Source: Microcoleus sp. FACHB-61
GTDB taxonomy: Bacteria > Cyanobacteriota > Cyanobacteriia > Cyanobacteriales > Microcoleaceae
NCBI GenBank assembly: GCA_014695295.1
Contig: JACJNY010000076.1
Location: 62,001 to 126,000, forward strand
DNA length: 64,000 nucleotides
Direction of reading: 5' to 3'
Shown: positions 1-64,000 of the stretch, in pieces
How positions within the stretch are numbered: the stretch's first letter is position 1
Layout of the letters: the number at the start of each line of letters is the position of its first letter
Translations under genes and position numbers: made by a program
The notes under the pieces: model-generated
The model's input: the letters and a program-made list of their open reading frames with translations, nothing else
Told to the model about the DNA's origin: nothing
Database searches by the model: none

Positions 1-1
1 G

Positions 2-370
2 CGATCGGGCGTGCCGATTCTCAATTCTTTGGAAATTGTGCGAGATGTGGCTGGGAATCAGGCGATATCTAATGCGATCGAATATGCCAGACAGGAAATT
101 CAAAGCGGCGGCATGATCAGTATTGCTTTGCAAGAACAAGCTGTTTTTCCGTCTTTGGCCATTCAAATGATGGCAATTGGCGAGGAGACAGGGGAACTTG
201 ACAAGATGCTGATGAAAGTTGGCGCTTTCTACGAAACGGAAGTGGAAGAAGCAGTAAAAGGGCTTACCAGTATGCTAGAACCTCTGATGATTGTTGTCGT
301 CGGTGGTATCGTGGGTTCGATTTTGCTGTCGATGTATCTGCCGATGTTCGCAGTGTTCCAGAAGCTGTAA
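2..370 (+). CDS. pilC: Type IV pilus inner-membrane platform protein PilC, C-terminal part (5' end outside window)
   Basis: The reading frame is open from the first bases of the window, so this is the 3' end of a longer gene; a GTG at position 11 is internal and not the start. The roughly 120 visible residues match the last type II secretion F (T2SSF) domain. They contain the GEETGELDKML stretch, the EPLMIVVVGGIVGSILLSMY transmembrane segment and the short C-terminal LPMF tail typical of PilC/PulF. PilC sits in the inner membrane and couples the PilB/PilT ATPases to pilus assembly and retraction in gliding or twitching cyanobacteria. PilB and PilT would be expected just upstream of the window (inference). 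Confidence 0.93.
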   Translation, partial: RSGVPILNSLEIVRDVAGNQAISNAIEYARQEIQSGGMISIALQEQAVFPSLAIQMMAIGEETGELDKMLMKVGAFYETEVEEAVKGLTSMLEPLMIVVVGGIVGSILLSMYLPMFAVFQKL

Positions 371-610
371 AAAAGGGCTAATTAGTTATTAGTTATTAGT
401 TAGTAGCAATTAACGCGTGACCAATGACTATTCCAAAGGTCTTCCCAGGCAGAGCTTGGGAAGACCTTTGGAGGAGACACAGCCTCGATTAAAAAAGAAC
501 AATTTGGATGCAGAGCCTTCAAATCTTCATTACCAGGGTCTTCCTGGTAACGAAAAGCGCTCGATCAGCAATTAGCAGCAATTAATAATTACTTATTCTT
601 TGGTTTGAAA

Positions 611-1225
611 ATGTCTGTTAAACAATCACATTACGAGGCCTTACTAGCAGAATACAGCGAATCTTCTGCCGCGATCGCCCTGCTGAAAAAATATCGGGTT
701 TACATGGAAATGATTCCGAGTATCCGCCGCGCCCATGAGAGTTTAATCACAATTCCTTTGCCAATTGCGCGCTTGCGGGACGGGGTTTCTTATGCGGGAA
801 GAGGCGGCACTAGCATATCGCCCGGACAGGCAGTTTGTTTGCCCTGCGATTTGGCGATTTTGATGTGCGATCCTGAATGGAAAGTTAAAATTGGGGTGGA
901 AATTTTGATTTTCATTCATCGTCCGGGCGAAGAGTTTTCTGAGTTGCTCGGCCGCTGGCGGCAGTCTCAGGTTTGGCTGGATAAAGATTACGAATGGGTG
1001 ATGCCGCAGCGCTACAGACATATTTACAGCGATGAAGCTGAGGCTGTTCATCCGCTATTTGTTTTGTTTGACGAAACGCCGGAACTGATTCAACGGGGTT
1101 TGATGGCCGCTGGTTTGCCGTTTGTGGTGGAAAGTTTCGACTCTGGGATTGAGGAAGTAGAGGAGGAAGAGTTTCTAGGTAGCGGGGAACTGGGAAGTAT
1201 TGGTGAAGAGAGTTTAGATTTGTAG
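611..1225 (+). CDS. Hypothetical cyanobacterial protein, acidic C-terminus
   Basis: About 204 residues, soluble, with no signal peptide or membrane segment. I do not recognise the family. The body is an alpha/beta-looking segment (SYAGRGGTSISPGQAVCLPCDL, then KVKIGVEILIFIHRPGE) followed by a Glu-rich C-terminal tail (about residues 178-204) with EEVEEEE. The ATG at 611 is preferred over the in-frame TTG at 605. Codon use and HIP1 sites resemble the neighbours, and antisense reading frames over it are shadows. It lies 240 bp after pilC on the same strand, with repeat-rich DNA between, so co-transcription is doubtful. Confidence 0.75.
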   Translation: MSVKQSHYEALLAEYSESSAAIALLKKYRVYMEMIPSIRRAHESLITIPLPIARLRDGVSYAGRGGTSISPGQAVCLPCDLAILMCDPEWKVKIGVEILIFIHRPGEEFSELLGRWRQSQVWLDKDYEWVMPQRYRHIYSDEAEAVHPLFVLFDETPELIQRGLMAAGLPFVVESFDSGIEEVEEEEFLGSGELGSIGEESLDL

Positions 1226-1500
1226 GGTGGGTGCGATCGCATATAGCCATCGTATTGGTTGATGTAAAGTAGATTTTTTTCAACGAACCGCAGAGGGCGC
1301 TCTTGGCGCAGAGAAAGAGAAAAGAAATAAATATTGATGTTTGCCAATCCTAAATCGGGTTGTTATATGCAGATATTCAAAGATATTTTGGGTGGGGAAA
1401 GGAATGTTTATGATCCACAGGTAGATCGCATTTCCAACAATCGAATTAATCGATCGCTATGCCATTTGTGACCCGCCCAAAAACGGATACAAGCCCCCGA

Positions 1501-1600
1501 TGTCGTGGAGAAATCAAAATTTTAGACGCAAGTTAAAGCTCCCAGATCCACCTGTGGAGTAAATCTCAAATCTCAAATCTCAAATCTCAAATCTAATGAC
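1501..1600. repeat. Dispersed intergenic repeat ending in (AAATCTC)n
   Basis: The segment starting TGTCGTGGAG, with the shared words AAAATTTTAGAC, CCCAGAT and CTGTGGAGTAAATCTCA, recurs at 30832-30917. It ends in a 7-bp tandem repeat, AAATCTC, of about four units. Both copies lie just downstream of the 3' end of a minus-strand gene. No coding potential is visible. The rest of 1226-1604 holds an isolated HIP1 site and nothing else recognised. Confidence 0.7.
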
Positions 1601-1604
1601 CTCT

Positions 1605-1913
1605 CTAGCTGGGCCGCAAACGTTGGCTTTTATGCTGGTTGGGTAGCCTAAAGTAAAGGTCTGAGTTGAGATTTTGCCCTCGAATGAATGTGCGATCGGT
1701 AATTTGGATGTTGGTGCTCAGGGGTTTTTTGGAATTGCGGGTATGGACGACGCCGCCGAGTGTGACTCGATCGCGATCGCAAATCCCCGCCAATTCCAAC
1801 ATGATCTCATCGGCGTGTTCCAGATTTTCTAGCTTCAATAAACCGCCGGTGCTATCTAACAGTGCTTCCACTTCTGCATCAGTTATTGCTTGGGCTTTTG
1901 GTACGTCATTCAC
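1605..1913 (-). CDS. Small hypothetical protein (uncertain)
   Basis: A 102-residue reading frame from a GTG start. It has a plausible soluble composition: an acidic helical N-terminal half ([41 protein letters not shown]) and a basic C-terminus. No family is recognised. A plus-strand frame at 1666-1926 overlaps it; the minus-strand frame is preferred because its composition is more protein-like. The shine-dalgarno is weak. It could be a fragment of a larger gene. Confidence 0.45.
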
Positions 1914-2096
1914 GGGGCTTTCTTGAGAGCGGACAATTTTTTATGATCTGTCAATAGGGGACAAGTGAAGAATATATTTAGATTCTGTTTGGTTTTAATT
2001 GCGATCGCCTTCAAGGAGATTAGTTGCATTGGCTTGTCTTGGTTGACTTAATCGACCTATCTGGAAGATATTCTCAACAGACGATAGTTGAGGCTT

Positions 2097-4400
2097 TTAC
2101 TTATACTGTTTAACTTCATCTTTGGGTAACAACAATGTTTCTTCAATCTCTTCGCGCACTTCAGGAGATACATTACCCCCGCTATTTAGACAATCGATGA
2201 GCAGCTTATTGGCCTCATAATACTGGTGCAATAGTTGCTTTTGCGAGTCATTGAACTCCCAATTATGACCAAGATTGCGATACTTAATGATTGCACATCT
2301 TAATTTTTCTACCAAGGGTTGAACGTTATAAGACCACCAGCCCAAATAGGCATCTAAGTCAAAACTAAGATAGTAATCAGGCTTTTTACTGCTTATTTGA
2401 AGCAGTAAATGCTTAAGTTCAGGTTGTAATTCAAGTTCACGGACATCGATAAAAGTGGGGGCATCGCCAAGGACACAACAAAGTTGGAAGTCAAGGTTAA
2501 TATCACTATGCTTTCGAGCATCACGCCCTATATCAAGACCAAGATAAACGGCAATGTCAGAGTTGAAGCAATCCTCAAAAAGGCTAAGATAAGGGTTAGG
2601 GCAAGCACAATCAAGAGTAATAGATATGTCATAGTAAAATGCTCGTATGGCTGACAGCTTGTACGGAACTTTAACTGAACTAGATTTCTGTTTAACCCAC
2701 ATTAAAAATGCCTGTAAATGCTCATCTTTAGCTACCAAAGCATCAATTTTTTGCTTCATTAACCTCAATAGTTCATCGGCATTCTGCAACATCTCAGTAG
2801 TAAGCAAAAATACCTCACGCCAACGTGGAGCGGTGATAGGGCTGACGCTAACCAAGTTTTGCCAATCTGCACGCTCCACAAACCTTTTAGCTGTGAAATA
2901 CTCTTGAAACGTCAGGTGAGAGAAAGAGTAAATATTTTTTGCCCGTTCCACCACTAACCCATGCTGCGCTTCGATTGACTTCAAAACTGCCTCACTATTC
3001 AGTTGCAACGCCTCCGGGTTGTTTTGAGCATCAGGCCGATTGCGGATGTAATCAGAAATATACTGCTCTAATTGTTTCTGTTTAAAGAAATAGTCTCCCT
3101 GCAGAAATGTCGTTAGAGCAATGTGACTGAGTAAATCTTTCTTGTACTGCAATGAGAGATTTTTATAAACCTGCTCTCGCTCAATCTTTCGCGTTTCATC
3201 CCATCTTCTCAGTAGAATATCTACTCCTTCTTCATAAAGTTCTGAACGTAAGCCGGGAAATTTGGCTGATTCTTCAAACACCAAACATAACAGCGTTAGC
3301 AGTAACGGATTTGTTGCCAGTTCTCGAATCCGGTTGTTTTCCCTAAGCTGTTGAATAAATTCCTCTGCTTTCGCTGCTTCCTTAGCTTGAAACCATTTTC
3401 GGGCAAAGGTGGCTATCTGCTTGTCATCAAAATCTGCGATTTCAACGTCTTTAAACTTATCAAAAGTATAATCTTTTGCTGCAATCCGACAAGTCATTAC
3501 AAAGTGATTGGTGCGAAATTTTTCCGATAAATAAAGAACTTGGTTGATGACATGGCTGTTATGCTCAAGTTTTACTTCATCTAAACCATCGAGTAAAACC
3601 AGTGTCTTACCGTGCTTGAAAAGGACAGCTATTTGGTCAGCAAAAACATCACAATCAGAAAACATCTGGGTGATGTATTCCAGTAAGCTAGGTTTTCCTT
3701 CAGTTTCTGCAAATTGTTTGAGCGTGATAAAAATAGGAACGCGATGAGCTTGAAATTTACCTTGATTGCACTGGATTGCTAAATGTTTTAAAAATGTGGT
3801 TTTTCCTGACCCTGGCTTACCCAGCACCATCAATTTTGAGTATTTCTCAACTGCTTCTAGTCCTGGTATTGTCTCAGTTACTTGGCCAAGTCCAAAGCGA
3901 TCGAAGTTTTTCGGGTCAAAGTCTTGTCGAAGTTCATCAATTTCGCGCCGCCAATTACTGGTAATTTTTTCCAGAATATTGACGTTGGTGTAAAGGTCAC
4001 TCACGTCAATGGGTTGTGACATGGTGAGCGATCGCATTGTACCGCACTGGTCTTGAATCATCTCGCGGCACTTCTCGCGTACCTCTTGCACCAAGCCATT
4101 TAACTCATCCTCTGACAGATTAGAAGTTGGAGAGTCAGAAGCCTTACATTTACGATATTCAGCAGTCATAAAATTGAGCAAGCGACCATATTTACCGGGG
4201 CCTTTACCGTTGATACTGAACTTTTTGTAAACGTAGCTCATGCGACTGGTAAGCGCACTGTTGCTGATATGGAGTTCGGTTGCTATCTCCAATTCTGTCT
4301 TGTTACTGCTACTAAACCAGATTACAAAAGCATCCTCTTGCTCTGGCGAAAGCGCATACTTACGAGCCATCTCAATTAAAAAATCACGCGGCAGCGTCAT
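2097..4400 (-). CDS. HTH-NACHT ATPase with C-terminal helical domain (candidate anti-phage NLR-like protein)
   Basis: A 767-residue STAND P-loop ATPase. Residues ~1-85 form a helix-turn-helix of the LuxR/sigma-region-4 kind (LSPEQEDAF, then TELEIATELHISNSALTSRMSYVYKKF). The NACHT module has Walker A GKPGSGKTT at 194-202, Walker B LVLLDGLDE at ~267-275, a TCR sensor and a winged-helix region ending in FSHLTFQEYFTAKRF. The last ~200 residues are helical and resemble the C-terminal helical domain of bacterial NACHT conflict systems (AIRAFYYDISI, YYEANKLLIDCL, VREEIEETLLLP). Bacterial NACHT proteins are known NLR relatives, and several protect against phage. No effector enzyme is fused here. The gene diverges from a nuclease-like gene at 4637 across a palindrome-containing region. 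A defence role is inferred; transcription regulation through the HTH is an alternative. Confidence 0.88.
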   Translation of the reverse strand: MTLPRDFLIEMARKYALSPEQEDAFVIWFSSSNKTELEIATELHISNSALTSRMSYVYKKFSINGKGPGKYGRLLNFMTAEYRKCKASDSPTSNLSEDELNGLVQEVREKCREMIQDQCGTMRSLTMSQPIDVSDLYTNVNILEKITSNWRREIDELRQDFDPKNFDRFGLGQVTETIPGLEAVEKYSKLMVLGKPGSGKTTFLKHLAIQCNQGKFQAHRVPIFITLKQFAETEGKPSLLEYITQMFSDCDVFADQIAVLFKHGKTLVLLDGLDEVKLEHNSHVINQVLYLSEKFRTNHFVMTCRIAAKDYTFDKFKDVEIADFDDKQIATFARKWFQAKEAAKAEEFIQQLRENNRIRELATNPLLLTLLCLVFEESAKFPGLRSELYEEGVDILLRRWDETRKIEREQVYKNLSLQYKKDLLSHIALTTFLQGDYFFKQKQLEQYISDYIRNRPDAQNNPEALQLNSEAVLKSIEAQHGLVVERAKNIYSFSHLTFQEYFTAKRFVERADWQNLVSVSPITAPRWREVFLLTTEMLQNADELLRLMKQKIDALVAKDEHLQAFLMWVKQKSSSVKVPYKLSAIRAFYYDISITLDCACPNPYLSLFEDCFNSDIAVYLGLDIGRDARKHSDINLDFQLCCVLGDAPTFIDVRELELQPELKHLLLQISSKKPDYYLSFDLDAYLGWWSYNVQPLVEKLRCAIIKYRNLGHNWEFNDSQKQLLHQYYEANKLLIDCLNSGGNVSPEVREEIEETLLLPKDEVKQYK

Positions 4401-4485
4401 TGACTAACCTCTCTATTACCTGAAAGCGAGTCCAGTATCTTCTATCTAGCCTTAAATCACAGTTAGGGCTGCTCTTATATTACTT

Positions 4486-4515
4486 ATTGAATAGCAAAAA
4501 TGCTATTCAATAGCA
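4486..4515. promoter_or_regulatory. Overlapping palindromes between divergent genes (candidate operator)
   Basis: ATTGAATAGCA at 4486-4496 is a perfect inverted repeat with TGCTATTCAAT at 4501-4511 (4-base loop AAAA). The second arm belongs to another dyad, TGCTATT-C-AATAGCA at 4501-4515. The site lies between the divergent starts at 4400 and 4637, so a bidirectional operator is more likely than a terminator. The NACHT protein carries an N-terminal HTH that could bind here (inference). Confidence 0.55.
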
Positions 4516-4540
4516 GGCTGAAACTGAAGATTGTAGATAT

Positions 4541-4568
4541 GTCAGCCTAAGTCAGTCTATGTCAGCCT
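4541..4568. repeat. Three 10-bp-phased direct repeats GTCAGYCT
   Basis: GTCAGCCT (4541), GTCAGTCT (4551) and GTCAGCCT (4561) repeat with an exact 10-bp period, placing the three units on one face of the helix. They lie 69-96 bp upstream of the ATG at 4637. The spacing looks like tandem binding sites for a regulator. No known factor is assigned. Confidence 0.55.
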
Positions 4569-4636
4569 CAACGTGAGAGATATCTCCAAAGCTAAATTGC
4601 GAAATTGAATTTAGCAATTTGTGGGAGATTCTTATC

Positions 4637-5290
4637 ATGAAAAGAGCCAGGGCTAATGGACGGTTTGACTACCAAGATGAAAATGGGATTCTGCTACCAG
4701 CAGTTACCACAATACTTAAGGCTACACAGGCGGTTGAGTCTGTAGCTGCTCTTTCTAATTGGCGCAAGAAAGTAGGGAACGCAGAAGCAAATCGCATTGC
4801 TGTAACCAGCCGTCGCCGGGGAGAACTATTGCATCAGTGGGTTAAAGATTATTTGCAAGGGTTATCTCCCACTGCTTCCAGCCTAATTCAGCCCTATTGT
4901 TATAGCGTTCAGCCTGTACTGGAGAAACTTAGCGATGTCCAGTTGGTCGAGACTGTTGTGCCAAATTATGTGGAAGGATACGCCGGGAAAGCTGATTTAG
5001 TTGCCCGTTATCAAGGTGTTCCATGCACTATTGAGTGGACGACTGCTGAAGAACCTAAACTGCGAGTAGAAAAACTCTACGACAAGCCTTTACAGTTAGT
5101 TGCTTATGGTGGGGCAATTAATCGATGCTATGGTGAGACTCTGTTTGGTAATAAAATTGTTAATGCTTTGATAGTTGTGGCTCTTCCCGATGAAGATGCG
5201 GAAATATTTGTGTTGGAACGCGAACAATTGCTGGAATACTGGCAGAAGTGGTTGAAACGGCTAAAGTTTTTTGGAGAAAAAGCTGCTTGA
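4637..5290 (+). CDS. PD-(D/E)XK nuclease-family protein, catalytic Lys replaced by Thr
   Basis: 217 residues from the ATG at 4637, which has GGGAG about 9 bases upstream; an in-frame TTG at 4619 is less likely. The layout fits a single-domain RecB/MGME1-like exonuclease: an N-terminal PAVTTILKAT segment, a helical RRRGELLHQWVKDYL part, then the core GYAGKADLVARYQG followed by CTIEWTTAEEPK, and LYDKPLQLVAYGGAINR after it. The family core is normally D...(D/E)-x-K; here Asp is in GKADL and Glu in IEWTT, but the Lys position is Thr. The protein may therefore be inactive or have a relocated residue. It is divergent from the NACHT gene, and a functional link is inferred only from that arrangement. 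Confidence 0.8.
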   Translation: MKRARANGRFDYQDENGILLPAVTTILKATQAVESVAALSNWRKKVGNAEANRIAVTSRRRGELLHQWVKDYLQGLSPTASSLIQPYCYSVQPVLEKLSDVQLVETVVPNYVEGYAGKADLVARYQGVPCTIEWTTAEEPKLRVEKLYDKPLQLVAYGGAINRCYGETLFGNKIVNALIVVALPDEDAEIFVLEREQLLEYWQKWLKRLKFFGEKAA

Positions 5291-5302
5291 TAGGTTCAGA
5301 AA

Positions 5303-5360
5303 TAGTTAGGATAGAACTGGAGTTGGCCAGTTCTATCCCTAACTATGTTTAGGGTCTTGT
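5303..5360 (+). terminator. Probable intrinsic terminator after the nuclease-like gene
   Basis: TAGTTAGGATAGAACTGG (5303-5320) pairs with CCAGTTCTATCCCTAACTA (5327-5345) around a 6-base loop, with one bulged C. A T-rich stretch ending in TTGTTTTT follows at about 5352-5360. It sits 13 bases after the stop codon. Confidence 0.7.
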
Positions 5361-5533
5361 TTTTGGGCGGATGGTGTGGCTTAGCCGCTAGTGCTTGTGA
5401 CAGTTGCGTAAGTCCTGATAGAATTTATTAAATTAACCGTAGAGCGCGCAGAGTTCGCAGAGGGAAGAGCCGGGGAGAATTACCATTTTATTATTACATG
5501 AGTGCAGTTTGCTAGTAAACGGGAGCTATTGAG

Positions 5534-7192
5534 ATGAGATTGTTAAAATCCTGGCGTTTATTTTTATTAGGTCTAGTTTTTGGGATGGCTGTAATTCTAT
5601 CAAATTGCGGCACGCCCTCAAACACGGTTAGCAATAATTCTCCAACTCCGACAACTCCTGCTGCGGTTCGGGCTGGCGCTTTAGTTTACGGTGCGGGCGG
5701 GCCGCCGGTCAATCTGGAACCGGGAAATATTACTGATGGCAATTCGGTGGTTGTTATCGACCAAATTTACAATCGCTTGACTGATTTCAAACCGGGAACT
5801 GTGGAAGTTGAACCGAGTCTGGCTACTGAATGGTCAAGTTCTAAAGATGGTAAAACTTGGACTTTTAAGTTGCGTTCCGGGGTAAAGTTTCACGACGGTA
5901 CGGATTTTGACGCGGAAGCTGTTAAGTTTAATGTGGATCGCTGGTGGGATGCGAAAAATCCTAACGGTTTTCGAGAAGCGGGCAAGAATTATCCGATTTG
6001 GAAAGATTTTTTTGGCGGGTTTAAGGGAGAAAAAGATTCTTTAGTAAAAGATGTGGCGGTTGTTGATAAGTCTACAATTAAATTTGTTTTGAATCGACCT
6101 TTTGCGGCTTTTCCGTCGGCGATAGGTTCCGCTTATTTCGGAATGGCGAGTCCGGCAGCGGTGAAAAAAGCGGGTGCTAAATACGGCACTCCGGGGTCGC
6201 TGGCGGTGGGTACGGGGCCTTTTGTGTTTCAGGAATGGCGATCGGGCGATCGCATTGTTTTGGAGAAAAATCCGAAGTATTGGAAAACTGGCACGCCAAA
6301 AGTCAATCAATTGGTAATTCGTTTTGTTGACGATCCGGCGGCGAGACTGGCTCAATTGAGAGCAGGACAACTTGATTTTACTGTGGATTTAACGCCGGAT
6401 CAACTGCAAGAAGTTCAAGCAGATCCTAATTTAGGAGCTGTTGTGCGACCTTCTTTTAATGTCGGTTATTTAGGGTTAAATCCGAGTTACGAACCTTTGT
6501 CAAAACCGGAAGTCAGGCGGGCGATCGCCCAAACAATTAACAAGCCAGCAATAGTCCAAGCTTTCTGGGGAGAACTCGGAAAACATGATTCGCAATTTAT
6601 CCCGCCTGCGCTGAATTGGGCGGGGTCTGATAAAGTTAAAGATTATGAATTTAACCCGCAGCAAGCTAAAGCAATGCTCGCGAAAGCCGGTTATCCGAAC
6701 GGTTTTGATTTGGATTTGTGGTATATGCCCGTCAGCCGTCCCTATTTTCCCACGCCGAAGCCGATTGCTGAGGCTTTTGCGGCGGATTTGAGCGCGATCG
6801 GGATTCGGGTCAAATTGCTGACAAAGGATTGGTCTGCTTATTTAGCCGATCGGGTAAAACCTCCCGGATTTCAGGCTTTTATGATGGGTTGGATTGGAGA
6901 TTACGGCGATCCAGACAATTTTTATTATCCTCACTTCGGGCCTGGTTCCACCGGGGATTTGGGAAATTGGAAAAATCCGAAAGTTCTGGAACTTTTGGAT
7001 CGGGGAAGGGCGAGTGGCGATAAAGCAGCTAGGGCGAAAATTTATGCGGAAGTTAGCGAGATTTTGCATGGGGAAGCTGTGCGTTTGCCGATCGTACATT
7101 CGCAGCCGCTTTTAGGGAAACGCAAGAATATTCAAGGTTGGATTCCGAGTCCTTTGGGATCTGAGTCTTTTGAGGATGTTAGTAAGCCTTGA
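5534..7192 (+). CDS. ABC transporter substrate-binding lipoprotein, family 5 (peptide/nickel type)
   Basis: 552 residues. The N-terminus has a lipoprotein signal ending in the lipobox LSNC at about residue 26, so the protein is predicted to be anchored in the periplasm. The mature part is a solute-binding family 5 protein like DppA/OppA, with the features TEWSSSKDGKTWTFKLRSGVKFHDG, VGTGPFVFQEWRSGDRI and VRRAIAQTINKPAIV. The length is typical. It probably delivers di- or oligopeptides, or a similar ligand, to the permease encoded 236 bp downstream. The second permease and the ATPases are not in the window, as is common for scattered cyanobacterial transporters. Substrate not determinable from sequence. 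Confidence 0.93.
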   Translation: MRLLKSWRLFLLGLVFGMAVILSNCGTPSNTVSNNSPTPTTPAAVRAGALVYGAGGPPVNLEPGNITDGNSVVVIDQIYNRLTDFKPGTVEVEPSLATEWSSSKDGKTWTFKLRSGVKFHDGTDFDAEAVKFNVDRWWDAKNPNGFREAGKNYPIWKDFFGGFKGEKDSLVKDVAVVDKSTIKFVLNRPFAAFPSAIGSAYFGMASPAAVKKAGAKYGTPGSLAVGTGPFVFQEWRSGDRIVLEKNPKYWKTGTPKVNQLVIRFVDDPAARLAQLRAGQLDFTVDLTPDQLQEVQADPNLGAVVRPSFNVGYLGLNPSYEPLSKPEVRRAIAQTINKPAIVQAFWGELGKHDSQFIPPALNWAGSDKVKDYEFNPQQAKAMLAKAGYPNGFDLDLWYMPVSRPYFPTPKPIAEAFAADLSAIGIRVKLLTKDWSAYLADRVKPPGFQAFMMGWIGDYGDPDNFYYPHFGPGSTGDLGNWKNPKVLELLDRGRASGDKAARAKIYAEVSEILHGEAVRLPIVHSQPLLGKRKNIQGWIPSPLGSESFEDVSKP

Positions 7193-7350
7193 AAATCGCT
7201 GACAATGTGGGTTTCTCAGCACCCTGCATTATACTTATTCTCATTGCGATCTGATTTTGCTTAAAGCTTTGCGATTGCTTTCCTTCGTATCGCGAAAGCT
7301 AACACTCTCGCAATGACAAATAGTATTATCGGATTTTTAGCACAATCGTA

Positions 7351-7409
7351 GGGTGCGTCAGCACACTAAAATTTCGGAAAATTTAACAAGTCTTCAAGCT
7401 GACGCACCC
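7351..7409. repeat. Inverted repeat between binding protein and permease
   Basis: GGGTGCGTCAGC (7351-7362) and GCTGACGCACCC (7398-7409) are perfect 12-bp arms around 35 bases. GGTGCGTCAGC-type words recur in many intergenic regions of such genomes. It is a mobile-looking palindromic repeat or an attenuator hairpin just before the permease start at 7429. Confidence 0.6.
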
Positions 7410-7428
7410 GACAAGCTAAAATAAAACC

Positions 7429-8439
7429 ATGTTTCAATATATTGTTAAACGTTTGCTGGGACTATTGCCAGTCCTTTTCGGAATCACTCTGCTAGTATTT
7501 ATATTTTTGCATTTGATACCGGGAGACCCAGCTACAGTGCTTTTGGGAGAACGGGGAACTCCCGAACAGGTAGAAATTTTGAGAGCTAGATTAGGTTTGA
7601 ATCAGCCTTTGCCTTTGCAATATTTAGCGTTTTTATGGAGTTTGCTGCACTTAGATTTGGGAAATAGTATTATTAGCGGTATCCCTATAATTGATGAAAT
7701 TACAAGTCGCTGGCCTGCTACTTTTGAACTGTCTGTGGTGGCGATGTTGGTGGCACTTGTTATCGGAATTCCGGCGGGTATTTTGGCTGCTGTTCGGAAA
7801 AATAGCTGGCTAGACAATCTTGCGATGAGCGGTTCGTTAATTGGCGTATCTTTGCCGGTGTATTGGTTGGGATTGATGTTGATTTATTTGTTTGCTGTTT
7901 ATCTGAAATGGCTGCCTCCTAGCGGGCGAATTAGTGTAGATTTGGGGTTGGGTTTTAAGTCGATTACGGGTGTTTATGTTTTGGATTCTTTGCTGAGGTG
8001 GGATTTGGCGGCTTTGCGGGATGCGATCGCCCATTTAATCCTTCCAGCTTTGACTTTAGGAACTATTCCTCTGGCTATTATAGCTCGCATCACTCGTTCT
8101 GCGATGCTGGAAGTGCTTTCTCAAGATTACATCCGCACTGCGAGGGCGAAGGGATTGCCGGAATATTGGGTGATTTTGAAACACGCTTTGAAAAATGCGT
8201 TTTTGCCTGTTGTTACAACTATCGGTTTGCAGTTCGGCACTCTTTTAGGCGGCGCTATTCTGACTGAAACGATTTTCTCGTGGCCGGGAATTGGTTCTTG
8301 GATTTACACCGGTATTCTGACGCGGGATTACCCAATTGTCCAAGGAGGAGTAATTTTTGTGGCTGTGACTTTTGTACTGATTAATCTAGCAGTTGATATT
8401 TCCTATGCTTTTTTCGATCCGAGAATTCAGTACCGTTAA
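7429..8439 (+). CDS. ABC transporter permease, DppB/OppB family
   Basis: 336 residues with six predicted membrane helices. The N-terminus MFQYIVKRLLGLLPVLFGITLLVF is the classic first helix of DppB/GsiC permeases, followed by HLIPGDPATVLLGERGTPEQVE. The cytoplasmic EAA loop is clear: DYIRTARAKGLPEYWVILKHALKNAFLPVV (about residues 232-261). The protein forms the inner-membrane channel for the ligand bound by the upstream family 5 lipoprotein. The C-terminus DPRIQYR is typical. Its stop codon overlaps the stop of the convergent gene at 8436-8861 by 4 bp. Confidence 0.94.
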   Translation: MFQYIVKRLLGLLPVLFGITLLVFIFLHLIPGDPATVLLGERGTPEQVEILRARLGLNQPLPLQYLAFLWSLLHLDLGNSIISGIPIIDEITSRWPATFELSVVAMLVALVIGIPAGILAAVRKNSWLDNLAMSGSLIGVSLPVYWLGLMLIYLFAVYLKWLPPSGRISVDLGLGFKSITGVYVLDSLLRWDLAALRDAIAHLILPALTLGTIPLAIIARITRSAMLEVLSQDYIRTARAKGLPEYWVILKHALKNAFLPVVTTIGLQFGTLLGGAILTETIFSWPGIGSWIYTGILTRDYPIVQGGVIFVAVTFVLINLAVDISYAFFDPRIQYR

Positions 8440-8861
8440 TGAAAAGGAAATCCGACACGAAATGCTTGTTTAACATCCGGCTGCTGCAGGTAGTAAATGC
8501 TAGCCACTGCAAAACCCAGAGTTAAAAAATTGACTGCTGTACCGCCGCGCCCAAACATTCTGACAATTTGCACGAGTGTGGCGATGATATGGACAATTAA
8601 CGTTCCCGTCCACGCCCAATTTTTGAGTTGAAACAAACCCCAAGTTAAGAGTAAGGATAGGAAACCTAAGATGAAACTGATCGCCGCAAAAATTCCAATG
8701 AAGCCGCCGATTGCAGCGCCAATTTTTGCCCCGCCGAAAGCCGCACCGAGACCGCCAAAAATGCCTGGAAAAAGTAAGATGAACAAGCCTTCAAGCAGAC
8801 TGAAAATGCCGCTAATTAGCTGCAAGATTGCCAAAACTGTAACGCTTTGAGGACGATTCAT
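8436..8861 (-). CDS. Small membrane protein, four predicted helices
   Basis: 141 residues, almost entirely hydrophobic. It starts MNRPQSVTVLAILQLISGIFSLLEGLFIL and continues with a Gly-rich hydrophobic segment (FGGLGAAFGGAKIGAAIGGFIGIFAAI). It ends in YYLQQPDVKQAF, a tail common in bacterial DUF-type small membrane proteins that regulate or accompany transporters. Function unknown. It overlaps the permease gene tail to tail by 4 bp, so the two are transcribed convergently without an obvious terminator between them. Confidence 0.8.
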   Translation of the reverse strand: MNRPQSVTVLAILQLISGIFSLLEGLFILLFPGIFGGLGAAFGGAKIGAAIGGFIGIFAAISFILGFLSLLLTWGLFQLKNWAWTGTLIVHIIATLVQIVRMFGRGGTAVNFLTLGFAVASIYYLQQPDVKQAFRVGFPFH

Positions 8862-9389
8862 TGTTTTGATTTTCCATTTTTAACGGATTTGAAAAATATT
8901 TTAACCTGTTGTGGGCACAGAGCGGATATGTATTCAGAATTTACGCACCGCTACCGGTGAAACCTGGTTTCGGCGCGGATTCTTCGCGGACAAACCTGTT
9001 ATTTCTCGCAGAAGCCTGGTTTATGAGAGTAAGCGGGTTAATACTGTGTCGTTACGAGCTTCGCACTGGCAGATGCCGCTGCGATCGCGAACACGAGTCC
9101 GCAATGACCTAGTGACGGTCGATCGTCCGCTGTCAGATCCGCCTTTGTTGCTGGTGAGGAGCGCGCTCCTAGATCCCAAAAATGATATTATTTACTAAAA
9201 TATATTTGACTTGGGCAGCAGCCGGGAGCGATTCTGTTTCCGTCCACCTCTTAAGGATGAAAAAACTTAACATTATTTAATAAAGTGCAAAGATTAGCTA
9301 TAATTGTTTACAGGTGCTGGTTGGGGAACTTTTTTGAAATCACCCGATCGGATGAGTCTGAAAGACGATGCCAAGCATCAGCAAAAATT
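8862..9389. other. Gene-free spacer
   Basis: Two short plus-strand frames (8909-9112 and 8911-9198) run through this stretch. They overlap in different frames and are rich in Arg and Ser, as expected of chance frames. I see no gene. Fragments such as AAACCTGGTTTCGGCG resemble the AAACCCGGTTT repeat family seen at 30645 and 36131. Confidence 0.5.
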
Positions 9390-9405
9390 TTACCTTTAAA
9401 GGTAA
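9390..9405. promoter_or_regulatory. Perfect 16-bp palindrome upstream of the HlyD-like gene
   Basis: TTACCTTTAAAGGTAA is perfectly self-complementary. It lies 28 bp before the ATG at 9433, in a place where a repressor would block transcription or translation. A dimeric regulator site is inferred. No regulator gene is adjacent. Confidence 0.5.
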
Positions 9406-9432
9406 TCCTGAGATTAAATTAGGTGAGTCGGT

Positions 9433-11301
9433 ATGATCGTTAGCCCTAAAAAGGAAACTGCTCAGGTCAAGGTGGAAGATACTCAGACTGTAGACACCAA
9501 GGCCGCAGAGACTAAAATTGCAGATAACAAAACCGCCCAAAAGCAGTCTCCGAAGAAACCCGCGCGCAAACCGCAGCGGTGGGCGATTGGGTTGGTTGCA
9601 GTCGGGTTGCTAGCTGTACCGACCACCATATATATAGCAAAAAGTCGATCGCAGCCGAAAGTAGATGCGATCGCCACTATGACAGTGCCGGTGGAAGCGC
9701 AAAACCTCACGGTGCGGATCACGTCGAGCGGCACCGTGCAGCCCGTACAGCGCGTGAATCTCAGCCCCAAAGGCTCCGGGCGCATAGCAGAATTATTTGT
9801 CGAACAGGGCGATAAAGTCGAAGCAGGACAAATCGTGGCCCGCATGGAAAGCCGCGATGTAGAAGCTCAACTAGCTCAAGCTAAAGCCCGCGAAGCCAGC
9901 GTGCGAGCAAAACTCGCCAAAATCGAAGCTGGGAATCGATCGGAAGACATCGCCAGCGCCCGAGCGCGCTTAGAGCAAGCCGAAGCCAGTCTCGCGCAAG
10001 TCCAAGCCGGCAGCCGCGTAGAAGAAGTGGCAGGAGCCAGAGCCCGCTTGCAGCAGACTCAAGCAGGCTTGCAGCGACTGCGAGCCGGCAGCCGCGTTGA
10101 AGAAGTCAGCCAAGCGCGAGCTCGTTTAGCCCAAGCTCAAGCTCGTTTAGCAGACGCTCAAACCGGCAGTGTCAAACAAGAAATTGCCCAAGCACAAACG
10201 CAAATTGACTCGAGTAAAGCCCAAGCCGAACTAACAGCTCAGCGGGTGGAACGCAATCGCCCGCTAGTGGAAGAAGGCGCTCTTGCTAAAGATAAACTCG
10301 ATGAACTGATCAAAGAAAATCGCACTGCCCAAGCTAAATTAATAGAATCCCAAAGACGCCTGCAACAACTGCAAGAAAGTCGGGAGTCGCAAATTAAGCA
10401 ACTGCAAGCTGCTGTCCAAGTCGAGCAGCAAGCATTGAAGCAATTGCAAAACGGCACGCGATCCGAAGAAATTGCCCAAGCCGAAGCCGAAGTTGCCGAA
10501 GCTAAAAGCAAATTAGCGCAAGTAGAAAACGGCAACCGTCCAGAAGAAATCGCCAAAGCCGAAGCAGCAGTTGCTGAAGCAAAAAGCCAATTGGCGGCAC
10601 AAGAAAACGGTTCTCGCCCGGAAGAAATAGCTCAAGCTCAAGCTGAATTAGCCGAAGCTCAAGCTCAAGTTCGCTTTCAAGAAGTGCAGTTAGAAGATAC
10701 GAAAGTTCGCGCTCCTTTTGCTGGAGTTATTACCCAAAGATACGCTATTCAAGGAGCTTTTGTAACTCCCGCAACTTCGGCATCGGAAGCTACTTCGGCA
10801 ACTTCGACATCGATTGTCGCTCTAGCTAGAGATGTGGAGGTGTTGGCGAAAGTCCCGGAGGCTGATATCAGTCAAATTAAAGCTGGTCAAGTCGTTGAAA
10901 TAGTGGCTGACGCTTATCCAGATAAAGTGTTTAAAGGCCGGGTTAAGTTAATTGCGCCGGAAGCAGTTAAAGAACGGGACGTGACGCTATTTCAAGTGCG
11001 CGTAGCGATCGATACGGGCAAAGATTTCTTGCAATCGGGGATGAACGTAGATTTGAGATTTGTTGGTCAAAAGTTGAGCAATGCTTTAGTTGTGCCGACG
11101 GTGGCAATTGTGACTAATAAAGGTCAAACGGGTGTGCTAGTTCCCGATGAGAAACAACAGCCGAAGTTTAAGCCTGTTACCGTTGGATCGACTATTGGCA
11201 ACAAAATTCAGATTTTAGAGGGTGCAAAAGCGGGCGATCGCGTTTTTACCGAACTTCCTCAAGGTAAAAAGCTGGAGGATATTATCAAGAATCAGAAATA
11301 G
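9433..11301 (+). CDS. HlyD/MFP-family periplasmic adaptor subunit with repeat-extended coiled coil
   Basis: 622 residues. A basic Lys/Thr-rich cytoplasmic tail (1-50) precedes one membrane helix (about 52-70). The first half of the lipoyl/barrel-sandwich domain follows (VQPVQRVNLSPKGSGRIAELFVEQGDKVEAGQIVARM). A long coiled-coil hairpin spans ~140-410. Each of its arms has three 26-residue repeats: GSRVEEVAxARARLxQAQ in the first, G(T/N/S)RxEEIAxAEAxxAEAKSxL in the second. The second lipoyl half (VRAPFAGVITQRYAIQGAFV) and a beta-barrel domain complete it. Such adaptors bridge an inner-membrane ABC exporter to the outer membrane. The downstream MacB-like permeases are the likely partners. Confidence 0.93.
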   Translation: MIVSPKKETAQVKVEDTQTVDTKAAETKIADNKTAQKQSPKKPARKPQRWAIGLVAVGLLAVPTTIYIAKSRSQPKVDAIATMTVPVEAQNLTVRITSSGTVQPVQRVNLSPKGSGRIAELFVEQGDKVEAGQIVARMESRDVEAQLAQAKAREASVRAKLAKIEAGNRSEDIASARARLEQAEASLAQVQAGSRVEEVAGARARLQQTQAGLQRLRAGSRVEEVSQARARLAQAQARLADAQTGSVKQEIAQAQTQIDSSKAQAELTAQRVERNRPLVEEGALAKDKLDELIKENRTAQAKLIESQRRLQQLQESRESQIKQLQAAVQVEQQALKQLQNGTRSEEIAQAEAEVAEAKSKLAQVENGNRPEEIAKAEAAVAEAKSQLAAQENGSRPEEIAQAQAELAEAQAQVRFQEVQLEDTKVRAPFAGVITQRYAIQGAFVTPATSASEATSATSTSIVALARDVEVLAKVPEADISQIKAGQVVEIVADAYPDKVFKGRVKLIAPEAVKERDVTLFQVRVAIDTGKDFLQSGMNVDLRFVGQKLSNALVVPTVAIVTNKGQTGVLVPDEKQQPKFKPVTVGSTIGNKIQILEGAKAGDRVFTELPQGKKLEDIIKNQK

Positions 11302-11390
11302 TTAGAGGAAGTTCGGCAACGGATGAGTGTAACGGATTTAAGGGGGTGCGGTAACGGATTCGCTTGCTTCGGATTTAACTGATTGAAGCG

Positions 11391-11415
11391 GTAAGGTGCG
11401 CAATGCGCACCTTAC
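11391..11415. repeat. Perfect hairpin GTAAGGTGCGC / GCGCACCTTAC
   Basis: Eleven-bp arms (11391-11401 and 11405-11415) around a 3-base loop, 90 bp after the adaptor stop. No T-run follows, so it is either a factor-dependent terminator hairpin or a dispersed repeat. The same GTAAGGTGCGC word occurs several times at 42780-42930. Confidence 0.65.
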
Positions 11416-11465
11416 ATGATTAGGTGCTATCTAAGTCCTGATTTCCCAATTCCTAATTCCCGGAT

Positions 11466-11502
11466 CGCTCTAAAATCTAAAATCTAAAATCTAAAATCGC
11501 AT
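11466..11502. repeat. 7-bp tandem repeat (CTAAAAT)n abutting the start of the first permease gene
   Basis: CTAAAAT is repeated about four to five times and ends a few bases before the ATG at 11504, so it takes the place of a normal ribosome-binding region. Similar simple repeats precede the second permease (12800-12846), also without an obvious Shine-Dalgarno. Confidence 0.75.
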
Positions 11503-11503
11503 T

Positions 11504-12721
11504 ATGGATATTGTTGAAAGCGTCAAAATGGCTGTCACAACTTTGATGGCAAACAAGCTTCGCAGCACCTTGACGATGTTAGGAATTATCATAGGCAATG
11601 CTTCTGTCATTTCGATGATCGGTATCGGCGAAGGAGCTCAAACATTTATCGAGGGACAAGTTAACTCTCTGGGTTCAAACTTGCTATTTATTATTCCCGG
11701 AAGTCCTGAAGCGCAAAGCCGCCCGGTGATTCCGCCCCAGACTTTAGTAGTGGAAGATGCAGAGGCGATCGCATCTCAAGTTCCTTCTGTCCAAGAAGTC
11801 GCACCAACTCTCAATGACAGTCAACTCGTTACCTACCGTAACAAAAATGTCTCATCTTCCATTGTCGGAACTACCCCAGAATTTCTGACAGTCAGAAGCT
11901 TTGATGTCGGTCAAGGTCGATTTTTAAGCAAATTAGATTTAGAAAAACAAGAAAATGTGGTTGCTTTAGGATCGGAAGCAGCAGAACAATTGTTTGGCAA
12001 TACACAGCCAATTGGTCAATACATCCGCATTAAAAACTCGACATTTCAAGTGATTGGAGTCATGCAGTCGAAAGGTTCCAGCTTTGGCGACAATCAAGAT
12101 ATGAATGTTTATTTGCCGCTGACAACAATGGCAAATCGGATCGTAGGTAGATCGTCTCCCTACGGCACAAAAGTAACATTTATTTCGGTTGCGATCAAAG
12201 ATGAAAAGATGATGCAAGCGGCCCAATTTCAAATAGAAAACCTGCTAAGGTTGCGTCACAAAATTACTAAAGAGGATGATTTTACGGTTCGCAACCAGAA
12301 AGATTTAATGAATACTTTGGGCAGTATTACTGGTGCTTTGACGTTGATGTTGGCTTTCGTGGCGGCAATTTCGCTGTTTGTGGGCGGCATCGGGATTATG
12401 AATATCATGCTGGTTTCTGTTACCGAACGCACGAAGGAAATTGGTCTGAGAAAGGCGATCGGAGCTTCTCAGCAGGATATCCTGATTCAGTTTATGATCG
12501 AGTCTGTGATTTTGTCAGCAGCAGGCGGGGCGATCGGCACTGGATTCGGTATCGGCGGCGTGCTTTTAGTAGCTGCTTTTACTCCCCTGCAAGCTAGCGT
12601 TTCCCCAGTGGCGATCGCACTTGCAGTCGGTGTTTCCGGCAGCATAGGCTTATTCTTCGGCATTGTACCTGCAAAACAAGCGGCTAAACTCGACCCAATT
12701 GTGGCACTCAGAAGTGCTTAA
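11504..12721 (+). CDS. MacB-like ABC transporter permease, copy 1
   Basis: 405 residues in the MacB/FtsX arrangement. An N-terminal membrane helix (about 20-42, LRSTLTMLGIIIGNASVISMIGIG) is followed by a periplasmic MacB_PCD domain (about 45-245). Three C-terminal helices form the FtsX domain (about 272-400), with GGIGIMNIMLVSVTERTKEIGLRKAIGA. There is no fused ATPase domain, unlike full MacB. With the upstream adaptor it should form a tripartite export or lipoprotein/peptide efflux system, but the ATPase must be encoded elsewhere. It is a tandem paralogue of the next gene. Confidence 0.93.
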   Translation: MDIVESVKMAVTTLMANKLRSTLTMLGIIIGNASVISMIGIGEGAQTFIEGQVNSLGSNLLFIIPGSPEAQSRPVIPPQTLVVEDAEAIASQVPSVQEVAPTLNDSQLVTYRNKNVSSSIVGTTPEFLTVRSFDVGQGRFLSKLDLEKQENVVALGSEAAEQLFGNTQPIGQYIRIKNSTFQVIGVMQSKGSSFGDNQDMNVYLPLTTMANRIVGRSSPYGTKVTFISVAIKDEKMMQAAQFQIENLLRLRHKITKEDDFTVRNQKDLMNTLGSITGALTLMLAFVAAISLFVGGIGIMNIMLVSVTERTKEIGLRKAIGASQQDILIQFMIESVILSAAGGAIGTGFGIGGVLLVAAFTPLQASVSPVAIALAVGVSGSIGLFFGIVPAKQAAKLDPIVALRSA

Positions 12722-12846
12722 GAAGGAAGAAGACAGAAGGAGCAATAAATCCTTGTTCCCAGGCTCTGCTTGGGAATACATACCCGGATGCTCGGCCTCC
12801 AATAACAAATAATTAATAATAAATAATTAATAATAAATAACAAATT

Positions 12847-14067
12847 ATGAATTTTATTGAAAGCGTCAAAATGGCCGGTCAAACCCTGCTAGCCAACAAA
12901 ACTCGCAGCAGTTTAACAATGATCGGGATGATTGTCGGCAATGCCTCAGTAATTGCAATGATTGGAATTGGACAAGGGGCTCAAAAATTTGTAGCAGGAC
13001 AAGTTCAATCCCTCGGTACAAATGTATTGATAGTTAGACCCGGAGTTCCCAACGCTAGGCGAAGTTCTATCGGAAATGCGCCTCAAACACTGATAGTAGA
13101 AGATGCTAAGGCGATCGCAACTCAAGTCCCCTCCGTTCAAGGCGTCTCAGCAGAACTTAACAGTTCAGAGATTGTTCGCTACAGCAACAAAAATGTTTCT
13201 GCTCTAATTTTCGGCACGATTCCAGAATTTCTAGAAGTCAGAAGCTTTGAAATGGCAAAAGGCAGGTTTTTGACGGAACTTGATGTGAAGCAAAGTAACC
13301 AAGTTGTGGTTCTCGGTTCAGAATTAGCGGAGAAACTTTTTGGCAATACAAATCCCTTGGGCGAACAGGTGCGTATCCAAAATGTCAGCGTCAAAGTAAT
13401 TGGAGTATTGGCGCCCAAAGGCACATCTTTTGGTACGAATTTTGACAATTCCGCCACTGTGCCGATCACCACAATGGCCAATCGCATAGTCGGGCGCAAA
13501 TCTCCCTACGGTTTAGCTGTCACGTCGATATTTATTTCGATTAAAGATCAATCACAAATGGACGGGGCGCAATTTCAGGTGGAAAACCTGCTGAGATTGC
13601 GGCACAAAATTACTACCGAAGATGATTTTAGTGTCAGAAACCAGAAAGATTTAATGGCAAGAATGGGGGCAATTTCCGGCGCTTTGACTCTTATGTTAAC
13701 TGCGGTTGCGAGCATTTCCCTATTAGTCGGCGGCATTGGGATTATGAACATTATGCTTGTGTCCGTCAGCGAACGCACTCAGGAAATTGGGCTCAGAAAG
13801 GCGATCGGCGCATCCCAACAAGATATCTTGTTTCAATTTATTGTCGAAGCTGTAATTTTATCCGCTGCCGGAGGGATAGTCGGTACTTGCGTAGGTGTCG
13901 GCGGTATCTTGCTTGTAGGTAATTTCACGCCTTTGCAAGCTGGTATTTCGCCCGTAGCGATCGCCCTTGCTGTCAGTGTATCCGGTGCAGTCGGCCTCTT
14001 CTTCGGCGTTGTCCCCGCCCGCCAAGCCGCCAAACTCGACCCGATCGCAGCTTTGAGAAGTGCTTAA
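12847..14067 (+). CDS. MacB-like ABC transporter permease, copy 2
   Basis: 406 residues, collinear with the gene at 11504 over its whole length. Shared features are the ESVKMA N-terminus, QFQ(I/V)ENLLRLRHKIT, RNQKDLM and GGIGIMNIMLVSV(T/S)ERT(K/Q)EIGLRKAIGASQQDIL. Divergence is greatest in the periplasmic domain, which suggests different adaptor contacts or substrates. The topology is the same: one helix, a MacB_PCD domain and three helices. It is separated from copy 1 by 125 bp of AT-rich repeat DNA, so co-transcription is plausible but not shown. Two permeases could form a heterodimer. Confidence 0.93.
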   Translation: MNFIESVKMAGQTLLANKTRSSLTMIGMIVGNASVIAMIGIGQGAQKFVAGQVQSLGTNVLIVRPGVPNARRSSIGNAPQTLIVEDAKAIATQVPSVQGVSAELNSSEIVRYSNKNVSALIFGTIPEFLEVRSFEMAKGRFLTELDVKQSNQVVVLGSELAEKLFGNTNPLGEQVRIQNVSVKVIGVLAPKGTSFGTNFDNSATVPITTMANRIVGRKSPYGLAVTSIFISIKDQSQMDGAQFQVENLLRLRHKITTEDDFSVRNQKDLMARMGAISGALTLMLTAVASISLLVGGIGIMNIMLVSVSERTQEIGLRKAIGASQQDILFQFIVEAVILSAAGGIVGTCVGVGGILLVGNFTPLQAGISPVAIALAVSVSGAVGLFFGVVPARQAAKLDPIAALRSA

Positions 14068-14121
14068 TAAATAGAGCAGCTTGCAGGCTTATGAAGTACA
14101 CCCGCCTATCTATCAATCCCC

Positions 14122-14150
14122 GTAGGGACAAGGCAATTCCTTGTCCCTAC
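14122..14150. terminator. Hairpin after the permease pair
   Basis: GTAGGGACAAGG (14122-14133) and CCTTGTCCCTAC (14139-14150) are perfect 12-bp arms with loop CAATT, 55 bp after the stop at 14067. No clear U-run follows, so it may be a dispersed hairpin acting as transcript end. The remaining DNA to 14502 is AT-rich and is presumably the haloperoxidase promoter region; no gene was seen. Confidence 0.6.
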
Positions 14151-14502
14151 TCCTCTTCATAAACCTGGGATACGCTGTATCTACTTACTCCGTTACACAA
14201 TCCGCTCTTTTTATGCTGGGAAAGAATATTTTTTTCTAAATATTGAAAAAAACAGTTTTTTTGTAAAACTTTAACAAAGTTGCAGTATCTGATGCCGTTT
14301 TAATGACTGTATTATTACGCACCTTCAAAGGCCAAAACTTCATAAAAAGCTCTTTAAATATTAAAGTTTCAATAAAGCTGTGTACTGGTGTTTACTTCCC
14401 AGCAAGAAAGTTTAATAATATTAAACTAGGGGTAAACACACTTAAGCATCTATAGACTTTACGAAACCTTTGCGATTTAATCAAAATATCCAATAAATAA
14501 AC

Positions 14503-16230
14503 ATGGCATCCCTGACCTCTAGTCCTAAGTTTGACTATCTCGAAGGAACCACCCAACCAGACAGATTTAACGCCTTGGATGGCAACGATATAATTTACGC
14601 CAACAGCGGAGACGACTATCTCGAAGGCGACCAAGGCAAAGACAAAATCTGCGGCGACCAAGGCAACGATACGATTGTAGGCGGTGCAGACGACGACATC
14701 ATCTGGGGAGGCAAAGGCAGCGACCTAATGGGTGGCGATTCCGGCAACGATCTGATCTACGGGGGCGCAGGTAGCGATACCATGAGCGGCGGCACAGGCG
14801 ATGATATATTTGCCATTGCTAAAGGCAGCGGCGGCCCAACTGTAGCCACAGCCGACTACATCGCCGATTTGGGCAACGGCAATGACAAAATTCGATTGCT
14901 AGACAGTCTGGCATTTGAAGACTTAAACATCCAGCAAGGCACAGACGCCAACAGCAACAGCACCGTAATTCAAGATAAACTTACGGGCGAGTATTTAGCA
15001 GTATTGCAAGGAGTCAACAGCAGCAGCATCAACCGATCCAACTTCACCACTCACCTGTCGGGAAACCCAGTCACAGACTGGAACACCACCTTACTCGACG
15101 CCGTGCGGACATCCAGCACCGCGCCTCCCCTCGCCTCCCGCAACATGGCAATGGTGCACGCAGCCATTTACGATGCTGTTAACTCGATTAGCAAAAAATA
15201 CAGCCCTTACCGGGTCAACATAGATGCACCAGCAGGCACATCAGCAGAAGCTGCCACAGCCGCAGCCGCCCACCGCACCCTAGTCAGCCTCTACCCGGCA
15301 CAAGCAGGTAAATTCGACGCAGCATTGCAATCATCTCTAGCAAGAATTCCCGACGGCAAAGCCAAACAAGACGGGATCGCCCTCGGACAGCAAGTTGCCG
15401 ACCAAATTATCAGTTTGCGGAGTACAGACGGCATCACGAAAGTAGTGGAGTACACCCCCAAAACCGACCTTGGCAGTTGGGCGCCGACTCCACCCGGCCT
15501 TGCCGCCGCGCTGGCGCCACAGTGGCGGGACGTGACTCCCTTTGCCATGACTAGCGGTTCTCAGTTCCGCCCGCCCGGCCCGCCCGCCCTCGACAGCGCC
15601 AAGTACGCAGAGGAACTTAACTATGTCCAAGAAATCGGCAAAAGTGACAGCCTCACGCGCACCCCGGACCAAACAGCGATCGCCAAATTCTGGGCTAACG
15701 GCGCAGGTACGTTTACACCTCCGGGCCACTGGAACCAAATCGCCCAAGATGCCTCTGCCCTGGGGGGTAAATCGCTGGAAGATAACGCCCGGTTGTTCGC
15801 CCTGCTAAATATTGCCCTCGCCGATGCAGCTATTAGCTGCTGGGATGCCAAGTATGAGTACAACTTGTGGCGACCGGTTACAGCTATTCGCCAAGCTGAC
15901 ACAGACAACAATCCCAACACAACAGCCGACGCCCAGTGGACGCCGCTGCTGGTAACACCGCCGTTCCCGGAGTACACGTCGGGCCACAGTACCTTTAGCG
16001 GTGCAGCCGATGCCGTTATTAGTTCTGTATTTGGTTCGGATTTTGGCTTTGCCGATCGGGGAGATCAATCTGTCAACAGTTTGCGAACCTACCAAAACTT
16101 CAGCGAAGCGGCCGACGAATCGGGCGTCAGCCGCCTTTACGGAGGGATTCATTTCATGAGTGCTAACCTAGACGGTTTGAATGCTGGTAGAAATGTGGGG
16201 AACTATGTTGTCCAGAATTTCTTAGTCTAG
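14503..16230 (+). CDS. RTX calcium-binding repeats fused to a vanadium-dependent haloperoxidase
   Basis: 575 residues. Residues ~25-103 carry haemolysin-type Ca-binding nonapeptides (GGxGxDxxx-like: GDQGNDTIVGG, GGSDLMGGDSGND-type runs). A linker typical of RTX C-caps (about 104-165) follows. The rest is a PAP2/vanadium haloperoxidase domain. The three vanadate-binding motifs are visible: KYEYNLWRP, PEYTSGHSTF and SRLYGGIHF. Such enzymes oxidise halides with peroxide. No Sec signal peptide is seen; RTX proteins usually leave through type I secretion, so an extracellular role is likely (inference). RTX repeats at the N-terminal end of the chain are less usual than a C-terminal position. Confidence 0.92.
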   Translation: MASLTSSPKFDYLEGTTQPDRFNALDGNDIIYANSGDDYLEGDQGKDKICGDQGNDTIVGGADDDIIWGGKGSDLMGGDSGNDLIYGGAGSDTMSGGTGDDIFAIAKGSGGPTVATADYIADLGNGNDKIRLLDSLAFEDLNIQQGTDANSNSTVIQDKLTGEYLAVLQGVNSSSINRSNFTTHLSGNPVTDWNTTLLDAVRTSSTAPPLASRNMAMVHAAIYDAVNSISKKYSPYRVNIDAPAGTSAEAATAAAAHRTLVSLYPAQAGKFDAALQSSLARIPDGKAKQDGIALGQQVADQIISLRSTDGITKVVEYTPKTDLGSWAPTPPGLAAALAPQWRDVTPFAMTSGSQFRPPGPPALDSAKYAEELNYVQEIGKSDSLTRTPDQTAIAKFWANGAGTFTPPGHWNQIAQDASALGGKSLEDNARLFALLNIALADAAISCWDAKYEYNLWRPVTAIRQADTDNNPNTTADAQWTPLLVTPPFPEYTSGHSTFSGAADAVISSVFGSDFGFADRGDQSVNSLRTYQNFSEAADESGVSRLYGGIHFMSANLDGLNAGRNVGNYVVQNFLV

Positions 16231-16255
16231 GAAAGTAGCGATCTCCTCTTCTGTT

Positions 16256-16300
16256 AGAGCCCCGACTTCTTAAAGAAGTCGGGGCTCTGAGTATTCTGTT
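16256..16300. terminator. Bidirectional intrinsic terminator
   Basis: AGAGCCCCGACTTCTT (16256-16271) is perfectly complementary to AAGAAGTCGGGGCTCT (16273-16288). A TTTTTTT run follows at ~16300. It separates the convergent haloperoxidase (ending at 16230) and PEP-synthase-like (ending at 16318) genes. Confidence 0.9.
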
Positions 16301-16317
16301 TTTTTAAATGGTATTAC

Positions 16318-19254
16318 TTATTCGAGCAATTCTACAGTACCGAGATACCCGTCTACTCGGACTTTTTGGCCGTCTCGCAAGCGAGTTGTAGCTTCAGCAA
16401 TATTCATAACTGCGGGAATTTTGTATTCGCGAGCGATTATTGCTCCGTGAGATAGTTGACCGCCAACTTCGGCGATAATTGCTGTTGCTCCTAATAGCAG
16501 CGGTGCCCAACCTGCATCGGTGTAAGGAACTACTGCGATCGCATTTTCTCCTAAATCTGTTGTCACAGTGCGACAAATTTTCACAAAGCCTTCGACGCAG
16601 CCGATACTTGCTGGGATTCCCTGCATGATATTCGTTTCGGATGTTGCGGGGACGATCGCCCTTTTCTGAGAATTTGGCAGCAAATTGCCGTAGACGACAG
16701 GGGGAATCTGGCGATCGCGATCGGCTAACAGGCGATCGCGCCTTTGGCGAATTGTATCCTGAAAAGAAACACTCGCGCCGCTGCGAATCCACTGCTGAAT
16801 TTCCCCAAATTCCAGATAAAAAATATCCCCGCTTTGCTGAAACACCTGCATTGCCAATCCGCAAGCTTCTATCTTCAAAAAAGTCCAGCGTAAATGAGCC
16901 AACAACCGCGCGTAAATTTCGCTAATTTCGTTTTTGACGAGCGATCGCTGCTGACATTTATTTAAGCGCCATTTCTGAGCAAAGGTCAAGCTTAATTTAC
17001 CAGTTTCTGCTAAATTAGCCACAGCAGGTTTTTGAGCCAGAGTTATCAGCAATTTTTGATAAGTTTCCGGTTGTTCTCGCCAAGTAGGAACAGCGATATC
17101 AGTTCCCACTTCGCTCAAATATCCGTAACTATCAAGCCACTGCGCAAACTCTGCTTGCAAACTTGAATTTTCTGAAAATACCTGTGCTAATTGTGCGGTT
17201 GAAATAGTTTCGTCAGGTTGCGAAATCGCAGTTTTTCGCAACTTTTGAGATAATTGCTGCAAAGCTCGGATCGAGGCAATTTCAGGAGCAGTATCATTGG
17301 CAAGCCATTCATCAGCAACGCGAAAAATTGCTTTGCGAATTGCCAGCCCGATCGGCCCTAATATATTGTAGTAAGTAATCGGCTTCAGCCACTCCTGAAT
17401 TTGCTCGGCTCTCTCCAACAATTCTGTTAAATCCGTTGCCGAACTTCCCTCTTCTTTCTCCAATTTTTGGAGTGCGGGGAGGAAAATAGAACTGCGCTCG
17501 ACCTCAAATTCTGCATTCAGCGCCCTCTCCCGCTGCACCAGACGCCACAAACCAGGCAAATTAGGCAAAATCTTCCCCAAAGGCGGCTTGCCCATCTTTT
17601 GTCCTCTGAGCAAAAATTCCAAACCCTGCTCTGGCAATCCCATCATCCGAAAAATTTCGCCCAACAAAGTCGCATTAAAATAGGCGTGAGAACCAAGCAA
17701 AGTTGCCGTTTCCTTAAAATTTAAACCGATCGCGCGATCGCCCAAAACCACCTGAAAAATCTCTCCCCAAACCCCGCAAGTAAGCGGTCGATTAATCGAC
17801 CAAGTTAGCGGGCGAATTGCACCGGGAATCACTTCTGCTGCTATAGTGCGCGTCCAAAACGGCTGTAAATTTGTAATCGGTCGGCTTTGCAAAATCCAAA
17901 CTTTTCCCCCATCCCAACTCCACTCAATATCCTGCGGGATGCCGTGAAAAAAAGCTTCGATTGCTTGCGCTTGTTTCACCAATTTTGCTATAATCGATTT
18001 ATCAAAAATAGAATTATTTTCAAATTCGCTTAAACTTTCTTCTAATGATTCAGGTGTACTAAAATCAATTTCTAAATGAACCGGAGTAACTTGTCCGCCG
18101 ACAACTGATTCAGCACCTCCCGGCAAAGCTTCAATAATAATCTGGGAACCGCCATCTAAAGGATTGCGGCTGAACATGACTCCCGCAATTTGGCTGTCAA
18201 TGTAAGGCTGAATCAATACAGCCATTTGGGTATCGGGGAGTTGTCGCTGGCGGCGGTAAGCCACAGCTTCGGAAGTCCAATAAGACTGGCGGCAGCGATT
18301 AATTGCATCGAGCAATTCTGCTTCGGTGAAAACCGGGCCAATAGTTTGATATTGTCCGGCGGCAGAGCTCGTATCGCCATCTTCTCCCGCAGCAGAAGAA
18401 CGCACAATCATTCGATTTGGGATTTGGGATTTTAGATTTTGGATTACAGAATTACTGATTAACAGTCGATCGGCATTTTCCTCATCCCTTCTTCCCTCTT
18501 CCTTCTCCCCTCTTCCTTCTTCCTTCTTCCCTCTTCCTTCTTCCTGCGATGGCAATATAAAACCAGCAGGTACGTTAAAACCGGCGCGTTTCAGTTGAGA
18601 CAATTTAGCAGCTTTATCGCCGCAGATTGCAGCATCTAACGAGTCATCTAGAGAAAACAATTGTTCTGATTTAGATAAAGCCATATCATCACCCTGAGTG
18701 AAATTAATTGCTGCTAGCAACAAAGCCAATCCTGCTGCTGCTAAAAATTCGGGCATTGATTGTCGCCACACCCAAACCCAGATAGGGGTACACAGACACC
18801 CGCAACGGGAAGCAAAGAGTCTCGCCCGATCGCCCTCACCCCACCACCGCTGTGCCAAACCCCACACCAGCAGCCCCCAAAGGCCCGATGATACAGCCAC
18901 CGGCGGCGAAAATACCAAAAGACCCCAAACAGCGTTGGTCACGCCTCCACCTCCGGCGATCGCATATCTGCCCGCAACTAGAGGAATTAACAGGGCGATC
19001 GCGATCGCAGGTGCATCCGGGAAGCAAAATCGCCCCGCCAAAACTGGCACAATACCTCTGGCAATTTCCGCCAACACCGCAGCAATTCCGGCTAGTTTCC
19101 CCCCGTGAATGAAAGCTGCAGACACGCCCACATTCCCCGTGCCCAGCGCCCTCAAATCTCGGCGGGTAAAGACTCGCACCGCCCATCCCGTTAGCGGTAA
19201 AGCACCCAGGCTGAAACTAGCAGCCAACAGCAATGCTATTGTCCCCAACGGCAT
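16318..19254 (-). CDS. Fusion of a PlsY-like membrane domain to a PEP-synthase-like protein
   Basis: 978 residues. Residues 1-190 are a multi-helix membrane domain related to the glycerol-3-phosphate acyltransferase PlsY (GTGNVGVSAAF, GRYAIAGGGGVTNAVWG). The lysine of the usual GGKG motif is replaced by Gly, which questions the acyltransferase activity. Residues ~200-465 are a PPDK_N/PEP-synthase ATP-grasp (GDKAAKLSQLKRAGFNVPAGF, IVRSSAAGEDGDTSSAAGQ, QDIEWSWDGGKVWILQSRP). The C-terminus has the phosphohistidine swivelling domain (GGQLSHGAIIAREYKIPAV). The PEP-binding TIM barrel of true PpsA is absent, so the protein is probably a phosphotransfer enzyme on another substrate. A low-complexity insert, EEGRGKKEEGRGEKEEGRR, interrupts the ATP-grasp start. 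Confidence 0.88.
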   Translation of the reverse strand: MPLGTIALLLAASFSLGALPLTGWAVRVFTRRDLRALGTGNVGVSAAFIHGGKLAGIAAVLAEIARGIVPVLAGRFCFPDAPAIAIALLIPLVAGRYAIAGGGGVTNAVWGLLVFSPPVAVSSGLWGLLVWGLAQRWWGEGDRARLFASRCGCLCTPIWVWVWRQSMPEFLAAAGLALLLAAINFTQGDDMALSKSEQLFSLDDSLDAAICGDKAAKLSQLKRAGFNVPAGFILPSQEEGRGKKEEGRGEKEEGRRDEENADRLLISNSVIQNLKSQIPNRMIVRSSAAGEDGDTSSAAGQYQTIGPVFTEAELLDAINRCRQSYWTSEAVAYRRQRQLPDTQMAVLIQPYIDSQIAGVMFSRNPLDGGSQIIIEALPGGAESVVGGQVTPVHLEIDFSTPESLEESLSEFENNSIFDKSIIAKLVKQAQAIEAFFHGIPQDIEWSWDGGKVWILQSRPITNLQPFWTRTIAAEVIPGAIRPLTWSINRPLTCGVWGEIFQVVLGDRAIGLNFKETATLLGSHAYFNATLLGEIFRMMGLPEQGLEFLLRGQKMGKPPLGKILPNLPGLWRLVQRERALNAEFEVERSSIFLPALQKLEKEEGSSATDLTELLERAEQIQEWLKPITYYNILGPIGLAIRKAIFRVADEWLANDTAPEIASIRALQQLSQKLRKTAISQPDETISTAQLAQVFSENSSLQAEFAQWLDSYGYLSEVGTDIAVPTWREQPETYQKLLITLAQKPAVANLAETGKLSLTFAQKWRLNKCQQRSLVKNEISEIYARLLAHLRWTFLKIEACGLAMQVFQQSGDIFYLEFGEIQQWIRSGASVSFQDTIRQRRDRLLADRDRQIPPVVYGNLLPNSQKRAIVPATSETNIMQGIPASIGCVEGFVKICRTVTTDLGENAIAVVPYTDAGWAPLLLGATAIIAEVGGQLSHGAIIAREYKIPAVMNIAEATTRLRDGQKVRVDGYLGTVELLE
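18481..18545. repeat. CTTCTTCC-type microsatellite inside the PEP-synthase-like gene
   Basis: Repeated TTCCCTCTTCC/TTCCTTCTT units on the plus strand encode the Glu/Lys/Gly/Arg-rich EEGRGKKEEGRGEKEEGRR stretch. The next stretch, 18416-18450 (TTTAGATTTTGGATTAC), looks like the AAATCTAAAATCC intergenic repeats. The insert is in frame, so the gene stays open. Confidence 0.75.
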
Positions 19255-19390
19255 AAAATCAGCTCTCCTATTTTCAAGCTCTAAACATTATGACCGCAAT
19301 TCTGCCACTTTTTCAGCCTTCAGATATATCAACCAAGCGCCCTTAGCACTTAAAATAATGTAAAAGTAGAGTAGATAAGGATTTAGCCTA

Positions 19391-19678
19391 ATGATAGATA
19401 TCAGCTTGACCACTCCCATAGCAGTTGTTGTCGCACCCATCAGGCGAGTAATGATTGAGCTGCTGATGCAGCAGCCAGTGCCCGAATCAAGTGTCAGCTT
19501 GAGCACTCCAATATTAGTTCTTGTTGCTGGCTTTATTGCTGCAGCTACGATCGGCTCGATCGCGTGGTACAACTCCAAGCGCCCACCCGGTTGGGAATCC
19601 AAAGAACGCCCTGATTTTGTACCGAAAGTTGATAAAGACGATTTGATTGCTGATGTTTCTGAGTCAAAGAAGAAATAG
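19391..19678 (+). CDS. psb35: Psb35-like photosystem II assembly small membrane protein
   Basis: 95 residues. One membrane helix (about 39-59, TPILVLVAGFIAAATIGSIAW) is followed by a conserved-looking soluble tail, YNSKRPPGWESKERPDFVPKVDKDD. That tail matches my memory of the cyanobacterial Ssl2148/Psb35 family, which is implicated in photosystem II assembly. Known members are shorter (about 60 residues), so the true start may be the ATG at 19451 or 19466. The ATG at 19391 has an AAGGA sequence upstream and is retained. Family assignment rests on recall of the motif and should be verified. Confidence 0.6.
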   Translation: MIDISLTTPIAVVVAPIRRVMIELLMQQPVPESSVSLSTPILVLVAGFIAAATIGSIAWYNSKRPPGWESKERPDFVPKVDKDDLIADVSESKKK

Positions 19679-19822
19679 AACAAAGCTGTTTTAGAGCGGA
19701 AAAAGCTTTGAGAGTAATAGGAATTACCCTTGCATATCTCTTTTGTAGGGTGCGCCTTGGCGCGCCTTACGCTATGTAGAAAGGCTTTGAGTGAATAGTT
19801 TTAATTGACCGAAAGCACTAAT

Positions 19823-19867
19823 GTAAAGAAAGCGAGCGCTCATCCCGCGATCGATCGCTTTCTTTAC
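19823..19867. terminator. Hairpin between convergent genes
   Basis: GTAAAGAAAGCGA (19823-19835) and TCGCTTTCTTTAC (19855-19867) are perfect 13-bp arms around 19 bases. They lie between the Psb35-like gene and the convergent MscS gene ending at 19909. A bidirectional terminator is likely, although no long T-run follows. Confidence 0.6.
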
Positions 19868-19908
19868 GTTGATGCAAGATATCATTAGATAGACTTAATC
19901 ATAGAAAT

Positions 19909-21555
19909 TTAGACCTTGACTACAGCTTGGGAGTGTTCTTGAGATTCCGGCTCTGTGGGGAGGCTGCGTTTGAGATATCGCACCACCTCTTCGTAAATTT
20001 GACTGCTAACGCGATCGCCCCGCCGACCATTTTCTAGTTTGATATCATCTATGAAAAAGTTGAGCTTGAACTCGATGTAAATACCCGATTCATCGTGATT
20101 CATTCCAGTCATTAAAATCTGAGGTTCCTGCCATTTGCGTCGGGGTTCTTTAAATCGTTCTCGCAACCAATGTTTCAACTCCATGACGTAATCATCTAAG
20201 CGAGTTTCCTCACGTTGGGGATTTGATATTTTTTGGAAGAGGCGTTGGGCGCGGCGCTTGAGCCTATTGATCTTGAGTTCCCACTCGTCGGGAATCACGG
20301 ATTCATCCTCATTCAGTAAATTGGGGTCACGAATCCAGGCACGATACCAATCCCGAACAAGTTTAATTAGCGTGGAATCCGAGCGAGTTTCTTGGAATTC
20401 AAACACAGACCCATTATTTTTGGTTGTAGTGATAACTGAGAGTCCTATCAAACTCAAAACATCTCGATATTCCTGCTGCACGTTGTCAATTTCATCCTGA
20501 GTCAGGCCGCCTTTTTCAGCAAACTGTAGAGTCACAGCTAAGGTTTCTAGCGCCTGATCGATCTCTTCTAATTTGAGATTGACTTCACTTTCGGCTAACA
20601 GACGCAGCTTTCCCAATCCTTGTTGTTTAGCCAGGTTTTTATCGGCTAGGAGATTGTAATAGTAATCCATAAATTCTAGTTTTTTGTCAATATTGCCCAG
20701 GGTATCGGGATGAGCTAGGATGACGGCTTCCATTACTTGCTTGGCATCATCCAGTTGATAATCTTGCAAAACTTCAATCTTAGTGGAATAAAAGTAATAG
20801 CTTGTCGGACGGCTGAGATTAGTAATGTTTTGTCCCTGCAAAACGCTGTTGGGAATATACACATCACAGTGATTCTCTAGCATATAAAGTTGGGTGACTC
20901 TAACGCCTATCTTCCGCAACATCCCCACTGAGCCATCTTCAAGGCGCAAGACATCTCCAAACTGAAAAGGCGTATCAATCAGGAGTACAATCCCGCTAAA
21001 GAAGTTGGCCAGAATGTCCTTGACGGCAAAACCGATGATAAAGGTTGCACCACCCAAAGTAACCCAGATTCCAGTGAGATCGACCCCAAAGGATTTGAGA
21101 ACCAGGACACTTGCAAACACAACAATCACGACGGGAACCACCGCATCAAGCAGGGGCAACAGTACATCATCCCACATTACCTCCGTCTGCTTGGTGTATT
21201 CTTTCAGGTAATAGATAAAAACCTGACTAAACAACTGGATAAACCAATAACTGACGACAACAATCAGAGATGCGGTCAGAACTCGATCCAGTCCTTCAAT
21301 CACCTCGATTTCAATTAAGCGATGGAAGGTGAATTTGAGCGAAACGAGAACAAAAGCAATTAGCACTGGATACATTGAGACATTGAGCGTAACCAGGGCG
21401 ATATCTCGCTCAAACTTGCGAAAAATAGAGCGCAATATGTAGAACGAGACGCCATAAAGTAAGATTGTGGCGATCGCAGATATGGCTAATTCACCCAGGA
21501 CAAATATCCAAGAATTCACGGTAAACGGTAGGAGGTTTTCTAGGGTAGGGAGCAC
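19909..21555 (-). CDS. Mechanosensitive ion channel, MscS family, copy 1
   Basis: 548 residues from a GTG start. Four N-terminal membrane helices (about 12-160) lead into the MscS pore and beta domain (about 165-255): GIWVTLGGATFIIGFAVKDILANFFSGIVLLIDTPFQFGDVLRLEDGSVG, then YIPNSVLQGQNITNLSRP. A long C-terminal cytoplasmic extension (about 300-548) with several helical segments is larger than in E. coli MscS. It should release solutes under membrane tension during hypo-osmotic shock. It is the tandem paralogue of the next gene upstream (21601). Its 3' end is duplicated as a fragment at 26632-26766. Confidence 0.94.
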   Translation of the reverse strand: MLPTLENLLPFTVNSWIFVLGELAISAIATILLYGVSFYILRSIFRKFERDIALVTLNVSMYPVLIAFVLVSLKFTFHRLIEIEVIEGLDRVLTASLIVVVSYWFIQLFSQVFIYYLKEYTKQTEVMWDDVLLPLLDAVVPVVIVVFASVLVLKSFGVDLTGIWVTLGGATFIIGFAVKDILANFFSGIVLLIDTPFQFGDVLRLEDGSVGMLRKIGVRVTQLYMLENHCDVYIPNSVLQGQNITNLSRPTSYYFYSTKIEVLQDYQLDDAKQVMEAVILAHPDTLGNIDKKLEFMDYYYNLLADKNLAKQQGLGKLRLLAESEVNLKLEEIDQALETLAVTLQFAEKGGLTQDEIDNVQQEYRDVLSLIGLSVITTTKNNGSVFEFQETRSDSTLIKLVRDWYRAWIRDPNLLNEDESVIPDEWELKINRLKRRAQRLFQKISNPQREETRLDDYVMELKHWLRERFKEPRRKWQEPQILMTGMNHDESGIYIEFKLNFFIDDIKLENGRRGDRVSSQIYEEVVRYLKRSLPTEPESQEHSQAVVKV

Positions 21556-21600
21556 GGGATGTAGTCAGTAATGTTAGCAAGAGTCATTTTTATCTAGTTT

Positions 21601-23247
21601 TTAGCTAATGGGCTGCTGGGTAATATAGAGTTGAAGGTGTCTCGTAATCTCTCGATAAATTTCACTATTCACCCGCTCACCCCGTTCGCAGTCCTCTAGC
21701 TTAATGTTATCCACATAATAGTTCAGTGTAAATTTCAAATAGATGGCGCTACTGCCATAAACATTTGGTTCCATCCGAACATCAGGTTCTTGCCATTGAC
21801 TTCTGGCTTGTTTGAACTGAGTTCGCAACCAGCGCACTAAGTCTTTCACATAATCATCTAAGCGAGTTTCTAGGCGATCTGGGTTCAAGATTTGTTGAAG
21901 CAATCGTCTCGCCCGTCGCTTCAAAAGCTCAATGCGATGTTCCCAAGTTTCGGGCAGGACGTATTGATCTTCAGCAACCAAATCTGGATCTTTCTGCCAG
22001 ATCCGATACCATTCCCGAATCAAGCTGATGAGCGAGTCAGGAGAATTCGTTTCTTTGAATTGAATCAAGCGAGGCGATCGCCTCCCCCGATAAAATATCC
22101 CCTTGTTTTTTGACGATTGCAAAACGATGACTTCCAGTCCTATCAGAGTTAGAATATCCTGATATTCTTGCTTGACTGTATTAATGTCATCCTGACTTAA
22201 TCCACCTTTCTCCGCAAATTGCAACGTTACCACCAAGGCTTCCAGTGTGTATTCAATTTCCTCTAGCTTCAGATTTACTTCATTTTCTGCCAATAGCCGC
22301 GCCCGCCCATTCTCTTTTTTGGCATGAAAGTTCTTTTCATCGTCTTCCCATTTGAAATATCGTTCCAGGCACTTCAGTTTGGTATCAATACTACCCAATG
22401 TATCGGGATGTGCACGGAGGATCTCTTCCATCGTTCGCTGGGCGGCTTCCGTATTGCAGTTTGACAGGAACAAGACCGGGATTGAGAAATAGACTGGTGC
22501 AATAGGACGGCTCAGGTTCAGAATGTTCTCCTGTTGCAACTTGCTGTTGGGAATATAAGCGATAGTATGACTTTCAAACAGATAAACCTCAGTGACTCGC
22601 AGCCCAATCTTTTTTAGTACACCCAGGTTGCCACTTTCTAGCCGCAGCACATCCCCAAATTCAAAGGGGGTATCTACTAGCAACGCCAAACCGCTAAAAA
22701 AATTTGCCAGGATATCCTTGGTTGCGAAGCCCGCAATCAAGCTGGCTCCTCCTAACGTCACCCAGATACCAGTCAAGTCAACACCAAAAGAACATTGCAA
22801 AATCAGAGCAACGCCACTCAGGAAAATCAGGATTGGAATCACGCCTTCCAGCAATGGGATCAGGACGTTATCCCACATAATTTCTGTCTGCTCGGCATAC
22901 TCTTTGAGGTAGTAGATTACAACCAGGTTGAAAAACCGAAGCAACCAGTAGGTTGCTGTGACGATAATGCAGGCGATTAAGAAGCGATCCACCCCTTCGA
23001 GTTCCAGCTTCAGATTGTCAAACGTAACTTTCAAACTGATTAGCATAAAAACGATCAAGGCTGGATAAGCAGAAACATTGAGCGTCACCAGAGCAATATC
23101 TCGCTCCAATTGACGAAATAGCGTCCGCATGGTGTAAAACAATAGCCCATACAGGATTGTGGCTCCAACAACTGTTAGTACCAGACTACGCAGGATGAGT
23201 AAGACTTGCTCAAGGTTGATAGAAAGGAACGGGAGAATGTACACCAT
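21601..23247 (-). CDS. Mechanosensitive ion channel, MscS family, copy 2
   Basis: 548 residues, the same length and architecture as the downstream copy. Shared features are the N-terminal helices, GIWVTLGGASLIAGFATKDILANFFSGLALLVDTPFEFGDVLRL, and the cytoplasmic tail with ETRLDDYVKDLVRWLRTQFKQ and SQWQEPDVRM. It is 45 bp from the second copy and on the same strand, so the two are probably one transcript. It lies directly downstream of an slr1659-like STAS gene, which suggests a shared osmotic or stress regulon (inference). Different pore-lining residues between the copies may give different gating tensions. Confidence 0.94.
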   Translation of the reverse strand: MVYILPFLSINLEQVLLILRSLVLTVVGATILYGLLFYTMRTLFRQLERDIALVTLNVSAYPALIVFMLISLKVTFDNLKLELEGVDRFLIACIIVTATYWLLRFFNLVVIYYLKEYAEQTEIMWDNVLIPLLEGVIPILIFLSGVALILQCSFGVDLTGIWVTLGGASLIAGFATKDILANFFSGLALLVDTPFEFGDVLRLESGNLGVLKKIGLRVTEVYLFESHTIAYIPNSKLQQENILNLSRPIAPVYFSIPVLFLSNCNTEAAQRTMEEILRAHPDTLGSIDTKLKCLERYFKWEDDEKNFHAKKENGRARLLAENEVNLKLEEIEYTLEALVVTLQFAEKGGLSQDDINTVKQEYQDILTLIGLEVIVLQSSKNKGIFYRGRRSPRLIQFKETNSPDSLISLIREWYRIWQKDPDLVAEDQYVLPETWEHRIELLKRRARRLLQQILNPDRLETRLDDYVKDLVRWLRTQFKQARSQWQEPDVRMEPNVYGSSAIYLKFTLNYYVDNIKLEDCERGERVNSEIYREITRHLQLYITQQPIS

Positions 23248-23281
23248 CAGCTAGTTGTAAGTTATGACTTTTAGGGATGAT

Positions 23282-23635
23282 TTACTCAATTTCCAACTTC
23301 AGCCCGGGCAACAATTTCTCTAGGTTTTTAAGAGATTTTCCTTGCCACGGCATATCATTCGACCCCAAAACGACTAACTGAACTCCTTTGTTTTTTCGCA
23401 TACTGAGAACAAATTTAGACAACATACTAATGCCCGAACTATTTACAAATGCCAAGTTTTTCAAGTCAATCGTCATTGTGTTGGGTTCAGACTCAGCCAC
23501 TTCCTTCAGTAAATTTGTGATAGGAGCGTACTCTGTAGATCCACCAAGGCTAAGTTCACCTTTGAAGTAAACGGTTACAGAGTCAGGATCGAATTGAACA
23601 ATATAGTCTTCACCTTTAACTTCTTGAGCTGCCAC
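23282..23635 (-). CDS. STAS-domain anti-sigma-factor-antagonist-like regulator (slr1659 type)
   Basis: 117 residues forming a single STAS-like domain. The conserved loop FVNSSGISMLSKFV (about residues 66-79) contains the Ser pair whose phosphorylation controls partner switching in SpoIIAA/RsbV proteins. Cyanobacterial relatives are known as slr1659-type regulators and pair with slr1658-type ATP-binding proteins. That gene is immediately upstream (23691-24281), and a SpoIIE phosphatase that could dephosphorylate the Ser lies beyond it. The three form a kinase-antagonist-phosphatase cassette (inference from order and family). Confidence 0.88.
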   Translation of the reverse strand: MAAQEVKGEDYIVQFDPDSVTVYFKGELSLGGSTEYAPITNLLKEVAESEPNTMTIDLKNLAFVNSSGISMLSKFVLSMRKNKGVQLVVLGSNDMPWQGKSLKNLEKLLPGLKLEIE

Positions 23636-23690
23636 TATCGGTTCTATCCTTTCTTAATAACTTAATTTTGGTTCTGGAAAAAACTGGGAA

Positions 23691-24281
23691 CTAGACTGGA
23701 ACGATTACCATTGTCGTGACAGCAATCATTTTAGGATCTTTTTGGACTATTTCAAATTTCCAGCCTAGCTTTGCTGAATAATCATTGAGCATCGTTAAAA
23801 GACCTAAACCCGATGCTCCACTATTTTCGTCTTCTGCACTTTTTTCTATCTGTTGCACGTAGAGTTCTTCTGGATCGGAGGACAATAGTTCCTGAATAAA
23901 ACTCTGAAACTTATCAACCCCTTCAGCACTCACACTATTTGTAGCGAAAAGTACGGCGGTCACATCAGCTTGTTCCATAAAGTAAATTCCAAATTTAATT
24001 TTGAATTTAGTTGCTTGATCATTGAATTTTAGGGCATTTTCCAACAGTTCATTGGCAATATAACTAACTGCTGCTTTACTTCCTTTAATGCGTCGTTCCT
24101 GGGCGGGATCGTCCTCATCTACGGGGAGAAAGTTAGAAAAGTAATCCGCCATAAAATTAGCTGATAGTCGATTACTACGCCAGCGTTTTTTAATTGGAAG
24201 TGAACTTGGAGTAAAAGTTAATTCCAACGAATCCTGCTCCGGGGGAAAGCTTTCGACAAAATCTCCGAAGATTTGAGGCAT
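23691..24281 (-). CDS. ATP-binding regulatory protein, slr1658 type (candidate serine kinase/anti-sigma)
   Basis: 196 residues related to histidine-kinase-like (GHKL) ATPase modules. The N-box-like AVSYIANELLENALKFND is at about 69-86, and a G-box-like GASGLGLLTMLNDYSAKLGWKFE is at about 155-177. Cyanobacterial slr1658-type proteins accompany slr1659-type STAS proteins. The predicted role is to phosphorylate or bind the STAS partner encoded 55 bp downstream. The start at 24281 follows the phosphatase stop by 58 bp, so the genes are likely co-transcribed. Confidence 0.85.
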   Translation of the reverse strand: MPQIFGDFVESFPPEQDSLELTFTPSSLPIKKRWRSNRLSANFMADYFSNFLPVDEDDPAQERRIKGSKAAVSYIANELLENALKFNDQATKFKIKFGIYFMEQADVTAVLFATNSVSAEGVDKFQSFIQELLSSDPEELYVQQIEKSAEDENSGASGLGLLTMLNDYSAKLGWKFEIVQKDPKMIAVTTMVIVPV

Positions 24282-24339
24282 TGCTAGTTAGATTCTAAAC
24301 AACAGGTTTTCACATTTTATGACTATGAAGGTGATTATA

Positions 24340-26133
24340 TCACAAATGTTTACTCACCCAGACGTTTATTTTTTCGAGGTAGGGGCGAGCGCTCTCAACC
24401 AATGCGACTGCTTGAGGCTGTGACTCTGTTTCTACGCCTACTTCCGTCCGCTTCAAAACCAGCAGCGTAATATCATCAAATACTTTTTGATTGCCGATAT
24501 GTCGCCGCACATCGTCAATCACCGCTTGCTTAATTTCTTGTGCAGACAAATGCCAGTTTTGGCTAATGACTTCACACATCGCCTCAACGCCATATTGTTT
24601 TTTCTTAATGTCTTTTGCTTCGGGAATACCATCGGTATATAGCACTATACCATCTCCTAGCTGTAGCTCAATTGAAATGTGGCTGATGAACTCAGCAATG
24701 TCATCGTCAAGAGCAATGGGAAAACCTAAATCCATCGTGTCGATACGTTCAACTTGTCCATTGTTTCGCACAATAATTGTTTCTTCATGCTGACCGCTAA
24801 TGCTGACCCGTCCTTGGGAGTAATTTAAAATCGCTAGGGTGAGGCTTTTGTGAGATTTCATGCGCTGCACGTTTTTGTAAAGGGTGCGGTTGAGCGCATC
24901 TAAGAACCGAACCGGATCAGTTTCGCGGATTTCCTTGAGGGTGCGAACGGCGGTTTGCGCCATCAGCATCAAGATACCGCTTTCAAGTCCATGTCCAGTG
25001 ACATCGCCGATGCCCAGAGTGACAATGCCATCGGTGTTTAAGACATCATAGTAGTCGCCGCCGACTTCATCGGCAGCATCCATATATCCGGCAATATCGA
25101 GTCCGTCGATTTCCAGTTCATCAGCATTGGGCAGAATCATTTGCTGCATTTGACGCACGATATCCAATTCCGCACCCATGCGAAGATTGTCTTCTTGGAG
25201 TCTCTCGTTGAGGGTATCTAACTTTTGCGCGGATTCCGCCAGTTGCTCTATGGCTTGTTCGAGTCGATCGGATTGTACCAAGATCGATTTATCAAAAACA
25301 TCAAGCAACTGCCTCAAAGTCGCTACCTGGGATTTAAGCTGCGCTATCTCCTGCTCAGTGTTTTTTGTGAATATTTGCTTAGAGGCTGTAGCAGATCCAT
25401 CTTTTTTTTGAGCGAAGACAGATCCTCGATCGAAGGGCAGCAGTGCTGTCTTTACGTTAAGCGCCAGAGTGCTGAACATCTGAACCGTGCTAATAGGAAT
25501 CTGGACTTTCAAGAACATGATAATTGCAAACATATTGCCTGAAGGTAATAGACCACCAAACCCCAACACAGACTTGATTCCGAAGGGAATCACAAAGGAG
25601 TCCTGGGCGGGGATATAGGGACTGCCAATCGCTTCAGGTACATAGAAGACGTTGTATTTCCTCTGCTCGATTTCTACCAAAAGATTCGGGTCAGGGTTGA
25701 TAACTGTTTTTATATCTAAGCCGAGCTGTGTGATGAGTTGTGAGATCATCGGCATCTGAGCGACTACAGATTCGCTTGCCAGCGGAATAGCCTTATGTGC
25801 GACGGATGTGTGTCTTGAGTTCCATTCCGTTTGTTCTCCTACCGTTGCCAGTGGAATCATGCACTTCATGGTAGGCCAAGGGGGATAGTCGCCCAACATA
25901 CTACGGGCATACTCGGCAAGTTCGACTTCTAAGTCTTCATAAGGGTGAGTTTTGAACAAACGGACTAGGGCGCAGGATTTTTCACCAGTTGGTTTAGTAC
26001 AGAAATTTTCGTAAAAATACCTAACAATTTTGTTACTCGCCTCTTCCATACTTTCAACCCCCAAGCCGAACTGGCGTAAAGCCAACCCGCATTCCACCAT
26101 GTCCCTTAAAGTGAATCTCGTCAAGTCGTACAT
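24340..26133 (-). CDS. SpoIIE-type PP2C phosphatase with GAF-like N-terminal domain
   Basis: 597 residues. Residues ~10-215 look like a GAF/sensory region, followed by a coiled coil (~260-345). The C-terminal PP2C domain (~355-575) has the metal-binding motifs: DEVGGDYYDVL, GIGDVTGHGLESGILM and VLYTDGIPEA. Its likely substrate is the phosphorylated STAS protein of the same cluster. From about codon 306 to the end the DNA is almost identical to the phosphatase at 26804, indicating recent duplication or gene conversion. The start overlaps the MHYT gene by 80 bp. Confidence 0.93.
   Translation of the reverse strand: MYDLTRFTLRDMVECGLALRQFGLGVESMEEASNKIVRYFYENFCTKPTGEKSCALVRLFKTHPYEDLEVELAEYARSMLGDYPPWPTMKCMIPLATVGEQTEWNSRHTSVAHKAIPLASESVVAQMPMISQLITQLGLDIKTVINPDPNLLVEIEQRKYNVFYVPEAIGSPYIPAQDSFVIPFGIKSVLGFGGLLPSGNMFAIIMFLKVQIPISTVQMFSTLALNVKTALLPFDRGSVFAQKKDGSATASKQIFTKNTEQEIAQLKSQVATLRQLLDVFDKSILVQSDRLEQAIEQLAESAQKLDTLNERLQEDNLRMGAELDIVRQMQQMILPNADELEIDGLDIAGYMDAADEVGGDYYDVLNTDGIVTLGIGDVTGHGLESGILMLMAQTAVRTLKEIRETDPVRFLDALNRTLYKNVQRMKSHKSLTLAILNYSQGRVSISGQHEETIIVRNNGQVERIDTMDLGFPIALDDDIAEFISHISIELQLGDGIVLYTDGIPEAKDIKKKQYGVEAMCEVISQNWHLSAQEIKQAVIDDVRRHIGNQKVFDDITLLVLKRTEVGVETESQPQAVALVESARPYLEKINVWVSKHL
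24364..25217. repeat. Copy 1 of an ~854-bp nearly identical direct repeat
   Basis: This segment matches 26774-27627 (offset 2410) over the SpoIIE catalytic region and the preceding coiled-coil end, with only scattered substitutions. Sequences outside diverge abruptly at both ends. The pattern fits a recent segmental duplication or gene conversion of the phosphatase domain. Confidence 0.92.
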
Positions 26134-26608
26134 CGGACTTCCTTATAGATTTGGAAATAACGGCAACTAAGAAAAACAGTGCCACAATCCAGTAATTATG
26201 GTGCATTGCGACAGGTACTCGCATCGCCGCCATGTCAATATAAAGCATACTTCCAATGCCAGAACCCATGAGAATACCGGGGATTAACAATGAGAACCTG
26301 TGTACAAAACCTCGATGCAAGCTGTAGAAGGCGATACCAGATGCAATGACTGCGGCAAGCCAAGAGACAATCACAATGGGTAAATCGTCGGCGATCGCTA
26401 CTGGCAGGTGATAAGCCAGCATTCCTATAAAGTGCATTGCCCAGATGCCCGTTCCCATTGTCAAGGAACCACAAATTAACCAACCTAAGCGAATATTTCC
26501 ACCGCTTTTTGGAGTCATTATCTCAGTTAATTCTAAGGTGATATAGGAGGCAAGAATGGCAATAATGATGAAAAAGATGACGAGAATAAAATCGTAGTGA
26601 ACAACCAT
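26054..26608 (-). CDS. MHYT-domain membrane sensor, probably truncated
   Basis: 184 residues with about five membrane helices. The MHYT motifs are present: MGTGIWAMHFIGMLAYHLP, a GSMLYIDMAAM segment and MHHNYW. MHYT domains are thought to sense gases or light via copper-ligating Met/His, and are normally followed by signalling domains. Here the reading frame ends about 25 residues after the last helix, overlapping the start of the phosphatase gene by 80 bp in another frame. The last residues (RKSDVRLDEIHFKGHGGMRVGF) look unrelated to MHYT. An original output domain was probably lost in the rearrangement. Confidence 0.85.
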   Translation of the reverse strand: MVVHYDFILVIFFIIIAILASYITLELTEIMTPKSGGNIRLGWLICGSLTMGTGIWAMHFIGMLAYHLPVAIADDLPIVIVSWLAAVIASGIAFYSLHRGFVHRFSLLIPGILMGSGIGSMLYIDMAAMRVPVAMHHNYWIVALFFLVAVISKSIRKSDVRLDEIHFKGHGGMRVGFTPVRLGG

Positions 26609-26631
26609 TAATAGATTAGTATCATAAAAAT

Positions 26632-26766
26632 TTAGACTGTGACTATGGGTTGGAAGTTCGCTTGAGATTTAGCCTCTATCGTGGTACTGCATTTGAGATA
26701 TCGCACCACCTCTTCATAAATTTGACTGCTAAGGCGATCGCCCCGCCGACCATTTTCCCGTTTCAT
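26632..26766 (-). pseudogene. Fragment: duplicated C-terminus of an MscS channel gene
   Basis: Read on the minus strand, these bases encode NGRRGDRLSSQIYEEVVRYLK and a tail ending in VTV and a stop. This matches the end of the MscS protein at 19909-21555 (NGRRGDRVSSQIYEEVVRYLK ... VVKV). The DNA matches 19905-20047 in the plus-strand words CTTGAGATT, TTGAGATATCGCACCACCTCTT and CGATCGCCCCGCCGACCATTTT. The rest of the gene is missing. It marks a junction left by the duplication that also copied the SpoIIE domain. Confidence 0.9.
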
Positions 26767-26773
26767 GTCATAA

Positions 26774-27627
26774 GTTTATTTTTTCGAGGTATTGGCGATC
26801 GCTCTAAACCAATGCGGCTGCTTGAGGCTGTGACTCTGTTTCTACGCCTAATTCCGTCCGCTTCAAAACCAGCAGCGTAATATCATCAAATACTTTTTGA
26901 TTGCCGATATGTCGCCGCACATCGTCAATCACCGCTTGCTTAATTTCTTGTGCAGACAAATGCCAGTTTTGGCTAATGACTTCACACATCGCCTCAACGC
27001 CATATTGTTTTTTCTTAATGTCTTTTGCTTCGGGAATACCATCGGTATATAGCACTATACCATCTCCTAGCTGTAGCTCAATTGAAATGTGGCTGATGAA
27101 CTCAGCAATGTCATCGTCAAGAGCAATGGGAAAACCTAAATCCATCGTGTCGATACGTTCAACTTGTCCATTGTTTCGCACAATAATTGTTTCTTCATGC
27201 TGACCGCTAATGCTGACCCGTCCTTGGAAGTAATTTAAAATCGCTAGGGTGAGGCTTTTCTCAGATTTCATGCGCTGCACGTTTTTGTAAAGGGTGCGGT
27301 TGAGCGCATCTAAGAACCGAACTGGATCAGTTTCGCGGATTTCCTTGAGGGTGCGAACGGCGGTTTGCGCCATCAGCATCAAGATACCGCTTTCAAGTCC
27401 ATGTCCAGTGACATCACCGATGCCAAGAGTGACAACGCCATCGGTGTTTAAGACATCATAGTAGTCGCCCCCGACTTCATCGGCAGCCTCCATGTATGCG
27501 GCAATATCGAGTCCTTCAATTTTCAGTTCCTCAGCATTTGGCAGAATCATTTGCTGCATTTGACGCACGATATCCAATTCCGCACCCATGCGGAGATTGT
27601 CTTCCTTGAGTCTCTCGTTGAGGGCAA
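26774..27627. repeat. Copy 2 of the ~854-bp SpoIIE-domain direct repeat
   Basis: Partner of 24364-25217. A GAG-to-TAG change in this copy ends the phosphatase at 26804, so about 16 C-terminal residues seen in copy 1 (YLEKINVWVSKHL) are no longer translated. The downstream MscS-tail fragment begins within 10 bp of the repeat edge. Confidence 0.92.
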
Positions 27628-28951
27628 TGATTTCGTCGTTGGCACTTGCTAGTTCTGCCGTGCGTTCTTTGACTTTATCCTCGAGTGTTTCAAACAATTC
27701 CTTCAGTTGCCCTGCCATGCTGTTGAAGGAGTTTCCCAACTTATCAAGTTCAACGAGGCGACTGTGTTTAACGTGTTGCTCCAGGTTGCCATCTGCCATG
27801 TCTTCTGAGGCTTGGGTAATCCGCTCAATGGGGCGGGTAATCCAACGAGCGGTGAGAATACCGATCAGGAGCGCCATCATCAACGCTACCAGACACAACC
27901 CTATTGTGCTACGAGTATTAGCATTGATTTGACCCATGAAGTCGGATTCTGGAACTACAGTCACGATTAGCCAGTTCAACCCAAACTGGTCTTGCCAAGG
28001 ATGAACAAGAACAAAGTGAAGTTGTCCTTGAATTTGAAAGCTCAACGTTTGTCTTTCTCTAATTCGCTGAAAATTACTAAACCGATTTTTTATAATTTGA
28101 GCAGTCCTTTGAATTAACGGGTCATTAATGTCTAAGGCATTAAACCGTTGGGTCTTACCATTTACTTTGGCAAAAGAGGGTTGAGAACTAGAATTGGCGA
28201 TTAACTGGCCATCTCGTTCCATGACAAAGACTCGCCCTGATGAGCTAACGTTTAACCCGCGCAAAAAGTTCGTAATATTTGATAGTTGTAAATCAACCCC
28301 AATCACGCCACGTAATTTGCCGTTTTTTGCATAAAAGGGACGCACTGCCTCTACAGCAAGGAAGTTGATTGGGTCAAGAGAGTACACCGAAGTCCAGGTT
28401 GGTTTACCTGCTTTAGCCGCCTGAATAAACCATGCGGGTGCCACCTGGTCAGGTGCCACTTTCTTGGCATTAATCCGTCGGAGCACTTTACCCCGATCGC
28501 CCTGCTTGTTCACGGCATAGGTAGCTAAATCTCCGTTTGTTCTTGCAGAGACTTCCTCAATGATGACTCCTTCCCCTGGAATGTATTTGCCAGCCCCAAT
28601 AAAGCGTCCATCTACTAACCCATATGAGATATATCCAACATTATTAAAGGCTTGCACCTGCTTCCAAAAATAACGTCCAACCCGGTCAAAGTTTTCTATA
28701 TTGAGTAATCCTGTCTCGATTGCATCAATATTGATCTGATTAATTTGATGAGGTATGGAAAGATAGTCATTTAGTTGCTGATCTGTTCGGTTGCTCACCT
28801 CAGTCATCAACTGGTTGGCCAGATCAGTTACGGCTTGTTGTCCGTTGCACAATGAAAGATAGCCGACTAATCCAACTGCTGCAACAATTTGCAGGATAAA
28901 GGGTACTATGAGGGCAGTGTGGAGGCGGAATTTAAGGGCTCTGTTATTCAT
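26804..28951 (-). CDS. Membrane SpoIIE phosphatase with extracytoplasmic dCache sensor and HAMP domain
   Basis: 715 residues. A membrane helix at ~13-33 is followed by a periplasmic dCache-like domain (~35-335; FYAKNGKLRGVIGVDLQLSNI and VFVMERDGQLIANS) and a second helix (~345-365). A HAMP domain and coiled coil precede the PP2C/SpoIIE domain (~490-700) with DEVGGDYYDVL, GIGDVTGHGLESGI and VLYTDGIPEA. This is a one-component transmembrane phosphatase switch. It shares its catalytic half with the neighbour at 24340 but has a different sensor. Target not known; the STAS protein at 23282 is a candidate. Confidence 0.93.
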   Translation of the reverse strand: MNNRALKFRLHTALIVPFILQIVAAVGLVGYLSLCNGQQAVTDLANQLMTEVSNRTDQQLNDYLSIPHQINQINIDAIETGLLNIENFDRVGRYFWKQVQAFNNVGYISYGLVDGRFIGAGKYIPGEGVIIEEVSARTNGDLATYAVNKQGDRGKVLRRINAKKVAPDQVAPAWFIQAAKAGKPTWTSVYSLDPINFLAVEAVRPFYAKNGKLRGVIGVDLQLSNITNFLRGLNVSSSGRVFVMERDGQLIANSSSQPSFAKVNGKTQRFNALDINDPLIQRTAQIIKNRFSNFQRIRERQTLSFQIQGQLHFVLVHPWQDQFGLNWLIVTVVPESDFMGQINANTRSTIGLCLVALMMALLIGILTARWITRPIERITQASEDMADGNLEQHVKHSRLVELDKLGNSFNSMAGQLKELFETLEDKVKERTAELASANDEIIALNERLKEDNLRMGAELDIVRQMQQMILPNAEELKIEGLDIAAYMEAADEVGGDYYDVLNTDGVVTLGIGDVTGHGLESGILMLMAQTAVRTLKEIRETDPVRFLDALNRTLYKNVQRMKSEKSLTLAILNYFQGRVSISGQHEETIIVRNNGQVERIDTMDLGFPIALDDDIAEFISHISIELQLGDGIVLYTDGIPEAKDIKKKQYGVEAMCEVISQNWHLSAQEIKQAVIDDVRRHIGNQKVFDDITLLVLKRTELGVETESQPQAAALV

Positions 28952-29042
28952 AAAAGATTTGGCGGGGATAGCGGTTAACTAAGAATAATTCACCCTTTCA
29001 GTATCGCTTCCAGTTGTTGTGCCCTTATTAGGAGTTTCTACT

Positions 29043-29078
29043 TATTGCTTCACAACCCGCAGTGTAATATCATCACTG
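29043..29078 (-). pseudogene. Short remnant of a SpoIIE gene 3' end
   Basis: On the minus strand TGATGATATTACACTGC encodes DDITL, followed by RVVKQ and a stop. It aligns with the DDITLLVLKR end of both intact phosphatases (about 26 of 29 bases). The match is short but lies right next to the intact copies, so chance is unlikely. It marks an older member of the same array. Confidence 0.55.
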
Positions 29079-29104
29079 GCTTAGCGGAGCTAAAACTGCG
29101 TTTT

Positions 29105-29450
29105 AAGCCCAAACAAAGCCTAAACTGGCTTTATATGAAGCTGTAGATGTCCCTGTTTTCTTGCTCCCAGCAGATTTGTGGGATTCGCTCTCAGCAGTTT
29201 ACACACAATTTGCCATGTACTATACAACTTTTTAGCCCCTATATGAAAAAGTTTTCCCTCCCAAGCGAAACCAATCTGTCGGGAGAGATCCGGGCAAAAC
29301 TTCTGATATAGAAAGATTCAATAACACCCTGATGCCAATGAGATATCGCTATTGTAATAAAAACTCGGTCATTTTATAAAAAGCTTTTCAATCAGGTGGG
29401 AGCTATCTGGTATTTGATCCATCATTACAATGCTTCTTTACGCCTAAAAG
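29105..29450 (+). pseudogene. Decayed IS1-family transposase
   Basis: In frame, 29176 onward reads LWDSLSAVYTQFAMYYTTF, stop, PLYEKVFPPKRNQSVGRDPG, then KTSDIERFNNTL. A different frame at ~29396 gives VGAIWYLIHHYNASLRL. These are the successive C-terminal motifs of IS1-type transposases (FWxxYxxVFPPKRHQSVGKETGKTSYIERFNNTL ... HIGAIWYFIHHYNASL). A TAG replaces the Trp codon and at least one frameshift is present, so it is inactive. The 5' part and terminal repeats were not found. Confidence 0.85.
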
Positions 29451-29545
29451 TGTTGAAAGTTTTCCTTTATATGTAAAATAATCTATAAATTTAAGTTTTG
29501 TAACGGAAGTTTTCTTGGCATCTTCAGCTAATTCACTCCGAACAA

Positions 29546-29690
29546 ATGTCTAGTTTAGCACAGTTAGTCGCTGGAATCGCTCACGAAATCAACAACCCAG
29601 TCAGTTTAATTTATGGTAAAATAGTTCAGGTTAATCAATATGTTTGAGATTTATTCAACGTGATTGAAATTTACCAGAAATACTGTTACC
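29546..29690 (+). pseudogene. Histidine-kinase HisKA remnant
   Basis: The ATG at 29546 opens [20 protein letters not shown] and then [13 protein letters not shown] before a stop. This is the HisKA phospho-acceptor helix of cyanobacterial hybrid kinases ([17 protein letters not shown]). The sequence after the stop (DLFNVIEIYQKY) continues the family pattern. No sensor or ATPase domain remains. Confidence 0.85.
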
Positions 29691-29892
29691 AGAAATACTG
29701 TCGGAAATTTGCAGCAGAAATCCCATAAAATGTAAAATATATTGCTCTGCATTATATCAAAAAAACATAAAAAGCGTAAATTTTGTTGAGCAGATAGCAG
29801 GTCTAAAAGCGTTTATCTAGTTTCAATAAATAATATTATTTATGTAGGGGCTAATTTCAGATAGCCCCTACATCATCTTTTATCGCACTGGC

Positions 29893-30465
29893 TTATTTTT
29901 GCAGCGGATTGAGTTTGGTAACCGAGCTTTCCTTGGCATCTTCAGCGCTATCTTTCACGAAACCAGAAGCATCCTTAAAAGCGGCGCCTACTCTCTCTAA
30001 AATATTGGCATCGGGATCGCTGCGATCGAATACGGGTTGAGCCTTAGCCGGCTGTCCGTCTGGGGCTTCTAACAGAGATCTATCTCCGCCGAGTTCGGGG
30101 TCGAACTTGTCAGTTTCCATCGGTGCGGAACCCGGATAAAGCAGCCTTGAGGAATTAGATTCAGCGGTAGTCGCAGCCAGCAGACGATCGCCCAATATCG
30201 ACAAATCAGCCCGATTTTTTTCTGCTTTAGCAGGCGATTGATTGACTTTAGGGTCAGTTGACATTTGATAATTCGTGTATCCATCTCCACCGGCCTTGTG
30301 GGGGTTATTCATTCCTCCCATTTGAACGGAAGGATTCTCAGGCCGAGCACCTCGAACATCGCCGGCATTGCAAGCGGTGCTGGTAAACACCAGCAAACCT
30401 GCCATCAATACAGTCAAAAATTGACCGATACGCAGTCTTTTAAAAAAAGCAGTTACTGTGTTCAC
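29893..30465 (-). CDS. Hypothetical lipoprotein
   Basis: 190 residues from a GTG start. The signal MNTVTAFFKRLRIGQFLTVLMAGLLVF ends at FTSTAC, a lipobox near residue 32, so membrane anchoring is expected. The mature part is polar, disordered-looking and rich in Pro, Asn and Asp (ARPENPSVQMGGMNNPHKAGGDGYTNY). A C-terminal amphipathic stretch (VGAAFKDASGFVKDSAEDAKES) resembles late-embryogenesis/apolipoprotein-like repeats. It is probably a member of a cyanobacterial DUF family (DUF6658 is my low-confidence guess). Function unknown. No operon partner is apparent. Confidence 0.8.
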   Translation of the reverse strand: MNTVTAFFKRLRIGQFLTVLMAGLLVFTSTACNAGDVRGARPENPSVQMGGMNNPHKAGGDGYTNYQMSTDPKVNQSPAKAEKNRADLSILGDRLLAATTAESNSSRLLYPGSAPMETDKFDPELGGDRSLLEAPDGQPAKAQPVFDRSDPDANILERVGAAFKDASGFVKDSAEDAKESSVTKLNPLQK

Positions 30466-30644
30466 AAAGTTTTTCCAATTTTTTACTACTACTTGTCAAG
30501 AGTAAAAATAAACTCCCCATGCCTGCCTCTAACGGCGGTAATATTTTGCCACGGATTGCTATCTATTTTTTTATAACTTTAGAGGGATTTAAAAAGTGCG
30601 ATCGCGTTCGATTGATTATTTTTGGTAGAACTTACGTGCGGGTA

Positions 30645-30678
30645 TCTAGAAACCCGGTTTTTTTACCGGGTTTCTAGA
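30645..30678. repeat. Perfect hairpin TCTAGAAACCCGGT / ACCGGGTTTCTAGA
   Basis: Fourteen-bp arms (30645-30658 and 30665-30678) flank six Ts. Outer arms AACTTAC (30629-30635) and GTAAGTT (30679-30685) extend the dyad. AAACCCGGTTT words recur elsewhere (36131 and, degenerate, 8961), so this is a dispersed repeat family rather than a gene-specific terminator. Confidence 0.7.
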
Positions 30679-30831
30679 GTAAGTTTGCTTGAGACACTCA
30701 TACCCGACAACAAAAGGGCGCAGGTAGTTTCAAAGCATAGTCTTCGGGTGCCTCAGTTCCAATAATTGCTCGATGTCAAAAGCTTTTCGGTTTTTGACCC
30801 CGGCCACAAACTGATACTTGCCAACGACTCC

Positions 30832-30917
30832 TGTCGTGGAAATATAAAAATTTTAGACTCTTGTTGGAGATCCCAGATTCATCTGTGGAGTAAATCTCAC
30901 ATCTAAAATCTCAAATC
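30832..30917. repeat. Second copy of the 1501-1590 dispersed repeat
   Basis: Shares TGTCGTGGA, AAAATTTTAGAC, CCCAGAT, CTGTGGAGTAAATCTCA and the AAATCTC tail with 1501-1600. It lies just downstream of the DUF2993 gene stop on the minus strand, the same relation as the first copy to its gene. Confidence 0.7.
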
Positions 30918-30959
30918 CGCTGACGCACCCTACTAGCTACTAGCCTCAGAACGCTACTG

Positions 30960-31700
30960 CTAATTTGGGAATTCTTCGACTTTCGCTTCAGCTTGCAAAG
31001 TCAGCAAACCAGCTTCCACATTTAGTTGCTGAATTCGCAGGGACATTCCCTCTAGTTCAAAATTCCGCAAGTTTAATACTTCACCAGCTTTGTCCGCCAC
31101 AGCAGCAGTAAACTCAGGCGAAAATTCCTTGTTTTCGGGATACTCGACATCCTGAAGAGAAACTGCCCAACCGCCTGCTTCGAGCTGAGGTTTTGCTGTA
31201 AAATAAATCTTTTCAGTTGAGGCAGTTTCCCGCACCAATACCTCAGCATTTACAGTGATTTTTCCGGTTGGCAGCAACTGGCACTCCATAGTTTGAACGT
31301 CTAGTGTCAGCAGTTTGCCGTCAACAGTAACTTTTAAGTTTTTCAGTTTGCGACTGATGTATTCGGAATTAAAAGCGCGGTTGAGATCGCTTTCGGTTAA
31401 AACTACGCGTGCCGCACCCAAGGCAGGGCCGTTCAGTTCAATTTTGCCAAACATAGCCGTCAGGGGATTGACAGCAATATCCTTGATGTGGATTTGCAAA
31501 TCTTCCACGCGCAAATCTTGTTGCATTACCAACCCTTTGCCCTCAACCGCAACGGCCTCTACCGATCCCTGGGCTAGCTGGATGGGATCGGTGTTGACTG
31601 TGACAGACAAAGTTTCGGATTCGTCTAATTTGCTAGCAATAGCAATCTCGGCCACTTTGTCGATCGCCTGTTCCCCTAAACTCCTATTTTCTTGAAGCAC
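30960..31700 (-). CDS. DUF2993 protein
   Basis: 246 residues from a GTG start. It follows the DUF2993 pattern: an N-terminal helix (LGEQAIDKVAEIAIASKLDESETLSV), a beta-rich body with MQQDLRVEDLQIHIKDIAVNP, and the ALGAARVVLTESDLNRAFNSEYI motif (VxLTExDLNRA). DUF2993 members are thought to be lipid-binding tubular-like proteins; LmeA of mycobacteria is a relative. No signal peptide or membrane helix is seen. A related protein is encoded at 34388-35143 on the other strand. Role unknown, possibly membrane-associated. Confidence 0.85.
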   Translation of the reverse strand: MLQENRSLGEQAIDKVAEIAIASKLDESETLSVTVNTDPIQLAQGSVEAVAVEGKGLVMQQDLRVEDLQIHIKDIAVNPLTAMFGKIELNGPALGAARVVLTESDLNRAFNSEYISRKLKNLKVTVDGKLLTLDVQTMECQLLPTGKITVNAEVLVRETASTEKIYFTAKPQLEAGGWAVSLQDVEYPENKEFSPEFTAAVADKAGEVLNLRNFELEGMSLRIQQLNVEAGLLTLQAEAKVEEFPN

Positions 31701-31976
31701 GCTCAGAATTCCTAATAATTATTGTTTCAAAAATAGTAGTTAATACTTAATTGAGTTAGCGTCTTCCTCTCGGCAGGTTTCTCGTCTTAAAAAAACTCAG
31801 CCAAAGACAGAGGGTTTCCACAAAGTTGCTAAAATTAGTAAGCTGCTCTTCGGCGCACTCTACATTGACTCGGTTGCGAAGCGGTGAAAAATCAAAAACT
31901 TGGATTTTTCCCAAAAGTCTTTTCGAGAAGTTCGATCGCCCGCTACAATAAATAACAGCCGGCACCGCTTTTTGCA

Positions 31977-33389
31977 ATGAATTCAGAATCAACTCTCGCC
32001 AGACTACAAGCTACACTTCCCGACGGAAAACTGCCTTCTAGCTACGGGGTATACTTCAAAAACACCCTAGTAGCCCTGTGTCACGCCCTAGAAGACCACA
32101 TTTTGCAAACCAGCGGCGGGGACAAGATAGAACTCAAACCCCTAGTTTTGGTGGCGTTTCAGCAGGGTAAATGGTATTTACAGGAAGCCGATCGTTACCT
32201 AGATATTGCTAATGCCTCTCGGCGCGTTGTCATCGCAGCAGTAGCCGACAGCGGTTTCGCTACCCACAAAACCGGTCAATTAGAAAATGTATCTTTAATA
32301 AATCTCGATGAGAGCGACCCGATAATCCAAGAATGGAATTTAATCATCCTCGCCCCGACATACAAAGCAATGGTGCTTTGCCGCGAACTTTCAGCCCAAG
32401 AATACTTGCCCGAGGGCAAGCCAGAAGTAGATACAGAGCGAAAGTTCTACGGTTTGTGGTCGTTTGACCAGTCTTTGGTGTCGGCTGCTGCAGAAATTTT
32501 TATAGAACAGACGCGACATTACAACGCCCCCCTGGCCGACAGTTTGCTGGAAATGCACCACGAAATCCTGGCAACTAAAGGCCCGCCCTTGGCCGACATT
32601 AGCGGCGTCGTATCGCGGATCGTCACTTACCTGCAAAGTTCTCAGCAGCAAATGGTGGCAATTAACCGCCAAACCCGCGAGTTGTGGGAATTGGAAGGTC
32701 AAGCTTTGCGCGTCAGCCGGAATTTGAACGCTAACAAACTTCAAGCTTTTCTGCGGATGGCCCAGCGCGTAGACGAACGCGATACCGCAAACCCCACAGC
32801 GTCTTTGCAGGTGGCGGCTTTGTCGGAAACTTTGGGTCAACTGCTGGATTTGCCGGCTTTGCAGTTGCGCAGGCTGCGGCTGGCTGGATTGCTGTTTCGA
32901 GTCGGCTTAATTTCGGCCCCGAATGAGGTGTTCGATCGCACTCCCGAGGCTTTCGACCAAGCAACTTTATCATTTTGGCGCGATCGCAGCTTCATCGGTT
33001 CCCAACTGCTGCAAGCAATGCCGGAACTCGCACCTGTCGCGGAAATTGTCAAGCACCACCTCGAATATTGGGACGGCAGCGGCAGGCCAGAGGGTTTGCG
33101 AGCCGAAACAATACCCGTTGCTTCGCGGATTTTGGGGTTGGTCGCGGATTTTCAAGAATTGACTCAACCGCGTGGCGATCGTCCGGCTTTGAGTTTGAGC
33201 GAAGCTTTGCAAGAGTGCCGGGAACTGTGCGGCATTCGCTTCGATCCGGCTTTGGTGGAAACTCTCAGCAACGTCGTCAGGCTGGCAGAAATGGGTTTGA
33301 TGGAGTTACCGACTCGCCCGAGCCAACTGCCTAACGTGTGGTTGGAGGATTTGGGCGAGCGAACGACCGCGGCCGCTCCGGCATTATAA
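31977..33389 (+). CDS. DICT-domain protein with degenerate HD-GYP-like C-terminal domain
   Basis: 470 residues. The N-terminal ~1-170 region resembles the DICT sensory domain of cyanobacterial signalling proteins (LKPLVLVAFQQGKWYLQEADRYLDIANASRRVVIAAV). A helical linker follows. Residues ~290-420 resemble an HD-GYP phosphohydrolase: HHLEYWDGSGRPEGLRAETIPVASRI corresponds to HHExxDGxGYPxGLxxxxIPxxARI. The defining HD pair is missing (LAGLLFRVGL where LLHDIG is expected) and GYP is GRP, so cyclic-di-GMP hydrolysis is doubtful. It may work as a binding scaffold. No output domain is fused. Confidence 0.82.
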   Translation: MNSESTLARLQATLPDGKLPSSYGVYFKNTLVALCHALEDHILQTSGGDKIELKPLVLVAFQQGKWYLQEADRYLDIANASRRVVIAAVADSGFATHKTGQLENVSLINLDESDPIIQEWNLIILAPTYKAMVLCRELSAQEYLPEGKPEVDTERKFYGLWSFDQSLVSAAAEIFIEQTRHYNAPLADSLLEMHHEILATKGPPLADISGVVSRIVTYLQSSQQQMVAINRQTRELWELEGQALRVSRNLNANKLQAFLRMAQRVDERDTANPTASLQVAALSETLGQLLDLPALQLRRLRLAGLLFRVGLISAPNEVFDRTPEAFDQATLSFWRDRSFIGSQLLQAMPELAPVAEIVKHHLEYWDGSGRPEGLRAETIPVASRILGLVADFQELTQPRGDRPALSLSEALQECRELCGIRFDPALVETLSNVVRLAEMGLMELPTRPSQLPNVWLEDLGERTTAAAPAL

Positions 33390-33462
33390 AATAACTGGAT
33401 TGGTAATGGGCGATCGGTAATTGGTAATTGGGAATTGGGCATTTAGGAGTCCGGCACAAATC

Positions 33463-33570
33463 CTTTCCAACACTAGAAAAAATCAGCCCTCTGTGCTTGC
33501 TAAGCGCACCCTACCGCTTTCCAACACTAGAAAAAATCAGCCCTCTGTGCTGGCTAAGCGCACCCTACCG
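33463..33570. repeat. Tandem duplication of a 54-bp unit
   Basis: CTTTCCAACACTAGAAAAAA begins at 33463 and again at 33517; the two 54-bp units differ at about one base. A reading frame across them is a product of the repeat and was not called as a gene. Only two units and no spacers, so it is not a CRISPR. Confidence 0.9.
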
Positions 33571-33585
33571 CTCTTAGTGGGAGCC

Positions 33586-33622
33586 GTAGCTTCTCTGTGC
33601 GAACTGCGCACAGAGAAGCTAC
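33586..33622. repeat. Perfect 16-bp-stem hairpin with GTGCG-AACTG-CGCAC core
   Basis: GTAGCTTCTCTGTGCG (33586-33601) and CGCACAGAGAAGCTAC (33607-33622) flank AACTG. The core GTGCGAACTGCGCAC is shared with a hairpin at 50324-50360, while the outer stems differ but remain paired. No T-run follows. It sits just upstream of the pentapeptide gene. Confidence 0.85.
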
Positions 33623-33663
33623 TAATGAATGACTAAAAACTAATGACTAATGACTAAAAACTA

Positions 33664-34260
33664 ATGACACATGACCTCGAAGCCATACGCAAAGGCAAAA
33701 TTCTGATGTTGGCCGGCACCGATTTAGCCGGCACAGACTTAGCGGGAGCCGAGCTCGCCGGTGCTAACTTGTCTCAAGCCAATTTAACAGGAGCTAATCT
33801 CGCCGGCGCTAACTTGCAGGGGGCCGTATTGCGAGCCAACCTCCGCGGCGCTGACTTGAGCGGCGCTGACTTGCGAGGCGCAGATTTTCGGAATGCAGAT
33901 TTGCGGGGAGCTTCCTTCGCTAACGCTTTAGTCCGCGATGCAAGTTTTGGGGGTGCTTTTTTGACAGGGGCTGCGATGATCGGCAATTTGGATTTGAGCG
34001 GTGTCGATTTTCGCGGCGCGGATTTGCGGGGCGCTTCTTTGGCTAGGGCAATTTTGCACTCCGCCGATTTGAGCCATGCTAATTTGTCCGGCGCTGATTT
34101 GTCGGGAGCTGACTTGGAAGAAGCGATCCTGAATGGAGCCGTACTGCGCGGCGCTAACCTGACAGGAGCTAATTTGCTTTGCGCCACGATCGAACAAACC
34201 GTTTGGGATGGGGCGTTGCTCGATCGCGCTTGTCTCCAAGGCACCCCCCTGAGCCTTTAA
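33664..34260 (+). CDS. Pentapeptide-repeat protein
   Basis: 198 residues, almost entirely A(D/N)LxG pentapeptides from residue ~19 to 190 (for example DLAGTDLAGAELAGANLSQA, DLSGADLEEAILNGAVLRGA). Such repeats fold into a right-handed quadrilateral beta-helix. A short N-terminal DLEAIRKGK helix is the only non-repeat part. Functions of these proteins in cyanobacteria are mostly unknown. The antisense reading frames over this gene are artefacts of its repetitive GC-rich codons. No neighbour suggests a specific partner. Confidence 0.93.
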   Translation: MTHDLEAIRKGKILMLAGTDLAGTDLAGAELAGANLSQANLTGANLAGANLQGAVLRANLRGADLSGADLRGADFRNADLRGASFANALVRDASFGGAFLTGAAMIGNLDLSGVDFRGADLRGASLARAILHSADLSHANLSGADLSGADLEEAILNGAVLRGANLTGANLLCATIEQTVWDGALLDRACLQGTPLSL

Positions 34261-34387
34261 ATTTCAACAATGTTGTTTAGAAGACAGACAAAAAACAAGA
34301 TCTGCTTATGAGGTGAATAAGCACAAGCGATTTTTACATTTCTTAATATGAGGTTATAATGGCGACTGTAGATGAGCAAACGAATAA

Positions 34388-35143
34388 ATGGTAGCAGCTT
34401 TGTTTAGCGGTACATCCTTTCAAGGTCAAAGTGGCGATCGCCTTGTTAGTAAAGTAGCAGGAGCTGCGATCGCAGCCTTATTCAAGCGTTCTGAAAAGGC
34501 CGAAGCCAACATCCGAGTCGAACCAGTAGCCAAACTCTTGCAGGGAAGCATCGACGGTTTCGACTTCATTGGCAAAGGTATGTTGATGTACAACGGCCTG
34601 CGCATAGAAGTGATGGAACTCTACCTGCAAGCACTCTCCATTGATTTTGGGGCGATTTTTGCAGGTCAAGTCAAATTGCGGCAGCCTACCCAGGCAAATA
34701 TGCGAGTAGTCTTAAGTCGATCGGATTTAACCACCTCATTCAATACACCTTTTGTAGTTGAAAAACTCCAGAAGCTGAAGTATCAAGAGCAATCTCTGCA
34801 CTTTCAAAACACTGAAGTCAGCTTCGGAGCCGACAAATCCATTCGGCTTCAGTCCGAAATTACCGTAGGCGATGCCAGCGAACCCGTCAACATAGATATT
34901 ACAGCTCAATTGCAAGTAGAAGACCGACGTAAAATCCAATTTGTCAGCGTTACTTACGGCGGTGACGGGCAAGCAGTAGACTTGGGTCAAGCTATAATTG
35001 CCCACGTAAATAACTTGCTCGACTTAGACAAATTTGCATTAGAGGGCACTCAACTGCGAGTAGACCGCTGCCGAGTTCAGAACGACGAGCTGGTTTTCTA
35101 CGGTTGGGCTGGTATCGAGCAATTCCCCAAAGGCAAGCGCTAA
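34388..35143 (+). CDS. DUF2993 protein
   Basis: 251 residues. The layout is like that of the protein at 30960-31700. The N-terminal segment, GDRLVSKVAGAAIAALFKRSEKAEANIRVEP, is followed by a beta-rich repeat body. It contains MRVVLSRSDLTTSFNTPFVVEKLQ, a variant of the VxLTExDL motif. There is no signal peptide. The ATG is preceded by an AT-rich leader with no strong ribosome-binding site. A paralogue of the earlier gene, in the opposite direction and on either side of the DICT and pentapeptide genes; a common membrane or lipid role is only an inference. Confidence 0.85.
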   Translation: MVAALFSGTSFQGQSGDRLVSKVAGAAIAALFKRSEKAEANIRVEPVAKLLQGSIDGFDFIGKGMLMYNGLRIEVMELYLQALSIDFGAIFAGQVKLRQPTQANMRVVLSRSDLTTSFNTPFVVEKLQKLKYQEQSLHFQNTEVSFGADKSIRLQSEITVGDASEPVNIDITAQLQVEDRRKIQFVSVTYGGDGQAVDLGQAIIAHVNNLLDLDKFALEGTQLRVDRCRVQNDELVFYGWAGIEQFPKGKR

Positions 35144-35200
35144 GCCTCAGCCTGCTGAGCTGGCCAAATCCGATTTGTTTGAGGAATTTTATAGCTTAAC

Positions 35201-35232
35201 AGCAAAACCCGCGCAGGCGGGTTTTGCTATTT
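35201..35232. terminator. Intrinsic terminator after the DUF2993 gene
   Basis: AGCAAAACCCGC (35201-35212) and GCGGGTTTTGCT (35217-35228) are perfect 12-bp arms with loop GCAG, followed by ATTTTA. It is 58 bp after the stop at 35143. Confidence 0.8.
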
Positions 35233-35280
35233 TAGCGACACTTTTTAAGCTGTGGCGCTGCTAGCGAAAGGTCGCGCTAT

Positions 35281-35432
35281 AGCCTTTGTTACAAAAATTG
35301 GGTACACCGACACCTGTGTGCCCAATTTTTTAAGCTCTATATCACTGTCAGCTATACGCGAAGCTATCGCTTAGAGTATTTAGCCTTTATCACAAAAATT
35401 GGGTACACCGGAACCTGTGTTGCCAACCTTCT
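35281..35432. repeat. Two 52-bp hairpin repeats 100 bp apart
   Basis: Copy A (35281-35332) contains AAAAATTGGGTACAC pairing with GTGTGCCCAATTTTT (14 of 15). Copy B (35381-35432) is a degenerate direct repeat of it (AGCCTTTATCACAAAAATTG). The pair resembles a terminator duplicated as a repeat unit. No gene is seen in 35144-35817; a 65-residue frame at 35399-35596 was not accepted. Confidence 0.7.
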
Positions 35433-35817
35433 TAAGTTTAATTTCATACCTCATCTACCCAAGAAATTCTATATATTCCGGCGTATTTCCCGAAGTAAGC
35501 TGTCGCGCATTTAATCGATCGACTACTGCGTACTTAAACTATTGTGGGGTCACCACTCCTAGCCCACCATCAAGCTTAAATTTAAATGCAAAATAGTTGA
35601 TTCACTGGGATTCTATTCTCGCTTCAAAATCAGCACTCAGGTTGATGCGATCGCACAAATTACTTTGATAAAGTTAGACACTCCTAAACGCAGAAACTGG
35701 GTTTGAGGGACGAAATTCTCTGGTAAAGGGCGATCGCGAGGAGTTGAACAACCCGGTTGATGAGAGTCGCGAGGGCGTAAGTCCTGTGAGAAAATAAATA
35801 ACCCCAAAAGAGGAAAA

Positions 35818-36108
35818 ATGCTCGGATTTTATTTATTTTGTATCTACGTTGCAGTCTTGTCCGTGTTTGCTGGACCCAGCCCCCGCAGCCCGGAGAAATG
35901 GTGGGTAGAAATTGTCACAAATTTGCCTCACTGTACCTACTATTTTGGCCCCTTCGACACCGACAAAGAAGCCTCCAGCAATATTCCGGGCTACGTCGAA
36001 GACCTGGAAAGCGAGGGAGCGAAAAGAGTTAGCATCCGCATCAAACGGTGTCAGCCTTCGGAACTCACGATTTGCGATAGTGAATTTTCAGAGGGTATCG
36101 CGGCTTAA
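35818..36108 (+). CDS. DUF1816 protein, copy 1
   Basis: 96 residues. A short hydrophobic N-terminus (MLGFYLFCIYVAVLSVFAG) may be a signal or anchor. The rest is the DUF1816 domain: KWWVEIVTNLPHCTYYFGPF, then GYVEDLESEGAKRVSIRIKRCQPSELTI. The family is largely cyanobacterial and its function is not established; a relation to CpcD-type phycobilisome linker domains has been suggested. The ATG follows an AGAGG sequence. It is a paralogue of the gene at 36478. Confidence 0.87.
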   Translation: MLGFYLFCIYVAVLSVFAGPSPRSPEKWWVEIVTNLPHCTYYFGPFDTDKEASSNIPGYVEDLESEGAKRVSIRIKRCQPSELTICDSEFSEGIAA

Positions 36109-36477
36109 AAATTTTGATAGTCCAGGCGGCATAAACCGGGTTTTTTGACGACTATACTCCGTCTATCGCGAGGGGTATCAGTTAACCAACCCTGTTTCTG
36201 AGTGTCAAGAGTGTGTAAGTTCTGTTTGAATTTTTCATTAACTGAAGCCTCAACAATAATATTAAGCATCGTCTTGTCCTAGTCCTCACCGTGCGGACTT
36301 TGTATTTGTAGTGGTGGCTTAAAAGTCGGCATCTTCTCCACCAAAATGCAGAGTTTAGCCACCATTAACTGCCAAAAAGTATCGGGATCAAATCAGCACT
36401 GAGGATGAGCCGATCGCTCCCGTTGCATTGATAAATTTAGATCACTAAAAACTACTTAAATCTTCCCAGAGGTAGAT

Positions 36478-36753
36478 ATGTTTGAAATCTCTATGTTGGG
36501 TATGTTTTTCACGGCTTTTTGGCTGCTAGGTCAACCTACTAGCAGCACTCGACGCGACGAATGGTGGGTAGAAGTTGATACAGATTCGCCAAAGCGTACC
36601 TATTACTTTGGACCCTATGACAGCAGAGAGGAAGCTTCTGACAGATCGACCGGCTACATCCGAGACCTGGAGAACAAAGGAGCTAAAAAAATTACCATCA
36701 ACCTCAAACAAGGTAGCCAACCTACTCAGCTAAGAGCTAGTGAAGAGTCTTGA
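36478..36753 (+). CDS. DUF1816 protein, copy 2
   Basis: 91 residues. The N-terminal hydrophobic segment is MFEISMLGMFFTAFWLLG. The DUF1816 core is retained (WWVEVDTDSPKRTYYFGPYD, GYIRDLENKGAKKITINLK), but the conserved CTYYFG Cys is Arg and the C-terminal RCQP(S/T)xLTI part is altered to GSQPTQL. AGAGG upstream supports the start. It is 369 bp from copy 1 and probably has its own promoter. Divergence suggests an older duplication. Confidence 0.85.
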   Translation: MFEISMLGMFFTAFWLLGQPTSSTRRDEWWVEVDTDSPKRTYYFGPYDSREEASDRSTGYIRDLENKGAKKITINLKQGSQPTQLRASEES

Positions 36754-36839
36754 GAAGGTTGGAAACTGCAAATTACGGGCGCAGAAAATTTGACTTGTTA
36801 ACAGGGTTTTTTTAAAATGAGATCCCGCTTGCATACTGT

Positions 36840-36864
36840 AGGGACACAACAATGCTGTGTCCCT
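36840..36864. repeat. Hairpin AGGGACACA / TGTGTCCCT
   Basis: Nine-bp arms with a 7-base loop between the DUF1816 gene and the convergent DnaJ gene (ending at 36916). It may end both transcripts. No clear U-tract. Confidence 0.6.
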
Positions 36865-36915
36865 GGGGAATATTGAAGAAATGGTATTATTTGCGTCCGA
36901 GAAATGCACGTTTTG

Positions 36916-37929
36916 TCAAAGCACCATCTGATTGAGATTACTGCGAGGATTAAAAGTACGATTTGCTTGGATTTTTTCGTAGGACTCGCGTTCGACAGTG
37001 CTGAGTTCTTTCGGCGGCACGATCGCAATTTTTACCAACAAATCAGTCCGCTCGTTTTTCTTCGGTTTCGGCCATCCTTTGCCCCGCAACCGCAAAGACT
37101 GACCCGAACGAATCCCGGCTGGGACTTTCACAGTGATCGTACCTTCAGGCGCCGGCACTTCAATTGAAGCTCCCAATACCGCTTCGTCGGGAGTTATCGG
37201 CACTTCGCAGACCAAATTTTCTCCCTCAAACTGGAAGAAAGCGTGAGGCAAAACTTCTAATTTTAGGTACAAATCTCCCTGCTGCTTCGTGTACGGGTCA
37301 ACTTGACCTTTGCCTTTTATCCGAATTTTGCTGCCGGTTTTCACTCCTGCAGGAATCGAAACTTCCCCCGTGGCGACTCGCTTGGAAGTTCCCCGAAATG
37401 CTTCCCCCAGAGTCAGGGAAATCGCCACTTCGGTGTCGAGAGAGCTTCCTGCGCTGCGGTTTTCGTACCCCGCGAAATCTTCAAATCCGCCAAAACCGGT
37501 GGGCCCGCTGCTGGTGCGGTAGTTGCTGCTGTAATTCCACTTACCGTTGCGGCCACCACTAGCACCAGGGCTACCTGCGCGGCCGAGCAAGGCATTGATA
37601 AATTCGTCAAAACTGCCGTACTCGCTGAAGTCAACCCCGCCAAAGTCTACAGTCGTACCGCCCCCGCCTGGCCATCCGCCTGGACTTGCGGCAGCTTGCT
37701 TCCAGTATTGACCGTATTGGTCGTATTTTTTGCGTTTTTCTGGGTCGGAGAGCACTTCGTAAGCTTCGTTGACTTCTTTAAAACGAGCTTCGGCTTCTTT
37801 GTTCCCGGGGTTCATGTCCGGGTGATATTTCCGGGCTAGTTTGCGAAAAGTTTTTTTAATTTCGTCAGAGCTGGCAGTTTTGTTGAGTCCCAAAATAGCG
37901 TAATAGTCTTTAAAATCTGTTGCAGCCAT
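36916..37929 (-). CDS. DnaJ-type co-chaperone (type B, no zinc finger)
   Basis: 337 residues. The J domain (1-75) has [20 protein letters not shown] and the HPD tripeptide ([10 protein letters not shown]) needed to stimulate Hsp70. A Gly-rich linker (about 80-160) follows. The C-terminal peptide-binding domains I and II (about 165-330) have [32 protein letters not shown]. There are no CxxCxGxG zinc-binding repeats, so it is a CbpA-like Hsp40 that likely delivers clients to DnaK. A dnaK gene is not in the window. The start at 37929 precedes the standard [10 protein letters not shown] sequence. Confidence 0.94.
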
Positions 37930-38796
37930 TAAGCAATCCCCTCTTTATTAGTTGTTAGTTGTTAGTTGTTAGAAAAAATAAATCCCCAATTAGCAGGATG
38001 GCGAATTAGCTGGATGCCAGTGGCAAAAGTGCTTGCGGCATCTCATTCAAATTATAGGTTATCAAAGGTTTGGACTCGATCGAGTTCGGTTGTTGCTTGG
38101 CGTTCGATCGCAATTTCCGCACCCCGCTGCTGTTTGAGATTTTATAGCATTCGACTCTCTTGTGCTGAAGGCAGCCGGAGCAGGCGGCTCTAGAAATGCT
38201 TTTGGCATCCGACAAGAAAAACAATGGTTTGATCAATTAAGAACGTCCTCACCCTATGCGCGGTTGCTATACTTTTGAGCTTTTAGACGGTGAAACTCTT
38301 GCCACGATAAGTTTTGAGGAGTTGTGCGCCTTGGGGCTTTTGGGAGGCGGCGAGAGCTTGAGGCAGCAGCCCGGTTGAGACGAGCCGGGGAAAGCTGCTG
38401 CTGTTGCTGGCGCGAGCCAAGGAGGGTTGACTGGGGCGGACGATCGATCTTTTATCTTTTTTGCGGTGCGCGGTGCGATCGAACTTCTCGATCTGAGCTT
38501 TTCACCCAATGCAAATTCTAGAAAGTTTTCATCAGCAACTCTGGTCGAATCTGCTACCTGAATTGTGGCCAACTTATACCTTAAAGCCCACAGTAATTCC
38601 ACAACTTTTCGATATATTTTTCCCTCACCTGAGAGCGGTACTATACAATCTTATTTTTTGAGTACCTGAATAGATTTAAGTCCAACTAATACAACATAAT
38701 CTCTCCGGTGTCTGTTAACTAGAACACACACTTTTAAAAAAATTAAGATAGGATAGTAGAACAATAAGCTTTTAACGCTATGAGGGTGCTAACATT
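37930..38796. other. Gene-free region upstream of the DnaJ gene
   Basis: 867 bp. It begins with a TTAGTTGTTAGTTGTTAG tandem repeat. Frames at 38006-38236 and 38267-38602 are Ser/Arg/Pro-rich, lack a start context and were rejected. No RNA gene was recognised. A CTTATACC-type AT-rich end near 38575-38770 may be the promoter of the small gene at 38797. Confidence 0.5.
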
Positions 38797-39000
38797 ATGA
38801 ATTATTTGCTAAGTTGGCCTTGCGGCTGCTGCGACGATTGGAAAGATAGGTCCGAGAGTTGTGTTGTACTCAGAAACGGGCAGCGCATTTGTCAGTCGTG
38901 CTACGATCGCAAATACAAGAATCAGAAGCTGTTCGCCAGACGCAGGCGAGCGAACATATCTGTATCACAGCAGACCCTAACAGAGACTATCCCTTATTAA
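38797..39000 (+). CDS. Small Cys-rich protein
   Basis: 67 residues. Cys pairs GCCDDW and CQSCYDRKY could bind a metal in a zinc-ribbon-like or rubredoxin-like knuckle, and a basic ARRRRAN tail follows. AGGGTGC lies upstream of the ATG. Family not recognised. Confidence is limited by the short length, but the Cys spacing and the absence of a better frame argue for it. Confidence 0.55.
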   Translation: MNYLLSWPCGCCDDWKDRSESCVVLRNGQRICQSCYDRKYKNQKLFARRRRANISVSQQTLTETIPY

Positions 39001-39244
39001 TGCGCGATGCCCTTATTAATGCGCAATGCTTTGAATAAAGCGAAGTATTTCGACAACCTCGCATCAGCGGTTGCCCTTAATAATGAACTAGAAAAAAAGA
39101 ATTATTTTCCTCATCAGTCATCAGTCATCGGTCATTGGTGATCTGTCACTAATTTAGTTATTTATCATCAGTCACTTGAAAAGCAGGTAACAGATTTTAA
39201 CTTAAAAAACTAATGACTGACGACTAATGACTAATGACTAATAA

Positions 39245-40534
39245 CTAAATGATAGTTCCATCAGGAATCGTGGCATTTTTCAGGACTACGATAATGCCGC
39301 TGCGGATGTAAAAACCTTGGTTTTCGCGGTTGGCTTCTTCCACTCGGTCTTTATTAATTATTTGAACATTGCGACCGATGCGGGCATTTTTATCCACAAT
39401 CGCGCGGCGAATTGTAGTATCTGCACCGATACCGAGGGCGACGCCGCCGTTGTCCAAACTCGAATGCCGTTCGGCGTCGGGTTCGTAGAAGTCAGCACCC
39501 ATGACCATAGTGTCTTGAATCGTACATCCAGCTTCAATGCGCGATCGAACTCCCAACACAGAATGGTCGATCCGGCACTGTTTGAGAATGCAGCCTTCAG
39601 CAATAATCGATTCAGTCACGTGAGTATCTAAAAGCTTTGTAGGTGGCAAGAAACGCGGGCGAGTGTAAATCGGCGCATTTTCATCGTAGAAACTGAAAGG
39701 CGGCTGAGGCTGTTTTGTCAGAGCCATGTTAGCGTCGTAAAAAGCCTCAATGGTTCCGATATCTTCCCAGTAATCGTCAAACAAATAAGCTTGAACGTTG
39801 TGGTCTTTTGCAGAATTCGGAATTATCTCTTTACCAAAATCAGTTTGGTTGGGAGATTCTTTCAGGAGTTTAATCAGAACTTCTCTTTTGAAGACGTAAA
39901 TCCCCATCGAAGCAATGTAAGGACTGTCCTGAGCCTGCTGCCCTGTCAGTCCCAGTTTAGTAGTATCCACCTGCATTTGTTTGAGCGCATCGCCTTTTGG
40001 CTTTTCGCTGAAAGAAACAATGCGACCGTTGTCGTCGATTTTCATCAAACCAAAATCCGAGGCACGCTTCTCGTCCATTGGCAAAACCGAGAGGGTGATA
40101 TCGGCGTTGGTTTCGCGGTGTCTCTGCACAAACTTCTGGTAGTCCATGCGGTAGAGGTGGTCGCCCGAAAGAATCAAGTATTCGTCAACGTCCCACTGTT
40201 CTAGCAGCGAGAGATATTGGCGAACTGCGTCGGCTGTCCCTTGAAACCAGTTGGGGTTTTCCTGAGTTTGCTGGGCGGCGAGTACCTCGACAAATCCCTC
40301 GGTGAAGCCGGAAAACTGGTATGTCCGAGAGATGTGACGGTTGAGGGATGCCGAGTTGAATTGCGTGAGGACGTAAATTTTGACTATTTCCGAGTTGATG
40401 CAGTTGCTGACAGGAATATCGATGAGGCGATATTTGCCTGCGAGGGGAACTGCGGGTTTGGCTCGCAGTTTGGTTAGGGGGTAAAGGCGGGTGCCTACAC
40501 CGCCACCGAGGATGATGGCTAAGACTTTTTTCAA
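39245..40534 (-). CDS. glgC: Glucose-1-phosphate adenylyltransferase
   Basis: 429 residues from a TTG start with GGGAG 9 bases upstream. It makes ADP-glucose, the donor for glycogen synthesis. The N-terminal nucleotidyltransferase has [33 protein letters not shown] and [16 protein letters not shown]. The C-terminal part is a left-handed beta-helix with an RIEAGCTIQ turn. The length matches cyanobacterial GlgC (about 430). It is regulated allosterically by 3-phosphoglycerate in cyanobacteria. The gene stands alone, but a polysaccharide-degrading enzyme is encoded divergently 763 bp away (41298). Confidence 0.97.
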
Positions 40535-40892
40535 GGAACTTTCTCCCTAGGGTCAATTAACTCTCCAAGTACAGTGTCGGATGGTGAGGGCTTCTTGACA
40601 AGGGGGGGGAGCAAGGAAGTTTTGAGTTATGAGTTATGAGTTGAGCCGGTTACGCAGAAAGGGGGTTTTTTTAATCCAAATACTTCTTCCAACCCTCAAT
40701 AAGAGTTAAAAAACCCAGTTTATGAGAGCTGGAGTGCGCCCGGGGCTGGAGTTATAAGCTTTGAGTTGTGAGTTAAAATACTCATCAATAAATAATGGAT
40801 ATTTGAAAAAGTTTTGAGTTGTGAGTTAAAATACCCCTCAATAAATAAGGGCTGTTTAACAAAAGAATAAGGTTCGGGGTTTGGGCTTTTAA

Positions 40893-41145
40893 TTACAAGT
40901 TTTCTGGGTTAATTCCCCGTTCTCGCCATTTCTTCATCAAGGAGCATGGCGCTGTTGTTGTTGTTCAAGGCTGCTCTGATCGCGCCGTGTCACGCACAAA
41001 GCGCGCTCTGTTTGGGCCAAAAGCGCGCTTTTGGCTTGGGTTTTATCCCGTTCTTTTTGCTGGCGTTCCTGTTTTGTGAGTTTTTCGGACTCCACAGCAG
41101 TTAGGAAGCGTCGCCCGCCGGGACGATAAATTTCTAGGTAGAGTC
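40893..41145 (-). pseudogene. C-terminal remnant of an Uma2-family endonuclease
   Basis: Minus-strand translation gives LYLEIYRPGGRRFLTAVESE, then KLTKQERQQKERDK, SLEQQQQRHAP, and, after a frame change, KKWRERGINPENL and a stop. This is the coiled-coil tail of Uma2-type proteins. No intact start or catalytic domain remains, and frameshifts and stops are present. An Uma2 gene with an intact 5' part is at 63622. The rest of 40535-41297 has direct repeats (GAGTTGTGAGTTAAAATAC twice near 40765 and 40817) and no gene. Confidence 0.8.
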
Positions 41146-41297
41146 AGTTTTCAATCTTAGATTGACTGCAAATTTGTGTAATATTTTACAATTTGTCGAT
41201 CGACAAAATTGGATAAAAGGTCTATTCTCTACCAAAAGCTAGATCCCCTACAAACCTCTGCTACTGTAGCCTAACCCCTAAAAGCTAGAAAAAATGT

Positions 41298-42764
41298 ATG
41301 CAAATTCAAACGCCAGACTGGGTTAAACACGCGGTATTCTACCAAATATTTCCCGATCGCTTCGCCAAAAGCAAACAGCCTCGCAAACGCCTCCTGCAAA
41401 ACTTCAAGTGGGAAGAATGGCACGAAATCCCCACCTTGCAAGGCTACAAAGGCGGGGACTTGTGGGGCGTGATGGAACAGCTAGATTACTTGCAAGACTT
41501 AGGCATTAACGCAATTTATTTCACCCCCATATTTCAGTCGGCCAGCAATCACCGCTACCACACCCACGACTACTATCAAGTCGATCCGATGTTGGGCGGC
41601 AATCCAGCTTTTAAAGAGCTTCTAGACGCCGCCCACGATCGCAATATCAAAGTTGTCCTCGACGGCGTATTCAACCACGCCAGCCGCGGCTTTTTCTTCT
41701 TTCACGACATCCTCGAAAACGGCCCCCATTCTCCTTGGTTGGATTGGTTTAAAATAGAAGGCTGGCCGCTATCTGCCTACGACGGCAATTTTCCTGCTAA
41801 CTATGCTGGTTGGGACGGGAATCGAGCCCTTCCTGTATTCAATCACGACAATCCAGAAGTGCGAGAATACATCATGGAAATCGCCGAATACTGGATTAAA
41901 TTCGGCATCGACGGCTGGCGGCTGGACGTTCCTTTTGAAATTAAAACTCCGGGATTTTGGCAGGAATTTCGAGATCGAGTTAAAGCAATTAATCCCGAAG
42001 CTTACATTGTCGGCGAAGTTTGGGAAGATGCGAGAGAATGGCTCGACGGGACTCAGTTTGACGGGGTGATGAATTATCTTTTTGCTGCCCCGACTATTGC
42101 TTTTGCAGCGGGCGACAGGGTAGATTTAGCTCAACTGGAAGGTCGTTCTTATTACCCCTATCCGGCACTTTTGGCTAAAGAGTACGGCGACAAAATTCAG
42201 CACGTTTTGGAATTATATCCTTGGGAAATACAGCTAACTCAACTCAACTTGTTAGCCAGTCACGATACAGCTAGGTTGCTGTCAATTGCTGGAGGCGATA
42301 AAGCTAGCGTCGAACTCGCTAATTTGCTGCTGTTAACTTTTCCTGGAGCTCCTAGCATTTACTACGGCGATGAAGTTGGTTTGCCCGGTGCTCTCGATCC
42401 CGATTCTCGCCGCGGTTTTCCCTTAGAATCTCACTGGGAACGTGATGTTTTAGATTACCACAAGCAGTTGATAGCTTTGCGGCACAAATACGCTGCCCTC
42501 CGCACAGGAGCTTACCAAGTTCTGTTTGCTGAGGGAACGGTTTACGTTTTTGCCCGAATTTTGGGGGATGAGGAAATAGTTGTTGCTGTCAATGTCGCGA
42601 CAGAAGAAGCTAATATTAGCTTTGAGCCAGCTAATCTGAAATCTCCTCACGATAAGTTGCTGTTTGGGAAAGGCGAGTTTGTTTGGAAAGGTGACGGGGA
42701 AACTCGGCATTTAGAATTAATGCTGCCGGCGCGATCGGGGTTGATTTTAGGTTCGGATAATTAG
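41298..42764 (+). CDS. Alpha-amylase family glycoside hydrolase (GH13)
   Basis: 488 residues. The (beta/alpha)8-barrel motifs are all present: region I DGVFNHASRG, region II DGWRLDVPF with the nucleophile Asp near residue 209, region III VGEVWED with the acid-base Glu near 240, and region IV LLASHDTARL with the third Asp near 323. The N-terminus WVKHAVFYQIFPDRFAKSKQ is that of neopullulanase/cyclomaltodextrinase-like enzymes without a separate N domain. It likely cleaves alpha-1,4 (and possibly 1,6) bonds in maltodextrin or glycogen. No signal peptide, so cytoplasmic. Exact specificity not determinable. Confidence 0.94.
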   Translation: MQIQTPDWVKHAVFYQIFPDRFAKSKQPRKRLLQNFKWEEWHEIPTLQGYKGGDLWGVMEQLDYLQDLGINAIYFTPIFQSASNHRYHTHDYYQVDPMLGGNPAFKELLDAAHDRNIKVVLDGVFNHASRGFFFFHDILENGPHSPWLDWFKIEGWPLSAYDGNFPANYAGWDGNRALPVFNHDNPEVREYIMEIAEYWIKFGIDGWRLDVPFEIKTPGFWQEFRDRVKAINPEAYIVGEVWEDAREWLDGTQFDGVMNYLFAAPTIAFAAGDRVDLAQLEGRSYYPYPALLAKEYGDKIQHVLELYPWEIQLTQLNLLASHDTARLLSIAGGDKASVELANLLLLTFPGAPSIYYGDEVGLPGALDPDSRRGFPLESHWERDVLDYHKQLIALRHKYAALRTGAYQVLFAEGTVYVFARILGDEEIVVAVNVATEEANISFEPANLKSPHDKLLFGKGEFVWKGDGETRHLELMLPARSGLILGSDN

Positions 42765-42779
42765 TTTAAAATGTAGGGT

Positions 42780-42935
42780 AATGTACTCCGGGTACACCTA
42801 CATTTATAGCCGTAAGGTGCGCACCCGATATTTATCGCCGTAAGGTGCGCACCAGACATTTATCGGTGATTTCCCCCGCGCACCCTAAATTTATTATAGG
42901 CGTAAGGTGCGCATGGCGCACCCGACATTTATCTG
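42780..42935. repeat. Cluster of GTAAGGTGCGC repeats
   Basis: The word TAAGGTGCGCA recurs at about 42815, 42840 and 42905, with CACCCGATATTTATC / CACCCGACATTTATC tails. The same word forms the hairpin at 11391-11415. The cluster lies between convergent genes and may act as a terminator region. Confidence 0.65.
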
Positions 42936-42952
42936 TGAAAACACAAGTTTTA

Positions 42953-43366
42953 TTATGCTGCAACCAATGCTGGTATTAGCACCGCATCAATGATATGAAT
43001 GACGCCATTGTCGGCAAGAATATTGGAAGTGAGAACTTTAGCATCATTCACTTTAAGGCCGTCAGAAGTATCAATTCCTACCACCGAACCTTCCACTGTT
43101 TCAGCAGAACTTAACTCAAGCAAGTTCTCAGTTAGTACCTCGCCAAACAGAATGTGATAGGTCAGAATTTTCTTGAGCTTGGGTATGTCTTCGAGCCAAG
43201 AGGCAATAGTGTTCGTAGGAATTTTGGCAAATGCCTCGTCAGTTGGCGCTAAGACGGTGTAGGGGCCCGGACTTTGCAATAAATCTAACAAACCAGCCGC
43301 TTCAATAACAGTCACGAGTGTTCTGAAAGAGCCGGCATTGGTGGCAGTCTCGACAATATCAGCCAT
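42953..43366 (-). CDS. Fasciclin (FAS1) domain protein
   Basis: 137 residues, a single FAS1 domain. The H1 motif TVLAPTDEAFAKI, the YHILFGEVL segment and the H2-like NGVIHIIDAVLIP are visible. No signal peptide is seen, unlike many secreted fasciclins. The family acts in adhesion or in binding other surface components; in cyanobacteria the role is unclear. The start at 43366 is an ATG. The gene stands alone. Confidence 0.93.
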   Translation of the reverse strand: MADIVETATNAGSFRTLVTVIEAAGLLDLLQSPGPYTVLAPTDEAFAKIPTNTIASWLEDIPKLKKILTYHILFGEVLTENLLELSSAETVEGSVVGIDTSDGLKVNDAKVLTSNILADNGVIHIIDAVLIPALVAA

Positions 43367-43531
43367 GATGTTTTTCAGGAGTGCAAATAGCAGAAAATAA
43401 ATCTAGGGCGACAATCATTTTAGCAATTTACAAATAGCAGAAAATTGATCGGAGGGATGATGATTATTTTAGCCATGATAAGTTAGCTGGGTTGCAGGCC
43501 CAGATGACGCGACCCGATCGACCTTTTTGGC

Positions 43532-43978
43532 TTATCCTGGGATCGCATCCTCCCCCTTGCGGAAAAACTGCTTTAAAATCTCTCCGGGCTCTCTGTCCCA
43601 GGTGTCGATATGTTCGTAAATTAAGCCGTCTCGATCCAGTTTATAAGTAGAGTAGCCGTTAAAAAAAATCCGAGCTTTCCAGGGAACCCGCAGGACGCCG
43701 CGAACAGTCCAATTTGCCACAATAGTATCAGGGGCAGTCTGACTTACGTCGTGCAGGTCGAAGTAAATCTCGCTAAAGAATAGCTGCCCGTGGAATCGCA
43801 GAGTCCAAAAGATAATGCGATAGTTGATTTTTCCTTTAAATTTGTTAACAGGGTCTTGAAAATAAACATCTTTTGTGTAGATGTCGTAGGAGATGTCTTT
43901 TTCAAAAAGCGTCGGGAGATCCGCTTTCAGGGTGTCTACTGCTTGTTCTACCTGCATTTGATATTCGAGCGCGCTCAC
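43532..43978 (-). CDS. DUF2358 protein
   Basis: 148 residues from a GTG start. It is a SnoaL/NTF2-like single-domain protein of the DUF2358 family found in cyanobacteria and chloroplasts: LPTLFEKDISYDIYTKDVYFQDPV, then YRIIFWTLRFHGQLFFSEIYFDLHDV, and NWTVRGVLRVPWKARIFFNG. The function is unknown. The start lies 37 bp from the divergent ATG at 44016, so a short shared promoter region is likely. Confidence 0.88.
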   Translation of the reverse strand: MSALEYQMQVEQAVDTLKADLPTLFEKDISYDIYTKDVYFQDPVNKFKGKINYRIIFWTLRFHGQLFFSEIYFDLHDVSQTAPDTIVANWTVRGVLRVPWKARIFFNGYSTYKLDRDGLIYEHIDTWDREPGEILKQFFRKGEDAIPG

Positions 43979-44119
43979 GCTACCACCTTGTGACAGTATT
44001 AATTTATAACTTTAAATGAATAATCTCGATCGCTGGAGTATCGCAGATTTGATACTTCCTCCAGCTCTGATTTTAACTCTAGCGATATTATCCGCGCCGG
44101 CTTTTCTGCTGACCCGGAT

Positions 44120-44590
44120 TTGGGACATCGACACCTTGGCACAGATTTGACAGAACATCCCCACTCGTCTGACATTCTCGCAGAAATCAACAGCGGCAAG
44201 CTGTTGATGGTAGATAGCCGTCGCCGGAACGGTCTAATTTTGATTAAACGCTTCCACGCGGAGTTTGCCGGGCCAGGGGCTGCCGTTGGGGGTGCTTTTG
44301 ATGTTGACTCTCAGCAGGCGATTCCCGTGGGGGATTTTTGTTTGGTTTGCCCTCAGTCTCCCGAAGAAAGACAGAAAGCTTATGGAATTCGGCGGCATTG
44401 GGTGCGGTTAACGGAACAGTTAACGGCAAAGCCGGCAGCTTTGGAACGCGCACAAATGATTTTAACTCAGTTTGAACAATATTTGGATTGGGAAACGGTG
44501 GCACAAATTCCCGATGAAGCTTTGGCACTTTTAGTAGGCGTATTTCCCCAAACCATTCGCACGGCGCGACAAGAAAATGATCTAGGATGA
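44120..44590 (+). CDS. Hypothetical protein with a broken or misplaced N-terminus
   Basis: 156 residues from a TTG start. Family not recognised. The reading frame is open upstream to about 44024 (FDTSSSSDFNSSDIIRAGFS) without an ATG or GTG. The only good ATG (44016) lies in another frame and ends after 44 codons. A single-base indel near 44050 would join the two into one longer gene. The C-terminal half is mostly helical (PEERQKAYGIRRHWVRLTEQL, LERAQMILTQFEQYLDWE). Confidence 0.65.
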   Translation: MGHRHLGTDLTEHPHSSDILAEINSGKLLMVDSRRRNGLILIKRFHAEFAGPGAAVGGAFDVDSQQAIPVGDFCLVCPQSPEERQKAYGIRRHWVRLTEQLTAKPAALERAQMILTQFEQYLDWETVAQIPDEALALLVGVFPQTIRTARQENDLG

Positions 44591-44652
44591 AAAGATTTTA
44601 TCTATTTCCCAATTTTAGCGTGTGGCTGCAAACTATCGAATCAGATGCCAAA

Positions 44653-45276
44653 TTAAGGACAGCCTAACTCTTCTATCATCCGCTGACAATGCTGTGTGAT
44701 ACTAACCGACAAAGCATCAATATCGAGCGGAGTATTCCCTACAGGAAGCTTGGTGGCAAAAGTGCGACCGAGGTGCAATCTATCCCATACAGAACGTTTT
44801 TGCCCTGCTCGCCCACTTCCGGGGTCATGTATCCCGAATCCCGATATTTCTTTATTCCAAACAGGACTGAAGTGACGGATCAAAACTGCTTCTCCCCAGG
44901 AGACTAAATCGATTTCCATAGGCGCGACTTTGAAAGCAAAATCCTCAATTTTTAGATTGTCTACAGCTTCGATCGACTTTCTATGCTCTGACAAGCGTCC
45001 GTAAAGAGTGTTGCCAATAGTTGTACGCCCCGTCCGACGACCACCCGGAGCTGCTTTACCTATATAGATTGGCAGACAGCACTTACTCAAGTTTGCCTGT
45101 TTAATTAGGTTATACATTGAGAAGTCGCCCTGGTAGTACAGCAAATATGCTCCGCAATATTCGCTCAAATCCTTCCTGAAGCGATCGAGTTCCTGAAGAT
45201 TATAACAATTTTGCCTGCCACAGAAAGCGATTAAGTTTTCTTGTAAATCTGGTGGCACTCTAAATACTTCGAGCAT
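44653..45276 (-). CDS. Eco29kI-like GIY-YIG type II restriction endonuclease
   Basis: 207 residues from the ATG at 45276; an in-frame TTG lies five codons upstream. The GIY-YIG core reads GAYLLYYQGDFSMYN, then PIYIGKAAPGGRRTGRT with the Arg, LYGRLSEHRKSIE, and the Glu-containing SWGEAVLIRHFSPVWNKEISG. GFGIHDPGSGRAGQKRSVWD is a signature of the Eco29kI subgroup, whose prototype cuts CCGCGG. The methyltransferase gene ends 39 bp upstream, so the pair is co-transcribed with the methylase first. Specificity is inferred from family only. Confidence 0.92.
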   Translation of the reverse strand: MLEVFRVPPDLQENLIAFCGRQNCYNLQELDRFRKDLSEYCGAYLLYYQGDFSMYNLIKQANLSKCCLPIYIGKAAPGGRRTGRTTIGNTLYGRLSEHRKSIEAVDNLKIEDFAFKVAPMEIDLVSWGEAVLIRHFSPVWNKEISGFGIHDPGSGRAGQKRSVWDRLHLGRTFATKLPVGNTPLDIDALSVSITQHCQRMIEELGCP

Positions 45277-45314
45277 GGAGTAAATTCTCAAATCTAAAAT
45301 CTTAAATTGATTGA

Positions 45315-46505
45315 CTACACTCTCGCTGTTCTAACTGTCTCCAGCCGCGATCTAATGCTAGAGGCAATAACTTCTGCCAAAGCGACTGGCACAGCATTCC
45401 CCAACTGCTTCATAGTTTCTGTCCAACTGTGAGGAAAGAAGTATTCGTCAGGGAAAGTTTGCAGTCTAGCAGCTTCGCGAAGCGTAAAGTAACGCACCTG
45501 TCCCGTGGGAGCAACTAACATATTTTCTCCTCCAGGGACACCGTGAACTCCTGCTTTTAAAGTTTTAGCTGGTTCATCTAACAAGCTGCCCGTATGGCCT
45601 GGATACTTTCTGGCTCCTGGTATAAAAATGTGATTTAGTACGCTGTTTTGGCTTTCTTTATTGCCTTCTTGTGGTAAGTCCGAAATGGCATCCCGCACAG
45701 TGCGCCAAGGTTGTTTTTGAGGTGGAAACAAGTTGAACTGAAGATTGAAGATGCGCGAGGAAAGCTTGCTAGGTATGTCTGGACGATCGCTTTTAGAGAT
45801 TTGATTGCGCTCCCAATAATTGCCAGTCACCCATTGCTCCCAATGCAAGGCTTCCTGAGAACAAGTCGGTTCTGGAAAAGACCATTCTAATCCTAAATCC
45901 GATCGAAAACCTACAATAAAAACCCTTTCGCGCTTTTGGGGAATGCCGTAATCTGCCGCGTTGAGTAAGCGAAAGACTACACGGTATGATAGTCCGTCAC
46001 CGCGACCGGCGGTATGATGCTGTTCTAACCGTGACAGGTGATGAGGCCAATCCTCATCCAGTCTTTGTACAACTTCTGGATAAGTGAGTTGCAGGACAAT
46101 ATACTCAAAATATTTAGTGAAGGAGGAACGCAATAAACCTTTAACATTTTCGATAACAAATGCTTTGGGTTTTAGTTCCCGCACGGCCCGAAAAAAGTGC
46201 GGAAACATATTTCGCTCGTCCTCACTTCCGCAGTGTTTTCCTCCTACAGAAAAAGGCTGACACGGCGGTCCTCCAGTTAGGAGGTCTACCCTATCTTTGA
46301 GTTCTAGGGATGTAAAATCGAATTTAGCGATATCTGTTTCAAAAACAGACCAGTTTGAGATCGCTTTTACACCCCGCCGCTGATTTTCTCTAATTGTCTC
46401 GCAGGCATTTTTGTCCAGCTCGATAACTGCTTTATGACAAAAACCGGCTTTTGATACGCCTATTGCTAAGCCTCCTGCTCCGCTGAATAGTTCTACAGAG
46501 TTCAT
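45315..46505 (-). CDS. DNA cytosine-5 methyltransferase of the restriction-modification pair
   Basis: 396 residues. The m5C motifs are in the usual order: I ELFSGAGGLAIGV, IV GGPPCQPFSVGG with the catalytic Cys, VI ENVKGLL, VIII QKRERVFIVG, then RYFTLREAARLQTFPD and QLGNAVPVALAEVI. It protects DNA from the endonuclease encoded next to it. An in-frame ATG at 46514 and a TTG at 46526 are alternatives; MNSVELF is the more usual beginning. The gene begins 38 bp after hisC ends and is on the same strand, so read-through from hisC is possible. Confidence 0.95.
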   Translation of the reverse strand: MNSVELFSGAGGLAIGVSKAGFCHKAVIELDKNACETIRENQRRGVKAISNWSVFETDIAKFDFTSLELKDRVDLLTGGPPCQPFSVGGKHCGSEDERNMFPHFFRAVRELKPKAFVIENVKGLLRSSFTKYFEYIVLQLTYPEVVQRLDEDWPHHLSRLEQHHTAGRGDGLSYRVVFRLLNAADYGIPQKRERVFIVGFRSDLGLEWSFPEPTCSQEALHWEQWVTGNYWERNQISKSDRPDIPSKLSSRIFNLQFNLFPPQKQPWRTVRDAISDLPQEGNKESQNSVLNHIFIPGARKYPGHTGSLLDEPAKTLKAGVHGVPGGENMLVAPTGQVRYFTLREAARLQTFPDEYFFPHSWTETMKQLGNAVPVALAEVIASSIRSRLETVRTARV

Positions 46506-46541
46506 TATTAGCATTGTATTGAGCAACGGTGGATATTAATT

Positions 46542-47723
46542 TTAATCGAAAATCGCTGCGAGTCGATCGACTGTTCGCTGATTTTCCTCCGGGCTGCCCA
46601 CCGTAATTCGCAAACCTCCGCCAGTATGGCGAATTAAACTTCCCTTGGCTTTTAGCTGCTGCATGATTTGTTTGTGTTCAGTTTCTGCTAAATTACGATC
46701 GCCGGCTTTCACCCGCAGGTAAACGAAGTTAGCCGCACTCGGCCAAACTTGTAATTTTTGATGCTGAGTTAGCGCGGCAATTAATTGGGAGCGCTCTGCT
46801 ATAATTTCGGGAATTACTGCCAGTAATAACTGTCGCTGCGCTAGGGCCAACTCGGCTGCGGTTTGCGAGAAACTGGGAAGGTTGTAGGGGAGGCGGATTT
46901 TTTCTAAGGCGGCTGCGAGCTCGGGATGGGCGATCGCATATCCGACTCTCATTGATGCTAGTCGAAATGCTTTGGAAAATGTCCGTAAAATTATCCAATT
47001 CGGATGCTGGTGTAACTTTCCAGCTAACGTATTTTGGCTGAATTCAAAATAAGCTTCGTCAATTACTACTAATATCTCTTTCGGCAAATTTTCCAGCCAA
47101 TCCACCTCGTCTGGTGTCAAAGCATTGGCTGTGGGGGAATTGGGATGAACGACAAAGACGGCGCGCACGGGGGGATTTTGATTTTGGGCGATCGCCCTTT
47201 TAGCCTCCTCGATATCGATTTCAAAATTCTCCTCTTTCCGCTGAGCACTCACAACGGGAATGCCGAGGGTTTGGGCGATTATTCCATACATCGAAAAGGT
47301 GGGATTCGCAACGAAAATAGAGCCTGTGCCGCCCAAGCAGGTAGCTATTAAGAGCGATCGAATTAGTTCGTCGGAACCGTTGCCCACAGAAATATTGTCG
47401 GCTGTAATGGCGGTTTTGGGCAGTGTAACCCCCCCTAGCCCCCCCTTGTTAAGGGGGGGGACATTTAGGGATTCATTGACGTATTGGGCGATCGCCTCTT
47501 TGAGCGCTGCGTGGCCTCCGTCGGGATAACGATTTGTCTCAATTACCTGCTGGTAAGTCCAACCTAGCTTTTTTTTTAATTCTTCTGGCAAGTCGTAGGG
47601 GCATTCATTGGTATCGAGGCGATCGAGTACACTTTCCGAGTGCGCTGATTCTCCTGACGCGCCACCCGGATGGGGAGTGTATGCGGTAAGTTCGGCTAAG
47701 TCTTTTCGGATAAAGGGAAGCAT
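46542..47723 (-). CDS. hisC: Histidinol-phosphate aminotransferase
   Basis: 393 residues, a PLP-dependent fold-type I enzyme that makes L-histidinol phosphate. Recognisable parts are [30 protein letters not shown], and the PLP-lysine region [20 protein letters not shown]. The C-terminus, [18 protein letters not shown], matches the family. A proline/glycine insert, [16 protein letters not shown] (about residues 88-103), is absent from typical HisC and is encoded by a poly-C/poly-G repeat (47429-47460). Confidence 0.95.
47429..47460. repeat. CCCCCCCTAG/CCCCCCCTTGTTAAGGGGGGGG repeat inserted in hisC
   Basis: Runs of seven C, TAG, seven C, TTGTTAA and eight G form a strong hairpin that is read in frame as [10 protein letters not shown]. 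Very similar sequence (CCCTCCCCTTACCAAGGGG) is in the intergenic MITE-like element at 52475-52580. This is a dispersed cyanobacterial repeat sitting in a coding region. Confidence 0.85.
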
Positions 47724-48015
47724 GGTATGATTTTAAACTTTTGATTTAGATTGTCAGCTTACAAAGCAAGGCAGAAGGCAGAATTCAAGAAAAATTACGA
47801 ATGCAAAAATTTTCATTTTTTACATCGCTGCTGAAATTTTTGCCTAATGCCGACTTATTTTTGCTGTATCAAAGGCGTCTAAACTTAGGATATAGCCTTT
47901 TCTATATCGAAAGCAAGAGGAGAGAGGGGATTTAGTTTCTGTCGCTCGATTGATGCGTCTGCTGGGGCAAATTGATTATTTTGATAAAGTAACTGTTGAT
48001 ATTTGGAAACCGAGT

Positions 48016-48300
48016 ATGAAAGTCAAGCCTTCCGATATATCTAAAAATGCCGCCGCTACCCTCATAGCTTTGAGTTTGGCTGTTCTCCCTTCAGCTATGC
48101 CTGCCTCAGCTCAAACTAACTCAGCTCCGGCACAGAACAATAATAATTCTAATGGAGTTGTTCTAGACAGAACTCCCCTTCAAGAAAGCAAGGAAGACAA
48201 CAATCATTGGGGTGCTTTGGGTTTGTTGGGCATCCTGGGTTTGGCGAATTTGTTTCGCAAGGATGAACCAAAACGCTACCGCGATCCGATGAACGAATAA
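48016..48300 (+). CDS. WGxxGxxG-family exported protein
   Basis: 94 residues from the ATG at 48016; earlier in-frame TTG (47950) and ATG (47953) codons are less likely. A signal peptide (KNAAATLIALSLAVLPSAMP, cleaved after ASA) precedes a short polar linker. The C-terminal segment HWGALGLLGILGLANLFRKD is the WGxxGxxGxxGLxNL transmembrane-like signature of the family, with the usual RxxEPKRYRDP tail. Such proteins are small and membrane-anchored; function unknown. Confidence 0.8.
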   Translation: MKVKPSDISKNAAATLIALSLAVLPSAMPASAQTNSAPAQNNNNSNGVVLDRTPLQESKEDNNHWGALGLLGILGLANLFRKDEPKRYRDPMNE

Positions 48301-48440
48301 TTGTTTAAACGGCGATCGCTCGAACACAAAAGGCAGAAACCAGAAGCAAGTTTTAGCGCGACTCAAAACTCTTTGCCTTGCCCGAGAAAGTGATTGTCGT
48401 TTGATATCATGTTCGGTTGATTGACCGCAATCTGGCTGTC

Positions 48441-48497
48441 GGGGCGGGTTTACGCTCGTCTCTGGCTTAGATTATAGATAAGGGGTGAACCCGCCCC
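48441..48497. repeat. Inverted repeat GGGGCGGGTT / AACCCGCCCC
   Basis: Ten-bp arms around 37 bases between the WGxxGxxG gene and the convergent ROK gene. A dispersed-repeat origin is likely. No gene is seen in 48301-48588. Confidence 0.5.
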
Positions 48498-48588
48498 TAG
48501 AATAATTATGGTTAATTTACCGGACAGGATAGCAGTTCTCTTTATGACGAGCAGACTCTTGGCATTCTTGCCACACCACAAAGTTTAT

Positions 48589-49296
48589 TCAATCGCGCCA
48601 CAAAGCAATCCCGCCCAATAAACCGCTCACATTTGGTACTATTTTAACCTGTGGCGGTAAATCAAAAACAATCTTTTTAGTATTGCCGCCGCCGATGTAA
48701 ATGCGATCGCAGTTAAAGAGATTTTGCAGAGAGGTGAGCGCTTTTTCCAGACGCCGATTCCATCTTTTGGAACCGACTGTATCTAATGCCGAGCGCCCTA
48801 ATTGCTGTTCGTAAGTTTCCCCTTTGCGAAACGAGTGATGTCCTAATTCTAGATTTGGCACCAAGATACCATCGACAAATAAGGCAGAACCGAAACCTGT
48901 GCCAAGGGTTATTACTAATTCTACCCCCGTCCCAGCAATTGCTCCCAATCCTTGAATATCGGCATCGTTAGCCACTCGCACAGGTTTTCCCAAGCGGTCT
49001 TTGAGGGTAGTTTCTAGGTCAAAATCTATCCAAGAGGGATCTAAATTCACTGCGGTTTTGATGACGCCTAGACGCACGACGCCTGGGAAACCGACGGATA
49101 CTCGGTCAAATTCCCCTTGTCCGCTGGCTAAAGACGCGATCGCCTCTAGTACGGGTTCAGGTTTCGGTGGTTGAGGCGTTTCTACACGGCTGCGTTCCGT
49201 TTGGGGTTCGCCTTCATCGTCCAAAACCATAACTTTGATGCCGCTTCCGCCAATGTCAACGGCTAAGGTGCGAGTCGATCGATCTTGTTCAGTCAT
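48589..49296 (-). CDS. ROK-family sugar kinase (polyphosphate glucokinase-like)
   Basis: 235 residues from the ATG at 49296, chosen because it fits the family start (MTEQDRSTRTLAVDIGGSG) and avoids overlap with the next gene. ATPase motifs are VDIGGSGIKVMVLD, TLGTGFGSALFVDG and IGGGNTKKI. The GHHSFRKGETYEQQLGRSAL region resembles polyphosphate glucokinases and ROK proteins of similar size. Phosphorylates glucose, perhaps with polyphosphate; donor not determined. Together with YqiA-like esterase upstream it may form one transcript. Confidence 0.82.
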   Translation of the reverse strand: MTEQDRSTRTLAVDIGGSGIKVMVLDDEGEPQTERSRVETPQPPKPEPVLEAIASLASGQGEFDRVSVGFPGVVRLGVIKTAVNLDPSWIDFDLETTLKDRLGKPVRVANDADIQGLGAIAGTGVELVITLGTGFGSALFVDGILVPNLELGHHSFRKGETYEQQLGRSALDTVGSKRWNRRLEKALTSLQNLFNCDRIYIGGGNTKKIVFDLPPQVKIVPNVSGLLGGIALWRD

Positions 49297-49328
49297 TTGA
49301 TTGTTGAGACTTGCAAGTTGGTAAAATT

Positions 49329-50018
49329 TTAATTTTTGAATTGGCAAAACTTTTGAATCGCTTCCCAAATTTCGCCTAGGACGTTTCCCAAAGAATGATC
49401 GTCTTCTAATTCGATTAATTGCACCCAGGGACGGTTAGCGGCAAAATCTCTGCTAGCTTGAATCGGTATTATTGTATCATGCTTGCCGTGAAGAATTAAC
49501 GTAGGGACTGAGCGCATTAATTTTTCTTCAGGGTATTGAGCCATATCTGCCACAAACTGATAATTCAGCGGCAGATAACCTTGTTCGCCGTAGTGGTAAA
49601 CGGGCAGATATTTCTCAGACTGCCACTTTTCTAACTGTTGCTGTCCCAACAGTGGCAGCCAGTGGGAGATAAATTGAAAAGCGGGTGCTAACAAAACTAT
49701 TTGTTTTACTGACAATTGCCGCTGGGCCAACCAAGCCGCTGTCAGCCCCCCAAAACTCGACCCTATTATTGTAACTCCGCCTAATTCTTTTACCTTTTTT
49801 GCTGATTGGGAGGATTGGGTTTGCAGAAATTCTGTTTCTATTTGCTGCAACTGGCGGGTGAGGGTGAGGCCGGAAAAATCGTTTTGATTGAGATCGGGAG
49901 TTTTTAGGTCAATTCCTAGTGTAGAAAAGCGAGATCGGAAATATTTTGCCTTAAGGGAATCGGGACTTGATGCAAATCCGTGTAAATAAATGTAAATCGA
50001 GTCGTTCGGTAGATTCAT
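49329..50018 (-). CDS. YqiA-like alpha/beta-hydrolase esterase
   Basis: 229 residues. The short N-terminus IYIYLHGFASSPDSLKAKYF leads into the nucleophile elbow GSSFGG (Ser near residue 87). LILHGKHDTIIP supplies the Asp and DDHSL the His of the triad. This matches the YqiA/YcfP esterase family, which has a fold without a signal peptide and acts on unknown esters. The gene ends 32 bp before the ROK kinase start on the same strand. Confidence 0.88.
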   Translation of the reverse strand: MNLPNDSIYIYLHGFASSPDSLKAKYFRSRFSTLGIDLKTPDLNQNDFSGLTLTRQLQQIETEFLQTQSSQSAKKVKELGGVTIIGSSFGGLTAAWLAQRQLSVKQIVLLAPAFQFISHWLPLLGQQQLEKWQSEKYLPVYHYGEQGYLPLNYQFVADMAQYPEEKLMRSVPTLILHGKHDTIIPIQASRDFAANRPWVQLIELEDDHSLGNVLGEIWEAIQKFCQFKN

Positions 50019-50323
50019 CCAGAAATTTTTATGAGACTTCGCAACTAATTATCTTAACTTAATATGAGTTATTAAATAATAAAAAAATTAAAACACTAAG
50101 TAGATGAAAGTCGAGCCTAATTCTCCGAACAGATAAAGCAATTACAGAGACTGGAAATTACTGCGCTTCTCGACTGTTAATAAAAAGATAAAATAATCGC
50201 ATAAACTTGAAATTGCTGGGCTTTGAGATTGCTTTTCCGAAGAGAGAAAGCCACCGCATAGATTACAGAAAAGCAGGGTTTCTCGATGCCTGAATTTATT
50301 AATTAATGTTTACCTGCTTACAA

Positions 50324-50360
50324 TGAATCGCAGAGTGCGAACTGCGCACCCTGCGATTCA
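50324..50360. terminator. Hairpin with GTGCG-AACTG-CGCAC core downstream of the Spy-like gene
   Basis: TGAATCGCAGAGTGCG (50324-50339) pairs with CGCACCCTGCGATTCA (50345-50360) around AACTG, with one mismatch. It lies 18 bp beyond the Spy-like stop on the minus strand. The core is identical to the hairpin at 33586. The rest of 50019-50378 is AT-rich with no gene seen. Confidence 0.75.
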
Positions 50361-50378
50361 CTCAAAACTACTCGTCAA

Positions 50379-50864
50379 TTACTGCGGCTTTTGACCGTTT
50401 TGCATCCGGTTTTTAGCAGTTTGTCGGCGCTGCTGCATCAGTTGAGCTAATTGGCTGCGCTGTTCGGCCGTGAGCACTTCTCGCATTGCGAGTGTACTTT
50501 CAAATTGCACCTCTTCCAACTGCTGCCTCAATCCGATTATTTGACGGTGTTTTTCGCGCATTTCACTGGCATTTGCCGTGCCGGACATCATCGTTTCCAA
50601 TTCTTGTCTGGCTTGGCGGACTGCTTGCATCCGCTGGGAAACTTGGTCTTTGTAGCGATCGCGAACTGCCTGCATTTGCTGCTTTTGTTCTGCGCTTAAA
50701 TTAAGTTTCTCGAACATCCCACCTTCCCTGCCACCCGGTCGATTGGGACGCTGGTTTTGTGCAATTGTTTCTGGTTCTAGGGGATTGGGAACTGCTATTG
50801 CTGCGGCTGTGCTGCCCAGAGTCAGCATTAAAACGGCTAGGGCAGAAATGCGACGAATTGACAT
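50379..50864 (-). CDS. Spy/CpxP-family periplasmic stress protein
   Basis: 161 residues with a signal peptide (MSIRRISALAVLMLTLGSTAAAIA). Two LTxxQ-like motifs are present: LNLSAEQKQQM and VLTAEQRSQLAQ. The rest is a charged helical hairpin with Gln/Arg-rich stretches. Spy/CpxP proteins are ATP-independent chaperones or sensor inhibitors of envelope stress. It lies directly downstream of an anti-sigma gene and an ECF sigma factor gene, which suggests it belongs to that regulon. Confidence 0.85.
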   Translation of the reverse strand: MSIRRISALAVLMLTLGSTAAAIAVPNPLEPETIAQNQRPNRPGGREGGMFEKLNLSAEQKQQMQAVRDRYKDQVSQRMQAVRQARQELETMMSGTANASEMREKHRQIIGLRQQLEEVQFESTLAMREVLTAEQRSQLAQLMQQRRQTAKNRMQNGQKPQ

Positions 50865-50883
50865 GAAAATTACCTCTTTGAGA

Positions 50884-51330
50884 TTAGTTATTTGTTGGCG
50901 GTTCGCTGTCAGAGGAAACTGGGAAATTCAACCAGTCTGTTTGTGGGCGATTGGTCATATTTTCTTGGGGAGAATCATGGAGTACACCCTCCCAGTTAGT
51001 GACTAAAAATGCTTCTAACTTAGCTGTTTCCTCATCTGGCAATTGTGCAGTCTCAAAGGGACGGTAGCCAGACCAAAGAACTAGCAGACCCGCAGCAATC
51101 GCAGACGACACAGCCCACTTAGAAACAGATGATATTTTTAACCTGTCATTAGACTTAGGTGACGTAGTTACTCGCGTTTTTTCCCGGTGGGTTTCATTAA
51201 CAAGGCTCGCCTGATTACTTTCTATTGCTGCTAAAATTTTTAGCTCTAAATCTGGTGCAGCTTCAGGAAGACTTGGGCGATGTTGCTTCAAGAAATTTAC
51301 TAACTCTTGGTCGCTGCTTGGGTTATTCAT
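50884..51330 (-). CDS. Putative membrane anti-sigma factor
   Basis: 148 residues. A cytoplasmic N-terminal ~72 residues (SSDQELVNFLKQHRPSLPEAAPDLELKILAAIE) is followed by a single membrane helix (KWAVSSAIAAGLLVLWSGY, ~70-90) and a short periplasmic tail. No zinc HxxxCxxC motif is present. Its start overlaps the stop of the sigma gene by 4 bp (ATGA), the usual sigma/anti-sigma coupling. The cytoplasmic part probably binds the sigma factor until envelope stress releases it. Assignment rests mainly on context. Confidence 0.72.
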   Translation of the reverse strand: MNNPSSDQELVNFLKQHRPSLPEAAPDLELKILAAIESNQASLVNETHREKTRVTTSPKSNDRLKISSVSKWAVSSAIAAGLLVLWSGYRPFETAQLPDEETAKLEAFLVTNWEGVLHDSPQENMTNRPQTDWLNFPVSSDSEPPTNN

Positions 51331-51917
51331 AGCTCGCTGACACCTTCTTTTTGCAAAAATTGCCGCAGAGAATTTCGGGCATAAAACACGCGAGATTTGA
51401 CAGTCCCCGCCGGCAGTCCCAAAATTTGGGCTACTTCTTTTTGCGGAATGTCTTCTAGATCGTGCAGCACCAAAACGCTGCGGTGTTCAAAGCTCAATTG
51501 CTCCAATCCTCGCTGCACTAAATCTTGATAGTGCAACTGCATCAAGTCCGATGTGTTATCTTTGAGAATAACCCGCTCCATTACTTCTTGATTCTTGAGT
51601 TGGGAGTCAAAAGAATGCTGTTTAGCAAACGCTTGTCTTTGGTCGGAAGCCACATTCCAAGTGATTCGATAAAGCCAAGTAGAAAAGTTTTCCTGGTGCT
51701 TGAGTTTGGGCAATCCTTTCCAGACTCGCAGGAATACTTCTTGTGCTAAATCGTCAAGAAGCGACGGGCCGCAGAGTTGATAAAGGGTTGACCTGACTTT
51801 GTGTTGGTAGCGTTTGTAAAGGTAGCGAAAGCAAGTACGATCGCCCTTTAAACATTGAGCAACTAAGTCCGAGTCGGAACAGTCATCGGTTAAAACATTG
51901 GCTGACACAGCTAACAC
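51327..51917 (-). CDS. ECF-type sigma-70 factor
   Basis: 196 residues from a GTG start at 51917, which has GGTGGGGGAG about 9 bases before it; a TTG at 51974 is a possible earlier start. Region 2 includes FRYLYKRYQHKVRSTLYQL and LAQEVFLRVWKGL, followed by NFSTWLYRITWNVASDQRQ. Region 4 has LSFEHRSVLVLHDLEDIPQK and EVAQILGLPAGTVKSRVFYARN, the DNA-binding helix. It should recruit RNA polymerase to an envelope-stress regulon. The neighbours are the anti-sigma gene (overlap 4 bp) and the Spy-like gene. Likely autoregulated (inference). Confidence 0.92.
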   Translation of the reverse strand: MLAVSANVLTDDCSDSDLVAQCLKGDRTCFRYLYKRYQHKVRSTLYQLCGPSLLDDLAQEVFLRVWKGLPKLKHQENFSTWLYRITWNVASDQRQAFAKQHSFDSQLKNQEVMERVILKDNTSDLMQLHYQDLVQRGLEQLSFEHRSVLVLHDLEDIPQKEVAQILGLPAGTVKSRVFYARNSLRQFLQKEGVSEL

Positions 51918-52474
51918 CTGTGAAGTCTCCCCCACCAGTTCGTTATCTGAAGTGTTTAGACAGGGCGATCGCAAAAAAGGTTCAAAGGATTTAAAATTTG
52001 TTTTCGACGAGGCGGCAGGTAGGGAAACGGCACTGCCGTGTCCTGATTTTTCCTGTAATTAACGGGTTCCGAGCTGACTCGCCCCAGAAGCGTTACTTTC
52101 GCTAAGCGCCTAGTAACAAGTAAAACCAGTAAAAATTTGCTCAGCGGGTAGGGACATGACAATGCCCATTGGTGTCAACTTAACCTCAAATGTAGTGCGA
52201 GTCTTCTGTCTAGCGATTAAGACCCGATCGCCCCAGCGCTCCCGGAATCGTTGCGGGGGGGCAAGAATCTTCTCTTTCGTCCCCCTTCTTAAGGCTACCG
52301 CGTACACACAAGTGGATTATGAGCTAGTTTCCACTCTTGCTGTTCGACCAATGCCTTGGTCGGAGGGTAGATTAATTGTATAAGTACCCTGATAAGGCTC
52401 TTCTCTTAAGTAGGCATAAAGCAATTGTGACTTGTATAAAAACCGACGGTCTTGTACAAGTGATTTAGAAAAGG

Positions 52475-52580
52475 TATATAGCAATCCTAAATGAGTCGTA
52501 AACTTTTTACCCCACCCCAACCCTCCCCTTACCAAGGGGAGGGAGTAAGAAATTCACAAATGATTTAGGATTGCTATATA
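52475..52580. mobile_element. MITE-like element with 18-bp perfect terminal inverted repeats
   Basis: TATATAGCAATCCTAAAT (52475-52492) and ATTTAGGATTGCTATATA (52563-52580) are perfect inverted repeats around a 70-bp interior. Inside is CCCTCCCCTT-ACC-AAGGGGAGGG, itself an inverted repeat with a few unpaired bases. TA-rich ends suggest insertion at TA. No coding capacity. The rest of 51975-52699 has no gene I can support. Confidence 0.85.
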
Positions 52581-52699
52581 TAGCGGTTCTCAATTAAGGG
52601 AGGTACAAGTTTAGATTGAATAATTAAATAATTGGGGAATTTACGAATCAATTAAAAAGTCCTCAATCCCCCAATTTAAAATCTAAATCTGTACATCAT

Positions 52700-54751
52700 C
52701 TACCTGAGAAAAGCTCTAGTAGACTTACCGCTTTTATTAACCTGAGAGTTTGAAGCGATCGCCTGCCTGCGATATTGCTCGATCCAGGATTTAATTGCCA
52801 ATTTCAATTCAGCTTTTTGGGCGTCTTTAATTCCTTCTGGATCGAAGCGATCGCAATAATGAATCTCAATCAACAATGCTAACTCTTCGAGACAATATAA
52901 TTCCGGTTTTTCTTGTTTTAACCTCTCGATCCAATTTTTTAAAGACTCGGAAGGAGGGCGAATCAATCCCGACTCATTTAACGCCTGTTCGATTAAATAA
53001 AATTCCGATTTCGGACTCAACGAATCTTTGTTATAAATAGCTTTTAGCCATCTTTGTTTCTTCGATAAAAGGGGTACAGTCTTCTTAAAATTAGGATTAC
53101 ACCTCCAAACAAATATTAATGCCAGCAGGATGACTCCCCCATACTTCAATCCATTGCTACCTGATAAAGATCGCAACCCCAGCACAATTTTGTAACTAAA
53201 TAGCGACCATAAATCAGAGATAAATGCCCCTGGGGGAGCAGCAGCATCCTCCATGCTTTCCCAATCAGAAGGCGTAGCATCAAAAGCTTGCCATTTTCCC
53301 GCGATATAAGCCAAAGTCCAAGCATGAGCATGGCGACTTCTTACAATATATTGGTTCTCCAAAGAACTAAATTCGTGGACAGAATATCCAACAGCATAAC
53401 GGGCTGGAATACCGAGTTTTCTCAGGAGAAGTGTCGCAGCAGTAGCAAAATATTCACAATGTCCTGAGCGAGTGTGCAGTAAAAATGTTGATAGAGGCGT
53501 AGCATCATTATCTTTGCCCCTAAGCTTCAGTGAATAAACGAAATTTTTTAGGAAAAACCACTCTATTTTATCTAATATTTCTGGTGGCGACTTTCCTTGA
53601 GTATCCATTTGACTGAGGATTTTATTCAGTGCCACCATTTCTGATTTTGGTATTTGCAGGTCGTCTTCTGTAGGCGGGCTATCAACAGAAAAATTATTAT
53701 TAAAGTAGCTTCGATAAGCCAGCATATCAACTTTTCCTACCACTTTAATTGTGCCATATTTATTCTTTTCCATCTGACTGACAGGCAATGCGTCAATTTT
53801 AAAAGTTCCATCTGGCAGCTTTAATAAACCTTGGTTGCCTGGGAGTGTAGCCGAAATAGTAATCGTTGATGGATTGGGTAGTTGGTCGCCTACATCCCAA
53901 GTTGTGCCATTAATCTTTGGTTGTACGGGAACAAAGTTAGGATTTAAGGCGAGCCAAAGTGAAGAATTGTAGCGATTATAAGTGGCTTCTCTTAGCAGTC
54001 GGGGAGGAGTCTGTTTAGCTTCAGGGGCAACTCTAAAAATAATTTCATTTGACTGTTTTAATGATCCCACTGATCCGATGTTCGTTTGTTTTTTCAAAAA
54101 ATCTGTTTCTTGAGAATTCCCATTACTAAGCCATGAGATTGCTTGCTGTTCTACTGCCACGTGAAGTTGGTGCAAGCCCATCTGCCCTATAAATCCTATA
54201 CTGCCAGCAATTAACATCAGGCCCAGCCATAGAATAGATGAAAATTTTTTCGTTCTAACAGACCACAAAGCAATAGCGGTTAAGGCAAATATCCCAGCAT
54301 AAAAAGAGATATCTCTACTGTTCGCCGTACTAGCGGATAGCAGACAACAGATAAAATATGGATAATTTAGATTCACCATCAAGGGGTTAAGTGGTGCTTT
54401 TTTTGTGGCTTTGTTTAGCCACAAAAACATTAGGCGTATATCCAGACTTTCCTTGACAGAATATACCTGAGCTGCTACCAGTGGAAAAAATACACCAGGA
54501 AGCCACTGCAACAAATTATATATCAAGTAAATAGAGCGGTTGGCGACCAGGAGATAAACCAGCAAACAGCACAAAAAAATCAGGCAGAAATTAGCAATGC
54601 GCCTAAAATCACTAGCTGAAAAATCCCACCGATAAGGCAACCAGTTAGCTGCCTCTAAAATCAGAGCCATTGGCACAGCAAAAAACCATAGTCCCGTCTG
54701 CCAACCCCAAAAAATTACACTAACACCCAAAAGAAACACTGGCATTTTCAT
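52700..54751 (-). CDS. Transglutaminase-like membrane protein (TgpA type)
   Basis: 683 residues. About five to six N-terminal membrane helices (1-200) precede a soluble beta-rich region, then the transglutaminase core (about 395-480) with the catalytic Cys in RSGHCEYFATAATLLLRKLGIPARYAVGY and the His and Asp in RHAHAWTLAYIAGKWQAFDATP. Another helix is near 520-540. The TgpA family works with a DUF58 protein and a MoxR ATPase. These are the next two genes upstream, with a 4-bp overlap. Substrate is unknown. Confidence 0.93.
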   Translation of the reverse strand: MKMPVFLLGVSVIFWGWQTGLWFFAVPMALILEAANWLPYRWDFSASDFRRIANFCLIFLCCLLVYLLVANRSIYLIYNLLQWLPGVFFPLVAAQVYSVKESLDIRLMFLWLNKATKKAPLNPLMVNLNYPYFICCLLSASTANSRDISFYAGIFALTAIALWSVRTKKFSSILWLGLMLIAGSIGFIGQMGLHQLHVAVEQQAISWLSNGNSQETDFLKKQTNIGSVGSLKQSNEIIFRVAPEAKQTPPRLLREATYNRYNSSLWLALNPNFVPVQPKINGTTWDVGDQLPNPSTITISATLPGNQGLLKLPDGTFKIDALPVSQMEKNKYGTIKVVGKVDMLAYRSYFNNNFSVDSPPTEDDLQIPKSEMVALNKILSQMDTQGKSPPEILDKIEWFFLKNFVYSLKLRGKDNDATPLSTFLLHTRSGHCEYFATAATLLLRKLGIPARYAVGYSVHEFSSLENQYIVRSRHAHAWTLAYIAGKWQAFDATPSDWESMEDAAAPPGAFISDLWSLFSYKIVLGLRSLSGSNGLKYGGVILLALIFVWRCNPNFKKTVPLLSKKQRWLKAIYNKDSLSPKSEFYLIEQALNESGLIRPPSESLKNWIERLKQEKPELYCLEELALLIEIHYCDRFDPEGIKDAQKAELKLAIKSWIEQYRRQAIASNSQVNKSGKSTRAFLR

Positions 54752-56100
54752 AATTTCATTAACTCCTCTTGTATTTGACCTAGCTTTAAAATATGGCAGC
54801 TTGTTAAGTCATCTTTAATGAGTTCTAAATTTAAGCTATCTAATTGAGCGTCTCGCTCTGTTAAAATTAAAACTAAGGTATGGATACCGCGACTTCTCAG
54901 ATAATTTACTAATCTTTTTCTATGTTCGTCCCAACACAAAAATATACAAATACAACCGCTTAGCAGAGAGATTTTCTCCATCAAAACTGAGCTGAGCGAG
55001 TCAAAATATTTATCCTGACAGGCACCGACAGAGGCGAGAATTTCTAGTATTTTTTCAGTAGAGTTCAGCCCTCTGCCAAAGGTAAAACAATAAGCTTCTT
55101 GAACGACGAACATCAAATCCAATAAGGATTCTTGAGTCTGAACTTCATAGGATAATGAAGCAGCAATTGAAATTGCCTCTTCTAAAATTTCACTATATTT
55201 TACACTTTGAAATGTATCCAAAATTAGGGCGTGCCTCACAAAAAATTCATCCTGTTCTTCTTTGACCATTGGCTTACCTGCTTTTGCCCAACTTTTCCAG
55301 TGAATTTTGCGTAGCGAATCTCCCGGTCGATAATCCCGCAGAGACCTAAATTCCTCGGAATCTCCTACGGATGAAGCTAATGTTACGCCACCTGATTGAT
55401 ATCTTCTTGAGCCAGGAAGCTGAATTGGTGGTAAATGATATAGTTTGGGTAAAATTAACAAAGATTGGGGCAAGGAAATTGTTTTACAAGCATTCCAAAT
55501 CCCAAAAGGATCTGACCTAGTAACTGTTAGACCAATCAAGCGGATAACACCTCTGTAGGACGGCGTAATTTCACATACCACTTCTGTTTTGCTATTGGGT
55601 GGAAGAGGAGGCAATTCTATGGCTTTAGCTGTGGCGCATTGTTTTCTATAAATCAGCCACAGCCAACGATAATAGCCGAAGTATTTATCCAATGAAGTGC
55701 GCTGTTCTTCACCGGGTTCAGGTGTTTCTATAAATTCTTGAAAACTTGGGTATGTGTCGGCAAAATTTTCCCCCAATTTCAGGTTATTTTGACTCTCGCT
55801 AGTTTTGTTATGAATGAGAATACGGTATTTTAAAGTGACTCCAACAGTTGCAAACTTTGGCAAAAACCGTACTGCATTGAAGCGGAAGCGAAAAAATCTA
55901 CTGAAAATTATGGCTATTCCTATAATTGACAACAGGAAAGTAAAAATTTGATAAGTTACAGTCTGATTAGTATCTAATCCTAAAATTCCCGCTACAAGCG
56001 TGCAGCTAAGCACTGCTAACCCATTGTTGGTCAATCGCTTCTTTCGCGAGCGATTTACACGCGCACCGAAGCGAAAAATAGCGTAGAAAAAACGTTTCAT
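54748..56100 (-). CDS. DUF58 protein of the MoxR-DUF58-transglutaminase operon
   Basis: 450 residues. Two N-terminal membrane helices (about 28-46 and 50-68) are followed by the DUF58 domain. The motif RRYQSGGVTLASSVGDSEEFRSLRDYRPGDSLRKIHWKSWAKAGK (about 233-277) and the vWA-like ALILDTF beta strand are present. The ATG overlaps the stop of the next gene (54748-54751) by 4 bp and the MoxR gene ends 3 bp upstream, so all three are translationally coupled. DUF58 proteins partner MoxR ATPases in insertion of cofactors or assembly of membrane complexes. Confidence 0.93.
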   Translation of the reverse strand: MKRFFYAIFRFGARVNRSRKKRLTNNGLAVLSCTLVAGILGLDTNQTVTYQIFTFLLSIIGIAIIFSRFFRFRFNAVRFLPKFATVGVTLKYRILIHNKTSESQNNLKLGENFADTYPSFQEFIETPEPGEEQRTSLDKYFGYYRWLWLIYRKQCATAKAIELPPLPPNSKTEVVCEITPSYRGVIRLIGLTVTRSDPFGIWNACKTISLPQSLLILPKLYHLPPIQLPGSRRYQSGGVTLASSVGDSEEFRSLRDYRPGDSLRKIHWKSWAKAGKPMVKEEQDEFFVRHALILDTFQSVKYSEILEEAISIAASLSYEVQTQESLLDLMFVVQEAYCFTFGRGLNSTEKILEILASVGACQDKYFDSLSSVLMEKISLLSGCICIFLCWDEHRKRLVNYLRSRGIHTLVLILTERDAQLDSLNLELIKDDLTSCHILKLGQIQEELMKL

Positions 56101-56103
56101 TTT

Positions 56104-57066
56104 TTAGGCAGGTACAGGAATAGATTTGATAATTTCTTCAACAACACCTGGGGCCATTCTGCCAGAAAAACGCGCTTGAGGTTCCATTACTAGGCGATGA
56201 GCGATGACTGATACCGCCTGTTCTTGAATATGTTCTGGCGTAACAAAGTCATAGCCATCGAACAAAGCTAATGCTTGAGCAACTTTCATTAAAGCTATGG
56301 AAGCTCTGGGGCTCGCTCCTAGTTGTACGCCTTCGGCTGAGCGAGTTGCATTCACGATATCTACGAGGTAACGTTTCAATTCTTCACTAATTCTAACTTG
56401 CTTTACCTGCTGTTTTAAGCTAATTAAATCCTCTAAATTAACGCAGGTTTGAAGTGTATCAATAGGATGTTGATTGATTTGGTCTCCGAGCAGGTTAACT
56501 TCGTCTTCGGGCGAGATGTATCCTAGACTAAATTGAACTGCAAAGCGATCCATTTGGGCTTCAGGAAGTGGATAAGTGCCACGAGATTCTACTGGATTTT
56601 GAGTAGCAATGACAAAAAATGGGTCTTTAAGTTTGCGTAAATTTCCGTCAATGCTGACTTGAAATTCTGCCATTGCTTCTAGGAGGGCGGATTGGGTTCG
56701 CGGTGATGACCGATTGATTTCGTCAGCCAAGACAATATTAGCAAAAATAGGCCCTTCGTGGAAATGGAACGTGCGTTGATTGGGGTCGAGCATGGATATG
56801 CCCAAGATATCGGATGGCAAAAGGTCAGGTGTAAATTGAATGCGTTTAAAGGTGACATCGACAGATAAGGCTAAGGCTTTAGCTAGGGTAGTTTTACCTG
56901 TACCGGGATAATCTTCTAGGAGGACGTGCCCGCCACTCACAAAGGCTGACAGCAATTTCCTGATTGCTGCTGATTGCCCTTTCACCACTTTTTGAATGTT
57001 GTTGGAAATCCTTTGATAAATTTCTCTGCCCGACTGAGAGTGATTTTCTGTAATTGCTTTATCCAT
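56104..57066 (-). CDS. MoxR-family AAA+ ATPase
   Basis: 320 residues. Walker A GYPGTGKT-like sequence (LLEDYPGTGKTTLAKAL) is near residues 53-69, Walker B IVLADEINRSSPRTQSALLEAM near 110-131, and sensor IATQNPVESRGTYPLPEAQMDRF follows. A C-terminal lid has GASPRASIALMKVAQALAL. This is the standard MoxR fold. It acts as a chaperone-like ATPase for the DUF58 and transglutaminase proteins. The OGFr-like gene is 55 bp upstream, suggesting transcription from one promoter (inference). Confidence 0.95.
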   Translation of the reverse strand: MDKAITENHSQSGREIYQRISNNIQKVVKGQSAAIRKLLSAFVSGGHVLLEDYPGTGKTTLAKALALSVDVTFKRIQFTPDLLPSDILGISMLDPNQRTFHFHEGPIFANIVLADEINRSSPRTQSALLEAMAEFQVSIDGNLRKLKDPFFVIATQNPVESRGTYPLPEAQMDRFAVQFSLGYISPEDEVNLLGDQINQHPIDTLQTCVNLEDLISLKQQVKQVRISEELKRYLVDIVNATRSAEGVQLGASPRASIALMKVAQALALFDGYDFVTPEHIQEQAVSVIAHRLVMEPQARFSGRMAPGVVEEIIKSIPVPA

Positions 57067-57121
57067 TATTTATTGTGTTCGTAGCGTTCGGTTACTGTCC
57101 CGCTGATTGGCTTGTCCCGAT

Positions 57122-57658
57122 TTAACTATTTACAGCATTTTTCCAATATGTATAAGTTTTTAAACCAATAATTTCTTTATTTTCATTATATATCTCGTCC
57201 AAACACCTGAAAAGAGCCAAAGCATAATTCTTCAATCCCAAATTTGTCAAACTTGTGAGAATCCTAGTCAGCCGCAGATAGTTGTGATTAAATGGTTCAA
57301 TCCACTCTCTTTTTCTTGACAAATATTCCTCGGATTTGGCAATTACAATTTCTGCGTTTTCCCCTTCGCGGCATTCCAGCCCGTAAAATGCCAGCATGAC
57401 TTTTAGAGATTTGACTAAGCGACTTCTCAACTCTTCAGTTGTTCTAAAAGCTTGAATCACCTCCTCATTTAAAGTAGGAGCACTGGAATTAAAGCGGCTC
57501 TTTTCTCTCAGCGGAAACAGCCATTGAATGTAATTGTGCACGGATTCCAGCTTCTGGTAATCCCACGACCAAATATCCTCGATCGCCCGACCTTGTGAAT
57601 CAGGCTGCTGACCGAGATAGAATGCTAAAATTTTGTTGTGTTTGGTTGAATTACTCAT
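57122..57658 (-). CDS. Opioid growth factor receptor (OGFr)-domain-related protein
   Basis: 178 residues. The segment RAIEDIWSWDYQKLESVHNYIQWLFPLREKSRFNSSAPTL (about residues 24-63) matches the OGFr_N signature (NYIQWLFP...SxxNxxAP). The rest is helical (LKVMLAFYGLECREG, NYLRLTRILTSLTNLGLKNYA). OGFr domains are best known in animals; bacterial members are sporadic and their function is unknown. It precedes the MoxR gene on the same strand. Horizontal transfer cannot be excluded. The assignment rests on the motif and should be confirmed. Confidence 0.82.
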   Translation of the reverse strand: MSNSTKHNKILAFYLGQQPDSQGRAIEDIWSWDYQKLESVHNYIQWLFPLREKSRFNSSAPTLNEEVIQAFRTTEELRSRLVKSLKVMLAFYGLECREGENAEIVIAKSEEYLSRKREWIEPFNHNYLRLTRILTSLTNLGLKNYALALFRCLDEIYNENKEIIGLKTYTYWKNAVNS

Positions 57659-57740
57659 TAATAAGGTGTTTTGTATCTAAATTGTATTTTTGGGCGGGCG
57701 GGACGCCCACCCCACAACCAGAAAATTAAATTTTTGTGTG

Positions 57741-57829
57741 GAACAGGCATCCTGCCTGTTCTTCAAAATAGTTTTCTTGAGTCGGTTTTAACCGAATTTA
57801 GCTATTAGCCAGGGGTTTAAACCCCTGGC
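57741..57829. terminator. Two palindromic hairpins between gor and the OGFr gene
   Basis: GAACAGGCA (57741-57749) and TGCCTGTTC (57753-57761) form a hairpin. GCCAGGGGTTT and AAACCCCTGGC form a perfect 22-base palindrome (57808-57829), 14 bp after the gor stop on the minus strand. The second is the likely gor terminator. Both words are common intergenic repeats in related genomes (established pattern). Confidence 0.7.
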
Positions 57830-57842
57830 GGCTTCGCCCGCT

Positions 57843-59186
57843 TTACCGCAGAGTCACAAACTCTTCAGCAGTCGATGGGTGAATGCCAATAGTCGCGTCG
57901 AAGTCTTTCTTCGTAGCTCCCATATTAACCGCGATCGCCATTCCTTGAATAATCTCGCCCGCGTCTTTCCCAACCATGTGCACGCCCAAAACTCTGTCAG
58001 TATTAGTTTCAACGATTAACTTGACAAAAGTTTTTTCGTCTGCACCTGTCAAAGCGTGAAACATCGGCCGAAACTTGGCTGTGTAGCACTTAATTGAATC
58101 GCCAAATTTAGCCTTGGCTTGGCTTTCTGTTAAGCCGACTGTACCCGCTTCCGGCTGGGAAAATACCGCTGACGGGACATTTTCGTAATTGATTGCTCTG
58201 GGATTGTGGCCAAATTCAGTATCTGCAAAAGCGCGTCCTTCGGCGATCGCAATTGGCGTTAAATTGATGCGGTTGGTGCAATCTCCGACTGCAAAAATGT
58301 GCGGCTGGCTGGTGCGGCTGTCTTTGGTAACTGCGATCGCACAGTTATCGATTTCTACTCCCGCATTTTCTAAAGCCAATTTTTCCAAGTTCGGCAAGCG
58401 CCCGGTTGCGCACAACAGCGCGTCTACTATGATCGTTCCTTCGGATTTCCCCGACAAAGTTAATTGTAAGCCTTCTGGGGTTTTCTCTATGTGGTTGATG
58501 GAGCTTTCTGTCAAAATGTCTATTCCGTGCTTGATCATTCCTTCTTGCACGTTGGTGCGAATTTCTGTGTCGAACTCGTTCAAAATTAACTCGCTGCGGA
58601 TGATTTGAGTTACTTTGCTTCCCAACCCGTTCATAATGCAAGCAAATTCGACGCCGATGTAGCCGCCACCCCAAATGGCTAACCGTTTTGGCTGCTCTTT
58701 TTGCAGGAAGATTTCGCGGGAGGTAATCGCGTGTTCGATGCCGGGAATTGGGACTCTTCTGGCTTCTCCGCCGACTGCTATTAAGATTTTCGCGGCGGTA
58801 AATTTTCTGTCACCAACTTCGACGGTATGGGGCTCAATAAATTTGGCGTATCCTGAGATTAATTCGACTCCGGCTTTTTCGAGGAAGCTGATGTGCAGTT
58901 TGCTCAGCCGCCGCACTTCTGCGTCTACCGTGGTGACAAGTTTTTCCCAATCAAAGCTGCTTTCTACTGGACTCCAACCGTAGCCCACCGCATCTTCATA
59001 AAGGTGCGAAAATGTTGAGGCGTACACCATGAGCTTTTTCGGGACACAGCCACGAATTACGCAGGTTCCGCCTACTAAGTCATTTTCGGCGATCGCCACT
59101 TTTGCGCCGTAGGATGCTGCTCGCTTGGAACTCGCCAATCCGCCGGAACCCGCACCTATCACAAACAAGTCGTAGTCGTATGTCAT
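57843..59186 (-). CDS. gor: Glutathione-disulfide reductase
   Basis: 447 residues, an FAD/NADPH flavoprotein that regenerates glutathione. The FAD site is YDLFVIGAGSGGLASSKRAA and the redox-active disulfide is GGTCVIRGCVPKKLM (Cys near 42 and 47). The NADPH site is IWGGGYIGVEFACIMNGLG. DALLCATGRLPNLE and the C-terminal dimerisation part with HxxxAEE (IGIHPSTAEEFVTL) complete it. The length matches cyanobacterial Gor (about 450). It stands apart from its neighbours on the minus strand. Confidence 0.96.
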   Translation of the reverse strand: MTYDYDLFVIGAGSGGLASSKRAASYGAKVAIAENDLVGGTCVIRGCVPKKLMVYASTFSHLYEDAVGYGWSPVESSFDWEKLVTTVDAEVRRLSKLHISFLEKAGVELISGYAKFIEPHTVEVGDRKFTAAKILIAVGGEARRVPIPGIEHAITSREIFLQKEQPKRLAIWGGGYIGVEFACIMNGLGSKVTQIIRSELILNEFDTEIRTNVQEGMIKHGIDILTESSINHIEKTPEGLQLTLSGKSEGTIIVDALLCATGRLPNLEKLALENAGVEIDNCAIAVTKDSRTSQPHIFAVGDCTNRINLTPIAIAEGRAFADTEFGHNPRAINYENVPSAVFSQPEAGTVGLTESQAKAKFGDSIKCYTAKFRPMFHALTGADEKTFVKLIVETNTDRVLGVHMVGKDAGEIIQGMAIAVNMGATKKDFDATIGIHPSTAEEFVTLR

Positions 59187-59662
59187 AATTGTCGCGAATG
59201 TCCTATCTCAATTTTACGATTTTTGTCCTTTACTTTTCTTTATGATATCTCAAAAATTTTTTGTTTTTTTTTGGGGTCAACTACTTTACTTGTTGCGCTT
59301 GATATGATATTATTTAATAATAGGAATTTATGCGTTAATTTTATAATTTCTCACACTCCCATTATTAGAGTATAGCACAAGCGACCGACAAGAAACATAT
59401 AAAAATGTAACTATTTTCGAGCCGCCGCCAAGAATAAAAGAGCTAATTGTCGATCGCTCGTTATAGCCGAGTCGAACTCCCGTAAATCCCTGTAAAAAAG
59501 CGCAACTGTGATGCTCTTCCCGATTTTTAAGGGGTAGTAGGGGGCAACAATCCGGCGGGATCAGGGCTAATCGCAGCGCAGCGATAGAAAACTTATACTA
59601 CCCTAACCTATCGGGGCAATCACGGGAGATCCGCCTACAGTTTTTGATGATTTCATCAATCC

Positions 59663-59684
59663 TTGATAATTGCTATATTATCAA
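59663..59684. promoter_or_regulatory. Inverted repeat TTGATAAT / ATTATCAA before the NACHT-HEAT gene
   Basis: Perfect 8-bp arms with a 6-base centre, ending 26 bp before the ATG at 59711. It could be a repressor site. The rest of 59187-59710 has AT-rich runs and no gene I can support. Confidence 0.5.
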
Positions 59685-59710
59685 CATAAATTAATTATCG
59701 GGCTAGCTTT

Positions 59711-62700
59711 ATGAGCGAGTGGCTTGTTATCTGGGGAGTGGCGCAGGGAGTTGGCATTCTCGTCAAACCCATCTTAGAAGAGTTGGCAGTAGACGGCGCG
59801 AAGGATTTGGTAAAAGATTTTTTTAAAGATTCCCTAAAAAACGTCTTATTTTTTGGCGAAAAAGACCCCCGACAAGTCGCAGCGGGCAAAGCGATCAAAA
59901 AGTTTTTGGAGTTGGTGGAACAGCAGTTGAAAATTGGCGGACTTTCCCCAGAGCAAAGAAAGCTGTATATTAAAGATGTTAAACAGTTTATCAATAACAA
60001 GTCTGTTAAGGAAATTTTGGGCAAGGCTTTTGAGAGCGATCGCGAATCTCTCGATGCAGAACTTCTCGAACAAACCTGGAGTCAACTAGATTTAACTTCT
60101 TTACCCGCAAGATTTAAGTGGCTAACCATCGCCAATCAGTATCTGGCAGAAGTTCAAGAAATTCTCTTTGACTCAAAAGAGTTGCGCGATATCTTGAATG
60201 CTCAAAATCTGGATAGCATTCAGAAAAATACTCAAGAAACGGCGGGGATTATCCCCGAATTTGACTTGAGGCAATATCAAGAAGCTCTGTGCGAGCGTTA
60301 CAGCAATCTCAATTTAAGCAGCGTCGATCCCAATACCTACGATTATCGCGAAAAGCTGAAGGTTTGGCAAATCTTTATTTTCCAAGATGTGCGATCGATT
60401 TATGAATCCTTTCTGCCCCAAGCTTACGAAATTCCTAAAGAACATCAACGGCGGCTGCAAGACACCAATCAATTAGACGCGATCGATCTAGAAAATTTAG
60501 AGAAATATCGGCGCGGTTATTTTTCTCAGCCGATCGTCTCCGTGTTAGATGTTATAAATGACAAGCAAAAGTATCCCTACATTGTTATTTTAGGCGATCC
60601 GGGCTCTGGCAAGTCTACTCTGTTACAATATTTAGCATTAAACTGGGCGCGATCGCCCTTAAATAGCGTGACATCTCTGCCGATTCCGCTGCTAATAGAA
60701 TTGCGGACTTACATTCGCAGCGGGGAATCAGGACATTGCAAGAACTTCCTCGAATTTTTCCATCAAAGTCCGGGTTCAATTTGTCACTTGAATCAGCATC
60801 AATTGCAGGAACAGCTTAAAGCAGGCGATGCTGTGGTGATGTTCGACGGGTTAGATGAAATTTTCGATCACGGGAAACGAGAAGATGTAATTACAGCGAT
60901 TCATCGGTTTACCAATGAGTATCCGCGCGTGCGAGTGATTGTCACGTCTCGGATTATTGGTTACAAACCTCAACGGTTGCAAGATGCAGACTTTCATCAC
61001 TTTATCCTCCAAGATTTGAATTCGGAACAAATTCAGGATTTTGTTCGCCGCTGGCACGAATTAACTTTTACTGATGCTGGGGAAAAAGCGCGAATTCGCG
61101 ATCGCATGGAAAGAGCATTAGCGTATTCATCAACGATTCGAGATTTAGCGGGTAATCCGTTATTGTTGACGATTATGGCGATTTTAAACCGCGGGCAAGA
61201 ATTGCCGAGAGACAGGGCGGAACTTTACAATCAAGCTTCGCGGGTATTGCTTTATCAATGGGATGTGGAAAGGTCTTTAGTAGAGGATAGCAGGCTCGAT
61301 CCGAAAACTATTGATGCTAAAGATAAGCAAGAAATGCTGCGGCGAGTCGCTTACAAAATGCAAGCAGCACCTGAAGGGTTGGCTGGCAATATTATTAGTG
61401 CGGAAGATTTGGAGGATACCCTGACAGCATATCTGAAGAATAAAGATTTCGATCGACCGAAAGAGCGGGCAAGGTTGATAATTAACCAACTGCGAACTCG
61501 CAACTTTATTTTATGTTATTTGGGTGCGGATACTTATGGGTTTGTGCATCGAACTTTTTTGGAATATTTCTGTGCGTCGGAGGTGGTGGAGAGATTTGAG
61601 AAGACGCAAAAACTTTCTTTAGATGAGTTGAAAACAGAGGTTTTTGGCACGCATTGGGATGATGAATCTTGGCAGGAAGTTTTGTGCTTGATTGCGGGAT
61701 TGATTGATGGACGGTTTACGGGAGAATTGATTGAGTTTCTGATGCGGCAGGATGGGGAAGCCCAAAAGTTCCGCAATCTGTTTTTGGCGGCGAAGTGTTT
61801 GGATGAAGTGAGGGATAGAAACGTGATTGCTGCGGTTGAGACTCAATTGCTTGAACGCTTAAAAAAGTTAACCAAATACGACCCCAATTACTATTATCCG
61901 CCTTATGGAGAAGAAACTAATCTAGTTAAGGAAATTCGTACTCCAGCAGTAAGTGCGATCGCCTACACTTGGAAAGATGACCCAGAAACTTTACCTTGGC
62001 TCCAACAACTGGCTCAATCTGATGATAATTCGAGTGTGCCACATATAGCCGTCCAAAAATTAGCACGGGGGTGGAAAGATGACCCCGAAACCTTACCTCT
62101 CCTCAAACAACTGGCTCAAGGTAATGGTAATTATCATTTCCTTGTGCCATATGCAGCAGTCCAAGAATTAGCACGGCGGTGGAAAGATGACCCGGAAACC
62201 TTACCTCTCCTCAAACAACTGGCTCAATCTGATGAGAAGTCTTTTAGGCGAGTTGCAGCAGTCCAAGAATTAGCACGGGGGTGGAAAGATGACCCGGAAA
62301 CCTTACCTCTCCTCAAACAACTGGCTCAATATAATAATCATTTGGCTAGCCGACAAGCAGCAGTCCAAGAAATAGCACGGGGGTGGAAAGATGACCCCGA
62401 AATCTTACCTCTTCTCAAACAATGGGCTCAATCTCATGATAATTCGGATGTGCGAAAAGCAGCAGTCGAAGGAATAGCACGGGGGTGGAAAGATGACCCG
62501 GAAACTTTACCTCTACTCAAACAACTGGCTCAATCTCATGATAATTTTGATGTGCGACAAACAGCAGTCAAAGAATTAGTACGGGGGTGGAAAGATGACC
62601 CGGAAACCTTACCTCTCCTCAAACAACGCGCTCAATCAGACGATAATTCGGCTGTGCGAGGTGCAGCAGTCCAAGAATTAGCACGGGGATGGAAAGATGA

Positions 62701-63538
62701 CCCGGAAACCTTACCTCTCCTCAAACAATGGGCTCAATCTCATGATAATTCGGATGTGCGAAAAGCAGCAGTCGAAGAAATAGCACGGGGGTGGAAAGAT
62801 GACCCGGAAACTTTACCTCTACTCAAACAACTGGCTCAATCTCATGATAATTCGGATGTGCGACCTCCAGCAGTCGGAGAAATAGCACAGGGGTGGAAAG
62901 ATGACCCGGAAACCTTACCTCTCCTCAAACAATGGGCTCAATCTCATGATCATTGGTATGTGCGAGGTGCAGCAGTCCAAGAAATAGCACTGGGGTGGAA
63001 AGATGACCCGGAAACCTTACCTCTCCTCAAACAACGCGCTCAATCTGATGATCATTGGTTTGTGCGATATGCAGCAGTCCAACAAATAGCACAGGGGTGG
63101 AAAGATGACCCGGAAACCTTACCTCTCCTCAAACAACTGGCTCAATCAGACGATAATTGGGCTGTGCGACAAACAGCAGTCCAAGAAATAGCACGGGGGT
63201 GGAAAGATGACCCGGAAACCTTACCTCTCCTCAAACAACTGGCTCAATCAGACGATAATTGGGATGTGCGACAAACAGCAGTCCAAGAAATAGCACGGGG
63301 GTGGAAAGATGAACCAGAGATATTTGAAGGGTTGTGCGATATAGCTATCAATCATCCTTTTGAACGTGAGTCTAAGTTCCAAGATAATCCCAGACAAGCA
63401 GCACTTGAAATAATGCTCAAGCAATACCCCGATCGCCCAAAAACTTTAGAAATACTTCGCGATCGATTTGCCAACGATCCAGATGAAGAAGTCCGCAATT
63501 TTGCCCAGCAAGCATTGGCAGAATTAGAGAAGCTGTAA
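59711..63538 (+). CDS. NACHT ATPase with long near-identical HEAT-like repeat array (candidate immune sensor)
   Basis: 1275 residues. An N-terminal helical segment (1-50, WLVIWGVAQGVGILVKPIL) may anchor or act as an effector. Walker A GDPGSGKST is at 295-303, Walker B VVMFDGLDE at ~375-383, with VTSR and the C-terminal winged-helix motif FVHRTFLEYFCASEVVERF (~615). From residue 754 to ~1198 are 13 repeats of about 34 residues of the form WKDDPETLPLLKQLAQSDDNxxVRxxAVQEIARG, then two diverged ones. The repeats differ mainly at the DNxxVRxx positions. This resembles NLR-type proteins in which a repeat array senses the trigger. A defence role is inferred. An Uma2 gene follows 83 bp downstream. 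Confidence 0.9.
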   Translation: MSEWLVIWGVAQGVGILVKPILEELAVDGAKDLVKDFFKDSLKNVLFFGEKDPRQVAAGKAIKKFLELVEQQLKIGGLSPEQRKLYIKDVKQFINNKSVKEILGKAFESDRESLDAELLEQTWSQLDLTSLPARFKWLTIANQYLAEVQEILFDSKELRDILNAQNLDSIQKNTQETAGIIPEFDLRQYQEALCERYSNLNLSSVDPNTYDYREKLKVWQIFIFQDVRSIYESFLPQAYEIPKEHQRRLQDTNQLDAIDLENLEKYRRGYFSQPIVSVLDVINDKQKYPYIVILGDPGSGKSTLLQYLALNWARSPLNSVTSLPIPLLIELRTYIRSGESGHCKNFLEFFHQSPGSICHLNQHQLQEQLKAGDAVVMFDGLDEIFDHGKREDVITAIHRFTNEYPRVRVIVTSRIIGYKPQRLQDADFHHFILQDLNSEQIQDFVRRWHELTFTDAGEKARIRDRMERALAYSSTIRDLAGNPLLLTIMAILNRGQELPRDRAELYNQASRVLLYQWDVERSLVEDSRLDPKTIDAKDKQEMLRRVAYKMQAAPEGLAGNIISAEDLEDTLTAYLKNKDFDRPKERARLIINQLRTRNFILCYLGADTYGFVHRTFLEYFCASEVVERFEKTQKLSLDELKTEVFGTHWDDESWQEVLCLIAGLIDGRFTGELIEFLMRQDGEAQKFRNLFLAAKCLDEVRDRNVIAAVETQLLERLKKLTKYDPNYYYPPYGEETNLVKEIRTPAVSAIAYTWKDDPETLPWLQQLAQSDDNSSVPHIAVQKLARGWKDDPETLPLLKQLAQGNGNYHFLVPYAAVQELARRWKDDPETLPLLKQLAQSDEKSFRRVAAVQELARGWKDDPETLPLLKQLAQYNNHLASRQAAVQEIARGWKDDPEILPLLKQWAQSHDNSDVRKAAVEGIARGWKDDPETLPLLKQLAQSHDNFDVRQTAVKELVRGWKDDPETLPLLKQRAQSDDNSAVRGAAVQELARGWKDDPETLPLLKQWAQSHDNSDVRKAAVEEIARGWKDDPETLPLLKQLAQSHDNSDVRPPAVGEIAQGWKDDPETLPLLKQWAQSHDHWYVRGAAVQEIALGWKDDPETLPLLKQRAQSDDHWFVRYAAVQQIAQGWKDDPETLPLLKQLAQSDDNWAVRQTAVQEIARGWKDDPETLPLLKQLAQSDDNWDVRQTAVQEIARGWKDEPEIFEGLCDIAINHPFERESKFQDNPRQAALEIMLKQYPDRPKTLEILRDRFANDPDEEVRNFAQQALAELEKL
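61970..63300. repeat. Thirteen 102-bp tandem coding repeats (HEAT-like array)
   Basis: The DNA period is 102 bp (one unit of 108 bp). Adjacent late units differ by one base over about 100 bp (62-63 kb, GCTGTG against GATGTG). High DNA identity across units, with changes concentrated at the same few codons, points to recent expansion and gene conversion. Confidence 0.95.
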
Positions 63539-63621
63539 TCTAAACAAAAAAAGTATCAACAAATTATGCTACTTCAAAACATAGTATAATTAATATCAAA
63601 TAGTTTTCGGAGACAACCACT

Positions 63622-64000
63622 ATGCAAGTCACGACCGAAGAAATTATTTATCCATGCAGCGACGGTCAACCAATGGCAGATAGCACAATTCAATACAAAT
63701 TAATTGTCAAAATCAAAGAAGGTTGCGAATCGCTGTTTAAAAACGACCCAAACGTGTTTGTAGCAGCCGATTTACTGTGGTATCCAGTTGAAGGCAGACC
63801 AGACATTTCCCAAGCACCGGATGTCATGGTAATATTTGGCAGACCAAAGGGCGATCGACGTTCCTACCTGCAATTTAACGAAGATAATATTGCTCCCCAA
63901 GTTGCGTTTGAGATTCGCTCTCACAACGACAGACAAACCAAGATGTACAAAAAACTTTCATTTTACAATCGCTATGGAGTCGATGAATATTACCTTTACG
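63622..64000 (+). CDS. Uma2-family endonuclease-like protein, N-terminal part (3' end outside window)
   Basis: The ATG at 63622 opens a frame to the window edge (126 codons). The sequence shows the restriction-endonuclease-like Uma2 fold: FVAADLLWYPVEG, APDVMVIFGRPKG with the catalytic Asp, PQVAFEIRSHND with the Glu, and YNRYGVDEYYLY. The usual Uma2 (D/E)xK Lys position is FEIRS here; many Uma2 proteins have S or K in this place, so activity cannot be judged. Uma2 genes are very abundant in filamentous cyanobacteria and their role is unclear; a mobile-element or nuclease function is assumed. Confidence 0.9.
   Translation, partial: MQVTTEEIIYPCSDGQPMADSTIQYKLIVKIKEGCESLFKNDPNVFVAADLLWYPVEGRPDISQAPDVMVIFGRPKGDRRSYLQFNEDNIAPQVAFEIRSHNDRQTKMYKKLSFYNRYGVDEYYLY

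Follow-up and report, generated by a model that had tools for sequence, protein, structure and literature searches.

Repeat-built sensors in NLRs have been described in fungi, where internally conserved repeats are found in the HNWD family of Podospora (het-d and het-e), in NACHT-ANK and NB-ARC-TPR proteins, and in one NACHT/TPR(HEAT) gene, according to the available text of two studies (PMC4986451, PMC12222747). Bacterial NACHT proteins have been described as anti-phage defence; in proteins such as bNACHT25, the NACHT domain is central, the effector position is N-terminal and the sensor position is C-terminal (PMC12169576, available text). Prokaryotic WD40 proteins are enriched in cyanobacteria, and their high internal identity has been put down to recent repeat duplication (PMC5587647, available text). 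In DGR-diversified antigen sensors, sensor diversity is tied to NACHT proteins of multicellular bacteria, as far as described in the accessible part of PMC10907252. The artificial HEAT-like binders named alphaRep (PDB codes 4zv6 and 6bzx) are also among the closest known systems. Our literature searches found no bacterial NLR family with an evolving repeat sensor of the kind presented here.

The locus belongs to Microcoleus sp. FACHB-61 and was analysed within a stretch of 64,000 nucleotides (contig JACJNY010000076.1, positions 62,001 to 126,000), which we call the window. Its features, in window coordinates, are:

59711-63538, plus strand: NNH2-NACHT-HEAT gene (locus A), 1275 aa
59789-60328, plus strand: NNH2, NACHT N-terminal helical domain 2, residues 27-206 (Pfam PF22734, 182.9 bits, cut-off 27)
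60578-61060, plus strand: NACHT NTPase domain, residues 290-450 (Pfam PF05729, 59.1 bits, cut-off 26.7)
60593-60616, plus strand: GDPGSGKS, residues 295-302, motif located in the sequence
60833-60859, plus strand: VVMFDGLDE, residues 375-383, motif located in the sequence
61478-61660, plus strand: left-breakpoint zone of the sensor-cassette exchange seen in relatives, approximately codons 590-650 (sliding identity, trees)
61631-61969, plus strand: helical segment opening the sensor cassette (its lead-in), codons ~641-753, in relatives swapped along with the array
61970-63301, plus strand: HEAT array, 13 units of 34 aa, from residue 754 (Pfam HEAT_2, 234.5 bits, above the cut-off)
61970, 62072, 62180, 62282, 62384, 62486, 62588, 62690, 62792, 62894, 62996, 63098 and 63200, plus strand: starts of the HEAT units
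63302-63535, plus strand: C-terminal helical cap, 78 aa
63622-64000, plus strand: Uma2-family gene, incomplete because it runs past the last window position (full genomic length 226 aa; Pfam PF05685, 54.1 bits)

The protein thus has a tripartite layout of NNH2, NACHT and HEAT units, and both the domain score above the curated cut-off and the intact P-loop mark it as a bacterial NACHT or NLR-related protein. GDPGSGKS is the Walker A motif and VVMFDGLDE the Walker B region; together with VTSR at residues 411-414, they bear out the preliminary description, which had called the NACHT core intact. For NNH2, a signalling or effector role is presumed; a literature search on the function of NNH domains gave nothing relevant. 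Matches to PADLOC models were weak: the best one of the window protein (mad8, 1.3e-5) lies in the P-loop region, and no Avs model was among the eight families listed at E 1. Among 18 homologues, mad8 was matched by 17, the candidates PDC-S73 and PDC-S60 by five and three (best 7.8e-8), and HEAT-ARM_XIII by two (best 2.9e-12). The NblB and CpcF models, which represent HEAT proteins of the phycobilisome lyase or NblB type, scored below their cut-offs (59.5 versus 300 bits and 24.3 versus 220 bits).

With bNACHT proteins such as bNACHT25, the window protein shares the central NACHT domain and the placement of effector and sensor; those proteins differ in that they carry SNaCT or NCH1 at the C-terminus and PD-(D/E)XK or undiscerned effectors, and the available text describes no array of evolving repeats (PMC12169576). 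High internal identity is common to the window protein and to the repetitive WD40 proteins, which however consist of WD40 repeats; in the main text of PMC5587647, the strings 'nacht', 'immun' and 'hypervariable' occur 0 times. The preliminary description had likened the array to the leucine-rich repeats of eukaryotic NLRs; closer than these are fungal NLRs in which WD, ANK, TPR or HEAT repeats are conserved internally (PMC4986451, available text). According to the accessible parts of PMC4986451 and PMC12222747, the window family has in common with them the NLR architecture, near-identical repeats that vary in number, exchange of repeats inside a locus, and an amino-acid excess at few positions per repeat. 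It may also share with them an exchange of repeats from one locus to another. It differs in being bacterial, in its 34-aa HEAT units and in its NNH2 N-terminus, and is known here from sequence alone.

TRF reported the array at 61970-63312 with a period of 102, 13.1 copies and a score of 1806, which is the highest of the 24 rows for the window. A profile parse, by which the units of the window and of the relatives were delimited, gave in register twelve units of 102 bp and a unit 2 of 108 bp (36 aa), in agreement with the thirteen tandem units of about 34 residues first proposed. These had been termed almost identical at the DNA level: their likeness is indeed high, but the wording is somewhat strong, as the pairwise nucleotide identity of all 13 units is 85.7% on average (77.5-99.0%), rising to 88.4% among units 5-13 and falling to 81.9% among units 1-4. 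The mean amino-acid identity is 74.4% for all units and 79.3% for units 5-13, and stays below the value of >85% over >=100 residues used for fungal repeats, as given in the available text of those studies. When the units are numbered from the tryptophan (W = 1), the window units show three kinds of residues at position 14, four, three, four and six at positions 19-22, seven at position 25, and four each at positions 26, 29 and 30. The remark that the differences fall at a few positions after the DN motif was therefore correct for the stretch 19-22, but too narrow for the remaining positions and for position 10, which is also strongly variable in relatives. In other genera largely the same variable positions recur; the variability per position correlates between Microcoleus and other genera with a Spearman coefficient of 0.61. 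Most units comprise 34 aa, and a few have 32-37.

A model of the array had a mean pLDDT of 81.6. By secondary structure, the variable positions lie in helix 1, in the loop and at the start of helix 2, and their directions on a helical wheel deviate by 80-134 degrees from the hydrophobic side. In a Foldseek search with the array model, the 50 matches listed included HEAT proteins of a general eukaryotic kind, such as CAND1 and karyopherins. The model of a full-length orthologue was weak over NACHT (mean pLDDT 69.0, many stretches below 50), and its fold comparison spanned mainly residues 756-1170. No Protein Data Bank entry matched the sequence at an E-value of 0.001.

Unit number differs between the orthologues of this one locus, as in the fungal genes. 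The 12 same-genus orthologues have 13, 10, 19, 8, 10, 10, 5, 4, 3, 4, 8 and 8-9 units, counts which apply between species only; G011 was parsed as five units with its last stretch running into the cap, and the ninth unit of G023 is partial and fused to the tail. The tail comprises, as parsed, 78 residues in 7 of the 12 orthologues. All 12 loci have the same flanks, namely an upstream reductase-type gene and a downstream ABC gene. As a control, a HEAT protein without NACHT was followed in 16 genomes hand-picked from the genome listing. Relative to the copy of the window genome, the other 15 aligned over 696-708 residues with 75-94% identity and 5-20 gap positions, too few for the gain or loss of a 34-aa unit; hence there is no unit turnover in the control. 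(The parser gives 11-14 units for this protein because its units are divergent.)

Selection was assessed by counting pN/pS with 95% bootstrap intervals. Positions 9, 14, 17, 20, 21, 22, 25 and 26 were set from five old arrays only and scored in other arrays. In 11 such arrays, pN at the chosen positions relative to the overall pS was 3.04 (2.47-4.23); the ratio was 1.95 (1.38-3.63) with the synonymous sites of the same codons as denominator, and 2.55 (1.82-4.08) for codons differing by a single base. The non-chosen positions gave 0.79. When the positions were chosen by leaving out one array at a time, all 11 arrays were above 1 (1.49-12.77, based on small counts). In other genera, 13 of 17 arrays, selected by an identity cut and pooled, gave 2.14 (1.63-2.96), and all 17 without this cut 1.27 (0.91-2.07). 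For the subset from single-contig genomes, the ratio to same-codon synonymous sites was 1.59, with an interval reaching down to 0.98. In front of the array, dN/dS of 11 orthologues versus the window was 0.18-0.34. In old, slowly turning arrays, four comparisons of position-matched units gave ratios of pN at variable positions (10, 14, 19-22, 25, 26) to pS of 0.47, 0.94, 0.45 and 0.59; there is no positive selection in these units. By counting, an amino-acid excess at few positions like that of the fungal repeats is thus seen in the first two sets (3.04 and 2.14), and is to be read next to the old arrays (0.45-0.94) and the full set of other genera (1.27). The preliminary description had staked sensor diversification on the relatives, which were to lack a constant unit number and to show excess variation at these codons; both the range of 3-19 units and the ratio of 3.04 at positions taken from other arrays are in its favour.

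Whole sensor cassettes, consisting of lead and array, have moved between lineages, and the NACHT core in front of them is conserved. Sliding identity between G013 and the window is 95% over codons 1-640, 78% over codons 640-757 and 93% past the array; in the tree, the G013 lead groups with those of G023 and G012 (support 100/100), and the grouping of G013 with G023 is rejected by the 5' part (p-AU 1.2e-7). Between two NLR loci of one genome, units are far more alike than leads: lead pS and unit pS were 0.61 versus 0.14 in G000 and 0.53 versus 0.27 in G028. This likeness is weak in G012 and G007, with unit pS of 0.44 and 0.38. Moreover, the within-genome value of 0.27 in G028 matches those between genomes (0.26 and 0.29), so that only G000 points to recent exchange inside one genome. 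Low unit pS may alternatively stem from synonymous constraint in the units. In G028, units 5-7 and 10-12 are 97.4% identical, a block duplication matched by one of 1000 order shuffles; in the other three of the four arrays tested the order was unremarkable (67, 309 and 120 of 1000 shuffles), and for the array of the window, to which the first of these values belongs, duplication in regular blocks is unsupported. Turnover, cassette exchange, between-locus likeness and non-synonymous excess together support the repeat expansion, conversion and diversification originally suggested.

Sensor-only genes of 336 and 459 aa exist, and several copies seem to be broken or to lack the NACHT part. That the second cassette class (G013, G023, G012) came from the sensor-only gene G000:C16 was considered and rejected: the lead of this gene is just 58-59% identical to that class, compared with 77-84% to four paralogues.

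An Uma2 gene directly downstream had also been reported, correctly. In 10 of the 12 orthologous loci, Uma2 is no more than 3 kb away on the downstream side, and ordinary flanking genes are found in all 12; by eye, an Uma2-like frame also follows the arrays at G007:C162 and G010:C104. Uma2 is thus a frequent neighbour that may or may not be linked to the array gene, and we do not count it as a part of the system.

We consider it probable that locus A encodes a bacterial NLR-type receptor, whose HEAT sensor is kept evolvable by unit recombination with selection at about eight positions per unit. The same diversifying sensor could be directed at a polymorphic cellular protein rather than a phage component, serving filament allorecognition or the guarding of host proteins. 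The closest precedents are fungal allorecognition NLRs such as HET-E and HET-D of Podospora (PMC4986451, PMC12222747, available text), and the gene keeps a fixed chromosomal place, between the same neighbours in all 12 orthologues; however, the bacterial NACHT proteins in the accessible part of PMC12169576 are described as phage defence, and we regard a self/non-self or self-surveillance role as unlikely. Tandem arrays also turn over unaided, and the HEAT arm might act as a scaffold or spacer for which neither the length nor the residues in the loop matter. Such neutral or weakly constrained turnover would fit the seemingly broken or NACHT-less copies and the ratios below 1 at variable sites of positional orthologues in old arrays. 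Relaxed constraint, though, yields pN/pS of at most 1, so that the ratios obtained at positions derived from other arrays (3.0 for Microcoleus, 2.1 for the 13 homogeneous arrays of other genera) count against it, as does the unit length of 34 aa kept by most units (few of 32-37); we judge this explanation quite improbable.

Could the unit numbers and orders be errors of short-read assembly? Assembly of such arrays is reported to be problematic (PMC12222747, available text), and most genomes compared here are drafts. Nevertheless, the single-contig genomes G027 and G028 hold arrays of 10, 19 and 18 units, the cassette swap is visible in the unique lead sequence, and other genera vary at much the same positions, which makes an artefact very improbable. 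Rewriting of the units from a template repeat by the reverse transcriptase of a diversity-generating retroelement has a precedent in the NACHT-linked sensors of multicellular bacteria, which are diversified in this way by point hypermutation (PMC10907252, accessible part), and the window genome has two RVT_1 matches. Both lie on other contigs (C68, C15) and none on that of the window gene; the only other similar DNA found in the genome, at C16, is itself a coding array, and the variation extends across many tandem units that move as whole units and cassettes. As neither a reverse transcriptase nor a template is near the window gene, this mechanism was set aside with a likelihood close to negligible.

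In the NLR-type receptor that we favour, NNH2 would be the N-terminal helical signalling domain, NACHT the NTPase switch and the C-terminal HEAT solenoid the sensor. Recombination among the near-identical 102-bp units would keep the sensor evolvable: unequal exchange or slippage would lead to gain and loss of units, a second NLR locus would share units with this one, and the swaps of entire sensor cassettes between lineages, as seen here, leave the conserved NACHT core in place. Selection would favour a change of residue at some eight positions in each unit, in helix 1, the loop and the first turn of helix 2, with the unit backbone held constant. The receptor function, that is ligand sensing and anti-phage action, we infer in its entirety: the variable positions would bind a variable non-self ligand (a phage protein, or a self/non-self mark), binding would free the NACHT switch for oligomerisation, and NNH2 would then set off a defensive or suicidal response. 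By analogy, the mechanism would be one already known from fungal NLRs, and the window family its bacterial counterpart.

More tentatively, filamentous cyanobacteria may possess an evolvable receptor system with a conserved NNH2-NACHT core and an exchangeable HEAT cassette, in which new specificities could arise when units are gained or lost, when at least two NLR loci exchange units and when cassettes are swapped between lineages, and in which the sensor-only genes could be donors or decoys. The natural variant set, with 3 to 19 units and swapped cassettes on a near-identical core, makes the question of recognition directly testable. If the proposal is true, it would represent recombination-built, repertoire-like recognition in bacteria that operates without a reverse transcriptase and is convergent with fungal NLRs; the strategy of the fungal allorecognition receptors would then have arisen in bacteria too.

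The gene that carries the repeats has the following organization; its units are HEAT repeats of 34 residues (102 bp), with positions numbered from the tryptophan (W = 1).

59711-63538, + strand: NNH2-NACHT-HEAT gene, 1275 aa (window, contig 74 of genome G000)
Residues 27-206: NNH2 (Pfam, above cut-off)
Residues 290-450: NACHT (Pfam, above cut-off)
HEAT_2 repeats (Pfam, above cut-off)
61970-63301: repeat array, 13 units of 34 aa (unit 2: 36 aa)
Directly after the array: helical cap, 78 aa

The consensus of 40 units from the window and its relatives is WKDDPETLPxLKQxAQSDDNxxVRxAAVQELARG. Residues 621-1275 were modelled with a mean pLDDT of 81.6; in this model, positions 7-15 of unit 1 form helix 1 and positions 23-34 helix 2. 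The N-terminus of the protein is strikingly hydrophobic (MSEWLVIWGVAQGVGILVKPIL) and might, at a guess, be directed to a membrane target. A second NACHT protein of about 767 aa (window 2103-4403, - strand) carries NCH2 (C-terminal helical domain 2) besides its NACHT, and no HEAT family is listed for it; the 6.6 Mb genome contains 18 NACHT matches at E 0.001, 17 of them above cut-off. TRF additionally reported a 54-bp unit in two near-identical copies (33463-33572, 98% match) and short arrays of 7-bp units (1561-1594, 11469-11498, 37948-37972, 39209-39248, and others).

The full 750-aa core was matched in 12 of the 29 genus genomes searched, including that of the window; three further ones (G020, G001, G018) gave a cut or truncated match. 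Among the relatives, the named records belong to Microcoleus and other filamentous cyanobacteria. All 12 orthologous loci (locus A) share an upstream gene, which we take to be of the glutathione-reductase type, and within 3 kb downstream what is presumably an ABC gene; an Uma2 gene, assigned by Pfam, lies within 3 kb downstream in 10 of the 12. Because the flanking genes are constant in the 12 loci, locus A is a fixed locus and not a mobile island. Outside locus A, Uma2-like frames read by eye follow HEAT arrays at G007:C162 and G010:C104 (L177:6618-7469, L179:2979-3767); Uma2 may travel together with such arrays. Two copies of locus A look broken: in G018:C2 (L075/L181) the core match stops after about 318 residues, and in G020:C281 (L074) the frame stops within the array. 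In G028 (L052), an odd 29-aa end replaces the cap.

The preliminary description had proposed a rapidly evolving repeat sensor, under which unit numbers should differ among close relatives. Locus A displays such differences, with 3 to 19 units in 12 genomes: 13 in the window, 19 in G028, 10 in each of G027, G007 and G017, 8 in G013 and G012, 8-9 in G023, 5 in G006, 4 in G015 and G011 (parser output for the latter: 5), and 3 in G004. G027 and G028 are single-contig genomes. The array of G001, whose core is split between contigs, has at least 6 units. As a control served a conserved HEAT protein without NACHT (G000:C72, L106; orthologues L107-L121) of about 697 aa, whose length is much the same across 16 genomes picked from those searched. 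In the other 15 genomes it aligns to the copy of the window's genome over 696-708 residues with 75-94% identity and only 5-20 gap positions, which leaves no room for gain or loss of units; it was parsed as 11-14 units because these are divergent.

According to DNA identity, and with the division drawn after these values had been inspected, arrays are either homogeneous (window, G027, G028, G006, G015, G004, G011, G001, and paralogues) or old, with units matching by position between genomes (G013, G023, G012; G007, G017). In order to avoid circularity, the variable positions (9, 14, 17, 20, 21, 22, 25, 26) were set from the five old arrays alone, and each unit of the 11 other arrays (8 from locus A, 3 from elsewhere) was compared with its nearest sister. 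The counts took in units with at least 33 of 34 columns present and excluded paralogues parsed into only one or two units (L070, L071, L072, L076, L077), as well as the broken copies of G020 and G018. The comparison presupposes that conversion does not bias synonymous sites as a reference. By this count, pN at variable positions divided by overall pS was 3.04 (95% bootstrap over the 11 arrays 2.47-4.23); the remaining positions gave 0.79. Relative to synonymous sites of the same codons, the value was 1.95 (1.38-3.63; 11 arrays). Restriction to single-base codon differences gave 2.55 (1.82-4.08), restriction to pairs at least 92% identical 2.91, and the single-contig genomes alone 2.86 (same codons: 1.59, interval from 0.98). 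With leave-one-array-out position sets, all 11 arrays were above 1 (1.49-12.77, small counts). Upstream of the array, dN/dS relative to the window was 0.18-0.34 in 11 orthologues. Identity among the window's units is 74% in protein versus 86% in DNA, the reverse of the trace of purifying selection. When units of old arrays were paired by position across genomes, the variable-position ratios were 0.47, 0.94, 0.45, and 0.59 (positions 10, 14, 19-22, 25, 26); since all are below 1, the amino-acid excess belongs to arrays that turn over and not to settled ones. With this restriction, the supposed excess variation at a few codons per unit holds, at positions derived from other arrays.

A core homologue (E 1e-70 or better) occurs in 48 of 195 genomes drawn from the order (33 of 94 genera). 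Among the 42 lying outside the genus, 25 loci from 25 genomes were examined: 17 carry at least 4 units of this 34-residue type and the other 8 carry 0-3, some being cut by the locus end. The 17 arrays pooled gave a ratio of 1.27 (0.91-2.07); for the 13 arrays whose DNA identity averages at least 0.8, a threshold chosen afterwards, the ratio was 2.14 (1.63-2.96) at the positions fixed from Microcoleus. Per-position variability is correlated between Microcoleus and the other genera (Spearman 0.61, p 1e-4), and of the eight positions that vary most, six (14, 19-22, 25) coincide. A homologue from a different genus within the family (L168, G054:C131) has two array units identical in DNA; its frame reaches the locus end.

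Sensor cassettes have also been exchanged between lineages. Over codons 1-640, the identity of G013 is 95% with the window and 90% with G023; over codons 640-757 the corresponding values are 78% and 94%, and downstream of the array identity with the window is again 93%. In a tree of the first 1740 bp, G013 clusters with the window, G027, and G028 (100/100), and a grouping of G013 with G023 is rejected (p-AU 1.2e-7). For the helical lead-in before the array (lead), G013 clusters with G023 and G012 (100/100), and here it is the core grouping that is rejected (p-AU 1.5e-50). Similarly, G028 and G004 pair at 100/100 in the lead, and the 5' part rejects this pairing (p-AU 3e-46). The groups tested were picked after the identities were known.

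In G028, a paralogue of full length (1466 aa with 18 units) lies between genes which we take to be leuS and of aat/nth type. The corresponding neighbourhood of G000 contains only a sensor-only frame (336 aa, 3 units; L067:5616-6623, G000:C16), and in G007 such a frame (459 aa, 7 full units; L177:5022-6398, G007:C162) is preceded by the same genes; these frames may be remnants, decoys, or donors. Between the two loci of one genome, pS was 0.61 (G000) and 0.53 (G028) for the lead and 0.14 and 0.27 for the units, which are thus more alike than the leads. Unit pS was 0.44 in G012, for a paralogue putatively at the second locus, and 0.38 in G007. The G000 case points to a recent exchange between loci. 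Across genomes, however, locus A units of G000 (0.29) and G027 (0.26) are as close to the G028 paralogue as those within G028, and unit likeness elsewhere could stem from exchanges further back in time, from transfer among genomes, or from constraint on synonymous sites.

Fungal NLRs are reported to be polymorphic in repeat number, a NACHT/TPR(HEAT) gene being among those that differ, to evolve in concert, and to be under positive selection at surface positions of their repeats (PMC4986451, PMC12222747). Other papers report prokaryotic WD40 proteins with high internal identity and enrichment in cyanobacteria (PMC5587647), NACHT-linked sensors diversified by DGR (PMC10907252), activation of bNACHT25 by phage coat protein synthesis (PMC12169576), and HEAT repeats among those used by VMAP systems of multicellular bacteria (PMC7159879). 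Titles and abstract beginnings of the open-licence literature searched describe no bacterial NACHT-HEAT family of this kind.

The repeat feature is real and replicated, and architecture, turnover, excess of amino-acid differences, and cassette exchange form the established portion of the mechanism. A diversifying sensor is supported as the evolutionary interpretation and putative as a function: the protein would work as a switch of the NLR type with its HEAT arm as the evolvable sensor; the variable positions of this arm would bind the ligand, NACHT would drive assembly, and the output would proceed through NNH2.
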